A stretch of 64,000 nucleotides of DNA from Pyrenophora tritici-repentis. Its lineage: Eukaryota; Ascomycota; Dothideomycetes; Pleosporales; Pleosporaceae. Positions within the stretch are counted from its first letter, which is position 1. The number at the start of each line of letters is the position of its first letter. Under the pieces are notes generated by a model that ran no database searches, was not told where the DNA came from, and was given only the letters and a program-made list of their open reading frames with translations. Below, in pieces: positions 1 to 64,000 of the stretch. The stretch covers positions 1,922,001 to 1,986,000 of the forward strand of contig NC_089398.1 of assembly GCF_003171515.1 (NCBI RefSeq), in the 5' to 3' direction. A program made the position numbers and the translations under genes.

Positions 1-314
1 GTCTTCACATGGACCAGGCTCGCTGCAGCCACGGCCCGTCTTCCTTCACCGCATGCGTCAACGGCTGATTGGTCGGCCACCGTCTGTTTACAGTTCGACA
101 GTCGCAGCACCTCTGTTGTCTTGTTTCACCAGTTCCATCAGTCCCAACTCCTCTGGAATACTTCCGGCCATTCACATCAGTGAGGCCAGCTTACGTCATT
201 TGTTGGAAGTCACATCAGGTGACAACCGCACGTACGCTACCTAGATGGTTTCATAGCAACAAGTGCAACTGCATTCTAGCAAGGAGTGAACAACACAGCC
301 TCGCGTCTTTCATC
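1..314. other. upstream flank of the first gene
   Basis: No gene is supported here. The stretch precedes the start codon of the metallophosphoesterase gene and probably holds its promoter and 5' leader. Open frames running through it have no family resemblance. Confidence 0.5.
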
Positions 315-2288
315 ATGTTTCGATCCGTTATTTTTGTTGCGCTTCTAAAAGGGGTATCCTGCGTTCAGCCAGAAGCGCCAGCTCCGAAAGCCGCCCCCTT
401 GCGCGACCTTCCCTGGGCGCAACTCAACTTCTTGCATACTACGGATATCCACGGGTGGTGGGGTGGCCATTTGCAAGAGTAAGTCTTCTACCCTTGAATA
501 TCTTCACGGTGTCCTGTCGAGCCGCGTCTACCGGGAAAATCAAGGTCTTGAAGGTCTCGCCATGTCTACGTACTAACGTACACCAGAGCCTCGTATTCGT
601 CTGACTGGGGTGACTATGTCTCCTTTGCCAAGCATATGCGCGACAAAGCCGATGCGGATGGCTCAGACCTACTACTCATCGATACGGGAGATCGCGTCGA
701 AGGCAACGCCATCTACGACTCTTCCAAGCCGCGCGGCAAATTCACCTATGAGATTGCCAAGGAGCAGAACATTGACCTGATATGCTCTGGAAACCATGAA
801 CTCTACAAAGCCAATACTGCTGAGGGCGAGTTCTTCCACACTGTCCCTGACTTCAAGGGCAACTATCTAGCTTCTAACCTAGATATTTACAATCCGAAGA
901 CTGGTGTATTAGAACCACTTGCTCCACGCTTCAAGAAATTCACTACCAAGAACCAAGGAATTCGTATCTTGGCTTTTGGATTTCTCTTTGATTTTACGGC
1001 GAATGCAAACAACACTGTGGTCCAGAGGGTAGAGGATACAGTGAAAGAGGAGTGGTTCACTGAAGCACTCAAAGACAAGAAGCTTGACTTGATTATTGTC
1101 TATGGCCATGTTGATATTCGATCAGAAGAGTATGCCCTACTCTTCTCAACTATTCGGTCTCTGCACTGGGACACCCCCATTCAGTTCTTCGGTGGTCATT
1201 CGCATATCCGCGACTACAAGATCTTTGACAGCAAGTCTGTGGCCCTTGAGAGCGGACGATACATGGAAACGCTCGGCTTCATGTCCATTGACGGACTCAG
1301 TACTGGCGGAACCAAGGACGTAGCACCTGCTCCTCAGAAATCGAAGCTCACATTCTCTCGCCGATATATTGACAACAACTTATTCTCCATGAAGCACCAC
1401 AGCGGGAAAGACGCAAAGGATTTCGCGACTGAACATGGAAAGAAGGTTTCACAAGCAATCGGCGATGCTAGACAATCTCTTGGTCTAGGAAAAGTATACG
1501 GCTGCGCACCACAAGATCTTTGGGTCAGTCGTCGTCCTTATCCACACAACGAGAGCATCTTCACCTGGATCGGGGAACAACTGCTGCCCCAGACTATCGA
1601 GAATTCCGAACGCATCCGCTCTGGGGGAAAAGCAATCGTCATCACCAACACGGGTGCGATCCGCTTCGATATCTTCAAAGGGACGTTCACCAAGGACACG
1701 AAATTCCTCGTTTCGCCATTCACCAGCTCCATCCGCTATATCAAAGACGTTCCATACAAAGTGGCGAGCCAAGTGTTGAAGCTTCTCAACAGCGAGGGAC
1801 CCATTATGCTTGAAATGATGGAGAGTAACGCGCTGTTACAACCCCCAGAGGTGTCGGCAGCACGATACAGACCGCACTTGCTGACAACCCAAGCCAACGC
1901 TTTCGCCAGCCCTCAACAAGGCCAAAAACCGCTCCGCTCCAGTGATGGTGATATTCAAACGTTCCCTGGTTACACGACCAAAGACGACGCTGGTACCGAT
2001 GGGGATGACACGATACACGAACCAATCACATTTTACAACGTTCCAAATTGCATCCAAGCGGACGTTGGTTTCAGCAAGTCGAAGGAAAAAGAGCAAGAGG
2101 TTGAGAAGATGGATCTCATGTACAACGAGTTCATCCAGAAATGGGTGCTACTGGCTTTGGAGTACTTGGGTGAGAAGCGTACGCTGGAGGATACGCAAGC
2201 CTTTGATGATGGAAAGAGCTTTACGGATATCATGACAGAGTGGGTGGAGGAGCATTGGAGAACCGAAGGAGACAAATGTGAGGTATGA
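315..2288 (+). CDS. secreted or vacuolar metallophosphoesterase / 5'-nucleotidase family protein
   Basis: Two exons, 315..478 and 587..2288 (intron GTAAGT..CTAAC..CAG), give about 621 residues. The N-terminus (MFRSVIFVALLKGVSC) looks like a signal peptide. Calcineurin-like metal-binding motifs follow in order: LHTTDIHG near residue 43, then GDRVEGN, GNHE, and GGHSHIRD further on. The second half (TNTGAIRFDIFKGTFTKD onward) matches the C-terminal domain of 5'-nucleotidases. Within the family this most resembles the uncharacterised yeast YHR202W type, predicted to hydrolyse phosphomonoesters in the vacuole or outside the cell; the substrate is unknown. The start was chosen because it opens the signal peptide directly ahead of the first metal motif, and the joined reading crosses the intron in phase (HLQE-ASYSSDWGDY). 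Confidence 0.85.
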
Positions 2289-2885
2289 TCGGGAAGTAAG
2301 ATCGCGACGCTCTGCTGTGGATTATAACTGTACATGTTTCATCTTGGAAATACATTGATATGGATCTGTAGTAATAGCTTCCTACTTGTAACAACATGAT
2401 GAATCATGCTCTCTGTAGCATTGCCCCAACACAGTTCCCTTAGGGGAAACAGGATAGCCTGCATGCTCACTTTGAGATCAGTTCGGACTGGAAATAGACT
2501 CAGTAGTAGTAGTCTCTGTAGCACCTAGTTCATTTTCTCGGGTCGGTGTGAGGTGTGTGGCCATGACCACATGTGCGTACCCATGTCGGTGGCATCTAGC
2601 AGAAAGCGCAACCTTGGAAAAAATACTAGTCAGGTTGAAAATCTAGTTAGTGCTTCGAAAATACCAAGATATGGCCATTATCGTCGTGTCAAGCCGGTTG
2701 CAGTCTAGCTTGCAAGCGCTAGATGCCCCGCTTTGGAACCCTTGGTGAAGTCTGTGCGCGTCTGGTACTACCAAAACCAAAATTTCCGAATTCCCAACTC
2801 TCGGCCTTTGTGAAGCGCCAGTTTTTGTTTTCTTCTCCCATTTTTCCTCCACTTCCCTCTCACCTTTTTCTATCCAATAATCAAC
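2289..2885. promoter_or_regulatory. 3' flank of the phosphoesterase gene and promoter of the arginine methyltransferase
   Basis: Intergenic between two genes on the same strand. A CCAAT pentamer lies about 13 nt before the downstream start codon, within a pyrimidine-rich tract (about 2820-2880) typical of promoters and leaders of strongly expressed fungal genes. No ORF here is credible. Confidence 0.4.
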
Positions 2886-4211
<1,326 letters not shown>

Positions 4212-4898
4212 TTGGTTTGTAAATAAAGTCGAGTGTGTGACTGAAAGCTTGGGTTCCTCCTCTACTGTCTCTCTCTCCGTCTCTTCACGATAGACATTTG
4301 CTTGCGCGGAAGGGGAAGGGGAAAACGGCGTTTTAATCTGATTGGAAAGACAAGATTTTTTGCGACAGGAGCAAAAAGAGTTTCTTTTTAGGGTAAGCAC
4401 ATGAGCGAGCATGTGTGAATGAGCTATGAAAGCAGGGACCAATAATATTATTATTGGGAATTCCTCCCCTAATTACATAAAATGACTTCTTACTGCCCGT
4501 TTGACGTGTTTGTGAATATGTGTGGTTGAAGTAAAGGTTGGTTGTTTTTGACATGCATCAAGCATGGTGTTAGTATCACGGATGAAGGAGGGAGAAAAGC
4601 TGAAATCTGTGATTTTCGTATTCTGTCACGCTGTGCTGTGTTGCTGACCTGTAGCTGTAGCCGGGGTATATATGCAAATGTGATGGAAAGAAACCCCCAA
4701 CCCCTCCCCGGTATAAACTCCGTAGAATGAGTCTGACACCAAGGTCAATACCACAAATGAAAAAAAAGCCCACCCCAAGACAGCCCCGCTCGCTGTACCC
4801 CAGACGCCCAATAGGAAATTGTCCATCAACGATAACGCCATGCAAGATCAAACTCCTCTCTCCCCATGCCCAACTTTTGCAGCACCAGCAACCAGCGT
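4212..4898. other. shared 3' region of two convergent genes
   Basis: The methyltransferase (+) and BRF1 (-) converge here, so this should hold both 3' UTRs. The AATAATATTATTATT palindrome-like stretch near 4440 is AT-rich and may serve polyadenylation. No gene was seen. Confidence 0.4.
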
Positions 4899-7061
4899 CT
4901 AATAATCATAACTCTCGTTGCCAAACCCCTCATCCTCATCCTCCATGTAATTCCCTTCCAAATCCTCTTCTTCCTCAACCTCCTCCTCCTCAACCTCTTC
5001 CTGTTCTTCTTCATATTCACCCTCGGCATCCTCCTCGCCACCAACCTGCTGCTGTGCAGCACCAGCGGGAGAACCCGACGCAGCCGACGGACTCGCAGCA
5101 GTCGTACCACCGGGAAAAAGCTGCTTCAACTTGTCATAATTGATATGATTGCTAAACCCCTTGGCGCGCTTCTTCAACATCTTATGCGCCGCCTCTGCCG
5201 CACTAGCCGCCGGCTGACCGCCCAGCACGCTCCCATCACCCATCTGATGATGTTTGCGTTTCTGCTTTGGTTTCTTGGGTTTATCCTCTGCGGCTTCGAG
5301 TTCAGCTTTGAGTATCTTCTCCTGCTGGGTACGGAGCCATTCCTCGTTTTCCGTGATCCAGATGGCTTCTTTGCGGCGGACTTCGTCGGGGGAGAGGATG
5401 CAAGAGGCGACGTCCGGGTCTGATTCGAATTCTTCTTCGCCGATTTCTGGGTCGAGGTTTATCGCGGGGGCGCCGGCAGCATCGCGCGTGTCTGTTGCGG
5501 CGCGCGCCATTTCTGCCGCGGTCCAGCCGGAGCGGCGGAGGAGGTCGTGGTTTTCGTTTGTGGCAATTTCTTTGAAGATGGCTTCCCAGTCTCGGATTGT
5601 GCTTGTGACTTCTTGTTCGAGATCTTGCTCGATTTCTAGGTCTTCAGGCGGGATGACGATTGGGGTGCGCATTTTGGGGCGGCGGCCGCGCTTCTTGGGC
5701 ATGACAAAGTCTAGGTCGGTGGCTTCACCAGCTTCAACTTCTTCGAGTGCGCTGGCGACGGATTCAATGACCGTTTCGTTGTTACCATCAAAGGCCTCTA
5801 GTTCTGAAGCTATGCCGTTTTCTTGTGTGGCAGCAGGAGTAGGTTGTTGGCCTGAGACTTCTTGAGACGAACCGTCATTCGACTTGCGCCTCTTGCTCGT
5901 CCTTGTAGGGGAAGTACCAGTGGCAGCTTCGGCACCGCCGTTGTCAGACACGTTTTCGCCATCAGCTTCGGCATTACCGCCTTCCTCTTGTCTCCTCTTC
6001 CTCTTCTCAACTCGTTCTTCTCTCTCTGCGCGTCTCCAGATAGCGGGTGGCTGGGCCTTGACCTTCAGTCGCGGTCCAAACTCACGAAACTGCTTCACGG
6101 TCAAAGCAGCGCTTTGTGTCCTCTTGTACTCGTACAGACGGGAGGTGATTGTGGAGTCTGCGACTTTGACAACGTAGACGACTTCTCGGATAGTTCGGCG
6201 GAAGTTGTTCATGCGAGCGGCTATGATGATGCAAGCACCACACAGTCCAGCAGGTTGGCGACCTTGTACCATCCAATCTCTGTTCATGCGCTTCAACACC
6301 TTGCAGGCATCATCGGCAACCCTGTGGGAGTCGTCTCCAAACTCGAGTTTTCGACAGTACTTCAACATCAGCGGTTCGATTTCCTGGACGGCCTTGTTGC
6401 CAATAAGTTGTGCCGGATCCTTCTCTTTCATCGTCTTCAAGAAGGACTTGTACGTATCTCCCAAAACCCAAACATTGGTCTGGATCTTCTCGGCCAAGTC
6501 GATGAGCATGAGCGTATTCTCTGGTTGCCTCCGGGCTGCCATGTAGATGGATATAGCAGCGACATTCCTCATCCTACGTCCCTGAACGAAGTTGAAGTTC
6601 ATGGAAAGCTTATACCAGCTAACGGCCTGCTCTATCACTGCTTCGCGCTGGTTGAGAGAAGCACCAAGAGCCTCGATGGCGTTCTTGCCGTTCAGAGCCG
6701 CCTGCTCCCTGCTCCCCATGCCACCTAGACCCCTCATGGTTCCACCCATGGAGTTTGCGTGGCGTTGATCCTGATGGATGGTGCCACCCTGGACTGTAGC
6801 CGCTCCGTTAGAACCCTCAGCAAAGGTAACCTCGGAGACGATGTCGACGTTCTCATGAACAGCACCACAAGTGTAGCATAATATCGTGTTTTCACTGGTG
6901 TCTATAATCGGGTTTTCGCAGCAGTTGTATGTCCGTTTAACCTGTTTCACCGGAGGAGGTGGAGGCAACGCCCGTCGCTTGTGCTTGTAATTGTACTTAT
7001 CGCGATCATTTATCGACATAAGGCGCCCCCTCGGCGGCCGGGCAACCTGTGACGTAGACAT
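4899..7061 (-). CDS. BRF1: transcription factor IIIB subunit BRF1
   Basis: A single exon of 720 residues. BRF1 joins TBP and BDP1 in TFIIIB and recruits RNA polymerase III to tRNA and 5S genes. In order: a basic N-terminus, a zinc ribbon ending in CYTCG, the conserved linker EVTFAEGSNGAATVQGG, two TFIIB-type cyclin repeats (about residues 130-330), an AIWRRAERE segment, a long low-complexity acidic/basic linker, and the BRF1 homology block SPDEVRRKEAIWITENEEWL that contacts TBP. The tail is strongly acidic and ends GNESYDY. The start at 7061 (MSTSQVARP) is preferred because the open frame upstream of it has no conserved content. The first zinc knuckle is odd: the expected first Cys is Thr (KRTYNCCEN). 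Confidence 0.95.
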   Translation of the reverse strand: MSTSQVARPPRGRLMSINDRDKYNYKHKRRALPPPPPVKQVKRTYNCCENPIIDTSENTILCYTCGAVHENVDIVSEVTFAEGSNGAATVQGGTIHQDQRHANSMGGTMRGLGGMGSREQAALNGKNAIEALGASLNQREAVIEQAVSWYKLSMNFNFVQGRRMRNVAAISIYMAARRQPENTLMLIDLAEKIQTNVWVLGDTYKSFLKTMKEKDPAQLIGNKAVQEIEPLMLKYCRKLEFGDDSHRVADDACKVLKRMNRDWMVQGRQPAGLCGACIIIAARMNNFRRTIREVVYVVKVADSTITSRLYEYKRTQSAALTVKQFREFGPRLKVKAQPPAIWRRAEREERVEKRKRRQEEGGNAEADGENVSDNGGAEAATGTSPTRTSKRRKSNDGSSQEVSGQQPTPAATQENGIASELEAFDGNNETVIESVASALEEVEAGEATDLDFVMPKKRGRRPKMRTPIVIPPEDLEIEQDLEQEVTSTIRDWEAIFKEIATNENHDLLRRSGWTAAEMARAATDTRDAAGAPAINLDPEIGEEEFESDPDVASCILSPDEVRRKEAIWITENEEWLRTQQEKILKAELEAAEDKPKKPKQKRKHHQMGDGSVLGGQPAASAAEAAHKMLKKRAKGFSNHINYDKLKQLFPGGTTAASPSAASGSPAGAAQQQVGGEEDAEGEYEEEQEEVEEEEVEEEEDLEGNYMEDEDEGFGNESYDY

Positions 7062-8279
7062 GGTAGGTGTACTGGAATTTGCAGTGTTGCGAAGAAGTGT
7101 TGTGTTGAGTAAGTCAAGTCCAAGCAAGTCGAGAAATAATTGAGGGACAGTCAAGAGGCGCGAATAAGACGCGGTACCGCGGGAGGGGTCGACCGGGGCG
7201 GAGTGGGCTGCGCTTGCCTGTTTAGGTACCGAGCTCTGCACCTCGAGCTGCGAACATCCACACAAGCCGGCGATGGCGTGTATGTATTTTGGTAGTGCTT
7301 TGGCAGGCTCTGAACATGTCTATAGCCTATCAGAAGAAATGAGGGCAAAAGTCCTATCTTCCATCTAACTGCCAAATACACAGCTCAGCGGCCCCCAAAT
7401 CTAGTGGAACAGTGGTTCAAGTTGTCCAATCCAACTTCTACATCTCACTGATGAACAAACCGAACCGTCATACTGAGTATAGTCATAAGTAATCTGTAAT
7501 ACTGAGTATAGTCATAAGTAATCTGTAATACTGAGTATAGTCATAAGTAATCTGTAATACTGAGTATAGTCATAAGTAATCTGTAAACCTGTTCTCCATG
7601 CCGTCATGCAGCAGGCATCTCGATCCCGCGGTGCGCGGATGAACTGAGTCGCAACGCCGAGTTTCCAACAGGGAAAAAGACGACCTTCACCAAGCACAAA
7701 CGAGTGTGTCCACTCATCCCACCCCAATCAAACCTGTACAACCACATGAAAAAACACGCCTGACAGCAGACACCACACGCTCCCTTGACACGCGGTACCT
7801 GCATCAAATCTCCCCAAGCGCAAACTACGCTTGTGTGCCCTTCACAGCCAGGCCTCGAGATGCAGGTGATGGCACCCGCACGTCTGATTGGCCAGCAACG
7901 GCCCATCCGAACAGGCCGAACTAAGCCATACAGCAAAAAAGCCGGGACGGGGTCGTCCGCAAAGAGGTCCCTGGCTTCCCAGCCTCCTTGGTAAGAGCGA
8001 GCTTGCGTAGGTGGTGGTGTGTGTGTACCCAGCTACCGCTACGTATTTCTTCCAGGACCCCCCCCTCGTCGTCCCGTGTTCTCTTGCTTGCTTTGCTTGT
8101 CCCCGCTCGCTCTCTCTCTCTCGCGCTTCCCACCTTACCTTACCAACCTGCCTCGAAGCGCAAACACTAGCTCATCTTTTCCCTCCCGACTTTGCGAAAC
8201 TTAGTTTACAACTACTACTACTATCTGTACCAAACTTTTCGCGGCGTGTAGCTTTTTTTTACGTCACAAACGAATCATC
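7062..8279. promoter_or_regulatory. divergent intergenic region between BRF1 and the acidic-protein gene
   Basis: About 1.2 kb separate the two divergent start codons, so it should carry both promoters. It contains a four-copy minisatellite (separate entry) and, near the downstream gene, a C/T-rich stretch around 8040-8130 with CTCTCT runs typical of fungal core promoters. No coding region was seen. Confidence 0.45.
7471..7586. repeat. minisatellite, four perfect 29-bp copies
   Basis: Four head-to-tail identical 29-bp units occupy 7471-7499, 7500-7528, 7529-7557 and 7558-7586. Each begins TACTGAGTATAGTC and ends AATCTGTAA. No difference between copies was found on direct reading. The array sits in the divergent promoter region upstream of BRF1. 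Confidence 0.97.
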
Positions 8280-9093
8280 ATGACGACGAGGAAGAGGAAG
8301 AATGAGGACGAGGAGCTTGTGGCTCTTCCCAGTGATGAGAGCGAGAGTGAAGAGGAGTAAGTTTTGCTTTCTTGACGTCATGCTATCCCGCTTTTCTGTC
8401 GCATTCGTGTCGCTTGGTGTGCTGCAGGATCGCGTTGCGCCGCTCATGCGATAACCATGTTGTCCATTGCGATATGTGTTCAGCTTGTCGCGGCGCATGC
8501 TCGGGAAAGGTTGAGCGTAAGCTGAGTTATGCGGCGATGTTCGGTCGCATCGCTCTCCGCCCAACTGCACCGACGTTTTCCAGCCCTTGCCTTTGATTCT
8601 CGCAATGTTTGAAACTTGACGAGTTGATTAATTGTGCTACTACAATATCTCTCCATCTCTCTCAATGCGCTCAGGCCAAATTCTGCAATAAGCCCTGACA
8701 CGACACCCTAGATACGCCGAATCCGAAGGCTCAAACTTCGACGAAGACGAAGATGATTCCGACGCCGAAGAACGTCGTAAGTTGCCCTCTCTACCACCCC
8801 CCCACTCACCACCCCCAACTAATCAACGCCCCCCAGCGTCAAAGAGGAGGAAGGCGCACAAGCTCGACTATCCCAAGAGCGACGAGGACACTGCTGAGGA
8901 ATCCGAAGAGGACGACGACGATGCTGCTGTTGCTGCGCCGCCTGAAGAAGAGGACGACGACGACGACGAAGAGGAGGACGCAAAGCCCAAGGCTACTAAG
9001 CCGAGTGGCGCGGAGAAGGACCGGAAAGTCAAGACTACTGCTAAGACGGACCCTGTTCCTGTAGTCGACGACGACGATGATGATGATGAGTGA
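8280..9093 (+). CDS. small, highly acidic, probably nuclear protein of unknown function
   Basis: Three exons, 8280..8356, 8712..8776 and 8837..9093, give 132 residues. The sequence starts MTTRKRKNEDEE, has a basic patch SKRRKAHK that could be a nuclear localisation signal, and is otherwise Asp/Glu-rich, ending in a run of aspartates. No enzymatic domain is visible. Such composition is common in histone chaperones and chromatin-associated proteins, but I do not recognise a named family. The first intron (355 nt) is far longer than others in this window; it is supported by a GTAAGT donor, a CTGAC branch-like site before a CTAG acceptor, and matching phase. Without splicing the first exon ends after 25 codons. 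Confidence 0.7.
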
Positions 9094-9459
9094 TGTGGTA
9101 GATAGTACCAAGATAGGGTGGATGAGGTTGTTAGGTTTCTTGTGTAATGGGCTTATTTAAAATGCAATCTCGGTGGTTATTCATGTGTCGTGTTCTTTGG
9201 TCGTGTGTAGTCTATGTCATGATGTACGATGTATAATCGCATGGGTCACGTAAGATACTTGACATAGTGGTGTACAAAGGCCGCTGTAGACGTCAGATAC
9301 GGGCTATCAAGCGCTTACCCAAACTGTTCACTATTTGATGTCACCCATATAAATCGTCTAACGGCCTTTTGACTGATGACTACTTAATTATAGTATTAAG
9401 TTAAGGTTTATATACCACGCCCTCTCTCCTCTCAAAAAAAAAGAAAGAAAAGCGCCCAT
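9094..9459. other. convergent 3' intergenic region
   Basis: Lies between the ends of the acidic-protein gene (+) and the aminopeptidase gene (-). AT-rich with TTAATTATAGTATTAAG near 9385; probably two 3' UTRs. Nothing else seen. Confidence 0.4.
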
Positions 9460-11051
9460 CTACACCCACCTCTGCCACCTCTCCGTCTTCCTAAACTCCT
9501 TCTTATACCTCCCATACATCTCCGACCTCTTCCTCGCAGCCGTCGCATTCCTCGGCGGAATCCCATCCCAAGAAACCGCATACGTAGCCGTCATATGCGC
9601 AATCGCCCTTGTAAACTCGATCCACGCATCTAGGTTAAGGTTGTTAACCGTGTCGCCGTCCTCGTGGTAGTTGACATCGTAAGGAACACCCGCGCCACCA
9701 CCGAACATCTCAGCCTCCTCTTCCGTCTTGATGCCCTCGGCGCCGCCAGCGATGCCACCAGCCGCGATACCGGCTTCCAGGAAGGGACCGTAGTCTGAGC
9801 GGCCGTCGAATTCTATCTCAGTGTGGTTGAGGCCGATGCTGTCGAAGTAGGCGGCGACTTCGTGCTCAGCTTCTGCGGAGCCGCTGGGGCCGGTCAGGTT
9901 GAAGGCTGAACCGTCGCCGTCGTAGATTTGGATAGCAAAATTTGGCGAAGCCATCATATCATAATCTAGCATCAAACGTATCTTGTCTCGCTCGTCTTGA
10001 GGGAGCTCGTGGACGTAGTATTCGGCCCCTAGGAGGCCAGCTTCTTCAGCAGTCCACCAACTGAAGCGAACAGCGTTGTTGACAGTGAAGTTTGTGAGCT
10101 GAATGGCAATCTCAAGGATAGACATGGATCCAGAACCGTTGTCGTTGATACCGGGGCCAGCGGTGACAGAGTCGGAGTGGCCGCTAACATGGATGACGTT
10201 GTCGTGGTCACCAGCCTTTGTTTCGGCGATGACATTGCGGGTGTTGTAGATCTTGGCATCGGTCATCATGTCGACTGTGATGTTGACGCCAGCCTGGATC
10301 TGTGCGAGCAAAGCCTCTCCTTGGCCCATGGTGATACCGGCGGTGGGAACGACCTCGCCCTTTGGAAACAGGACTTGGAGTGAATAGCCCTCAAGGGTGC
10401 CTTCGGCATTGTTCCATGCTACAACACCAACTGCGCCTTTGGCAGCTGCAATCTCGACTTTTTCGCCGTAGGAGCAGGTGCCACGCTTAATGAGAGCAAC
10501 ACAGCCTGCAAGAGACTCGGGGAAGTCGGCCTTTGCGATGTTAGGATTCTTCAAGCAGTGTGGGAAAGCAAACATACCTCCTCACAACCAAGGTTGGGAA
10601 TAGCAACTAGCGGACCAGTTACGTTACCGCCAGGAGCCAGGGTAACAGCAAAAGCTTCAATGGTCTTGTTGTTTGCCATGAGCGTGGCGTTGGTACCGAT
10701 GTTAAGCGGTACGTCCTGGGTGTAGACATTGTAGTAATCAGGGAAAGCTTCGAGTTGCCCTTTGATGTACTCTACAGTGTCTTCGTGGCCCTGACTTCCG
10801 ATGACACGGTTCTTGCCTGGCGTGCTGTATGCGATCTCTTGGAGGATCTCAGCCTTGGCGAACAAGTTGTCAATGTGGAGAGCGTCGCGGAGAGATTGCT
10901 GTTGTACGTTAGACGAGAAGGTAGGACAGTCAGTAGACCATCATACCGAGTTGACGAGCGTCTTGTACTGGCGAGGCTGAAGAGCCGCCGCATCAACTGC
11001 TGCGACACATGCTGCAAGAGCAGCAATAGACTTTGACTTGAAACCAGCCAT
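9460..11051 (-). CDS. lap2: secreted leucine aminopeptidase, M28 family with PA domain (LAP2-like)
   Basis: Three exons, 11051..10947, 10898..10578 and 10530..9460, give 498 residues, matching the secreted fungal LAP2 family. The N-terminus MAGFKSKSIAALAACVAAVDA is a signal peptide. A protease-associated domain (about residues 140-240, CVALIKRGTCSYGEKV) interrupts the N-terminal part. The zinc peptidase domain shows the metal ligands HVSGHSDS and PGINDNGSG, the catalytic TAEEAGLLGAEYY, LDYDMMASPN, and the distal histidine in YHEDGDTVNNLN. It removes N-terminal residues from peptides outside the cell, usually for nitrogen nutrition. Both introns are phase 0 with canonical ends. Several NxT/NxS sites suggest glycosylation. 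Confidence 0.95.
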
Positions 11052-13762
11052 TGTGATTTTTGCCTTGAATGAGCTGTGGAGGAAGCAGTTCCTCTCGGTT
11101 TGCCGGCCATGTTGCGCAATTTATACATCCTCTTAGCCCATCTCGATGCTGCTGTGCCCACAAGTTGCACCAAGTCCGGGTCCAGGGACCGGGAAAGTCG
11201 CTCCTACTGACGTCTGCGTAAGCATGCCCTGCAGCTTACATTGGAAGTTCGCAGGCTGAGTTCATTGCGACCTGCTACATGTAGACAAGTGGTACAAGGC
11301 CAACGCAGTGTTCGCCAATGGCGGCGTTGCGCAGAGCGGAGAAGCACACGAGCCATGCCAAGACGTGATAAGAGGCCTTGGTATGCTTGAAGCCGAGGGC
11401 CGCTTAACTGTTGTTGTGTATGCAAGGGAAGAATCTGGTCGAGAAGACGGCTGGCGACATGGTACCTAGACAATACTTGTGGAGAGTCTGGAACTCGAGA
11501 TGAATCGGGCGAGCAGTGTGACAGCGAGCGTGATAGCAACGGGCCCATCTCCTTGCAAAACCAAGTTGGAAAAGAGGCTCGGCTGTAGAAACTGAGCAAC
11601 GGCTGGATAGTGTGGGGATCTGTGCTTAATTGCGGCGTCAAGGCCGACTACAGGCTTGGCAACATCGCTTCGGCTGTTAACCACTGCAACACCTTTGGCT
11701 TACGCAATCGTAACGGCCGCAGTGCCATAGGAGGAAGCCTTGGATACGCGGGGTTATATGTGGCTGTCTTTTGTCAGTTGCACCTTCCCCTAGCAACACC
11801 GCTGGTGCTTTGTTTTACTCACCCGCGCACCCACCCGTCTCCACCGTAGTCGTGGTCGTGGCCCCACGTTTTAGATACGACCAGCAACGATACCGGAATG
11901 TGTCATGTTTCCCGCATCTTCGGGGAGCTCCTAGCTGTCTTGATTCCTTCGTCGATGATCTGATGTCCCAGCCAATCTTCCGTCTCTTCATGAATCTCTG
12001 GGAGTCCTACTGGATTGATTGCTTCAAGGTACGACCGATATCTCTTGGATGAGAGTCTCCTGACAGCCTTTTGAGAATATCCAGGCTTGCTCTTTTTCTT
12101 AACCATGCATATCTGTTTCTGAAAAGACAACACTATACCATTTCCCCAGGTCTGTGCCTAGCCAGACTACTTTCGCAGTTTCCAGTTTAATTCGCTCCAG
12201 AGCCCCATACCGTTTCCACCTGCACAAAGTCAATATCAAGCCATCAATTCTAAAAACAGTCAAAACAGAAAAGCTACCTATAAAATCAACATACCCAGCG
12301 ACAAAATTCAGTCAACCCAATCTATCCACTCGTCTCGAGCTGTCGCGTGACAAAAGTTGGCTTTGGGGTATTGTAACCTAAGCAATGTAATGGCCAAACC
12401 ACACCACCAATACCTCCCCAAGAACCCCCAGAACGGCGTCTTTCAAGTAACACAAGACATCACACACGACCACAAGCTTCATCAACCCAAGACCAGACGT
12501 TGCTGAATTGGGTTACCAAGGTACTCAACTTACTCTTGCGCTAATCCGCTTTCGTACATGATATACGGAGTTCGGTGGAAATTTGTAAAGTCCGTATGAT
12601 ATTCCAGATTGTTTGAGCGAAAGACGTGATTTTTTATTTGTGATATTTGTGTGTAATCTGCGTTACAAGCCAACCCTAAGATACATTTGTCTCCTATAAC
12701 TATTTTATGCAGCCATATAAGTAAAAAGATCTCACACATCCTCTACGCCTACAGTGATTGTTTCAAGACTACAAAATATCCAAAACAACTAATCAGCGAA
12801 TGCCTTATTAGACCTACCTCTACCGTAAGCTAATCTACCCTATCCCAATATTCTTTTGCTAACCATACAGACATTACTAATAACTATTGGAACAAGGTCC
12901 CTCTAGTAGTATGACTACTATGGATAACCGAGTGGGAGGAGGGACAAGGCGGGGTGGCTGCAACGTATTGTCTTGACTATCATCTTGAGTGTCGCAGTCT
13001 CACTCTGTTGTTGTGGGTGCTATTGCCCACCGGGCAGTGCCTGCCACACCAGCATATCATGTGACTCCCAAGCACCTTCTACCCTGGACTGAACTCAGAT
13101 ATTCTCAACAATAACTAGTATTAGGTGACAAGCTCTTATATATTGTACTTGCTAACGCAGTTTACTATCCTAATACTAGCCTCTACCACCCCCTTTATGT
13201 TCCCTGTGGAAGAAAGTTGCCATGACGAAGTTCTTCACGGAGAAATTCTTGGATTCGTTCGCGTTGCGTAGACTAGCTGAATCGTGTATTATATATGTGT
13301 TATCCATATCCTCGCAGAACCTACAAAACAAAAGTTAATAAATACTTCCCCCGTTATGTTTTATCGAGAGTTTGATGAGATACTGCCTATAATCGGGGTC
13401 CTGGGTCACCCACCTACCGTGAATGAAATCTACTTCACAAACTGGGTAACAATCTGATTTCGAAATGGTGGCCGATACACTGAGTACATTGATGCTGCTA
13501 TTTTTACTAGAACAATCCTTCAAGGTAGCGTAAACAGGGAGTAGAAAACGCGCTTCTGGAACGAAACAAAGAACGAGCAGTCATAACGTGATAGATATCG
13601 ATTCATTCAACCAACCCAACAGAGCAGATAACAAGCATCCTCTGCATCCTTCCCCCAGCATAAATATCCCCCATTGAAGAAGTCAAAACACCTCAACGCC
13701 AAAACACCCAGCCTCTCTCTCTCTCTCTCTCTCTCATCCGATCAAACCACCTCTCAAATATC
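11052..13762. other. 2.7-kb gene-free region, partly AT-rich
   Basis: No ORF here has recognisable content. The first part (to about 11850) includes the aminopeptidase promoter. From about 12500 to 13330 the DNA becomes TA-rich, with many CTAAT/TAGTA words and scattered stops in all frames, compatible with a decayed, possibly RIP-mutated repeat, but no repeat ends or transposon motifs can be identified from one copy. A CT microsatellite lies at 13713-13735, at the 3' side of the DID2 gene. Confidence 0.35.
13713..13735. repeat. (CT)n microsatellite
   Basis: About 11 uninterrupted CT dinucleotides just beyond the stop codon of the DID2/CHMP1 gene, probably in its 3' UTR. Confidence 0.95.
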
Positions 13763-14521
13763 TCAATTCCTCAGCGCCCGCAACCTCTCCGTAAACGCCT
13801 CCTCCTCTTGCTCCGTCGGCCCAACCTTTGTCTTCGCCGGTGTAGCAGCCTGAAGATCCTGCTGCAAATCTACGCCCGCCTTATCCGCCGCCTGCGCCAT
13901 CAAGCGATCCACGTCTTCCTGGGGGGTACCAACAGCCGTGGCAGAGGAGGTAATGTCCTGGTATAATTCCGTTGCCGAGTCTACGTTTTCGAATTGTTTC
14001 TCGAAATCTACCATTACGGATGCAATCTACAAGATGTGTGTTAATACAAGTGGAGGTTTTTGTAGAGAACTGGGTGGAGGAGGCCTTACCCGCTCAGGAC
14101 TCATAGACTTCATAGCCACGTCCAAACTGCGATTCACTTTCATCATGTTGCCCGTGATCTGGCGCATCGTGACGGCGGTTTGTACGCGGCCGGCAATGGC
14201 GTCGACGCGTGAGGCGAGTTGGAGGAGGTTTAGCTTTTCGTTTTGCTTCCGGATGGCGTTTCCGGCGTAGATGCGGGCGATGTCGTTGTGGCCTTGCTTC
14301 ATAGCCTGTGTCGTACGAGTGTTAGTATCGCGCTACGGGTGAGTGGAATATGCGCACCTTTTCTAGCTTCGTCTTCTCGGCTTGTTCTTCCTTGCCGGCC
14401 TTGAGCGCCTGCCTGTTCAGCGACTTGGCGGTGAACTACTGCGTGTGAGTGTGGTGATGGATAAGCGGCGGCGTGGTGGACTGACCTTGAGGTTGAAGAG
14501 GGCATTTTCTAGACCCGACAT
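13763..14521 (-). CDS. DID2: ESCRT-III related protein DID2 / CHMP1
   Basis: Four exons, 14521..14486, 14435..14358, 14305..14090 and 14026..13763, give 197 residues, close to yeast Did2. The Snf7-fold signature is clear: MSGLENALFNLKFTAKSLNRQ, a basic helix 1, then NDIARIYAGNAIRKQNEKLNLL and LASRVDAIAGRVQTAVTMRQ. The C-terminus EEEAFTERLRALRN is the MIT-interacting motif (L..RL.AL) that binds Vps4, with a variant final residue. CHMP1 proteins recruit Vps4 and regulate ESCRT-III disassembly in multivesicular-body sorting. All introns are phase 0. The first coding exon is only 36 nt, but its peptide matches the family N-terminus. Confidence 0.95.
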
Positions 14522-14962
14522 GATGTGTAGTTGAGGATTATTATTGGAGCGTCGAGGTGTGGGATGGTGTAGTAGTTGTTCGGGAGATAGGCAGATGGCG
14601 GTGCACGTGTGGGATGCGGCTACTTTCCAGGGTCCGCGGGGTTCTTGGGTGGCCCACGCGCCCCGACGTCATTGGGTAGTGAAACACGGCGCAATTCACA
14701 GTTCACGCTTTAGGTCAAAGGAAGCATTGATCAGGTCAAGAATTAAGTGCGCGTGAAATCGCAAATGGTGCTCGTCTCGCGCTATAACATGGTGCGCCCC
14801 CATGGTTCCCTTGATTAACGCCTAGCCCTATGCTTGAAACATGGCACACGCCGTCCCGAACCCATGTCTAACCCAAACGCCTGACCTCATTCCGCGATGC
14901 CGGATGCCCGCTGAACGCCGCGCAACTGAACCCGTTATTCGTACATGTCGTTTATGAGATTC
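14522..14962. promoter_or_regulatory. promoter of DID2 and 3' flank of the NC2-beta gene
   Basis: Both flanking genes are on the minus strand, so this region carries the 5' flank of DID2 and the 3' end of NC2-beta. No gene was seen. Confidence 0.4.
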
Positions 14963-15498
14963 TCACGCTGGTGGCGCGTTGAACTTGTTGGTGGCCGTCT
15001 TGAAAAGCTCTTCCTGAGCTGCGATGAGTTGCTCCTCGGTCATGCCGCTCTGCTCGATCTTTGTCTGCTTCTTCTCGCGGTTCTAGGTTAGGTTAGCTAG
15101 TAGTCGCGTATAATTATATGATGGCGGACGTGCCTGCTGTTGCTTCTTGTAGTCCTGGGCGACCTCAAGGATAGCGGGGACGTAGTCGCCAAAGTCGAGC
15201 TCCTCGAGCGCAGCCTTGACGTGCTCGCATGCAATCGTCTTCTTCGCGTCCTTTTCCGCAATCTCGTTTGCTTCGGATGAGATGAGGGTAATAAACTCGA
15301 CGCAGCATTCGATTAGGAGGTCGCGCGAGTCTTTTGCAAATGTCATGCCAGGCTCGCTGGCCAGGATGTCTTGGACAATCTTTTGTACGGTCGCTGGGGC
15401 GCGTTAGTGTTTGTGCGAGTTTCATGGGCGCAGCGGGGAGAAGGCGCACCCTTTGGTAGCGACAAGTCATCGTTAGCGCCAAACTCGCGGTCGGACAT
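14963..15498 (-). CDS. NCB2: negative cofactor 2 beta (Dr1/NCB2), histone-fold TBP repressor
   Basis: Three exons, 15498..15450, 15393..15134 and 15082..14963, give 142 residues. NC2-beta pairs with NC2-alpha through histone folds, binds TBP on DNA and blocks TFIIB/TFIIA entry. The histone fold is plain: DLSLPKATVQKIVQDIL, then CCVEFITLISSEANEIAEKD and TIACEHVKAALEELDFGDYV. The tail QSGMTEEQLIAAQEELF is typical of fungal orthologues. The second intron appears to start GCACGT rather than GT: CAG then GC, ending CTAG. Only that junction keeps QQQ-NREKKQTK in frame, so it is a probable GC-AG intron. Confidence 0.93.
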
Positions 15499-16695
15499 GG
15501 TGGTGGTGGAATGCGCAGTTGGTGTTGTCGTTGAGCGTGCCTTTGTGTATGGCGCGTAGCGACAAGTTAAGAAATACAATCATGCATCCACGCACGGCCC
15601 GGCTGTTTGGCCGAAGGCTTCGGTCAGCCTGGGCAGTTCACCCATGGTTGCCAACACTTGACTGTCTACGGTTGTGTAACCGCACTTCGGTAATGAGCCA
15701 AACACAAGCGCACGGCGGGGAAAGTAATGGCGAGAGGATCGACCGACAACGACAACGGGCCTTGATGCCTGCACGTCACAGGCAGCTGTGGTTGCCGTGA
15801 TCACGTGCGCACGTCACTATATGTGCTAACAGATAGCAGTTCCCGGCTACTATGGCACTATCTTAGCAGCTTCATGTCCCAGGGCTAGCATCAATGTCAT
15901 AGGGTAGTATCGGGCGGCGGCGGCGGCGGCGGCGGCACATGGGCTTTCTCCCTGGATGTGCATGGCCGTGTGGAGCGCTGCGCCTTTTCCTCAAACAACA
16001 GACCCGGAGCTTGATGCAGGACATGGCTTGAGCAGAAATCTGAGGATATTCGTGCTCCACCCGACACGGACGTCTTTGGTGCGCGATTGGCCTCGCAGCC
16101 AGGCACTCTATCAGCTCCCGGCCGGTTGAAGCAGCAGCAACTGTGGAGGCCGACGTCAGCGCGCGCTGCACCTGGTAGACGCTGACTTGCACCATGTCGC
16201 TCGCCGAGCCAGATGACAAGACAGTGGCGGTGAAAGGGAAGCGGACTGCTGAACCAAGGGCGTGCAGGTCGTCTACTGGTAACCATGGATGGGATGCTCC
16301 CTGTCTGCCACCAGCAGTAGTAAAGGGTGCGCCGATTGCCTACAAGTAACCGCGTGAGCTACACGGCGCCTGCCTATCTTGTCCCAACCGTGACGCTGCT
16401 ATCAATTATCAACAAAGTCTCAATCCAGCAGTGCAGCCCGCGTCTTAATCCCAATCTTACCTCGCTGCTGTACCCTGATAGCCTCGTCCACGACACTGCC
16501 CACTGCCCTGCCCGCCGTCCGCACTCCCGCCCAATTACCGCCCTACACCGCCGCGTGGCTCAAGCCTGTGGAAGAAGTCGGATTACCCTGCCCTGGCCCC
16601 GTTAAAGTACCAACGCAGAGTTTTCGCATTCGTTGCAACGCGCTTGTTTGGGCCTAAGGCCGCTCGGAGCAGCAGCCCAGCTTCCGCTGATTATT
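15499..16695. promoter_or_regulatory. divergent intergenic region between NCB2 and the SCH9-type kinase
   Basis: About 1.2 kb between two divergent genes, expected to hold both promoters and a long kinase 5' leader. A (GGC)n run at 15913-15936 is the only repeat seen. C-rich, low-A sequence from about 16360 to 16690 probably represents the kinase leader. No independent gene was seen. Confidence 0.4.
15913..15936. repeat. (GGC)8 microsatellite
   Basis: Eight tandem GGC triplets in the divergent region between NCB2 and the SCH9-type gene. Not in a supported reading frame. Confidence 0.93.
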
Positions 16696-19626
16696 ATGAC
16701 TTCACGCCCACCTGCGCACCGGGCTCCAACCAGTTCGCTGTCACTATCGACGTCGCTTCCCGAAAGCGACTCCCTGTCCAGCAGCCCAAGTCGTCAGCCC
16801 AAAATTGCTTCCAAAACCCCCGCGGTCCATGCCCTTCAGCATCAACGTCCCGGATTAGTCTCGCGCAACTCGGACAGTTCGACCAAGACGCTGCAACCCC
16901 GCCATCATCTTCGGAACAAGTCGAGCAGTCTCGTTCCCACTCTCTCCACGCTCAACGTCGGCACTGCGCCCTCACCCCGCCAGTCCCCCATCATGGCCTC
17001 GCACACAACTGGCACCTCTTCTGGCGCTGCCGACCTGCTGCGGCAAGCAATGACACGGTAAGTGGAACAGGTCGGCTATAAGAGTCTCCCATCCTGCACC
17101 ACCCGCTAGCCGCCCTTTTTGACGTGATGTGGTCGTATGCACCTGGGCGATGTGCCAACCATGCCCATGTGTCAACCAGCGTTGCACACTATTTCTTCTG
17201 CTTCCCCCCAGCCCTCACCTTACCTCACCACCACCGACTGCTGACGGCAGCACTCTCTCACCGCCAGTTCCTGCTTTGCCGCTGCCAAAGCTGCCACGAT
17301 GCCCTCCTCTACCCTACTGACGCCGCACAGAGCCACAAATGACAGCAACGATGACGGACACGACCAGATCGGCTCCACCAGTTCCACGCCACCGGGTGCC
17401 ACGACACCCAAGCCCGACCCGACGGACAAGCGACTGCCGGGTATTCTGCACAGTTACTTTGGCCAGGTTCGTGATTCTCTTATGCCCTCGAGGAAGTCTT
17501 CACTTATGGCCGACCCCTCCCCCGCACCCGTCACTTCCTCTGCACAGAGCAACCCTGAGCCTGCATCGTCCGAAGTCCGAGAAAAAGAGCCAGAGTCACA
17601 GTCCCACCCCAAGATGCTGCCCAGCCCCACTCCCAGTGCCTCTTCCCGAACTCCCTCAGCCTCGCAGTTGACTGGTGACACGGAGAAGCTGACTCAAGGC
17701 GATTTCGCCGCCCTGCAACAGGCAACTCCGCCTCAGACTCCTCGCACACGTTCGCAAGAAACCAAGCCCTTGCCCTCGAATCTATCGCGGACTTCGAACG
17801 CCTCAGACCAGTCCAAGGAGAGCAAGACGGCCCCAGTTGTAGCCCCCAAAGGCAAACTCCAAGTCACAATATCCGAAGGAAGGGGGCTCCGTCCCAGCAC
17901 AGATCCATATGTTGTCTGCCAGTTCCAATGGGCCGAATACATTTCGGATGGTCCTAGGCACGACGAGTCAAAGAAGGGCCGTCCTGGCATGCAGATGAAG
18001 CGCGCGGAGAGCCAAATGGGAACGCCCATGGCTATTCCAATGAAGAGTCGGCAGAGTAGCAACAGCGGCCACAGCTCGGATCCCAGGGAAAACGGTTCTC
18101 TCGAGGAAGTCACTTGCCCCAAGTGGGAGCATGAGGCCATCTTGTAAGTTGCTTGCTTTTTCCTTGGTCGCCACACCAGACTAACCGGCTCTAGTGATGT
18201 TGTCGGTGACCATGCTGAAGTCGACGTATCCGTGTACGACCGCTCAAACGGTGAGGCCTTCCTCGGCCACGTCCGCTTCTGCCCCAACCTCGTCGAATAT
18301 AGCGAGCCGTATGATGGCTGGTTCCCTCTGGAGCCGCGAGAGGGTGAGGGAGGTATCGTCACTGGTGAGATCCATCTCAAGCTCAGTTTCCAAAAAGTCG
18401 AGAAGAAGCATTACGGACCTGAAGACTTTGAGATTTTAAAGCTCATCGGAAAGGGTACATTTGGGCAAGTCTTCCAAGTACGCAAGCGCGATACTCGCCG
18501 AATCTACGCCATGAAAGTACTGTCCAAGAAGGTCATTGTACAGAAGAAGGAGGTGGCGCACACACTTGGAGAACGTAACATTCTCGTCCGGACTGCCATG
18601 GCTGACTCGGCATTCATTGTTGGCCTCAAGTTCTCCTTCCAGACGCCCTCGGACCTCTACTTTGTCACAGACTACATGTCGGGAGGTGAGCTCTTCTGGC
18701 ATCTTCAAAGAGAAGGTCGTTTCCAGGAAGCTCGTGCCAAGTTTTACATTGCTGAGCTCATTCTTGCGCTTCAACATCTCCACGAACACAACATTGTGTA
18801 CCGAGATTTAAAGCCCGAGAACATTCTTCTGGATGCCAACGGCCACATCGCCCTGTGCGATTTCGGGTTGTCCAAGGCCAACCTTACCGAGAACGCTACC
18901 ACAAACACCTTCTGTGGTACAACCGAGTACCTTGCACCAGAGGTGCTTCTGGACGAGCACGGCTACACCAAGATGGTTGATTTCTGGTCTCTCGGTGTGC
19001 TAGTTTTTGAGATGTGCTGCGGTTGGAGTCCATTCTATGCCGAGGACACCCAGCAAATGTACAAGAACATTGCGTTTGGCAAGGTCAGGTTTCCTCGGGA
19101 CGCCCTCAGCACGGAAGGTAGGAATTTCGTCAAGGGACTTCTCAACAGGAACCCCAAGCACAGGCTTGGTGCAACACGCGATGCCGAGGAGCTCAAGGCC
19201 CACCCCTTCTTTGCGGATATCGACTGGGATGCTCTTGGCAAGAAGAACGTTGTACCGCCGTTCAAGCCCAAACTCAAGGGAGAGCTTGATGTGTCCAACT
19301 TTGATCCGGAGTTCACCAACGCTCTGAACGGAGCTGGTTCCTTGAACGCGCGGGCTGCCGCTCTAGCATCAGGTGTCAACCCCGCGTCCACGCCCCTATC
19401 GCCGACCATGCAAGCAAACTTTGCCGGCTTCACCTTTACCGACCAGAGCACCATGGAGCAACAATTTGGCAACGACAGACGAAGAAGCGATGCTCTAGAG
19501 CGCATGGACGAAGACGACACGGACGATGTCAACTGGGACCGACCTGCAGGACGCGGAGATAGAATGTCCGGCGTTGTCCCCAGTAACGAACACGATGTGT
19601 TCAACCACGGCCAATTCGATGTATGA
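16696..19626 (+). CDS. SCH9: AGC-family serine/threonine kinase SCH9 with C2 domain
   Basis: Three exons, 16696..17057, 17331..18143 and 18195..19626, give 868 residues. The first 290 are Ser/Pro-rich and disordered. A C2 domain follows (about 295-445, LQVTISEGRGLRPSTDPYV), interrupted by a low-complexity insert, then an AGC kinase from about 470: GKGTFGQV, catalytic YRDLKPEN, CDFGLSK, and the PDK1-site loop TNTFCGTTEYLAPE (Thr near 630). The hydrophobic motif FAGFTF near 801-806 carries the expected TOR-dependent Thr. SCH9 acts downstream of TORC1 in nutrient signalling, growth and ageing. The 273-nt first intron is supported by exact phase (TR-ATNDSND); an internal Met at 17299 is a possible alternative start for an unspliced form. 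Confidence 0.95.
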
Positions 19627-20467
19627 TGAAGCATTCATCATAGGCGCAACCCGCCCTTCTACCTCCGGGGTCCCACAAGAGCTCTCCAAGTGACGACCCT
19701 GATAAAAGTTTCTGCTTTGTCCATCTTTATCAGTACATGGCGGTAGCATTCACGAGTCTTTTCTTGGATACCCAGAGCTTACCCCTCGCCCACAACTTGG
19801 ACTGCGTTCAAGCTCCTTACTAATGCACCTTATCGACGGCTGCTTTCAGCAATGTCACGAATGGCCCGAGACTACAGCCGTAGTTTTTGGTTTGTCGGAT
19901 GACCTTAGTCATCCATTACGATTCCAAGATTCCACAGATTGAGTTTTTAGGTACTGAGAAGCCCTACACTACAGTACACGCACAACATTTGCTTTGCCGG
20001 GGTATGGGTATGCATTGCGCTGGTGCATTGCGTGTTTTATCTTTTTTTTTAATCGTGGGCGTTTATTATTGGTAACTTTTGTCCATTATCATCATTATCA
20101 TGTTTGCTTGAGTGCGTGTACGTTGTAACGTTTTGCACGCCAGGCATTCAAACTCCCATCATACGCATCGTCATGGAAGCGAGATATGAAGCAGGATGGT
20201 ATGGGTTGCGGTCCGGGTCTTTTGTACATAACGTGCCGCCTGGAATACAAGACATGACAAGTATATGAATTCTTCAAGTTACGTGTGGTTGAAAGTGATT
20301 GATCTTGCTTTTACTTTTGTTTAATGGACTTGAGCTGAATCAATTGCGTCAATGTTCATATTCATCTTTCATAAATGTCTAACCTATTCTTACATGTTTT
20401 CTCCACTGCACTCGTTTTTGAAAAAATGTTTAACCACCAATATCCTCTCATCCTCATTCTCTTTTCG
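19627..20467. other. convergent 3' intergenic region
   Basis: Separates the 3' ends of the SCH9-type kinase (+) and the glutaminyl cyclase (-). T-rich stretches near 20040 and 20320 suit 3' UTRs. No gene was seen. Confidence 0.4.
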
Positions 20468-21722
20468 TCACTCAGGCTCATCCCACACCTCCATCATATC
20501 CAACCACTCCAACGCAAACGCCCCCAAAATCCTCGCCCAATCCCTCACCGTCCGCCCATCCAAATGTCCCCCATCATCCCTAACCGTATGCCACACCTCC
20601 GGGAACGGATTCGGAATCACATGCAGCACCTCCACGCCCCTCTGCAGAAAAGGTAAATGATCGTCTTCCACCCCGTTTGTACCCATTGTCATATTCACAT
20701 CTGGTAAGAACGGGGTTGGGGGGTTGGATTCTAGGAGGTTTAGGGAACGCAGGCGGGTTTCGAGACGGGACAGGTGGAGGTAGGCCCAGTGTGTTGTGGG
20801 GTAGTAGGATGGGACGGTAGGGTTGGCGGAGCCGAGCAGGTCGAGGAGGAGGAAGAGGGATATTTGGGATAAGGGGGTTTGGTTTTTGTAGAATTTGGAG
20901 GTTTGGGGTAGGGGGTTTGGGTGGGATTGCCAGTGTGTTGCTAGGGCTCTGTTGGTTTATATGGTGTTAGCCATGTCTTCCTTCATCATGTCATCGCCTC
21001 GTCTCTCCAGCAAAAAAAAACCCCCCCCTCGCCTCCAAACCACCGAACAACGATGAGAAAAAAAGAAAGAGAGAATTGACGTACCTAGACCCATACAAAC
21101 TATCCTCCCCACTCCACTCGCCCCACGCCTCCTCCCCATCCAAAAACAACATCTGAACACCCATATCCATATCCACCTCCCCGCCCTCGCCCAGTGCACT
21201 CATCTCCTCGTACATGCGCGCTAAATGCGGTTCCAGCACTCTTGCTATATGCAGCAACATCGCACACGGCGCCGCGCTATCCGTAGCGCCCACAAAAGTC
21301 CCCTCGTCCGCAGCAAAAAACTTGCTATCATAATGTGCCGCGAGCGTCAGATAATTCGCCTGGCCCTCGCTAACCCACGGTGGCTCCCTTCTCGCGATTA
21401 GGTTCGCAAAGGGGACTTGCGCGCCGGCTGAGAGGGGCGTTGTGCTCGTGCTGTTTTGCCAGGTTAGGGTCCAGGTGGGGAGGTGGGTGCGGAAGAAGGT
21501 GGAGAGGTGGTTTTGGGCGGTGGTTTGGCCGGGCGTGCCGGGGACGCGGGGGATGAGGAGAGGGGAGAGGAGTGTGCTGTTGTGGGCGTCGAGGGTGTGG
21601 GCTGGGGAGGGGATGGCGCGGAGGAAGGAGGGGGAGAGGGGTTTGTAGGGCGTTGTTGGGGGGGTGAGGAGGAGGATGGATGTGATGGTTGTGAGGAGGG
21701 TGGTGGGGAGGGGGAGGAACAT
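20468..21722 (-). CDS. glutaminyl-peptide cyclotransferase (glutaminyl cyclase, M28-fold)
   Basis: Two exons, 21722..21085 and 20948..20468, give 372 residues. A hydrophobic N-terminus (LPTTLLTTITSILLLTPP) suggests a signal peptide or membrane anchor of the secretory pathway. The zinc-site pattern of glutaminyl cyclases is present: AAHYDSKFF, then GATDSAAPCAMLLHIAR, LDGEEAWGEWSGEDSLYGSRALA, LLDLLGSANP, and the late histidine in VIPNPFPEVWHTVRDDG. These enzymes convert N-terminal Gln or Glu of secreted proteins to pyroglutamate. The tail WARILGAFALEWLDM matches the family C-terminus. The intron is phase 2 and joins SR-ALATHW. Proline- and serine-rich surface segments make it longer than animal enzymes. 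Confidence 0.9.
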
Positions 21723-22418
21723 TGTTGTTGTGGGCGGTGTGGATGGCGTTTGTTGAGGTGAGGTCGAGTTGAGCTGGTGAATATGGTAAATAGTCCTTTT
21801 TTCTCCTCTCTTGATGTTGTATTCGCCCTAGACAATGATACCTCCGTCGATATCCCCTCGCTACACCAACTCAAATCACTCTTCCCTTGCCTTGCCCTGC
21901 CTTGCCCCAGCAAAGCCCAAACCCAGAAAAAAAAATAGAAATCGCTTGGTAGAAATTGCCCAGACTACACTTTATCGCGAAAAGAGAGAACGTGAAGAAA
22001 CCAAAAGGTTCAGGACCCAAGGAAATTCCAACCCCAAGTCATCGTGAACCGACGACGACCCACCCACCGGCATGTCCTCAAACGTGTTTCAGGAAGCCGC
22101 CCGTTAAACGTTGTTAAGTACATTTGGCGCTTTTTTTGTTGCGTGGTATGCTTCATGTTTCGGTCGCTAGAGCGTGCTTGGTTTGGCTGCGACTGCCCCT
22201 GCATGTGTCACGTGGTTTGTCAGCTGCGGGTTCATCTTATCAGATGGATTGATATGATTGTAAAAACGCGGGCTGTAAAATGGAGTTTGCGGAGGATCTA
22301 GCCTATCTGGTCTGAACATCTAAGTACATAGTAACACGCGATGATGTATTCAACCCAACATAAAAAGCTCGAGTAGGGTTATGTCGAATATATAGCTACC
22401 TAGATACTATACCACTAT
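21723..22418. promoter_or_regulatory. promoter of the glutaminyl cyclase and 3' flank of the MaoC hydratase
   Basis: Both neighbours are on the minus strand. C/T-rich and A-rich patches, no supported gene. Confidence 0.4.
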
Positions 22419-23535
22419 CTACAACTTCGCCTTCCCATCCACACACCTAACCACCGCCCTCCCATTCGTAAGCACAACCTTCCCCCCCTCAACCCGAACC
22501 ACAAACCGCACCTCCTCAAACCCACCATCATCCTTATCCCCCGTCCTCCACATCTCCACAATCAGCTTATCACCCGGTTTAACCGGCGCCGCAAATCTTG
22601 CCTGGAACTCCTTTAGGTTCTCAGGCTTGCTCCCGCCAAAGGTCTTTAGCACCGCGTGCGCAGCCATGTTCCAGGAGAAGAGGCCGTGGATGATGGGGCC
22701 ACCGAAGCCCATTTTCTTGCCGGGCTCTGGGTCCGCATGGAGGGGGTTGTAGTCGCCATTTAGGCGGTACAGATGCGCTGTTTCCATGTTGGTTTGGTGG
22801 ATGTGTGTGTGGTCTGGTTTGCGGTCTGGAGGGGGGAAGTTTGGAACTTTAGGACCTGTTGTATCCATCCGTATTAGCATAAGTATAGTATAAACCACTC
22901 ACTCCATCGAAAGCGAAAGCAGAACAAGTCGCATACGTACCCTTCGGACCACCCCACCCCCCTTGCCCAACATAAAACCCACTCCCCACAGCCCTCGTAT
23001 AAACCTCCCCACTCTCAGCATCAACGAGACACTGCTCCGTCTCAACAACCGTTCCTGGCTTCCCCTTGTCGTACACTCCGAGCACCTTGCTGCGTATCTC
23101 AAACCTCCGCCCTTGGCTTGATACCGGCAGCGGCTTGAAGAATTGCAGCTTGCGCTCGCCGTCGAGGACGTGCTTGGTGTCGAATTTGGGCACGCCTTCA
23201 ATAGGTGTTGAGTTGCTGCGCGCGTAGAAGTCGATGACTTCTTGGTCCGTGTGCTTGAAGGGGAGGATGACGGGGTAGGTTGGGAAGGCGGCGAAGTCTG
23301 GGTGGAGTTCCTGGGAGGGAGGTGTTAGAGATGGACGGGGGATTTTTTTTTGTGAGGGTTGTGTCGCATTGGATGTTCTGGGTACCTGATTTTAGGGACT
23401 TACGTAGAGAAAGTGCAGCTCGTCGGGATACGTAGCTCCAATGGTGTTTGCGAAAAGTAAAAGATCGCGCTTCAGCCATTTCACCTCAAATGGAGGGTAC
23501 TCGAAACCGACACCGGGACCTAGATCTTTGCCCAT
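22419..23535 (-). CDS. peroxisomal MaoC-like enoyl-CoA hydratase 2
   Basis: Three exons, 23535..23404, 23310..22941 and 22855..22419, give 312 residues. It is a double hot-dog protein. The N-terminal half (RDLLLFANTIGATYPDELHFLY..FAAFPTYPVILPF) matches the first hydratase-2 repeat. The C-terminal half has the catalytic motif LNGDYNPLHADPEPGKKMGF, with Asp and His in the D-x4-H arrangement, then PIIHGLFSWNMAAHAV. The protein ends AKL, a peroxisomal PTS1 signal, so it most likely hydrates trans-2-enoyl-CoA in peroxisomal beta-oxidation or a related pathway. It resembles the hydratase module of Fox2 but stands alone here. Junctions keep FLY-ELHPDF and PKG-PKVPNF in frame. Confidence 0.9.
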
Positions 23536-24086
23536 ATTGATAGCGTGAATGTATGTGGTGAGCGCACAAAGCTAAGAAGGAAGTGCTGTGCTCAAATAAG
23601 AGATTGAAGCACGGATGCTACGGTAAACCTCGAGTTTGTGGGCGGGGCGGTAATGGCATGCGGAGGTTTGAAGATTGAGCCGAGGTTCAACCTGCGCGAT
23701 GCTACAACAAGAACAGTAAGGCGATAAAAAGACATGAGAAACCAAACATCATCTCAAAACGGCGAATAATTTACAAACATAGCATTAGTCTATCGAAAGT
23801 GATGTTGCTCCAAAGTTGGAAGCATATTAAAAGGGTCGAGCGATTTCACATCTCGACAATATACATGTCAAACCCTTCCCATTCCACCAATCCATCGTAA
23901 TGTTCGTGATACCATGTCACGACTCGCCGTCTACTAAGAGGGCAAACCAGCCCAATACGCCGAGAAGAGGATAATGCAGCTCCCTTTTTGAGTTTGATCT
24001 GAATCATGAAGATGACTCCTGCAAATGCTCAGAATGCATGCAAAGGAAGAAGCGAAGTTGTCGTGCTGTATATCGAGGCAGCCACT
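23536..24086. promoter_or_regulatory. promoter of the MaoC gene and 3' flank of HMG-CoA synthase
   Basis: Intergenic between two minus-strand genes. AT-rich around 23740-23840; no gene seen. Confidence 0.4.
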
Positions 24087-25662
24087 CTACTGCTTGATCT
24101 CGTAAGAACGGCGGAACATGCTGTCAACACCGGTGAGGTAGTAAGTGCCGGGGAGGATGGTCTCGGCGCTTCCCTTGGGGGTGTAGTCCTTTTGCAAGTG
24201 AGCTTGCTCACGGAGGTTGCACATCTACGTCTGTTAGTGTCATTCGATGAAAAAGGGGCAAGAATACTCACCTCGTCGTAAACCTCTGGTGCAACTACAC
24301 GCCTCTGCTCGAGACGGTTCTGGATATCGAGCTGCTTGGCAATGTTCTCGGTGTCGCCCTTGACGGTGAAGGAGAACAGCGACGAGGCCAGACCACTTCC
24401 GTAGCTGAACATGCCGATGCGCTTGCCCTGCAGATCCTGGCTGCTGATGTTGGCAATCAAACTGCACAAGCTACCGTAGACACTGCCGCAGTACATGTTA
24501 CCGCACTGGGTGGGGACCTGGATGCTAGCCTGGACACGGGACGCGAAGCGCTTCTTGGCGAGACCCATGAAGACCTTCTCGACTGTCTTGTCGGTGACGG
24601 AAGTGGCGTAGTCGAGGTCGCGGAGCTCGGCGGGAACCTCGGCAAAAATGGGGTTGGTAGGGTTGACAAGGTAGTCGTTGTAGAGCAGACGCGCATATGA
24701 CTTGGCGACAAGCTTGCAGGTGGGGGCGTGGAAAGCCATGTAGTCAAAGCGGTCGAGCGGTGTCTCGACATCCTGGTGGACGGCGTGTCCATTTTGTTGT
24801 GCCTTGAGCGTCTTCTCACGCTCGTTGTAGGCCTTGTAGCAAGCATCAACAGCCTCGGTGTAGCAGCGGATGGAGAAGTGGCCATCGACAATGGGGTACT
24901 CGCTGGTAAGGTCGGGCTTGTAAAAGTCGTACGCGTGCCTGATGTAGGAACCGCGCTGGCCAGCATCCATGACGATAGGAGCGTTGGGACCGATGAGCAT
25001 GGCTACACATCCAGCTCCGCCCGTCGGGCGAGCGTTGCCCTTCTTGTATAGTGCAATGTCACCAGCGACGACGACGGCGTCACGGCCGTCCCAGCCGGAG
25101 GACTCCATCCAGTTGACCGAGTTGAAGAGAGCGTTGGTTCCACCGTAGCATGCGTTTACAGTGTCAACACCCTCAATGTTGTAGTTGCCGGATTCCTCGA
25201 AAAGTTGCATCAGGACAGACTTGACCGACTTGGACTTGTCAAGCAGCGTCTCGGTACCGACTTCAAGACGACCAATGCTCTTGGGGTCGACATTGTATTT
25301 CTTAAACAGCGAGGAGACGGTGGTCAGGGCGAGGGAGTAAATGTCTGCATTCGGATCGCGTCAGTTTCCTCTCACGATAATGTGCTCACAGGAGCGGGGA
25401 GGCAACTCACCCTCACGGTCGTCGCAAAACGACATCTTGGTCTGGCCGAGACCAATCGTGTATTTGCCTTGAGAGACGCCATCGAACTTTTCAAGTTCGG
25501 ACTGGTCAACGCACTATGGAAGTCTTGTTAGGAGGCGTTTAAAAAGGGGCGCATGGCGTCTGCAAGCCGACAGCGGCGGCAGCAATAGGGTTTTGTACAT
25601 ACCTGGCTGGGGAAGTAGAGCTCAATGGCCTTGATACCAATGTTGGAGGGACGAGTAGCCAT
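24087..25662 (-). CDS. ERG13: hydroxymethylglutaryl-CoA synthase
   Basis: Four exons, 25662..25603, 25513..25411, 25344..24272 and 24224..24087, give 457 residues. It condenses acetyl-CoA with acetoacetyl-CoA to HMG-CoA, the step before HMG-CoA reductase in the mevalonate/ergosterol pathway, in the cytosol. N-terminus: [24 protein letters not shown]; then [20 protein letters not shown]. The active-site cysteine lies in [11 protein letters not shown] (about Cys120), the acid Glu region precedes it, and the catalytic histidine is in [24 protein letters not shown] and [18 protein letters not shown] are also family marks. The C-terminal exon ends FRRSYEIKQ. Reading through the last intron would give an unrelated tail, so the spliced end is preferred. 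Confidence 0.97.
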
Positions 25663-27604
25663 AGTTGCGGTAGTGTGTAGTGTTGTAGGGAGAGCAGGAA
25701 GAAAGGGTTTGTGTTGACGGGAGGGGAGACTTCACACCGCCGGTTTAAGTACTCGTCGAGTAGATCCTTCGCGACAATGGCAAGGTCAGACCCAGCCAGT
25801 AGCGGCAGTGCTTTGCGGTTATGCTAGCTTGAGGTGGATGCAAGGCTTGATCAGGAGGTATTAACGGGATTTGTGCACTCTACGCTCAACAATGCTAAGG
25901 ATCCACGCCCTCGCATTGTTGTCGTGGGATTTTTACTACAATTTCAGGGTCCCGCTGCGAGCACGAACACGAACACGTACGTGAGGACGCCATAGCGGGG
26001 AAGCAAAAGAAATCATGCAGTTCACATCTCCACACCACATCAACTTGGCAGAAGCAAGTACTTTGCAGTTGTCTTTCTGCACCACGACTGCCTTGAGTAT
26101 CATGGAGGCGCAGTATCGACATTTACTCGACAAATGTGGACGCGCTTGGCATGCAGGGATTTACCGCCCGCAGTACCGACTAGGGGTTGTCAGGAACAGC
26201 AACTATCAGCTTATCCGCTGTGGCCCTAGCAACCGCCGTCGAAAGACCGTCACCTCTAGAGAGATTACTATCTTACGACTCCGAATGTATCGGCTTGATT
26301 TAGTGTGATGTCACCAGGGTTACACTCGCAGTTGTTGAATGCTTCCGGCCTCGTCCTACTGTCCACGACCTATTCTGAAGTAGGGAACTTGATGCAGGCT
26401 TACAGTGTGGCTGTACTCGGTGTCTGTGGTGCCTGACGAATGATGCACATAGTTTACTCGGTACCACTAGGATACGCCTTACAGGTCGGCAACAATGGGA
26501 AGACTGTCAATTCTACATGTCACCACTTGTGGCTCCCGACTCTATGCTTGGTCTTACACAGCTCGAAATGAGGCTGTTTGGGTCAGGTAGCATGTAGATT
26601 CTTCCAGAAGGCATCATCAGCCTCAAAGCCGAGACTGTTTTGACGCGATATTCACTGCTAATACGTCTAGGATGTTGGTTTCCAAGTAGCACTCGTCTTC
26701 CAATCACGTCAACACTCGGATGACAAATGCGCTTGTTTGATAGCCGCCGCGGCCGTCTCCAATCGAAGGGGCTGGGGCGGTGCAGATACAAGACGGCTTC
26801 ATCTACCGTACATGCGGATGGGGCGCTCTAGTTCACAAACTGTCGCCTCTCACGTGAGGTGCGACTGGAACCACAACATGACGCATGTGTGCTTTTACAT
26901 GCACGATGCGCACTTTCCATTGTGTCATGAGTGGCAAGGCTAGAGGTGAGTAGAACACAGCAGAGTATGCGGGTGTCGGAGCACTGTGTCGAGCATGGCT
27001 AGCGTCTTCAGTCAGCCCTGGAGTCGTTGGATCAACTATGGAGCTTGTGACGGAGCCATGCACAGACACCAATGTGCAAGCGGGATACATGGTCTTGATT
27101 GGTGGCAGTTCGCACGTAGTTTGGATAGAGGGCAGGATGCTATGTGCTAGAGCAGCTCGATATTAACCTTGGAAGGCAAGAGGGGGATTCTTTATCAAGG
27201 ACAAGACCGGCAACACACCAACACACCAACACACTGCCCACATCAGCAGCCCACGGAAAGATTTGAATAGAGCGAGCGTGCAAGGAAGACGGCCAAAGAC
27301 AGCTGGCAGTGGTTTCGATTGCAAGCTGCTCCGGTTCACGGGTGTTCGTGCTGAAACGCCACATTGGCACTAGTGTGCCGTCTCAGACGTCTGCCTCCAA
27401 ACCTGATGCGCCCTCGCTCCACACACGCAACATCACGACACGACACTCGCCAAACCGCCGCACACTCGCTACCCACACACTATCGATCGCTACGCCGCGC
27501 GCATTCTATTGATTCATTGCTCGAAAAAACGCCTAGAGAGCTTGTAGGGGACATCTGACAGGGGGGCACAGGGCCTTTGAGCCTCTCAGGGACCGTGAGG
27601 CGCC
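25663..27604. promoter_or_regulatory. 1.9-kb divergent intergenic region
   Basis: Lies between the start codons of HMG-CoA synthase (-) and a membrane-protein gene (+), so it holds two promoters. Three copies of an 8-bp unit (CAACACAC) occur at 27211-27234. Short ORFs on both strands have no recognisable content. CACACG-rich sequence just before 27540 is probably the downstream gene's leader. Confidence 0.4.
27211..27234. repeat. three tandem CAACACAC units
   Basis: Perfect 8-bp repeat, three copies, in the upstream region of the membrane-protein gene. Confidence 0.9.
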
Positions 27605-30025
27605 ATGGACAGACGCAGCAGCGATAACGAGGCATCGCGACGGCCCGCCAGTCCTGATGTCTTTGACGACAACCACGAAATCGACCCCGACGAGGACGAC
27701 TTTATGCCCTCGGTATCAGATGGCTTCCGCCCGACAAACACCAGCGAAGCGTGGAACAGCGACCGCCAGAACCACGACCGGATATCGATACCGCAGCGGC
27801 AAACTTCGACGTCAAAACACCACGACAAGACGGATCTCCGGAGGACTGCGACGCGAAATAGTACCGCCAAGGTACGGGACCCGATACCACAGGATAGTCG
27901 ACAACCGCTCAACAGGGGGCCCAGCCACCATTCGCCGCTGGGACATCGCGACTCTGTGAGCTCCACGTCTTCGTTTGCGACGACGAGCAATTCAGAAAAC
28001 CCGTTCGAAACTGGCCCGAGCCACCCCTATGGCATGTACCCGCAGCTTTCAATGGCACGGCCGCTGAGCGTGGCGACGAGTTCAACCGAGCGACAGCCAC
28101 ACCGGTCCATGTCTCTGCAGCGCCCGACACATCCGTACGCCATGTACTCGCAAAGCGGCATTGTGGACGAAGAGTCACCAGAAGAGCCGCCAGCCCAGCC
28201 ACCCGTGCCCCAGGTCCAGTCGTCTATTCCCGTGGGATTCCCGGGTCTAGACAATGGCTACCGCAGAGTGCTCGGACCGGACGGCGAAGAGCAGGATATT
28301 ATTGGACCAGACGGCCACACTGAGCAGCTTCCACCCTACTCGCGTTTTCCAGAGGAGGGCCCCACCAAGGCGTCTTTGGCGGCAGAAGCAAGCGCGTCGC
28401 GCATTGTCCCAGCACCCCTCCAAGTCGACCCAGAAGATCCTTTCAACACTCCCGCCTCGCCAACTTCGCCGCTAGGTGAAAGCTCGTCCTCGACATCCGC
28501 GTTACCCGTTGCCCCTCTACTGCCATCCGTTACACCCGCCCGGTTACCGCCACAAAGACCAGAAACTCAGACGGGCAATTTGGCGCCCGCCAACTCTACC
28601 TCTGCTTCGAGTGGTACTGTTCCAGCCGAGGCTTCTGAATCATCGTCTGCCTCACTACTGGCGAGTGAGAATCACTTTTCGGAAAAGGCAGAGCCAACCG
28701 AAGAAAAGATCAACTGGCGAAAGAGGAAGTTATTCGGCAAGGTCCCTGTGGGATTGGCCCTTATCATTCTCCTCATAACACTAGTCTTCACCATTGCTCT
28801 CGGAGCAGCCGTCGGTACTTTTGTCGCAAATAAGAAGAACAATGATCCTAGCCCGCAACGGCCCGCGGGTCCTTCTGACGAAGCGTAAGTGCAAAGACCC
28901 GATTTTATTACACCCACTGACCCATCTAGACAACCCCAGGTCATTGGCCAAAACGGATCACTTTTCGATGCTGTTCCCATTTCAGCCCCAGCCGGACTTA
29001 CGCCTTTGCCTACAGGTTCATACGCACTTCCGCTCGGCATACCACAAGAAAGCAACCCGGGATGCTTGACGCAAGCAAGTCAATACTCTGCCTGGTCATG
29101 CAAGATGACTTTCGCCCCGCTCGTCATAACTATCAATGATACCGTCATTGGCGACGAGACATTGCAGGTCGCTTCAATGAGTGGCGGTCCCTCGGTGCCT
29201 AACAAGTCCATTCTGTATGGACTTCAGAGTCCTGTTCTCGATATGAAGCCGATGGAGCTCGTGCTAGACCTGGACTACAGAGCTTACGGTCCAGCATACC
29301 ACTTCTCTGCCCGGTACGACAAACTGGTAATCCTACCACCCGAGGAACTCAATCTTGGAGCCGGACTCACAAAACGGGAAGATGTAAAATATCGACAGCG
29401 TTTCCAGGTCAAACCTGGTGATTACCCTTGGTTTTGTTACTGGAATAGTACCTACGTCGAGGGTTACATATACTCCGAGGACAACTCGACGGCAGCCTCT
29501 TTTACGTCTTTTCCAACTAACTGGCCCACCCCTACACCATCGGCCGAACCAAGCGGTACATCTGCCGTAACGGTTGCGGCGGCGGTGGTGCCAACAAGCA
29601 GTTCTTCACTCTCGGCTTCTACACAGCCTGCAGCTGTAACCGCGACGGCTTCATCAGCGCCATTGATTCCTGCCATCCCAATTGCAGGACGAGATTCATC
29701 TCCAGACGCCTCCTCGCCCCCTCGCATGCCACCTTATCCTCGGATCGTCAAGGTGGAAGAGCGTCGTCTCCCCAATTCGCCCCAACCGTATTGCCAACAG
29801 ATGCTTCTGCTCGACAATGGAGAAATCACGCCAGCACCCAGTCCAAACGACAGTCCGATCAGGATATGGCTACAAGAGTCTGATCCGAGCTATCAGGAGT
29901 ATTTTGCCGCCCAGGCCACCGAAGCCCTACCGTCTGGCAGCAGAAGCAAGCGCCAAAATTCTCCCGGCATACAACGGCGTAGTGATCCTCCGGATGCCTG
30001 TCATTGCCAATGGATGTTCAAATGA
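27605..30025 (+). CDS. single-pass membrane protein of unknown function
   Basis: Two exons, 27605..28884 and 28930..30025, give 791 residues. Residues 1-375 are disordered, rich in Ser, Pro, Asp and Glu, with repeated HPYxMY motifs (HPYGMYPQ, HPYAMYSQ). A basic KINWRKRKLFGK stop-transfer segment precedes one transmembrane helix (VGLALIILLITLVFTIALGA, near 385-405). After it comes a conserved-looking domain of about 180 residues with paired cysteines and aromatics (GCLTQASQYSAWSCKM, YPWFCYWNSTYVEGYIY), a Ser/Thr-rich stalk likely to be O-glycosylated, and a short C-terminal domain ending CHCQWMFK. No signal peptide is visible, so the N-terminus is probably cytosolic and the C-terminus lumenal or outside. 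I do not recognise a function. Confidence 0.85.
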
Positions 30026-31131
30026 ACAAAATCCATGTATATTTTGAGATAGAACGTCATTCTTGCATGTCCCTTCCAAGGCCGAAGCGAGCGAGCGAGC
30101 AGGCCTGCTGCCCTTTTTCCAAGCGTGGTGTTTTTCATCAATATCATTTTTTTTTTCACAGGCATGGGTACATAGAAACCTGTTTGGTGTTTATGGCGCT
30201 TTTTTTCTTTTCTTTACCGACTCACGAGTCTCTTCTCCATTGTCATCCACGCATGTCTAGCATATACCTGTTTCCTTTTTCTTCTCTTTTTAGTCATCGT
30301 CATCATATTACATACGCTATGAATAGCCGGCCGGTCAGCCACCCACCCCATTTTCTTTGTAACGGGCGAGGAGGATGGTGGGGGTGTAGGAATTTCGAGC
30401 CTGCCTGCCTGCCTTTTGTTGAGGCCTATGTTGGTTGGCGCATATCGCCACGGGCAAGCAATGAAAGTAGACATAACAACTTAGTCTTCTTCTTTAGAAC
30501 TAGAAGAAGTTGAGGAATGTATAAATGTATAAATTATGGATCGTCTTGTTTGTGTTTGTTGAGTGTGTGTGAATGAACTCATTTCGCAGACGGGAACTTT
30601 GCGTTTTCTGCAAAGTTTGTATAGGGATTAGTAGATATACACGAGTACTTCACACATATTATGGAGTGCTCTCTTTCATTCTCTATCTAACCTAAAATCC
30701 GGAAGCTATCAATAACAGCAATCACTGGCACATATATGTAAACCAATCGTAATTTCCAGTAGCGCAACTCTTCAACTGCGTGGTTTTGTCGGCGCAATGG
30801 CCTGAAAATAGAACACCAATAATGTAGCTCCACAGAAAAACCCAAACTGAGAAGAAAGAAAGCCCCTTCGAAGCGGCACACGAAGCGAACTGAACCAACC
30901 CGTATTTGAACCTAGCGCTGCAATCTCTGGTCCTGGTATGTCGATACCGCCGGTATCGCAGTTCAGTGTATGTAGTGTAGGTATAGTGGGGTAGTTTTGA
31001 AAAAAATTCCCCTCTCCCAGCAATACCCACCCCACCACGCCGGGCACAGAACCATCCATTTCCAAGCTCGCTCAACAGCTTTTGCACCCGCGTATAATTA
31101 TTAACTAATTTGTCTTTTTTACATCAACAAC
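30026..31131. other. 3' flank of the membrane-protein gene and 5' flank of the tRNA gene
   Basis: About 1.1 kb without a supported gene. T-rich sequence to about 30660 suits a long 3' UTR. A TATA-like ATAATTATTAA at 31094-31104 lies roughly 30-40 nt before the tRNA 5' end, where upstream TATA elements assist Pol III in some fungi. Confidence 0.4.
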
Positions 31132-31146
31132 GACAAGTTGGCCGAG

Positions 31147-31197
31147 GTAAGCATTAGCCGCCTTCCCAGCTTCAACATCAGTTCTAACAAATAATAG
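31147..31197 (+). other. 51-nt GT-AG intron-like insertion in the tRNA D-loop
   Basis: Begins GTAAGC, contains TTCTAACA with a branch-like CTAAC at 31184-31188, and ends AATAATAG. Length and signals match the spliceosomal introns of neighbouring protein genes (45-60 nt, CTAAC 8-15 nt before AG). It splits the Pol III A box: TGGCCGAG lies before it and TGG after it. Seen directly: the boundaries and the restored tRNA. Inferred: that the spliceosome removes it. Confidence 0.8.
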
Positions 31198-31219
31198 TGG
31201 TTATGGCGTGTGACTCAAG

Positions 31220-31250
31220 CGCAAGCTTATCGGGTTCTTCCCGACGCATT
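31220..31250 (+). other. canonical tRNA intron after position 37
   Basis: A 31-nt insertion one nucleotide 3' of the anticodon, the standard place for eukaryotic tRNA introns. It can fold into two small hairpins: AAGC (31217-31220) with GCTT (31225-31228) across a GCAA loop, and CGGG with CCCG (31231-31243). The exact borders follow from pairing of the anticodon stem and could shift by a base or two. Confidence 0.75.
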
Positions 31251-31300
31251 CTCATGGGCGTAGCCCGCGGGGGGTTCGAATCCCCCACTTGTCAATATTC

Positions 31301-31307
31301 TTTTTTT
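31301..31307 (+). terminator. Pol III oligo-T terminator of the tRNA-Leu gene
   Basis: Seven consecutive T residues starting seven nucleotides after the tRNA 3' end, as expected for RNA polymerase III termination. Confidence 0.85.
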
Positions 31308-31843
31308 GCTTTTCTTGTCCAGCTTTTTGGTGGTTTGGGGGTGTCTTTTTTGCTTAGGTTAGGTGGACGGGGTTTTTGGTGGGGGTGCTGGGGGAAGAGA
31401 TGGCGGAGGTAGGTGGAGGAGGGTAGGTAGGATTGTTCCTGGGGTACTTTGAGAGGAAAGGTTAAGGGGGGTTTATGTGTTGATTTTTTTTGCCCGGACT
31501 ATGTGTCTTTTTTGCTGCCTGGGTAGTGACTGCTTCCGTGTTGTTCGATGCGCAGGTGTAGACGGAAGGCTCGACCATGCCGCGCCTTCCTAGAAGATGA
31601 TTTCTGGTTGCAGTGTATTCCCTTGTTTTCAAAATTCATTTTTGCTTAGACATGTTTTTTTACTAGTTGTGAGTACGCTTTTGACGTTGCAGACGATCGC
31701 GTGTATGCGGAAAGGCTGACCATGCTGCGCGTTCTCAGAGTTTATCTCAATATTATGATTCCTGTTCATTCCTATAATAACATGTTCTCCCCAGAGTGAA
31801 GCACCTAAACGCCATACCCAATGCTTTATCGCCAATCACAAAA
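31308..31843. other. spacer between the tRNA and COX16 genes
   Basis: No gene was seen. Two related stretches of about 30 nt, at 31561-31590 and 31707-31736, share GGAA-GGCT-GACCATGC-GCGC and are described as a separate observation. The end of the region should hold the COX16 3' UTR. Confidence 0.4.
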
Positions 31844-32246
31844 TCATACAAGCGTACCATCCGGCTCGCCTGGTAGACGCTTAACACGCCGTTGCTCCCA
31901 ATCCTCGAGATCCTTTGCTTGCAACCGCTGTGATACCGTCAGCTAAATCCCCACGCCCATAAAAACCTACAACACGTACATAATACTCATCCTTCATGTT
32001 GACCTTTCTGCGCTCTCCCCTCAAGCCCATGGCCTGCTCCTGTGTAATCTGCTGGTTCTTGCGGTCGTATCGCTCGTAGCGCAGCGCCGTGGCGGGTGTC
32101 AACATGAAGGAGCCCAGGACGATTGTGGAAAGGAAGGGTAGGCCGAAGAGGAGGAAGGGATGCTTTTGGAGCGATTTGCGGTAGCGTGCGGCGAGCGAGT
32201 TGGGGAGGGTGGCGCTGAAGGATTTGGAGGAGAAAGGGCCTGGCAT
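31844..32246 (-). CDS. COX16: cytochrome c oxidase assembly protein COX16
   Basis: Two exons, 32246..31980 and 31927..31844, give 116 residues, the usual fungal COX16 size. COX16 is a mitochondrial inner-membrane protein needed for complex IV assembly. The signature is strong: YRKSLQKHPFLLFGLPFLS, one transmembrane segment (LFGLPFLSTIVLGSFML), TPATALRYERYDRK and the GLRGERRKVNMKDEYY block. After removing a 52-nt intron (GTACGT..CAG) the second exon reads RLQAKDLEDWEQRRVKRLPGEPDG, the conserved C-terminus. Unspliced reading stays open to a 121-residue protein with an unrelated tail, which would mislead gene finders. It is divergent from the ATR-type gene with about 390 bp between start codons. 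Confidence 0.94.
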
Positions 32247-32639
32247 GGTTACGGTTTAAGCATGCGCCGCTTGATTGTGTGTGTAGCAGTCGCAGGTCGG
32301 AGAGGTGTTGTTGTCGCATGTCCAGGTGCGGAACAACAGCGCTCATTCCCGAGCCAGGGTTTAGTAGGGTCCCGTGACTACGTGAAGCACTAGAAAAGTG
32401 TCTGACGCGCCCGTTGTTGATCCACCCACGTCTTTTACGTAGTGCACCTTACACATCTGATGCACCTTGTCCTCTTTCGAAAAGCTACGTGGTAACGATT
32501 ACAGGACGATCAGGCAGCGGCATCCGATTCCATCACAGCACACGCCGCTTTACTCGCCATACTAAACAACCTGCTACCTGGCACAGCCAATCCCTCTTCT
32601 CTCCTTCCCAATCGCGATGCCACATCGGTAACTTCAAAC
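32247..32639. promoter_or_regulatory. bidirectional promoter of COX16 and the ATR-type kinase
   Basis: 393 bp between two divergent start codons. No other gene fits. A CGTAGTGCACCTTAC-type stretch is present near 32440, but I cannot assign a factor. Confidence 0.5.
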
Positions 32640-35600
32640 ATGGCCCGCAAAGGCGGGAGCTCCCAGCGAATGGCTCCACCAATAATAAATAATGCTGTTC
32701 CTCCACCATCGACCATTGCGGCTCAAATTGTCCACAATGCTTCCAATGTCCACGCACGGCAAGATGAAGCAACCAAAGTCAGTTTCGGGGAGCTGGTAAA
32801 AGAATTCCTGCAACATCCAAATACCGATGAACCCGATCCACAGCTCGTTGCACTTATATGTGTCATTGCCGAGGCGGGCCTTGAGGGACTATTCAAACAT
32901 GACCCGTTTGCCCAGGACCAGCAAAGGCAACAAGGTATTGACAGCATTGCTGCACTTACCTTTATCCTACAGCAGAAGCCGCATCTGTTGTTGAGCGCAA
33001 AGCAAAGTGATGATGAGAGTGTTCCTCATCCTCCTCTTGTGCTGTGGCTGTATCCGAAGCTACTTGGCTTGTTGACGCAGGCAACACTGCAACCTGTTCA
33101 CCAACATGTGCGAAAGCTCCTTGGTCTCTGCCTCACCGTGCTATCTCGAACATCCGCTTTATGGCGACCGGCTGCGACAGTACTGCAGCTCTACAAGTCT
33201 AGTGTGCAATGTAATCGAATCTCCGCATTCCATCCGGCTCCTGCTAATCTATCCAAGGCATACTTACAGAGCTAGACGCTGTGAATGACCTGGCTTCATC
33301 ATCATCATTCAATCTAGCTTTACCATCATCGAGCAGTATTAGCGAGTTTTGGCCCGAAAGCCAGCAATGGGTTGCTCTACCTCATGACCTACAACGGAGT
33401 ATCACATCGCAAGTTGGATCCATTCATGTCGGCTTCAGCCTGCTTCTTGCATTGGTCAATATCATACAACCCAAGGAAAAGGCGTCAAGCTCTATTCTAA
33501 CCCATCATTTACCTTGGGTTGTAGACAGCATCCAAGCATTATGGCAGCATTTCCGACGCTGGACGACAACCTCGGAGAAGCGGCCGCTCTATGATGAGAT
33601 TATGCTTTTATACCTGCAGCTACTGGAAACATCGCTATTTCATCTAGTCCCACATGGAGACCGACCGTCTACGTCGTTGAAGACTGCCCAGGCATTGACT
33701 AGCAGTCTCGATGAACTTCTTGATAACCTGTCAACACCACCAGCATCAGAAGGCAACCAAGTTCGACTCGCATCCATCTTCAACCGCCTATGCGGTATCG
33801 TCAGTTCTTCATCCACAAACGCCTCGACATCACGACGTCGTCAAGATACAAATGTAAACTTCATCTTACAAGATGTTGAGAAATCTGTTGCTAGGACATG
33901 TCAAGACGTAGATCATTTCTCCAGTTTCCACAAAGATTTACAGGTAGGCTCGAACGACATAGTATATACCCAAGCTAACGCCTCTAGTTGGCTCTCTGTC
34001 TCTGGACAGGGCCAGGTCCTTGGCCTAATCACGTTGCCGACTTGCGCAAAGAACTTTGCGAAAACGAATCAGCAAGCTTTTCAGACTTTGAACTTTCCGA
34101 ACAATCAACGCCGCTGGTAAAGACGTTTTGCTCGTTGAACGTAATCACCGAAGATCGACCTACCAAGCGACGAAAGACATTTCCAGACGCCTCAGAAGAC
34201 ATCAATCGCTCCACCTACGAGAGACTCGTTATATTGTTGAATGGTAGTACCCAAGACTCACCTATACCCAACTTGTCCAACCTTCACAATATTATCCAAG
34301 CAAGATACTCTTCGATGCCAAAAGACGAGCAACAACTCGAGATTCGACAAATGGACATCATGTCTGCATTTTCCAAGATTGCATGTGCCGGGTCCCGCTG
34401 TCTAGAGCCATTGCAAGCCCGTTCAACGGTGTTGAATACTCTGAACTGTACCTTGTGCGATACAAGCACGCAGAAAGATGTGGCAAAGTACTGGAACGAA
34501 CAGAGTGACGGAGAGGACTGGAAAGAAGCTATTGCCGCCATGCTCGCAATCACCCGAGAACCGGCATTCCAAGCGTCATCGCAATCACGGGTTCTTATGG
34601 CGGTTGCTATCGGCCGTGTCTATAACCACATCTCGGATCCCGACTATTTGGATCTGGAAATGTGCGAGTTAGGACAGTGGTTACTCGCATGTCTGAGCAG
34701 GTCCCTACGAGAACTCAAGCTCGCCGCGACAAATTCCTTGATGGTCTTTCTGCGAGAAGACATACCAAGAAGTACGCGAGGAAAGAACCGGAGGTTCACC
34801 ATTGAGTTTCTGGATGCCCTAGCGAAGCGCGATGTCCTGTCTGACCATGAAACACTCATCATGGCGTATGGAAGAACCGCTCAGACGTGCGGTGAGCTAG
34901 AGCTTCCCATCATACTGCACCACCTCATCGAATACCTGGGTCACTCCAATGCCCTGGTTTGTGGCATGGCATATCGCGAACTTGAGGCTGTCGCCAAAGG
35001 ATTCTCCATGGACACTACACAGCTCTTGAGCCCATACTGGAAGGTTATCGGCTTCTCAGTTATCAAAGATATCGTCAACAAGCCCCAAAAAGCACAGCAG
35101 TTGGCGGATCTAACCGAGCAAAGTGTTCGTCAGCTGCTGGTACAAACTCAAGCGGACACACTTCCACATCTTGTATTGGGGAAAAGAAGGGACATTATCG
35201 AAAAGATTGCCCAGGCACGAAAAGCTTCTGTCATTGACGTCTTGACACATCCAAGAGCCAGTCTTGCCAAAATTCTCGCTCTACTCCTATCGCAACCTGT
35301 TCCTGACGTTGAACAAAATGCAATGGAAACACTGGCGGCCATCGAACCAGCTATCCGAGACGGTAGCAACAACAGGCTTGAAGCCTGGGTCGCACTCGAC
35401 ATCACTGGCATTGCTATTGAGATTCTCATGCTGGCTGCTGATCAAGAGGGAATTAGGAAGAAACCATTCTACAGCGGATTCACTACGTTGGCAATGCTTG
35501 CCCCAGATACAAAGTCAGGCCAGCGCAAGTCGACATCAAAGACAAAGGTTCTGGATGCCTTTTGCGAGACACATATCCTGGGAATCATCGCATATTTCTC

Positions 35601-38600
35601 AAACGTCATCGAGACACCAAGTATCACCGGGAAAGGCATACCACATACGACTCCAGACCGGAAGAGATGCATAGCTGCTATCGGTGATTTGATCAGCCTG
35701 GCGCAATGGAGCGTAAACGGGGCTTTGCCGCAGATTCGCGCTTGTCTTCAGTCAGCAATGGCAGATAAGGATCTCTGCGACGACACATTCACGGTTTGGT
35801 GTGCTTTTCTATCGGCGCTGGATGGTGACGAAACCATGCTTGTCGTCGATCAAACCTTTGCGCTCATCGTACAGCATTGGTCGTTGTTCTCTGAAGATAC
35901 CCAATTGAAAGCTCACAAGACCATCGGTAACATCATCCAGAAATACAACCCACAGCTTCGAGCAAGAGTGGAATATCTTCCCTCACTAGCAGGCATACCG
36001 ATGCTGTCCAAGATAGAGGGCGAACTGGTAAGGTTCAAAGACATGGTAGAGATTATCAAGGTCTTTCATGCGTTTAGTATACGATGCAAGGATCAGAACT
36101 CGGTCGTGGTACGTCAGGCACTACGAGAGCTTGTGCCATTCCTGGATGCCAACCAGCAAGAACTACACCAGTCCGTGGTTGGCCAGAAACCTCTTCCTGT
36201 ACTTGCAGCATTGACTCGGTCCCTCCTCGATGCCAGTGTTCGCTTCTCAGAAGACCACTCCGACATTACTATTCTCTGTGCGCAATGCCTTGGTATCATC
36301 GGTGGGCTGGATCCATACCGAGTGGAAACAGTTCGCGAAAAGAAGCGTGTGTTGATGCTATCGAACTTTTCACGAAGGGACGAAGACATTGACTTTGTGG
36401 CGCTGCTTCTCGAACAAGTCCTCGTAAAGGTCTTCCTCTCCACTACAAATGCGAAAGCACAAGGATGGATTGCCTATGTCATGCAGGAGATGTTGAAACA
36501 TTGCGGGTTCAGTGCGCTTCGTGGAACAAAACCCCGATCATCGCAGGCAAGCACGGAGGCACAGCGCTGGAACGATATTCCAGAGGCAGTCCGCACCGTG
36601 CTCACTCCCTTCCTGGACTCCAAATACTCTGTCAATCAGAATCCCACGTTGCAGTATGAGGGTCCCAGCTACCCAATTTTCAACTTGAAACTCAGTCACG
36701 GAACCTGGCTCCAAACCTTTGTGTACGACCTGCTGCGAAAAGGGCAGGGCGTCAATGCTGAGATGATCTTTCCGGTTCTTGCCAGAATCATCAAAGGATA
36801 TGATTTGTCCATTGCCACCTTCATCCTACCGTTTGCCGCGTTGAACGTCATCGTGTCCGATCACGATGAAAATATGATGAACGTTGGACGAGAGCTTCTG
36901 CAAGTGTTGCAAGCCGATTTACGTTCCGCAGAGCAACACGAAGCTTCCGTCATCAAGCAATGTAGCGAGGTAAGACCAAGTCAAACTTCACATGAATTCT
37001 ACTAATTGCCTGTAGAACGTTTTCCAAACACTCGAATACCTGTCGTTATGGCTACAAGAAAAGAAGAAATCTCATTCAGAAGCACGGATCATGGCAGGGA
37101 AAACGGGTCGTGGCATATCAGAGGATGAAGAAATGAATGCCATCAAGCAGATCAGTCGCGTCGAAGGTATACTCCAGCTTATTCCCGCGGAGATCATTTC
37201 GCGACGAGCAGTTGAGTGCGGCTCCTACGCACGCGCTCTTTTCCATTGGGAAGAATACTACCGGCAACAGCGAGACATGAAGGCAGAGTTAAATCAGCCT
37301 TTTGCCGAAAAAGACGACCTCCTACAACATCTACAAATGATCTACGCGCATATCGATGAGCCTGATTGCATCGAAGGTATTTCAGCACATCTCAAAGTGC
37401 TCAACCCAGAGCAGCAGATTATCGAAGATCGTAAAGCTGGGCGATGGACGGCAGCCCAAAGTTGGTATGAGCTTGCTCTTACCGAGAGACCAAACGATGT
37501 TGAAACTCAAATCAACCTGTTGACTTGCTTGAAGGAGTCCGGTCAATACGGTAAGCATTATATGGGTATTGTGTAGAGCTGGCTAATGCAAATCAGATTC
37601 ACTTCTCAACTACGTAGATGGCTTCCATGCCTCCAACACACTTTCGAACGAAACCCTGCCATTTGCAGCAGAAGCTGCCTGGTCAGTGGGAAAGTGGGAA
37701 AAGCTTGAGCGACTTCTGGGTAATTCTAATGCACACTCCAATGCCTTTATGGACTTCAATGTCGGTGTAGGTTTAGTGCTGCTGGCGCTGCGTCGTAACA
37801 ACAGTGCCGAGTTCCAGGGTGGTATTATAAAGCTACGTCAGCTTCTAGCAAAGAGTTTGTCCCCCTCAACGACGACTTCGGTACATGCTTCACATGAAGT
37901 TCTAGTCAAGTTGCATGCACTGTATGACATTGAAGCTGTAAGTGGGATGAGTGCAGGGGAAATGATGAATCGAGAAGTCATCCTGGAGAACTTGGACCGG
38001 CGGTTGGACATCATCGGAGCATACACCTCAGACAAGCAATATCTCCTGGGAGTGCGTCGGGCAGCCATGACACTGTCTCGGTAAGACGCATCAAGTGCTA
38101 CACGTCTTCATTACTGACTGAAACAGCATCGAATTCACCAACCTTGATATCGCATCCGCATGGCTTACAACAGGAAGACTTGCTCGCAAGGGTGACTTCA
38201 TGACGACTGCCTTCAATTCCGTACTCCATGCCGAGCGCTTAGGAGACAATGCATCCAAGATCGAGTACTCAAAACTGCTTTGGAAAGATGGTCACCATCG
38301 CAAGGCTATTCAAAACCTCCGCGGTGCAATCGACAGCAACGCATTCGAAATCGACGAAACTATACCCATCAATGTCTCTGTAACCACAACTGGCAGAGGG
38401 GAGGAACATTCAATGAGCAAGGTCAAGTGTCACGCCCAACTGTTGCTTGCGAAATGGCTTGATCGTGCTGGTCAAACACAGTCAGTCTCGTTAAAGGAAG
38501 AGTATGTGATTGGTGTACAAACCTATCCCAGATGGGACAAGGGTCACTATTACTTGGGCAGATGGTATCTCAAGTTGCTAGAGTCGGAGAAGCAGCAGCC

Positions 38601-40399
38601 GCTAGCAAAGCAGAGCGCGGAGTACTTGGCAGGCAGTTTGATCAAGCTCGTCATTGAAAACTTTGTCCGGTCTACCGTCTACGGAACAAAGTACTACTAC
38701 CAAACTTTGCCAAAAATACTTACGCTTTGGCTGGACATGGGTATGGAAGTCATGCAATACCCGAAAACTAACAAGGAATTTCATGATCATCGGCTCAACT
38801 ACCTTGATACCATCAACAAGTACCTCAAGCGCTATGCTGGAGAGCGGATGCCTGCTTTTGCATGGTATACTGCCTTCCCTCAGATCATCACACGCATCAG
38901 CCATCCGAATAAGAACGTTTGGGATGCACTTCAGACCATCATCCTTAAAGTTGCATCTTCGTATCCGCAGCAGGCGCTGTGGGCCTTGTTGGCTGTCCTA
39001 CATTCGACGCAGGATGACCGCCGAGCTCGAGGTGCTGCAGTTCTGCAAAGACTACGCGTAAGTTGTCGACTGACACATCCCTGAATCAGCTAACAAGGAA
39101 AAGGATGCATCTAAGCGCAAGGGAGCTTCGCTTGACCTCAAGACCCTCATTATCCAAGGGCAGCGACTTACGGATGCGCTGCTAGCGGCTTGCGATGCTC
39201 CGATTGAGTCGCGGGTTGCTCGTGTGAGCTTATCAAGAGACTTGGGATTCAACCACAAGCTTGCACCTACGCCGTTGGTTGTTCCTATTGAAGCAAATCT
39301 GCTTCCCAACCTTCCAGCCGGCAACGATAGTCAGACGATTCGCCGTCACAACCCCTTCCCAGCAGATGCCATTTCCATCCAGTCATTCGACGACGACGTG
39401 CTAGTTCTGACATCACTACAACGGCCGCGGAAACTGAATTTACGCGGTTCAGATGGACGCTCCTACGGCCTCCTCTGCAAGCCAAAAGACGACCTGCGCA
39501 AGGACCAGCGTCTCATGGAATTCAACGCCATGATCAATCGAGCTCTCCAAAAGGACGTAGAGTCCAGCAAACGCCGCCTCTACATCAAAACCTACGCTGT
39601 CACCCCCCTCAACGAAGAATGCGGCGCAATCGAATGGGTCGAAGGGCTCAAGCCTATGCGCGACATCATCATCCGCTTCTACCGCCAACGCGCCATACCA
39701 ATCGACTACAGCGAAATCCGCTTGCTCCTCAACGAAGCCTCATCATCACCCTCCAAAATCTCAATCTTCACCGAACGTATCCTCTCCCGCTTCATCCCCG
39801 TCCTACACGAATGGTTCGTCGAAACCTTCCCCGAGCCAGAAGCCTGGTTTGCGGCCCGCCTCCGTTACACCCGCTCCTGTGCCGTAATGAGCATCGTCGG
39901 CCACGTCCTCGGCCTCGGCGACCGCCACGGCGAAAACGTCCTCCTCGAACAAGGCGACGGCGGTACCTTCCACGTAGACTTCAACTGCCTCTTCGACAAG
40001 GGTCTCACCTTTGAGAAGCCAGAACTCGTCCCTTTCCGCCTCACACACAACATGGTAGACGCAATGGGTCCCCAGGGCGTAGAAGGGCCCTTCCGCAAAG
40101 CAGCAGAGCTCACATACAAACTTCTTCGTCAACACGAGGATACGCTGATTACTATCCTGGAGACGTTTGTTCACGATCCCACTGCGGATTTCCTTGGCGG
40201 TAAGCGCAGGAAGAAGATTGTGGGCGTGCCGGATACGCCGCAGGAGGTGCTGGATATTACGCGCACGAAAGTTAATGGCTTTCTCAAGGGTGAGAGTGTG
40301 CCGTTGAGTGTGGAGGGTTATGTGGATGCATTGATTGCTATGGCGAGAGATCCGCAGAATTTGGCGGCTATGTATATTGGTTGGTGTGCTTTCTTTTAA
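32640..40399 (+). CDS. uvsB: ATR/MEC1 checkpoint kinase (UvsB/MUS-9 type PIKK)
   Basis: Seven exons: 32640..33210, 33258..33943, 33988..36969, 37016..37550, 37597..38080, 38127..39057 and 39104..40399, giving 2494 residues, normal for fungal ATR. It senses RPA-coated single-stranded DNA with its ATRIP partner and phosphorylates checkpoint targets in the nucleus. Most of the protein is HEAT/TPR-type alpha-solenoid with a FAT domain (about 1450-2050). The PI3K-like kinase follows: CKPKDDLRKDQRLMEFN near 2190, catalytic GLGDRHGENVLL near 2333, HVDFNCLFDKG near 2353, and FRLTHNMVDAMGPQG. The FATC ends MYIGWCAFF. First-intron borders are the least certain: the only in-frame join uses an AAG acceptor after GCTAATC; the obvious CAG 12 nt later would create a stop. 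Confidence 0.95.
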
Positions 40400-41551
40400 G
40401 TACGTAGGAACTATCAACTCTCAGTTTCATCTTAAGCTAGAGTCATATTACTGTGTATGTCAGTGTATTAGCGGGGCTCCTATACCCTGCAACGGTTGTA
40501 TCCTGATGCGCGTATCCTCCATATCCCGCATTCTCACCGCTCATGCAAAGACTTGAAGCTCTGATCCCCAGTTCCATGTTCTGATACGAGTGTGCTTTCT
40601 AAGAAAAGGCGTGTCAATGTGGCTCTAAGACGTACACGCCGCTGCGAGTGTTACAAGCACTCCTGCTGCTGCGTCTATTCTAGACCAAACAGATCTCAAG
40701 TTGAGTATGCAGGCTATCCTCTTCTCCATGAAGAGATCCACACAATCATCTTAGAGAGAAAGAATAGTCTGTGTGTTTATTTTGGGGTCAGTCTGGGCTA
40801 GAACGGACCAAGAAAGTAGCAGCCACCGAAGGGACCGTGATGTGATCGGCAATCTTGGCTGTAGTAATCTCGATGCCGATCTGCCACGTATTCGCTACCA
40901 GAACCCTCTGGACGGCCTCTGTCACCAGTTATATATAGACATGTTTATACTTGGAAGAACATCTCCGCGGCTACCAATATCCTTACTGCATGCCGAGATA
41001 CCCGAGAGAGCAAGCGATGAGTACGAGGTATGGCCGCATGCATGGCTATTCAACAAATCCGTGCATGTTAGTTACCAAAAGTCCATTCGGTCTGGCCATG
41101 CTAGTCAGGCACTTTCTTAGTGTGATCTCGATGCAACTGCAGGGAACGACGAGGAAGCGGTGTGGAAGCTTCTATGGCTACTTGAACATGATGATCGATA
41201 GAGTGATGTGGATACGGGATTATCGTATTTCGAGGACGAATTCACACCCCATCAAAACACAATGGTTGGCTGAGTGAAGCTGATACGTAATACAATAATC
41301 CTAAAAAGGCAGATCTGCTACAGACGAGGAACGAAAGTATGACCGCAACCAAGTATAGCCCACCGAACATGTCTGTCAGCGAAGTTACACCGATGTAAAC
41401 CCGGGACGACATGTCCAACAAAAAAAACGGCCGTATAAATATACCAAGCCGATATTCCCCATCTACAAACTCCATCACTCAGCGACCTCAGCTACTCGAT
41501 TCAATAACACCACCTCACCTCCACCCACCACCCCCACCACCAACAGCAACC
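40400..41551. promoter_or_regulatory. 3' flank of the ATR gene and promoter of the small secreted protein gene
   Basis: 1.15 kb without a supported gene. The last 100 bp before the next start codon are very C- and A-rich (CCACCCACCACC), typical of leaders of well-expressed fungal genes. A TATA-like TATAAATATACC lies near 41434, about 115 nt before the start codon. Confidence 0.4.
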
Positions 41552-42087
41552 ATGCGTTCCCTCACCCTCACCGCCCTCTTCGCCTCCGCCCTCGCAGCAA
41601 CCTCCTCCCTAGACTTCACCATCAGTGACTACAAATTCCAAAGCGACGTCGACGGCCCCACGCGCGTCAACTTCACCCTTAGCACAGAAGTCAGCCCACG
41701 CATCTACTGCAACCTGCGACGGGACCAACGCCAATTCGCCGGCATCCCCGCAATGGCCGGCCCGTGCACGTGGGACGAAGGCCCGTCCGAGGAAAACTTC
41801 CAGTACTTCTTCTTGCTGACAAAGACGGATGATGGGCAGACGCCGGCGAATCCGACCGGGTACAATGTTACACTTTGGCACCAGGTTCCTCCCAAGTAAG
41901 TTGCATACCTATTTCAAAACGGATGGTTATATGGCTTTTTGCTGACGTGATGTGCGATAGCCCGTCTCTTACCGGTCGCCATGATATCGTCGTTCCGACT
42001 AAGTGCTGGTCTAATATCATTGGTATCCTTGATTGCGCCCAGGACAGCGAGGAGTACAAAGACCAGTTTAACGTGGTTGTTGGTTGA
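41552..42087 (+). CDS. small secreted cysteine-containing protein, possible effector or allergen-like
   Basis: Two exons, 41552..41895 and 41961..42087, give 156 residues. MRSLTLTALFASALAATS is a clear signal peptide. The mature part has four cysteines (RIYCNL, GPCTW, PTKCWS, LDCAQ) that could form two disulphides, one FTISDYKF-type beta segment and three NxT/NxS glycosylation sites. Layout (signal peptide, beta-rich, few cysteines, about 140 mature residues) recalls the AA1-like/Alt a 1 class of Dothideomycete secreted proteins, but the similarity is too weak to assign. The intron is phase 2 and joins PPN-PSLTGRHD. No other secreted-protein gene lies next to it, so context gives no function. 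Confidence 0.8.
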
Positions 42088-43147
42088 TTTGGAATCTATA
42101 CCGCGTAGTAAGTCATTACAGAAGGGGGCGAGGGGATGTCTGTTGGTTGCAGTGGATGGGTGAAAACGTTAGAAGTAAATGTAATAGAATAATATTAATA
42201 CTTCGCAGTATATTTTTTGTTGACGATGTAATGTTTGTGAATGTGAGTGTAAGAATGTGGGCAAGCTATGATTCTAACACTAGAAGTTTATCTCTACGTA
42301 TCTTCATCCTTTTATTTCACTTCCTTCCTCCCCCCCCCCCCTTTCGTATAAAACCATATCTGCCCCCTCATTCCTCCATCCTACAGAACTCGCCAGTCCA
42401 TGTGTATATCACCTAGCATTCATTACATTCCTTTCTTTTGCAGCCATGCGGGTATTCCTTATGGTCATAATAAACAGTGGCGGGGGAACCATTTCGACAA
42501 CTTGTTCTACTAGTCACCATCTTTCCATCTTTTTCATGTGTTTACAAATATTCAACATATAGACTGGGTAAGCATGTCGCATCGCATCGCACCCCCCCCC
42601 CTAGGATCAGGTTCTAAGAATAAAGAATCAAGCTTCATAAAACCATATCATCCCCCCATAACTTCCCGCATCAAGATTGCCATACACAAGATATTGACGT
42701 TGTATTGTCATTACTAAAAAAACGTGTAATGTACTATAATAATGAACTAAGAAAGAAAGAAAAACTCCCTCCATTCTCTTTAACAACCAAAAAGAAACGC
42801 CTAAGAAGAAACTCGCAGGAAAAAGTAGTAGTACTAGTAGTAGTAGTAGTAGTCATGATAACCCAACGAGACTCTCGCTCGGAGTGGCGAAACTTATCCA
42901 TCGTATGTATCATGGTCATGAAAATCTCTTTCTGTCTGTCTCTCACACAGATAGTGGCCAGGATATTAGCCAACTAAACCATCCACCCACCTTTCAACCC
43001 CTCGCATGGCCAGAACAAGCAACATCATATCTGCCACCTTCGTACACGTGACCAGACACCGCTTCTTTCCCCCATTAAGCTAGCTAGCAACCACCCTCCT
43101 CCCACCCTCTCTTTCCCCATGACTCACTCGTCCGTCCATCCACCTTT
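42088..43147. other. convergent 3' intergenic region
   Basis: About 1.06 kb between the ends of the secreted-protein gene (+) and the SEC4-type gene (-). Contains a C10 run near 42331-42340, a C-run near 42592, and a TAG-triplet run at about 42834-42852. No gene was seen. Confidence 0.4.
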
Positions 43148-43978
43148 CTAACAGCATTTCCCGCCCATACCCGCGTTCCCGCTGTCAGGCCCACCGACGT
43201 CGACTTTAGGAGCAGCTGTCTGGTCCGTCCTCGCGGTATCAATAAGCCTCTTCTTGATATCGCTGGCCAAGCTGTAGAACGCCTTGTCAACGTTGATGTT
43301 GCTCTTAGCCGAGACTTCGAGAAAGGGGATACCGAGTTCGTCAGCGAGGGCCTGGCCCTGTTCGGTCGAGACGGCGCGCTTCTCCTCCCAGTCGCACTTG
43401 TTGCCGATGAGGATCTTGTTGACGCCTTCGGTGGCGTGTTGTTCGACGTTTGAGAACCATGTGCGTATGTCTGTAGAGTGTTAGTCAGCCAGTCAAAGAA
43501 AAGTAAACCGTAACTTCTGAGAACGTACTGGTGAAGCTCCTCTCATCCGTGACATCGTACACGAGCAGGATACCCATGGCGCCCCGGTAATACGCCGTGG
43601 TAATAGTCCGGAAGCGCTCTTGACCCGCGGTATCCCATATCTGCAGCTTCACGCGCTTGCCGTCGAGCTCAATAGTGCGGATCTTGAAGTCGATGCCAAT
43701 GGTGGTGATGAACGAGGGCGTAAACGAGTCTTCGCTGAAGCGCAGCAGGCAGCACGACTTGCCTACGCCCGAGTCGCCTATGAGGAGCAGTTTGATCTGC
43801 GCGGCGGGGAAAGCTACTTGTTAGTGCCGTTCTTTGTATAGTTACGTACTAAGCGGTGGAGGGGGAGGAACAACCCCAGAGTCCAGCGCATATGTATGAC
43901 GGTAGGGTGGGTGGGCGCAAACAAGGGAAATACAGAGGCTTAGCTTACGAGAAAGTCATAATTCCTGGAGCCTGCCAT
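43148..43978 (-). CDS. SEC4: Rab GTPase SEC4/RAB8 type, exocytosis
   Basis: Three exons, 43978..43949, 43796..43529 and 43470..43148, give 206 residues. All GTPase motifs are present: P-loop GDSGVGKS, switch I with [41 protein letters not shown] and SAKS. The C-terminus GKCC is a double-geranylgeranylation site. The effector region ([15 protein letters not shown]) and overall sequence place it with Sec4/Rab8/SrgA, which drives secretory vesicles to the plasma membrane and hyphal tip through the exocyst. The first coding exon is only 30 nt ([10 protein letters not shown]) but fits the family N-terminus. All junctions keep phase. Confidence 0.96.
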
Positions 43979-44458
43979 GTTGAGCAAACGTGGCGGTTAT
44001 GCGGTATCGAGAGTGGGTTGGAAGTTGGCAACCCGCCGGTTTGGGCCTGTTTACGAGGAGCGGTCGGTTTGCGATGGCGGAATGTGAGGCTTGGGATTTG
44101 GTCGACTTTGCAGCAGGACGTCGAGTATGGGGTCGTGGTGGGGACTGAGATGCTGTGTGGGTAACAGCAAGGCAGCACAGCAAGACGGCGTTGGAGGGAA
44201 GCGTTCACAGGTGCCAGCGTTGGACGTTGGCGCTAATCGTCCGCACGGGCTCAGCAGCCGTCACTGTCGTCCGCGACAAGTGACGACAACAGCCAGCTCG
44301 GTGGCAACTTACACGTTTGGCCTGACGCGGCTATCGTCGCTCAAATCACGCATGCGAAACATGGTCCATCATGAGGCGGGTGTATAATGCATTGGGCTGG
44401 CTATATACGCTGACCATGAAGCGGCCGCGCGGCTGGGGTCATCCCCGCCACGATGCCC
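43979..44458. promoter_or_regulatory. promoter of the SEC4-type gene and 3' flank of NCA2
   Basis: 480 bp between two minus-strand genes. No gene was seen. Confidence 0.4.
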
Positions 44459-46476
44459 TCAAGTGAACCATTTCGAGTACGCCCACCGGATGCGCTCCAC
44501 CACCTTTTGCTGCCTCTGCAGCCCGCTCCGTACATCGACGAGCTCATCAATCTCTACCAGGAAGTCTTGGAATATGCGTCGCGGTAGGATACCGCTCGCT
44601 GCTTGGCGCAAAAGATGCACCTCGCAGAGTAGTAGTCCATGGTCCTTGTACGAAATCTCACCGTCTTCCGTAGGTGTTGCGCCAGTCAGGATACGATCAA
44701 TGTTGCGGAGAATGAGCAGCATGCGACCTTGCCTTGCCCACTGCTGTACGCCTTTGCGACTGCTGAAGACGCCTCGAAGCCATTGGTAGGCGCCGATGCT
44801 TACGAGCACACCGGGTGTGAGACCGATAAAGCCAAAGAGAAGCTCCTGACTCTTGAGGATGCTGTCAATACCGCTCATAGCGACTTCAACGTCGACTTTG
44901 GTCTTCTGAACCTGGATAAGAAGTGCACTGGCCAAGTTGCCCACAATGGCTCCCTTGACCGGGCTCTGGATGTCCTTTTCGTACGATCTCAAGACAGTAG
45001 TCAGATCGCCCTCGCGGACTTTTGCTTTGATATCGGCAATCTGTGTCTCATTCAACGCTGGGCCGTCGGGGTTCTTGATGGCGAAATCCACCACCATGCG
45101 CTCAAGGCTTGCGCGGTCAGACTCCAAGCTGCGTTTGCTCATAATCGACACTTCGCTATCCTCGTTGTGGCGGATGGTTCCAATTATTCTCATCGTAGGT
45201 TCCACCACCCAGTTGGCCCAAAAGTCAATGACAGTCTGCCCGAATTCCCGGATCCATGCTGCAATCTCTTCCTTTCGGTTGACAAAGATGCGCAAAATGG
45301 TGGTTGAAGAGACGAGGAGTGCAGTTGCAGGGAGCCAATAGCGGATGAGACGAGAAGGACGTCCATTCTCCTTGACGGAAGCGTTGAAGTTTGCCGTATA
45401 GCTAGGCAAAGCAGTGTGGAGTAGATATTGAAGACGCTCTGCTACGTCTGCGGGGTTCACTGAGTTTGCGGTTTGTTCGCCAGAAGGTTCATATAGTGAG
45501 TAGAAGTCATCGTCCTGTGTAATGGCTGCAACCGAATCGTCAAACTTATCGACAGAAAGCTCCGCAGCATTCACACTTTGGATGACGGCGTCCATGAGGG
45601 CAATGTTTTTGGACATGACGCTCTTCCACCTTTGTGTGCCAAGTAGCGTGGGTGACTGTGTCCCGTCATCGTGTACACTAGAATTGTTAGTCATCAGTGG
45701 TTTCTTAGACCTACTTGTGACATACCTCTCGTTGCCCAGACCTTCACCTAGCAGCACGCCAAGCGCATTTGCATTGACCAGTCGTATCTTGCGCAGGGCT
45801 GCTCGCTTTCTCCTGCCTTCGTTCCGTACGAGTGCGAGCGGACTTACTACCCTCCGCTGTATATTTGCGATACTCCGCTCTTGCACTGCATCCTTGACTA
45901 GGCCGTAGAACTGGCTCCATCCAACAGCTAGTTGGCCGCCTCTTGAGCGCACATCGTGGTATATCTCCTGCGACCACTTCCACACCCGGACCGGTGATGT
46001 TTGTATCGAATACAATCCGGCAAAATGATACGTGGAGAGAATATCGTCCCAATACCACAAGTCGTCCTCGAGAGGAATCGTCTGTTCCAAGATTGTGTTC
46101 AGAATCTGGCCATAGACCTGTGTCGTCGCCTTGCTGACCAGCAGCCATTCCAACTCGTGCTCATAGCTCGCATCCTCCCAGGTGCTGGCAATGTTGGCGC
46201 GCTGTAGCGTCTCTGATATTCTCGCTACAGGTACAAGACTGTGTTTTGTTGAGGTGGTCGTGGAGAGCGACTTGATGAGGTTCTGTAGATGGGCAATGCG
46301 GGTAGTCTTGGTGGGGTCATGGGCTTCCTCAGCCGTGATGGAGAAGCTTCCGGTTCTCGTCGACGACAGCTGCAGCCGGTCGAGCTGGCTGTCTATGCGG
46401 CGCACTTGGCTATCGCGGGGTCAGCGGTTGTTGTATCAATTGCATGCACTTTTACTTACTCAACCACAAACGACAT
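44459..46476 (-). CDS. NCA2: NCA2, mitochondrial regulator of ATP synthase subunit expression
   Basis: Three exons, 46476..46460, 46409..45726 and 45677..44459, give 639 residues. NCA2 is a mitochondrial membrane protein; in yeast it acts with NCA3 on mitochondrial Atp6/Atp8 expression. The family block is clear: RSYEKDIQSPVKGAIVGNLASALLIQVQKTKVDVEVAMSGIDSILKSQELLFGFIGLTPG, followed by a membrane segment. Another hydrophobic segment (YWLPATALLVSSTTILRIFV) lies near the middle. The first coding exon is 17 nt (MSFVVD). The second intron (45678-45725) is 48 nt, has no stop and is a multiple of three, so the unspliced frame also stays open; its GTATGT, CTAAC and CTAG signals argue that it is removed. 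Confidence 0.93.
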
Positions 46477-47061
46477 GGTCAAGCGCGTCGACGCTCGCGT
46501 GGAGTGTGCGGCGGTATTTTTGGCATGAGATGATCTCGACCGGGATGACGCGCGCCTTCCCGTCGCCGACCTTCACTAGAGCCGTCCCGCGATCAACCGC
46601 CTACAATTTCCATCGACGAACGGTTCTAAATATGTTTCTTCTGTCAGCCGGTGATCAGAGCTCAACTTGTTCACTTTACACGAGATTGAATACGTGAACA
46701 CGGAATGACATCTTTTGCCTACGTTTGTGTCAACCACTATATACACCACTCCAAACACAGCGCAGCCTCGAATGATACCGTAAACGCTTTCCAATGCTAA
46801 TGCGAATGCGGTTCTATGATGACAGGTTAAAAAAAAGAAAACATAAACGGCTGCTTATCTAACATGTGTGTGTGTGTGTGTGTGTATGTGTCAACGGGTC
46901 AACTCAGCCTGTTTGTATCCCCCTATCCCCCACAGTCTAATGCTAAAGCGAACGATGCCTTGATAACCTGGAAACCGGCCCAGGGGCCTCTAAAGAAATG
47001 AAGATGAAGTTGCACTCTCTTGCTAACTTCTGCACAGCAAGTCCTAACAAGCTTGTTCAAC
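46477..47061. promoter_or_regulatory. promoter of NCA2 and 3' flank of the glucosamine-6-phosphate deaminase gene
   Basis: 585 bp, no supported gene. Contains a (TG)n run at about 46865-46884. This is the left border of the GlcNAc catabolic cluster. Confidence 0.4.
46865..46884. repeat. (TG)10 microsatellite
   Basis: About ten TG dinucleotides beyond the 3' end of the glucosamine-6-phosphate deaminase gene. Confidence 0.9.
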
Positions 47062-48367
47062 TCAGCCCACGACGCGAGCGCTCATTCGGACCGAGGGTTG
47101 ATCTGCGATTTCATCCAATTCCACGGAACGCAATGCGCTGACGTCTTCGTCCGACAAGCGAGCGCTCATTGGCTCCAGGACTGGGCTTGCTGAACGAGAA
47201 ACATCGAATTGCGGCACAGTCAACCTGATACCGTTATTCTGGGACTCGGGGGCTAGCAAGGTACCCTCGTCCACGAGCGAGTCACGCTTTCTGGGAAGCT
47301 TCTGGCGCATCCCTAGCTCGTTCCCTACCATTTCGATGCTCTTGAAGTACTATGGCTGTTAGTCTCGGATGTTGGGTACGGGTCATTGATCGAAATACCT
47401 TGACTGTCTTGACCTGCAGTTCCAAGGTGGCGTCTTCGTCGACGACGATCAGGGGGTGCGGGTGCATCTGCAGACAAGAGAGCGTCCACATGTGATTCAC
47501 ACCGCCCTCGATGCAGCGCTGGAGAGCCAATGCTTTGTGTGCGCCGGTGATGATGATGACAACTTCGCGTGCCTGAAACATGTGAGCACCTGCTGTACAC
47601 CCATGGGTGGCTGTGCACTTACGTCGAGTACTGTTTGGACCCCAACCGTCAATGCCATGCGAGGCACTTGGTCCAGGTTATTTCCGAAGAACCTCGAATT
47701 GGCCAGGATCGTATCATATGCAAGCGTCTTTACGCGCGTGCGGGACTTTAAACTGGAGCCTGGCTCGTTGAAGGCAATGTGCCCATCAGGTCCGATGCCG
47801 CCAAGAAAGAGTTCGACGCCACCAGCACGCTGGATCTTGTCTTCATAATCCTGACATTCAGCTTCCAGATCGGGTGCGTTTCCGTTGAGGATGTTGATGT
47901 TGTCTGGCTTCACGTCGACATGGGAGAAGAAGTGCTTGTACATGAAGCTGTGGTAGCTCTCCGGGTGATCACGTGGGATGCCAACATACTCATCCTAGTC
48001 TGGTCAGCCCACTTGCTGTGAAACATTGCAACAGGGGCACAATATCATACCATGTTAAAGGTAATCACATTTCGAAACGAAATTTCGCCAGCCTTGTGGC
48101 GTTGAACGAGATGTTCGTAGATCAGTACGGGACTGCTTCCCGTTGGCAAGCCGAGAACAAAGGGTCTCTCCTCAGTAGGGTTGAAGGTCTTGATGCGCTC
48201 TATGCTGAGGCGTTAGCTGACTATGCAAGGACGCAAGGTAGAACGAGGCTGACCAATAACATAGTCTGCAATATATTTGGATGCCGCTTGCGGATCGTCT
48301 CTGATGATTAGCCGCCTGGATGCGGTAAGCCAAGTTTCAGACGTTGATGGACTGCATTTTCGTACAT
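47062..48367 (-). CDS. nagB: glucosamine-6-phosphate deaminase (DAM1/NagB)
   Basis: Six exons: 48367..48366, 48315..48254, 48199..48051, 47994..47623, 47572..47399 and 47349..47062, giving 348 residues. It converts glucosamine-6-phosphate to fructose-6-phosphate and ammonia, the last step of GlcNAc breakdown. Marks: [51 protein letters not shown] (catalytic Asp in MDEYVG), [18 protein letters not shown] and [27 protein letters not shown]-terminal extension of about 80 residues, common in fungi, follows the catalytic core. The start codon appears split by an intron: AT at 48366-48367 and G at 48315; there is no in-frame ATG just before RLIIRDD otherwise. It is divergent from the transporter gene of the cluster. 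Confidence 0.93.
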
Positions 48368-49704
48368 GATGTGTGCTGGTGTTGTGTTACTTGAGGATTG
48401 TGTACTGGTGTGTCACTTGCAGAGCGTTTGGATGAGGGGAATATGGGGCGAGTTTTGCAGCGGCTCCCGAACGATTTCTATCACAGCATCGGGAGATTCA
48501 CACCACCGCGTCACTGCCGGTCAAGGTGTGATTGCAGGTTCCCTTTGTCAGAAATTGACTTGCAAGCGGCCAAAGTTGCCGGATTGGAAACGATTTCTGA
48601 TCACCTCGGTGGGGTAGAGGCCTTCTCGTCCAGCACATGGCAGCACGTTGCGTTCGGGGTGCGTCATACGATGGACGGCCAGGCAGTGTTACACCGTGCC
48701 TATCTGCGGAAGAGGCCGAGGAGAAGGCATCGTGGCATGGCCATGTAACGCGAGCATGCGTGACGTCCATCCCTTCCAAAAACTCACGATAGATAGCAAT
48801 GGGTTCTATCGGACATGGCTCCGATGCTAAGCCGCAGTGGTAGATAGTGAAGTGTTGATAAGGCCGCGAGCTGGTGGAGCATGTGGGCGTGACGATGTTA
48901 CATGTGTGGCGGGGGAGAGCGTTGCAACCAGGACATCAACAGCCGCTCCCGTATGCATATGTGTGGCCGCATCGGATGCGGTCTAGTTGATCTTTCGCGG
49001 GCCCTTTGGTCTAGCATCGTCCAGTCGTCAGTGTCGCGATTCAGTACCCAAGCGTGTGGGAATAGGATCCATGCACGGCCGATAAGCAGGGCTCCGTCGC
49101 CCCGCCCAGTCCACCCCAACGCTCGATATGCGTCCCGAGAACCGATTACGTCCCCAGTCGGTCAGCTGTAGCGGGCGCTGGCCTGCTGTCACCCTGGCCT
49201 CTTGGTACAGTAAGGCCTACTTACAGGCTGCAGCTCGGGGCTGGGGGGTCGCGCAGACACGGCTCATGGTTGGCGTTTGACCACCACCAATACTAACGCC
49301 TTGCACACGACCGCTCCCATTTGGGGGCGTGTATCTTATCCTCACCAAGGCAAAGGGTTGTCGCGTGCTATTGCCTGGCTCGTCTACCCCGATGCAGGTA
49401 GGCTGTGGAGATTTGGCTGTGAATGGGCCGTGTCAAACCCTAGCTGACAGATGCTTAAAACGAGCTGCCCCTCGCTTTTACCACGCACCACCACTTTAAT
49501 TATAGCCCGCGGTTAGAGGCCTGGGCTTTGAGCATTTCGTATCTTTATTGCGCCCTGCCCTTGACGCCTTTCCGCGACGTCTTTTGAGTAACTGACCGCC
49601 TTGGTCCGTCGCAAGGCCCAATTTCGGCACCCTCCTTTAGACTCGCCGACACCAGCCTACTGAGCACTACACCCAACCTTGACTATTCCATTGCGTCCAC
49701 CACC
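48368..49704. promoter_or_regulatory. divergent promoter region between nagB and the NGT1-type transporter
   Basis: 1.34 kb between two divergent genes of the GlcNAc cluster, so likely a shared inducible control region. C-rich leader sequence precedes the transporter start. No gene was seen. Binding sites for the NDT80-type regulator encoded at 57714-59367 would be expected here, but I cannot pick one out with confidence. Confidence 0.5.
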
Positions 49705-51330
49705 ATGGCCACGAGCGAAAAAGACGCGCTTCCGCACGCCGTCAGCTCACCCGAGCATTCGCTGACGGACAGCAACACGCTCGATCTCCCAAAGTCATGG
49801 ATGTACCGGCGCATCACCGTCGCCGGCTTCAAGCTGCCATGGTTTGCCTCGCCACCCATTCAGCTCGTCATCGTCTCCTTCGTCTGCTTCATGTGCCCAG
49901 GCATGTTCAACGCTCTGAACGGCATGGGCGGCGGAGGCCAGCTTGACCCGACCGCCAACAACCGGGCCAACACGGCTTTGTACTCGACTTTTGCTGTTGT
50001 CGGTTTCTTCGCAGGAACCTTTACCAACAAGCTCGGAATCCGCACTGCTTTGTCTTTTGGCGGTGTTGGCTACTCCGTATATGTGGCTTCTTATCTCTGC
50101 TACAACCACACCCAGAACCTAGGATTTACTACTTTTGCCGGTGCATTGCTCGGTGTGTGCGCTGGTCTGCTCTGGTGTGCCCAGGGAGCCATTATGATGT
50201 CCTATCCTCCAGAGGCTTCAAAGGGTCGCTACATTTCGTGGTTTTGGATGATCTTCAATCTGGGTGCCGTTATTGGCAGCTTGGTATGTGACCCCTTGTG
50301 CAACACGGACTCTTGTTTTATTTTCCCGTTGCTGACCTGTTCTAGATTCCGCTAGGCCAGAACATTCACACTAAGACTGCCGGTACCGTCAACGACGGTA
50401 CTTACGTAGGCTTCCTTGTTCTGACCATCATCGGCGCCGCCCTCGCCTGGATCATGGTTGACGCCAAAGATGTCATCCGTGCTGATGGGTCAAAGGTCAT
50501 CGTGATGAAGCACCCCTCGTGGAAGTCGGAGATTGTTGGTCTCTGGCAGACCTTCTTCACCGACGCGTACATCATCTTGTTGTTTCCCATGTTTTTGGCC
50601 TCCAACTGGTTCTACACGTACCACTTCACCGAGATCAACGCTGCGTACTTTAATGTCCGCACGCGAGCCCTCAATGGCGTTGTCTACTACATCATGCAAA
50701 TTGTTGGCGCTTACATCTTTGGTTATGCCCTTGACATCAAGGGCGTCCGCCGAACCACGCGTGCCAAGATGGCATGGGGTGCGCTCTTCGGGACCATTAT
50801 GATCATCTGGGGGTTCGGCTACATGTTCCAGAAGACATACGACCGTGCCTGGGCCGAAAACGAGAACAACGAGAAGAAGGATTGGTCTGACCCCGGTTAC
50901 GCTGGTCCTTTTGTTCTCTACATGTTCTACGGATTCTCCGATGCCGCTTGGCAAACCTCGGTCTACTGGTATGTTTGAAGCAAATTACTCGATACGGTTG
51001 TTGCTAACACAGAACAGGTTCATGGGTGCTTTGACCAACAACAGCCGAAAGCTCGCAAACTTTGCTGGCTTCTACAAGGGAATCCAGTCTGCCGGTGGCG
51101 CTATTACCTGGCGTTTGGATGATATTAAAATCAGCTACATGACCATGTTCGCGACCAACTGGGGGCTTCTTGCGGGAAGCTTGATCATCGCCCTTCCCGT
51201 TATTCTCTGGAAAGTCGAGGATACTGTTGCCGTCGAGAAGGATCTTGAGTTCACAGACGAGTCGCTTGCGGATGTGACTCCAAAGGCTCACATACGTAAT
51301 CATTCGAATGACACGGCGGAAAAGGTATAA
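49705..51330 (+). CDS. ngt1: UNC-93-like major facilitator transporter, probable GlcNAc transporter (NGT1-like)
   Basis: Three exons, 49705..50283, 50346..50968 and 51018..51330, give 504 residues with about 11-12 hydrophobic segments, for example IQLVIVSFVCFMCPGMFNAL, ALYSTFAVVGFFAGTF, LGVCAGLLWCAQGAIMMSY and NWGLLAGSLIIALPVILW. The start of the membrane domain (CFMCPGMFNALNGMGGGGQ) and LLWCAQGAIMMSYP..SKGRYISWFW are typical of the fungal UNC-93-like family, to which the GlcNAc transporters NGT1 of Candida and Trichoderma are, to my knowledge, related. Position between GlcN-6-P deaminase and a hexokinase-like gene makes GlcNAc the most likely substrate. The second intron joins TSVYW-FMGALTN in phase. 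Confidence 0.85.
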
Positions 51331-52994
51331 TCCATACCAGAGAATTTTACGATTGGGATACAAGGGTCAAGGTTGGGGGTGTTCGGTGCTTCTTTATGAT
51401 ACCTCGATTGGAGTTGCATGGCGTGATTTCACTGTACATGGCTTGGCAGAGTTATGATTCTTGTTGCTGGTAACTCTAGCTTTAGTGCCATTCACAAGTC
51501 TCTGCATGATAGCACATTTACTGTGGGCATAGCATTGGAAGGCAAAATGCGCGCGGTCGACACGGACAGATCCTGAATAGTATAATTTACCAATCTTTTC
51601 AACTTGCTTTTTGTAAATGTGTGTCGATCACTAGATATGCGTACATGTTGCATAGAATGGAGCACTCATCTCGGCGACCAACAACATGCAATCATCTCTC
51701 TAGTGGCAAACCCTAACGTTAGTGGTCAGTTCAAAGGCGGTCAGCATCTGACTGCCTTATCAGACTCAGGATATAGCGGCACAAATCTGCACCTCAAGAG
51801 CTAGAGGTCCGAGGGTCACACCCCAGATATCTGTATTCAAGCACCAGGCCACCTATGGCCACCTCCAGACTGCAAGGTCGCACCATGTCGTGTAATTATA
51901 ATGAGCCATGTTGGATCAGACACATGAGCATTGCCACGCACAGGCCACCTGAAGACATCTTTTACTCGTTCTCGGCCGCCATGTCTAACCGCGGTACTAA
52001 GTACCGAACAACTACTTGCGGCAAAGGCGTCCCATCTGGCTCCACGAGGGTGGGCACACCATTGTAGTACAGCGGGGTATGTGTTGTTAGGCAATTTCCC
52101 GAGATGCTCCAGTGGCCGTTGCGCAAGTAGCTCGAGACGCTTGGTCAGCACTAAGCCAAACTTCCTTCTTAAGATGTCATGGTATACCACGTGTATAGCA
52201 CCAGTGACGTCGGAAAGCGGTTCGGGGCGGCGCAGAGTTGGTGGTACTGAGTGCTAAATATAGACGGCGATCTGAGCACGTGCTCGTCCCCACTCGACAT
52301 AATCTTCGTGTCGTCTCGTCTTCCACGACGGCTGGTTACACGCAAACATAAAGGTCGTTGTGAGTGTGCAATGATCGCCACTGTCGCATGAAGGCTGCAA
52401 TCTGGATGAGGCACGCAGCGCCATAGCCGTCGACCAGAGTCCTATCGCCTACGCGTACGGCTAGATTTGCGGTCCCAATGCAGGCTAGCGGGCCTCGCCG
52501 ACTGTAACGGTAGCAATGGCCGTAAGGAGGAGACTTCCTACGAAACCCCACCAACGCTCGCCATGACAGCAACGCCAAAACTCGCCTGTCCATCGAGCGT
52601 GCCTGGCGCCAGCGAAACGCCGTCCTGCTCCCGGACACTACACCTGGCGTCTACGGCTAAACCTCTCCCTTGACCCTCCCACCCTTACCTGCCTCTTCTG
52701 CCGTCTCCAAGCCGCGGCCTCCTACGCCAGTCGCGGAGCAGTCTCTTCCTGCGTCCTCTAGCGGATACGACGTCTTTAATCTTCTGACAAGCCCGTACAA
52801 CCATGCTTGAGAGCTTTTGCGACATCGCTTTGCTAATGTCACTGGCCCACATCTTGTCTCCGTGCATTACCAGATCCGCTGGCTTCCAACACAACCTTGC
52901 TGATTAATGCTTGTTTGATATAACGCCGACAAACTACTTTTCCTTTCGCTCTGGCCGACTTCGTCGTCATCTTTCACCCAGCGAGTGTGTTTTG
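51331..52994. promoter_or_regulatory. 1.66-kb intergenic region before the hexokinase-like gene
   Basis: Holds the transporter 3' UTR and the hexokinase-like promoter. Short ORFs on both strands between 51840 and 52900 show no family content. C/T-rich sequence from 52650 to 52980 probably marks the leader. Confidence 0.4.
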
Positions 52995-54763
52995 ATGCCA
53001 TTTCTGATGCCCAGACGCCTCAAAACTCGCCGCGCCGCTCTTGCCACGGACTCACACGGCTCCCGTGACGCCTGCCTAACAACAACCGGCGACTCCAAAA
53101 ATTGCACATACAAACAGCTCATGATTGACTTTTGGCAAGGACTCCTTGCTGCTCTGGAAAGAATCACCATGTTGCCATCGATGCTGCACTCGGTGCTTCC
53201 CAAACTTACCCCACGGAAACGCACACGAGATGCAGTCCGCACATATGACCGGACCATGGACGACCTCTTGCGCGAAATCCAGCGACTGCTAGAAGAACCA
53301 CTGGAAGCTTCAAAACTCCTGGACATGTCCGCAAAGTTGCAGGCACAATTCGCCCCAAAATTGCAAGCCAGCGACATTTGTATGCTGCCGTCTTACAACC
53401 ACAAGCTGCCTTCTGGATGTGAGAAAGGTACCTACCTGGCTCTCGATGTCGGCGGTTCCACGTTCCGCATTGCGCTTGTGGAGTTGAACGGAAGACAGCC
53501 CGGTGCTAAGAACATGCGCATCATTGTCATGAAGAGCTACAAGATTGATGAAACTGTTCGGCAACGACGTGGAAACGATTTCTTCGAATGGATGGCCGAA
53601 AAGATACAGCACGCCCTCGCAGATCCGCAATTGCAGAGCTCAACCAGCACTCGGAGTTTTCCCATGGGCTTGGCGTGGTCATTTCCTGTACAGTAAGTGT
53701 CATGTTCATGTTTCTATTACACGACTGACTGTTTCTAGACAAACATCCAGCCGCAGTGCCAACTTGCTAGACATGGGCAAGGGGTTTCGCGCAACTGAGG
53801 GGTTGCTGGGCCAAGATCTAAGTGAGTTGATCATGGCGCCATGCAGAAAGAGGGTACGTTTTGTTAGTGTCTGTAAAACACTAGACATGCACTAACATGT
53901 CACAGAACCTCCCCGTACACATGGATTCCATCGTCAACGACTCGTCTGCGACTTTATTATCACGTGCCTACGAAGACCCATCAACACGCTTCGCAGTCAT
54001 CCTAGGAACAGGCTTCAACATCTCCGTGCATTTACCCGTATCATCACTCGCAAGTACAAAGTACCAAGGCTACCCCCAGCAATGGCTAGACGAAGCCACC
54101 CACGTGCTCGTCAACACCGAGTGCAGCATGTTTGGCAAAGACATCTTCCCCACGACTCGATGGGACGAACAGCTAAACAACGCGCATCTCCGCCCGGACT
54201 TCCAGCCCTTTGAGCACATGATCAGCGGCCGCTACATGGGAGAAATCGTGCGCTTAATCATCGTCGAAGCCGTCCGAACAGCCGGCTTGTTCAGCGGCGA
54301 GGTTCCCGACCAACTAGCCGAACCTTATACCCTGGACACCGGCACCATCGCCGCCATGGAAATGGATAATTCCAAATACCTAGCCAACGCCACGGCTCTT
54401 TTTCAATCCAAACATGCTCTCAGCAAACCGCCGACATACAACGACATTCAGTTTGTCCGCCAGGTCTCGCAGCTCGTCTCGCACCGTGCAGCCGCCTTTC
54501 TCGCTACAGGCATCCATGCGTTATGGGCTCTTCGAACGAAATCCGAAGGTCTGACCCCCGCGTCCGCTGGTCGGATGAGCATCGGATGCAACGGGTCAGT
54601 TATTGAGAAATATCCTTTTTTCCGCGAATTATGCCAGTCGCATCTTCACGAACTGACGGCTGCTTCCGGGGCGGATTCAAAGACGATTTCTCTGGAAATT
54701 GCGGTTGAATCGGCGATTTATGGGGCGGCGGTTGCTGTGTGCTGTCTAGAGGGGCAGTCATAG
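52995..54763 (+). CDS. hxk3: atypical hexokinase, probable N-acetylglucosamine kinase (HXK3-like)
   Basis: Three exons, 52995..53692, 53739..53853 and 53906..54763, give 556 residues. The hexokinase fold is recognisable: phosphate-1 motif LALDVGGSTFRIALVEL (usual form has GGTNFR), FPMGLAWSFPVQ, the catalytic Asp region VNDSSATLLSRAY (usual NDTVGTL), GTGFNISVHLPV, VNTECSMFG, FEHMISGRYMGEIVRLI and the adenosine-site IGCNGSVIEKYPFF. Divergence from glycolytic hexokinases, plus cluster position, points to a GlcNAc kinase like Candida Hxk1 or Trichoderma HXK3; the related Aspergillus HxkC/XprF and HxkD are regulatory, so a non-catalytic role is possible. The start is uncertain: Met at 52995, 53007 or 53121 (MIDFWQG) could be used. 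Confidence 0.87.
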
Positions 54764-54920
54764 AAATGGTGTTGTTCTTTTTCTTCTTTCTTCGACGAAT
54801 AACCCCCACAATTTTTTCTTGGTTTGGTTTTTTTGTATATATGCATTAGCGAAGTTTTCCGCGGTTCAACTTTAGATACATGAGAGATGGCGGTATGCAT
54901 ATGGGGGAAACTTCCTCCTT

Positions 54921-54921
<1 letters not shown>

Positions 54922-54962
<41 letters not shown>
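54922..54962. repeat. (CA)20 microsatellite
   Basis: About 20 uninterrupted CA dinucleotides roughly 160 nt after the stop codon of the hexokinase-like gene. Confidence 0.95.
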
Positions 54963-54964
<2 letters not shown>

Positions 54965-54995
54965 TTTCCGCATGAATAATAAGAAAACCATCACG

Positions 54996-55036
54996 ATCCA
55001 TCCATCCATCCATCCATCCATTCATTCATTCATTCA
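54996..55036. repeat. ATCC and TTCA tetranucleotide runs
   Basis: Six ATCC units followed directly by four TTCA units. Confidence 0.9.
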
Positions 55037-55238
55037 TCCATGTTCACCGTGCAATCAAAACCCCCACGTTTCATCCCTCAAACACAGTAACGCTAGCACG
55101 CTAACATACGCGGAAAATTCCTTGATACAACAACGATGGCAAACGCCGAGAAGAAACAAGCACCAAACACTACACTCATTGGTAACACGATGATGAAACT
55201 GTAGTACCTACCTACCTGCCTACCCTACCTGCCATCCC

Positions 55239-55271
55239 GCCTCGCTTCGCCTCGCCTCGCCTCGCCTCGCC
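55239..55271. repeat. CTCGC pentanucleotide array
   Basis: Roughly six CTCGC units, the first pair separated by a variant CTTCGC unit. Confidence 0.9.
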
Positions 55272-57189
55272 TTCTCCGTCTAGTCTCCAAATCTCTCCAA
55301 GTTTCTTAGGTACCTCCAAATACCAAGACTTTTGGGGTGGCGTGTTACAGTAGCGAGCGAGCAAGTGGGAGGTAGACTAGGCTAGACTAGGCTGGATTGG
55401 GTGGGTGAGAGGGGGGTGGTATTCCGTGTTGCTCCGTGTTAGCTTGGATTAAGGTGCTTACTGTATGTAGCGTAGGTGGATAGTGTGGGTAGTGTAGGTG
55501 GATACTTGGCTAAAGGGATGCTGATTACGTGCGGCTAAGGTTACAGCTAGGCTATGTGAGTAGGATGTAGAGAGTAGGGGAGGTAGATGGCGATGGTGAT
55601 GGTGATGCAGGTACCGAGGCGAGGGAAAGTGATAGTTGGTGGTTGGTGGTAGTTTCTATCTAGCTAATCAGACTATGTGGTGTATTGATATTATATCCCG
55701 CAGTAGTCCTGGGCTGGATTTATCTTGGTTAATCTCGATCTAAATAGTGTTTTTGTTGTAGCTAGGTAGGTAGGTAGGTGGATTATAAAGAATAACAAAA
55801 GGTGTATTACGTGGATTATTCTGTCGTCCGTTTAGTTTTACGTTACTATGACTTGTCTAAACTGTGTATCTTCTCTTTCACAACATGCATTTACTCCTAG
55901 ATCATGAACCCTAACTCGTGAAGACCGGTATACCGCCCCCATCTAACCAGCAAATCCTCTCTCTTTCCCTTTTTCCTGCTTACCGCCGTTCATCGACAAA
56001 CATGGAAAATCATCTCGTCCATCATCACACAACGGCAACGCACACGATGCAATGCTACTGTAACATGTCACCACCACCACCACGACCGAACATCTAGATC
56101 ACCACCGCCGCCGCCGCCGAAGCCGCCGAGCAATTAGATCAGCGGTACTTGGTCCCAGACCCCGACCCCTGACGCGTGATAAAATGCTGTCAATTTAACC
56201 ACTAAACAGGTAAACTACCACATGCACATGCACATTACCAACAGCAGCAAAACCGAATGTAACACCACGCACGATCAGCACCACAGCCGACTCAATACAG
56301 CTCGATACACCGAAAGAAATGCGGGGAAAAACGATACGTAAGAAGTGGGTGTGGTTGTTGTGCTTACGACCGAATGGACACCGAAGCCAAACCAAATCAA
56401 ACCAAACCGAAAGCGAAAGAGGAATTAACAGAAGAATACTTATGCGGCATCTTACTTGTTCTTTGTAAAAAAGAAAGAAGGAAAATGTTCACATTAATAT
56501 AAAGATGCAGTATTAGGGGAGTTTACAATCGTCTGAGTACCATAGAAGGAGAGAGAGAGGACAAGGAAGCAATGGGTAGTACTTATCAACTTGACATCGA
56601 CTATAGACTACGGACCACGTAACCCTGTAACCATAACCATACTCAAGCCAACCATTAGGTGACAAACGGACACGGACAAAAAGGTAGGACGCATAAAAGG
56701 CAGATGGATAGACTACGTAAAACAAGACGACACGAGACAACCAGACGCATGTCAGCGTCAACTAACTAGGCCTTGCAACCTCACAAACAACCCACGGACA
56801 AACAGACAAACAAACAAACGAGCGAGATTGTGATGCCCAAGACTAGTTATCAACGTAATTTCATATATACTGGACGTGAGATGCGAACATGGAAACCTTA
56901 AACTGTGCATAAAAGCATGAGTACTGACTGCCACTACCACAATCAACGCCAAACTCCAGTCCCAAAAATAAAAACGTGGTATAATTGTAAAATCTAGCTT
57001 TTCCTTCGCCTTCAAGACCCGTATACGTATGAAAGTGGAAAAGATAAAAAGGAAATATCATCCCATTCGTTGAAAACGCTCTTGCAGTTACCGAAGTGAA
57101 CCGAACCGAACCGTACCGAAGCCAACCCAACTGATCGACACATCACCTATTCCCGTTCTCATTGCCGTAACGTAACCTTGCCTCCTTTG

Positions 57190-57223
57190 TTAATCTTAAT
57201 CTTAATCTTAATCTTAATCTTAT
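57190..57223. repeat. TTAATC hexanucleotide array
   Basis: Five full TTAATC units plus a partial one. It does not match the usual fungal telomere repeat TTAGGG. Confidence 0.9.
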
Positions 57224-57236
57224 TGCTGACTGGACT

Positions 57237-57262
57237 AAGAGAGAGAGAGAGAGAGAGAGAGA
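57237..57262. repeat. (GA)n microsatellite
   Basis: About 12-13 GA dinucleotides between the TTAATC array and the 3' end of the NDT80-type gene. Confidence 0.93.
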
Positions 57263-57713
57263 CTTCGCCTCGGCTATACATATGAAAGCCAGCTCAGCTC
57301 AGCTCGCTTGCCCACCCGACTCTACTCCCCTGCATGAACCGCGGCTTTCGCCTTCTTCTTCGGCCGTTGCATCTCGGTATCCTGAAGAACCCCCAAAATG
57401 TAACGGCTGCTGCCATGTTTCGAATTCGAATTCGAATCGTCCTTGTCTTGCTCGATCGACTACTTACGAGGAGCGATACGACGACGACGACGACGACGAC
57501 AGACCCGACTTGACCGTCATCATCCCTGGGACAAGTCGCAGTGGAAACGTCTACTTGGCTCCTCCCCAAGGCAACAAACAGGAAGAAAGTGTATGAACCA
57601 CTCTCCAGCCTCCACCACCCACTCAGCCGTCTCATCAAGCATTGCAGCCAACGCCGCTCCCATGACAAGGGGTATCACATCACATCACACAACGCTTACC
57701 ACACACCCCTCAC

Positions 57714-59367
57714 TCACCAAGCATCCGAAAAATACCGCTTCGACCTCGTCCTCCCAGCATCAATCTTGGAATCCTGCGGCAGCGGCGTAATATGATGAAC
57801 AACATGCGGCCGATAAACCGCATCAACAGGCGGCATCCAGTCATCGAGACCAAGCGGGAAATACTCGTACAGTAAATCTGCGCTTTCATCCGGACTATTG
57901 ACCACGCCGATGGAGAAGGAAGGTGGCCGTACTGGCGTTGCGCGTTTTCTGTGCTGCTCGTTGGGAGAAGGTGCTTTGGGTGGTTCGTCGTCTGTGAGGG
58001 AGAGGGAGACGGGCGCTATTGACGCGCGCTTGGGGAGGACACCCCTAGGGACTTCGGGTGTTGACTGCGCGTACGGTGTGGCGTGGTGCATTTGAGACGA
58101 AGGCGGGTCTGCGGGTATGGCAGTCATGGCGCCGGCGGGAACTTTCCAGGCAAAGTCAGGTGATGGTGGAATATCGGTTGCGCTAAAGTCAAAGGGCATC
58201 TGCAACAAATCCGCCGGTTTCGAGGGCGGTGCGGGCTGGGCTTGCGTCTGCTTGGGTGTGTTTTGGTTCGTGTCACCCGTTGGCGTTCGACTAGATTGCT
58301 GTGGTGTGTGCACCTTTCGTGCTGCTGTTCCTCCGCTAATCGGCATGTCCTTGCGCGCCTGGAAATTGCGCGGACTTCTGCCGCGCACAATGATAGCGCC
58401 GGATTGGATCTCGCATATGGGTACTTTGACGCCGCTAGCTAGTGTTGCTACCACTTTTAGTCGTACCACAAAGTGCTGTTGCAGTTCTTTCCGCCGTCCG
58501 TTGTTGGCAGTTGCTATTCGGAACTGTAGTCGCTTCCAGCTGATGGGAAAGCTGACGTATTCTGAATCCATGTCTTGGCCTGCTGAGAGATCGAGTGGGT
58601 ACGTCGGGGGTTCCTTTTCCGTCTTGTCTTCTACAGGCGCAGTGCTGGTGGCGGGTGTTTTCCAGGGGACTGATATTATCTTGACCGGGTTGCCTTCAAG
58701 CGACTCGGTTGCAGATATGGTGAGTTCCTGGCCCAAGATTGGTATTTGGTCTCCCTGTTCGGTCATGAGAAACTGCAAGTTCCTAGGGAGAGTGATGGTG
58801 CCGGTGATTTGGAAGAGGTTGCGCCTGTAGCAAGTCAACTCGGATGGCGCCTGGACGTCTGCTGCAGTGGCCCAAGGCGACTCAGCCAGGAAGAACATGC
58901 CATGAAGCTGGGCGGACATGGAGATGGAGACTCGTTGCATGGTGTATGTGAGGATGGTGTAGGGCATGACGGGGAGAGAGAAGCTGAGGAGCTTGTTATT
59001 GCTCTCGATGCTGGGGCTCTCTGGCACGCCATTGGGCTCGTGTGGGTGAATGGACTGCTCGTAGCCGCTCTGGACGTCTGAGAAGGGGTCCTCGTAGGCA
59101 CTGGGATAGCGCTTGAGTTGTGGTGGTAGTTGCTGGAGGTGGTATGTGGAATAGGCATCCTCGCTTCTGGGGGCATCTTCAGCAACGGCGGCAGGTATCG
59201 CTTCTGGGGACTTACCCGATAAACGTCTCGGCATCAAACGTCGAACGCTGGTCATACTGGTCCATAGGCACCATGGGCATGGCGATTTGCTGGTCAGGCC
59301 CAGTAACCGTCTGCAGAGGTAGTGGCATTGGCATGTACGACATGGTGCTGGTGTCAAAGTGCTCCAT
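57714..59367 (-). CDS. ron1: NDT80/PhoG-type transcription factor (RON1/NdtA/FSD-1 group)
   Basis: Two exons, 59367..59216 and 59166..57714, give 534 residues. The N-terminus is Met/Gln/Pro-rich (MEHFDTSTMSYMPMPLPLQT). The NDT80 DNA-binding domain spans roughly 100-330, with LTCYRRNLFQITGTITLP, GQELTISATESLEGNPVKIISVPWKTP, YVSFPISWKRLQFRIATANNGRRKELQQHFVVRL and IVRGRSPRNFQARKDMP. The C-terminal 200 residues are Pro/Ser-rich and likely disordered, ending in a basic patch. Ndt80-type factors bind MSE-like sites; RON1 of Trichoderma reesei activates a GlcNAc gene cluster, and this gene sits inside an equivalent cluster. FSD-1/NdtA/XprG relatives act in sexual development and protease control, so the exact orthologue needs a tree. 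The 49-nt intron joins TFIG-SEDAY in phase. Confidence 0.9.
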
Positions 59368-60585
59368 GGCTTAAGACGGCCTTGCCGTGGTCTTCAACGG
59401 GCTCGGTGTCGATTCGGCGCATGCGCGCGACACAGACCAGCAGTGAGCGGCTTGATGAGCAGTCGCGGGTGGGCGTGAAGTGGCAAGCACGTGAGCGGCG
59501 GATTGTCGTGCTTCGGCGACGGCTTGCCGGACTCTCTGGGGTTGGTGGTGGTGGAGAGATGCGGCCGACGAGCTCGCGGATCAGATGCGGACGGACGATG
59601 CGGCTGACGCACTTTGGTGACGGGCGGCGGCCAACGACAACAACTGCATACACGACACCACGAGCGACGGGTGACGGACCATGGACGACAGGCGACGGAC
59701 AACGACGGCGACTCAGACGGAGAGGGCACCAAGCAATAACGCTGTAGCTGGCGACTGCGCCGACTGCTGAAGCTGTGCGACAACAACCATCACATGCACT
59801 GACCAAGCTCGGATGGGCTGCACCAAGGGTCCCGCCTTGCCGGTGGGGCTCCCTAGGCCAAAACCATGTCCGATAAGCTTGGTGTAAGCCCGAATGCCAA
59901 CCGCAGTCATCAAAACATGACTGTATATAGAGATCTACAGTCCTTCCACAACGACTCCGTGCGAGTACGAGGACATGCTCGGTAGGGCTTGCCCAAGCGC
60001 AACATAAGCCGAACCGCGATCAACATGCGCCATCACACCAGTGGCGGCTCTGGCTCAGCCTGCGGACGAGGGACCCGCTCAGGTGCTGTTAAAAATAAGT
60101 CGACAAGCACCTCTAATCCGACGTCCTCGATCAACATGTCAGCCCTATGCAGCAAAGAGACGAACCGTCATTACTTTTTTCTAGAAGTCCCATTCCAGCC
60201 CATCGGCCGACGTGTGCAGTAGTTCGCTTTCAACTGAAGCTAAGCTCGTATATCCCATGCCCGTCCGGCAGGATAAGCCGAGGCCCACGCCTGGAAAGGA
60301 GTAGCCAGCTCGACACATCCTGGGAAACTGGACAAGGACTTGGAAAGCATGTGCTCTGCGACACGCATACATCTAAACAAAGCTGCTTGCATACGCACGG
60401 GGAGCCCGCGAGTTGCTTTCGTACAAATTATCCGACCCTATCAAGGTGCCGGCTACGCTTCTATGATGACATCAGATCGCTACCACCAGACGCCAACTCA
60501 ACGCCAGTTCCATCCAAACAGACGACACATTACTACATAGGGGTCAATAAACTCCTAAAACACCAAGCAAAATGCTGCATCAAGA
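59368..60585. promoter_or_regulatory. promoter of the NDT80-type gene and 3' flank of the GH3-GNAT gene
   Basis: 1.2 kb between two minus-strand cluster genes. GAC/CGG-rich sequence (59400-59750) probably forms the long leader of the regulator. No gene was seen. Confidence 0.4.
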
Positions 60586-63500
60586 TCAAGCCGGTGGAAT
60601 CATGGTCCACGTGGCCGCGTCACAGCTCACTTCCTCAAAATTGTGCATGACGTCGAAGCCCATGGCTGAGAAGCCGTCAAAGTTGCCATCGCCATCCATC
60701 TGGCTGTATTAGTATGTGGTTGTGATACAGCCCTACGGGTACTTACATAATCTAGCAAGCAGGCATTGCACCCTAGCTGCTTAATCTGCCGCATGCCGAG
60801 GAGGATCAACCCCTGCAGTAGTGTCGAGTACTCGCCAACACCAGGCGAGATGACAGGCGAGGAGATACCTCCGGCTGCCTCATTCAAATCCTTCAGCGGA
60901 GGTATGTACTCGGCCAGACGTGAGTGGTTGTTGTATAGGACGACTGTACCCACCAACGCCCCATCCTCTGGCCGCTTCGCCCGTATGATTCCACAAGCCG
61001 TTGGATCGGTAAGCGCCAGCTTGTACACCTCTGCCAGACCTTGGCGATTGCTGGTCTTGATGTGGTCAAGTATCGGTCCTGCGTAATCCCATCCGTATAC
61101 GAGGTCAAACTGTGCACCTGCACTTGCCAGGCTCTTGGCCATTCCAGGGGGTGGAGACCACGTCTGCAGATTACGCGCTACCATGTTGCAAACCGGACGG
61201 GAGAGTGCAGCTCCCCAGCCCAGCTGAGCAAACCATGACCGCAAACGTTTCCGCTCGTTGCCGTGTCCGGTCGGGATACCGAGATACATGCTTGGAAGAC
61301 GAGAGCCCAACTGGAAGCGTTTGACGCCTTCTTTCTGCAGGAGAGTCCGAATCGCCCGGTTATGCAGAGAATGACCGATGGAGAGCTTTCTCCTCGCTGG
61401 ATCCACGAAAAGTGCTCCGATAACACCAGTACCAGTAGCCTTGAAGAAGTATGTTGAGCAGAAGCCATAAAGTGCTTGCGTGCTGCTGTTCCTGACGACG
61501 AAATGTGACTCTTCCACTTCCGGGTGATGTAGAATGAATGAACTGGACGTCGCACTTGACAACTCTGATCTTTGGTTCGGCGATGTGCTCTCTACAACAG
61601 CTGTGACTAGGGTGTCTAGAGCAGCTCCATCTCTTTCTTCGTTGAAGATCTCGACCAGCCAGTGTTGTTTCGAGGGATGTAATTTCTGGCTCTTACTGAT
61701 GGTGCCAGGCAAAGTCCCCGAAGGCGACATTTCCCCATATAGTACTCTTACCAAGGAATTCAGTGCAGTTTCCGTAAAGTCGTATGTGCATATGTAGGTC
61801 CCGATGCTGGTGTCCATGGCAAAATCGTATGGTGAGCTGACCGCAACAACAATCAGAGGCTTCTCACGTCTCTCACCACCCGTTGTGTATTGCGTATTGC
61901 ATATCATGGAGACATGCTTGGTAAAGCCGTGCTGGTAGAGATTCCGGTTGGCGTCTGCTGTGAGAACAATAATCGCACTCGCTCTGCTGATGAGACTCTC
62001 GTGGACAGGTCGAACACCATTCGCCGTGTATGATGTATGCAGTAACCGCCCATTGCGCTGTCTAGCTAGAGATCGACCCAGCTCCCTAAAGACTCGCTCT
62101 CCACTCATGACGGACGAACTTCGGTCCCAAGAGGCTGGTTCTGGTGAGTGACTGGCGGCTCCATTAGCAGCGTCGGATATTGCTCGCGATGCAGCTGATG
62201 CAGCCAGGGGCTTGACCAAGGGCGTCAGTAGAAGAAGCTCCTCTTCACTTTCGAGTATGTTGGTCAGCGGCAGAAGCCTATTCTTATCGCGCACCACTGT
62301 GATGGAGCTGTTGTATGCTTTTGTTGACAGGGCAGTATGGGAAGGCTGTAGCTTTTCGAGGTAGTTGATTCCAGGAGGATTTAATGCCTTCTCCCAAGAC
62401 GTACACTTCTTCTTCATGGCTAGCACGCGCCTAAGTGAGTTGAAGATGCGCTCTTTGGACACCATTTCACCTTCGATGCCGGTCTTGAGGCCTTTCAGTC
62501 CTTCTTGTTGTAGTGAAAAGGAACGGCAAAGGAGCACCACATCGCAACCAGCATTCACAGCCATCACTGTGCCGCCGCCTACGCCAATGTTGTGACTTAG
62601 CGCATCCATCTCCAGACACTCGGAAACGACCACACCGTCAAAGTTTAGGTCTTTTCGAAGTAGTTCGTCAACAACCTGCTCGGACAGACAAGCATGCATG
62701 GCGTTCAATCCAGCTGATGACATGGCACATCCGCCGACCATCATCGAGTCGAGACCCTTTTCGATGGCCCTCTTGAAGGGAATCAGAGCGCTTAGACTCA
62801 ATTGCTCCAGAGACTCTGTGATGATGGGCACATCAAGTGTTGAGCCCAGAAACTCTAAGTTGCCATAGGAAGGGAAGTGTTTACCCAAAGTCACCACTCC
62901 GGCATCTTTGTAGCCCTGCATGAACGCGACACCAAAGGCAGATACTTCCTGGGGGTCATCGCCAGCCGTTCTCACGCCTAGTGGCTGGTTTCTTGCATTG
63001 GTGAGTACATCCAAACACGGGCCGAAAATCCAGTTGATACCACAGGCAGCAATCTCTTGCGCAGTCGACTTTGCTACTTCGAATGCTAGGTCGGTCGAGC
63101 CTGTTGCCGCCATGCCCATATTGCTAGGGTACTGTCGAATATAGATGTCATCGAAAAGACTATTCACCCCGCCGTTCTCCTGGTCGATGCCAATCGCCAG
63201 CGGAACCGGATGGCCGGCGTCATGAGCAATCTTCTGCAACTCATAAATGAGCTTGGTCGTGTCTTCGGCGGCTGCAAGCAGGTTAGTAAGTGGATTCGGA
63301 AGTCCGAAGTGGTCACGGATTGAGCACGTGGTTGTTTTCACATTTTAAATTCTTGGCAGTGAGCAGTATGCAGCCAACGTGGTGTTGCTCGATCAGCGTG
63401 CGGATGTGCGGAGTAACCGACGTGCCATCGAAGCCCATCATGAACAGTTGGCCCTACAACGAACCCTCGTTAGCGAATCCTGCCGCGACACTTTTTGTGC

Positions 63501-63654
63501 GGAAGCGACCCACCATAGTCCTGCATCACGGGGGCGCGTTAGTTGAACCCTGGAAGACATTGCGCATTGGTTTGGAGAAGTTGGAGATGGATGCCATGGC
63601 TCACCTATCGAGATCGTCCCATACCGGGTCCATCTTCTCGGCCTTGCCCCCCAT
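60586..63654 (-). CDS. nag3: GH3 beta-N-acetylglucosaminidase fused to GNAT acetyltransferase domains (NAG3-like)
   Basis: Five exons: 63654..63605, a 7-nt microexon 63520..63514, 63453..63342, 63271..60747 and 60699..60586, giving 935 residues. The GH3 part (about 1-590) shows DRTMGQLFMMGFDGTSVTP, ILLTAKNLKSAED, PLAIGIDQENGGVNSLFDD, NWIFGPCLDV, LGKHFPSYGN and GVVVSECLEMDAL. The C-terminal third carries GNAT-like modules: FVDPARRKLSIGHSLHNRAI fits motif A, and a second unit covers VGTVVLYNNHSRL to YMDGDGNFDGFSAMGFDV. No signal peptide is visible, so it may act on imported or intracellular GlcNAc conjugates. The catalytic His and Asp of NagZ are replaced (SYGN, SECLEM). The start is the first in-frame Met, but 50-odd open codons upstream (RDLTSHPEKFDASRRATA) suggest that the true start may lie in another exon. 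Confidence 0.87.
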
Positions 63655-64000
63655 GATGGCAGTGGCTCGTCGCGACGCGTCGAACTTTTCGGGATGCGAC
63701 GTGAGGTCTCGGGCGTACACCGAAGTCGGATATGACTCGCAGATGGGTATGGTGGATGAAAGATGGGGGAAGATGGCACCGTAGCATTCACGCCGCCTCG
63801 AGCCGGGGTTTGATGCTTAGCGAGACGCTATCGCAACCTGAACCCGCATCGTTACACCATCCTTTTCTCCGCTATCTGATAGTCACATCCACCTTGATGC
63901 CACCTCACATTGCTCCGTGATGCATCCGGAGCGGGACTGTTGTGATGCTGTCATCGCTGTGTCACCTCACTTGTAGTATCCACTCATCATGTGCAAACCC
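63655..64000. other. upstream flank of the GH3-GNAT gene
   Basis: Holds the 5' leader or an unplaced first exon of the GH3-GNAT gene. An in-frame stop (TAA, about 63813-63815) bounds the open stretch, and no in-frame ATG lies between it and 63654. Nothing else was seen to the window end. Confidence 0.4.

Follow-up and report, generated by a model that had tools for sequence, protein, structure and literature searches.

How can a tRNA gene that is split within its D arm by what looks like an mRNA intron still give rise to a tRNA, and is it alone in its genome? This question is raised by a tRNA-Leu(CAA) gene (31132-31294) in a 64,000-nucleotide stretch of Pyrenophora tritici-repentis DNA. That stretch (C9:1922001-1986000) is called the window here, and window positions are given without a contig name. 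The genome of 40,899,269 bases in 41 contigs was surveyed for comparison.

Structure of the tRNA-Leu(CAA) Gene

The gene lies on the plus strand. Exon 1 (31132-31146) provides the 5' strand of the acceptor stem and positions 8-15, which hold the first part of the A box. It is followed, between positions 15 and 16, by an insert of 51 nt (31147-31197) that starts with GTAAGC, ends with ATAG, and has a CTAAC branch-site motif (31184-31188) 9 nt before its 3' end. By the grammar that it shares with other inserts of the genome, it is an intron of spliceosomal type. Its border can slide left by 1-2 bases with the product unchanged, and the GT-AG placement is one of three equivalents. Exon 2 (31198-31219) provides the remaining D arm, the 5' strand of the anticodon stem, the anticodon CAA (31216-31218), and G37. 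The next segment (31220-31250) is a 31-nt anticodon-loop intron whose border slides by 1 nt (ARAGORN i(39,31), insert removed); it is short and located at 37/38, as are canonical tRNA-endonuclease introns. The D-arm insert, at 15/16, lies outside that canonical location. Exon 3 (31251-31294) completes the gene with the 3' strand of the anticodon stem, a long variable arm, the T arm, the 3' strand of the acceptor stem, and the discriminator A. Direct reading places the B box GGTTCGAATCC at 31273-31283, a T7 run that is a Pol III terminator at 31301-31307, and a TATA-like element (TATAAT) upstream at 31093-31098. An initiator-like CATCAA (31122-31127) also precedes the gene, and by motif count it is present before many tRNA genes of this genome.

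The original prediction, made from the sequence, described a 51-nt insertion at 31147-31197 with GTAAGC, CTAAC 9 nt from the end, and a terminal TAG, and it listed the acceptor stem, T arm, discriminator A, long variable arm, and T7 run as intact; the sequence agrees on every point. It also stated that taking out the insert restores the D arm and A box and that an ordinary anticodon-loop intron is present at 31220-31250. Run on the insert-free sequence, ARAGORN calls tRNA-Leu(caa) and places an intron of 31 nt in it, and cloverleaf, B box, and terminator are then all intact. The raw 64-kb window gave no tRNA match with ARAGORN when introns were disallowed and none with Rfam at the gathering score. 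At the unmodified locus, ARAGORN reported nothing with introns up to 60 nt and misread the gene as Glu(ctc) with an 85-nt intron when up to 200 nt were allowed. A group I or group II self-splicing intron was rejected because its core needs hundreds of nucleotides and the insert has 51, and the window is without an Rfam match at the gathering score. The single minimum-energy fold of this one precursor sequence has no clear cloverleaf or bulge-helix-bulge.

Two protein genes of the window were also recorded. The gene for BRF1, a TFIIIB subunit and Pol III factor, lies on the minus strand (4899-7265) at a distance of some 24 kb from the tRNA gene, which is probably a coincidence. An NDT80-family protein (57714-59357, minus strand) is 97% identical to a Pyrenophora teres cluster along 89% of its length. 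The relatives named next are other Pleosporales, and by this one protein the genome is Pyrenophora-like.

Survey of tRNA Genes in the Genome

Nuclear tRNA genes were collected with B box plus T run patterns, an Rfam tRNA search, and the reading of short stretches, and loci were chosen by eye. The patterns matched 90, 48, and 25 places, and those resembling tRNA 3' ends by eye were taken on. The count of 77 genes is a lower bound; an insert outside the anticodon loop is present in 19 of them and absent from 58, so about one-quarter are interrupted. The uninterrupted set includes L141, with an ambiguous anticodon, and L095, which was recognized by eye and not by ARAGORN. Most genes came from patterns that demand a T run, and terminator presence is therefore biased. 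No gene was counted for Phe, Trp, His, Leu (AAG or TAG), Arg (ACG or TCG), Ile(TAT), Pro(TGG), Ala(TGC), or Thr(CGT). These isoacceptors are presumably to be expected in this genome, and the survey is thus incomplete. A query made of tRNA sequences and the U6 core matched a single Val(AAC) gene and otherwise nothing but U6-like places.

The 19 interrupted genes represent 14 isoacceptors. Besides the Leu(CAA) gene of the window (31132-31294), they are Ala(AGC) (L087, L088), Tyr(GTA) (L089, L108, L118), Ser(AGA) (L101, L113), Ser(GCT) (L161), Glu(TTC) (L097), Glu(CTC) (L143), Gln(CTG) (L099), Pro(CGG) (L114), Arg(CCG) (L122), Leu(TAA) (L137), Lys(CTT) (L139), Asp(GTC) (L146), and Ala(CGC) (L156, L157). 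When ARAGORN was run on these genes with introns up to 60 nt, it found nothing in 13 of the 19, a wrong tRNA in five (L089, L108, L118, L114, L146), and in L143 the correct tRNA with its 5' end misplaced. Genes of this kind may therefore be overlooked in related genomes. Patterns for the interrupted Tyr or Leu genes had no match in viral and prokaryote genome contigs.

Several groups of loci were left out of the count. One (L072, L073, L080-L083, L085, L086) belongs to a tRNA-Arg-like repeat. The Rfam tRNA search found 19 places at 46.1 bits, for example L072, L073, and L080, that have its 84-nt tRNA-Arg-like head in common, and L072 and L073, the two copies compared, share sequence beyond the 3' end of the head. 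It is a putative tRNA-derived, SINE-like repeat. Other excluded loci are non-tRNA, repeat, or ambiguous (L077-L079, L090, L093, L098, L100, L102, L103, and likewise L112, L126, L142, L144, L145, L153, L155), and L158 is a repeat of part of L140. Also left out were L033-L061, L064, and three loci with tRNA-like ends, L116/L160, L123/L159, and L154. A further repeat with a B-box-like motif, GTTCGATTCCCAACACTGACTATC, occurs at 17 B-box-pattern places (for example C10:2357600 and C10:2363100). On C4 (746192, 751692) and C10 (2352100, 2357600, 2363100), copies related to it are spaced by exactly 5,500 bases, an arrangement like that of the two ends of an LTR element. Contig G000:C41 carries mitochondrial-type tRNA genes, and five pairs of Rfam matches on it have equal scores and opposite orientation, which is a large inverted repeat or an assembly duplication.

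Splicing Signals of the Inserts

With borders placed by eye, guided by the tRNA fold and, where it left a choice, by the GT-AG rule, the 19 inserts are 51-63 nt long (mean 55.5). Every one starts with GTNNG(T/C), namely GTACGT in six, GTAAGT in five, GTAAGC in three, GTGAGT and GTATGT in two each, and GTTCGT in one. CTAAC or CTAAT stands 9-12 nt before the end in 19/19, and the 3' ends are TAG (9), CAG (9), and AAG (1). Dinucleotide shuffles of the inserts that kept the first and last base meet all three signals in 14 of 38,000 cases. After insert removal, ARAGORN reads a tRNA from all 19 genes, and its anticodon equals the by-eye reading in 18; the exception is L099, called Lys(ctt) by ARAGORN and Gln(CTG) by eye. 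In hand numbering, the inserts occupy some ten sites (about 8/9, 10/11, 11/12, 13/14, 15/16, 20/20a, 20/21, 30/31, 52/53, and 53/54), which fall in the D arm, the anticodon stem, and the T arm, and nine of the genes have their A box split by the insert. An anticodon-loop intron is also present in 14 of the interrupted genes by ARAGORN, and by eye in a 15th (L137).

The original prediction held that the Leu(CAA) insert resembles the mRNA introns of this genome in length and signals. In the protein-coding frames of the window, eight frame-breaking joins across segments of the same grammar have 95 or more open codons to either side. Eleven permutations of the CTAA motif gave 0-3 such joins each, and at a threshold of 60 codons the counts were eight and 0-4, respectively, which upholds the likeness. 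The eight segments, which are candidate introns by this frame test, measure 46-58 nt. Bare matches to the grammar occur at 20 loci of the window, including the tRNA insert, and shuffled sequence has 12.8 on average and 21 at most. This is a modest excess, so it is the frame test that carries the mRNA-intron enrichment. Ab initio prediction of mRNA introns proved too noisy and gave way to this grammar test.

Two arrangements are recorded separately. Ser(GCT) L161 and Ser(AGA) L101 (G000:C1:8051440-8051800, minus strand) lie about 15 nt apart with no T run between them, and each has a GT-AG insert; they likely give a dicistronic precursor that contains two introns of spliceosomal type and a single anticodon-loop intron. 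The loci L116/L160 (C5:1260150-1260530), L154 (C3:2073165-2073415), and L123/L159 (C9:1195080-1195400) have long inserts outside the GT-AG grammar. Their acceptor stem and T arm match by eye, and no GT-AG removal yields a tRNA from L160, L154, or L159 despite the tRNA-like ends. They are possibly missing isoacceptors such as His, or relics.

Proposed Removal of the Inserts

Very probably, these inserts are U2-type spliceosomal introns in working nuclear Pol III tRNA genes, of which there would be at least 19. We infer removal by the spliceosome, the order of steps, the function, and the polymerase from signals and position. The whole interrupted unit would be transcribed by Pol III; because the A box is split in nine genes, selection of the start would probably rely on TATA and CATCAA upstream and on the B box, which is intact. 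The nuclear spliceosome would then recognize GTNNGY, CTAAY, and AG, and the 51-63 nt would leave as a lariat. Once the intron of the D arm, T arm, or anticodon stem is gone, the tRNA could fold, and the tRNA endonuclease would cut out the ordinary anticodon-loop intron where there is one. Since 14 of the 19 genes also have an anticodon-loop intron, most precursors would need both splicing systems. A single Pol III transcript that passes through two splicing systems, as had been proposed for the Leu(CAA) gene, is the best-supported reading, and it gains strength because it would extend to at least 19 genes.

Canonical nuclear tRNA introns, which are removed by an endonuclease and a ligase, also interrupt tRNA genes, and they co-occur with the inserts in these 14 genes. 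They differ in that they lie at 37/38 and are recognized through structure, whereas the present inserts are spread from 8/9 to 53/54 and are marked by signals for splice sites and a branch site. We know of no GT..CTAAC..AG grammar in the tRNA introns of red algae and archaea. The original prediction mentioned D-loop introns in algae and archaea, and such introns are indeed described (PMC3978253; PMC4033280); the non-canonical introns of red algae and archaea likewise interrupt the D loop, the T loop, or the anticodon stem (PMC3978253). These enzymatically removed introns are the precedent for the idea that the tRNA endonuclease takes out the inserts here too and that their GT-AG likeness is coincidental. 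We consider this highly unlikely. The endonuclease acts there at bulge-helix-bulge-type motifs, unlike the signals found here, and such introns are described as recognized by RNA structure and not by GT-AG signals (PMC13149111), while a spliceosomal grammar is common to 19/19 inserts. The yeast enzyme is described as cutting strictly at 37/38 (PMC4033280), which makes it an unlikely remover of these inserts.

Transcription of the Interrupted Genes

Spliceosomal removal by way of the Pol III transcript has to be weighed against interrupted tRNA genes that sit within longer Pol II RNAs and are spliced there as usual. Pol II transcripts are the usual substrate of the spliceosome, and the A box is split in nearly half of the genes (9/19). 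Upstream TATA boxes are described as important for tRNA genes in some fungi (PMC3978253). In this genome, TATA at -65 to -15 was counted before 14 of the 19 interrupted genes and before 38 of 57 uninterrupted ones, and CATCRA within 35 nt upstream precedes 9 of 19 and 32 of 57, respectively; some stretches in these counts held less than 70 nt of upstream sequence. The elements are thus about equally frequent before both classes, and the gene of the window retains its B box, T7 terminator, and upstream TATA and CATCAA. The suggestion that the Leu(CAA) copy may be read by Pol II finds no support in these counts or in the T-run terminators, which are present in a search biased to T runs. U6 of Schizosaccharomyces pombe, moreover, is described as a short Pol III RNA that likewise has an mRNA-type intron and can be spliced (PMC10484740). 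For these reasons we regard Pol II transcription of the interrupted genes as very improbable.

The U6 RNA of S. pombe belongs to another RNA class, and here tRNAs are concerned, in at least 19 genes and at about ten sites. U6 is uninterrupted in the P. tritici-repentis genome. Its gene (L147, C2:1204080-1204760) has a B-box-like GTTCGAATC about 50 bp past the T run, an arrangement reminiscent of budding yeast U6 with its downstream B box. A second U6 copy in the L147 region is 5'-truncated and on the opposite strand.

Paralogs and Empty Sites

Comparison of interrupted genes with their relatives provides the counterpart to the insert grammar. Exact empty sites, with 0 mismatches over 24 nt of joined flanks, were found for five of the 19 genes. 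They are in L075 for L101 and L113, in L070 and L071 for L161, in four genes for L139, and in two genes for L099. L143 and the uninterrupted L106 differ by 1 mismatch over 24 nt, in the 5' flank. Inexact empty sites in other isodecoders have 3 mismatches for Ala(AGC), 2 for Pro(AGG), 4 for Ser(TGA), 7 for Asp, and 9 for Glu(TTC), and Leu(CAA) compared with Leu(CAG) has 6.

Spliced tRNAs are 100% identical among the three Tyr copies, the two Ser(AGA) copies, and the two Ala(AGC) copies, and their GT-AG introns are 56-72% alike. The Ala(CGC) pair is 93% alike after removal of the GT-AG insert, anticodon introns included. Across the Tyr, Ser(AGA), Ala(AGC), and Ala(CGC) paralog pairs, the GT-AG introns are 53-72% alike and the 50-nt 5' flanks 40-64%. 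Shuffling the introns of one pair 200 times gave a mean identity of 51% and a maximum of 59%. Some intron pairs from unrelated tRNAs likewise reach 72%, so identity alone does not show that paralogous introns descend from a single intron. Common descent of the introns within a tRNA family would rest on shared position more than on identity, and the identical exons of paralogs could in part be due to gene conversion.

Introner-like elements are described as a source of new spliceosomal introns in Dothideomycetes (PMC4457414). Introner copies resemble each other, whereas the tRNA introns here are at most 72% alike, against the shuffled mean of 51% and maximum of 59%. Near-identical copies were not found in a comparison of the 19 tRNA introns alone, and a 163-nt DNA query with the Leu(CAA) gene matched only itself in the genome.

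Apparent Dependence on Interrupted Genes

An uninterrupted tRNA-Leu(CAA) gene elsewhere had been named as a sign that the copy in the window is dead, and none was found by three genome searches with matches judged by eye. The pattern TCAARN{30,60}GGTTCGANTCC matched five places, among which the gene of the window is the sole tRNA-Leu. A second Leu pattern matched 62 places, none tRNA-Leu-like by eye from the matched strings, and the spliced-exon query had the window locus as its sole Leu(CAA) match. That query missed three uninterrupted Asp(GTC) genes, so isodecoders elsewhere could be missed too. These three genes, of another isodecoder, rule out reliance on the interrupted gene for Asp(GTC). 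A D-arm pattern with 336 matches, compared with 331 for the reversed control, was uninformative and was set aside; one exact Leu(CAG) was among the matches listed.

L141 (C10:3382370-3382600, minus strand) has a pyrimidine-rich insert of 44-46 nt and a short variable arm, and its anticodon is TCA or CAA by ARAGORN settings, which give SeC(tca) or Leu(caa). Since it is without a long variable arm, it was not counted as Leu.

For tyrosine, all three Tyr(GTA) copies found are interrupted, and a Tyr-directed pattern matched 14 places, the three known genes and 11 that are not Tyr-like by eye from the matched strings. The single genes found for Leu(CAA), Leu(TAA), Pro(CGG), and Arg(CCG) are all interrupted, as are both Ala(CGC) genes, which come from the general survey with no dedicated search. 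In the survey and these searches, therefore, no uninterrupted gene was found for six isoacceptors, Tyr(GTA), Leu(CAA), Leu(TAA), Ala(CGC), Pro(CGG), and Arg(CCG). Leu(TAA) is the other UUR-leucine tRNA, and tyrosine codons and the leucine codons UUA and UUG thus appear to depend on interrupted genes.

That the interrupted genes are dead copies with intron-like insertions, with uninterrupted genes supplying the cell, would suit the uninterrupted paralogs of Ser(AGA), Ser(GCT), Lys(CTT), Gln(CTG), and Glu(CTC) and the uninterrupted genes for Asp (another isodecoder), Glu(TTC), and Ala(AGC), but it is the most improbable of the explanations, since the six isoacceptors without an uninterrupted copy found include the sole Tyr isoacceptor and both UUR-Leu, and since dead copies would be expected to decay in exons and signals, whereas spliced sequences are identical in three groups and the diverged introns have kept their signals.

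Working genes with spliceosomal introns would have a further consequence. It is likely that all tyrosine and UUR-leucine tRNA in this fungus comes from Pol III genes with spliceosomal introns and is processed by two unrelated splicing systems, that cytosolic translation would thus be spliceosome-dependent, and that introns have been gained or lost at many tRNA sites, some of them inside the A box.

Significance

Spliceosomal introns are described in the 18S rRNA genes of ascomycetes (PMC11889510). They are likewise spliceosomal introns in a structural, non-mRNA RNA and occur in the same subphylum. They differ from the present introns in that they interrupt Pol I transcripts and not tRNA, and their precursor would involve no second splicing system. 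The word tRNA is absent from the main text of PMC4457414 and PMC9860276, and no earlier description of spliceosomal introns in tRNA genes was found in the open-access literature, preprints and subscription papers aside. The view that a GT-AG intron in a fungal tRNA gene is undescribed stands within that same literature.

Should removal of the introns follow their signals, the spliceosome would count among the tRNA-processing machinery of this fungus, spliceosomal introns could occur in Pol III transcripts in large numbers, and the supply of tRNA would be linked to splicing. With these genes it could be tested how the spliceosome works when a Pol II tail is missing, in which order two splicing systems act on a shared precursor, and how a Pol III gene functions when its A box is split. 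Filled and empty sites stand side by side in several tRNA families, so that the gain of spliceosomal introns may be tested as well.
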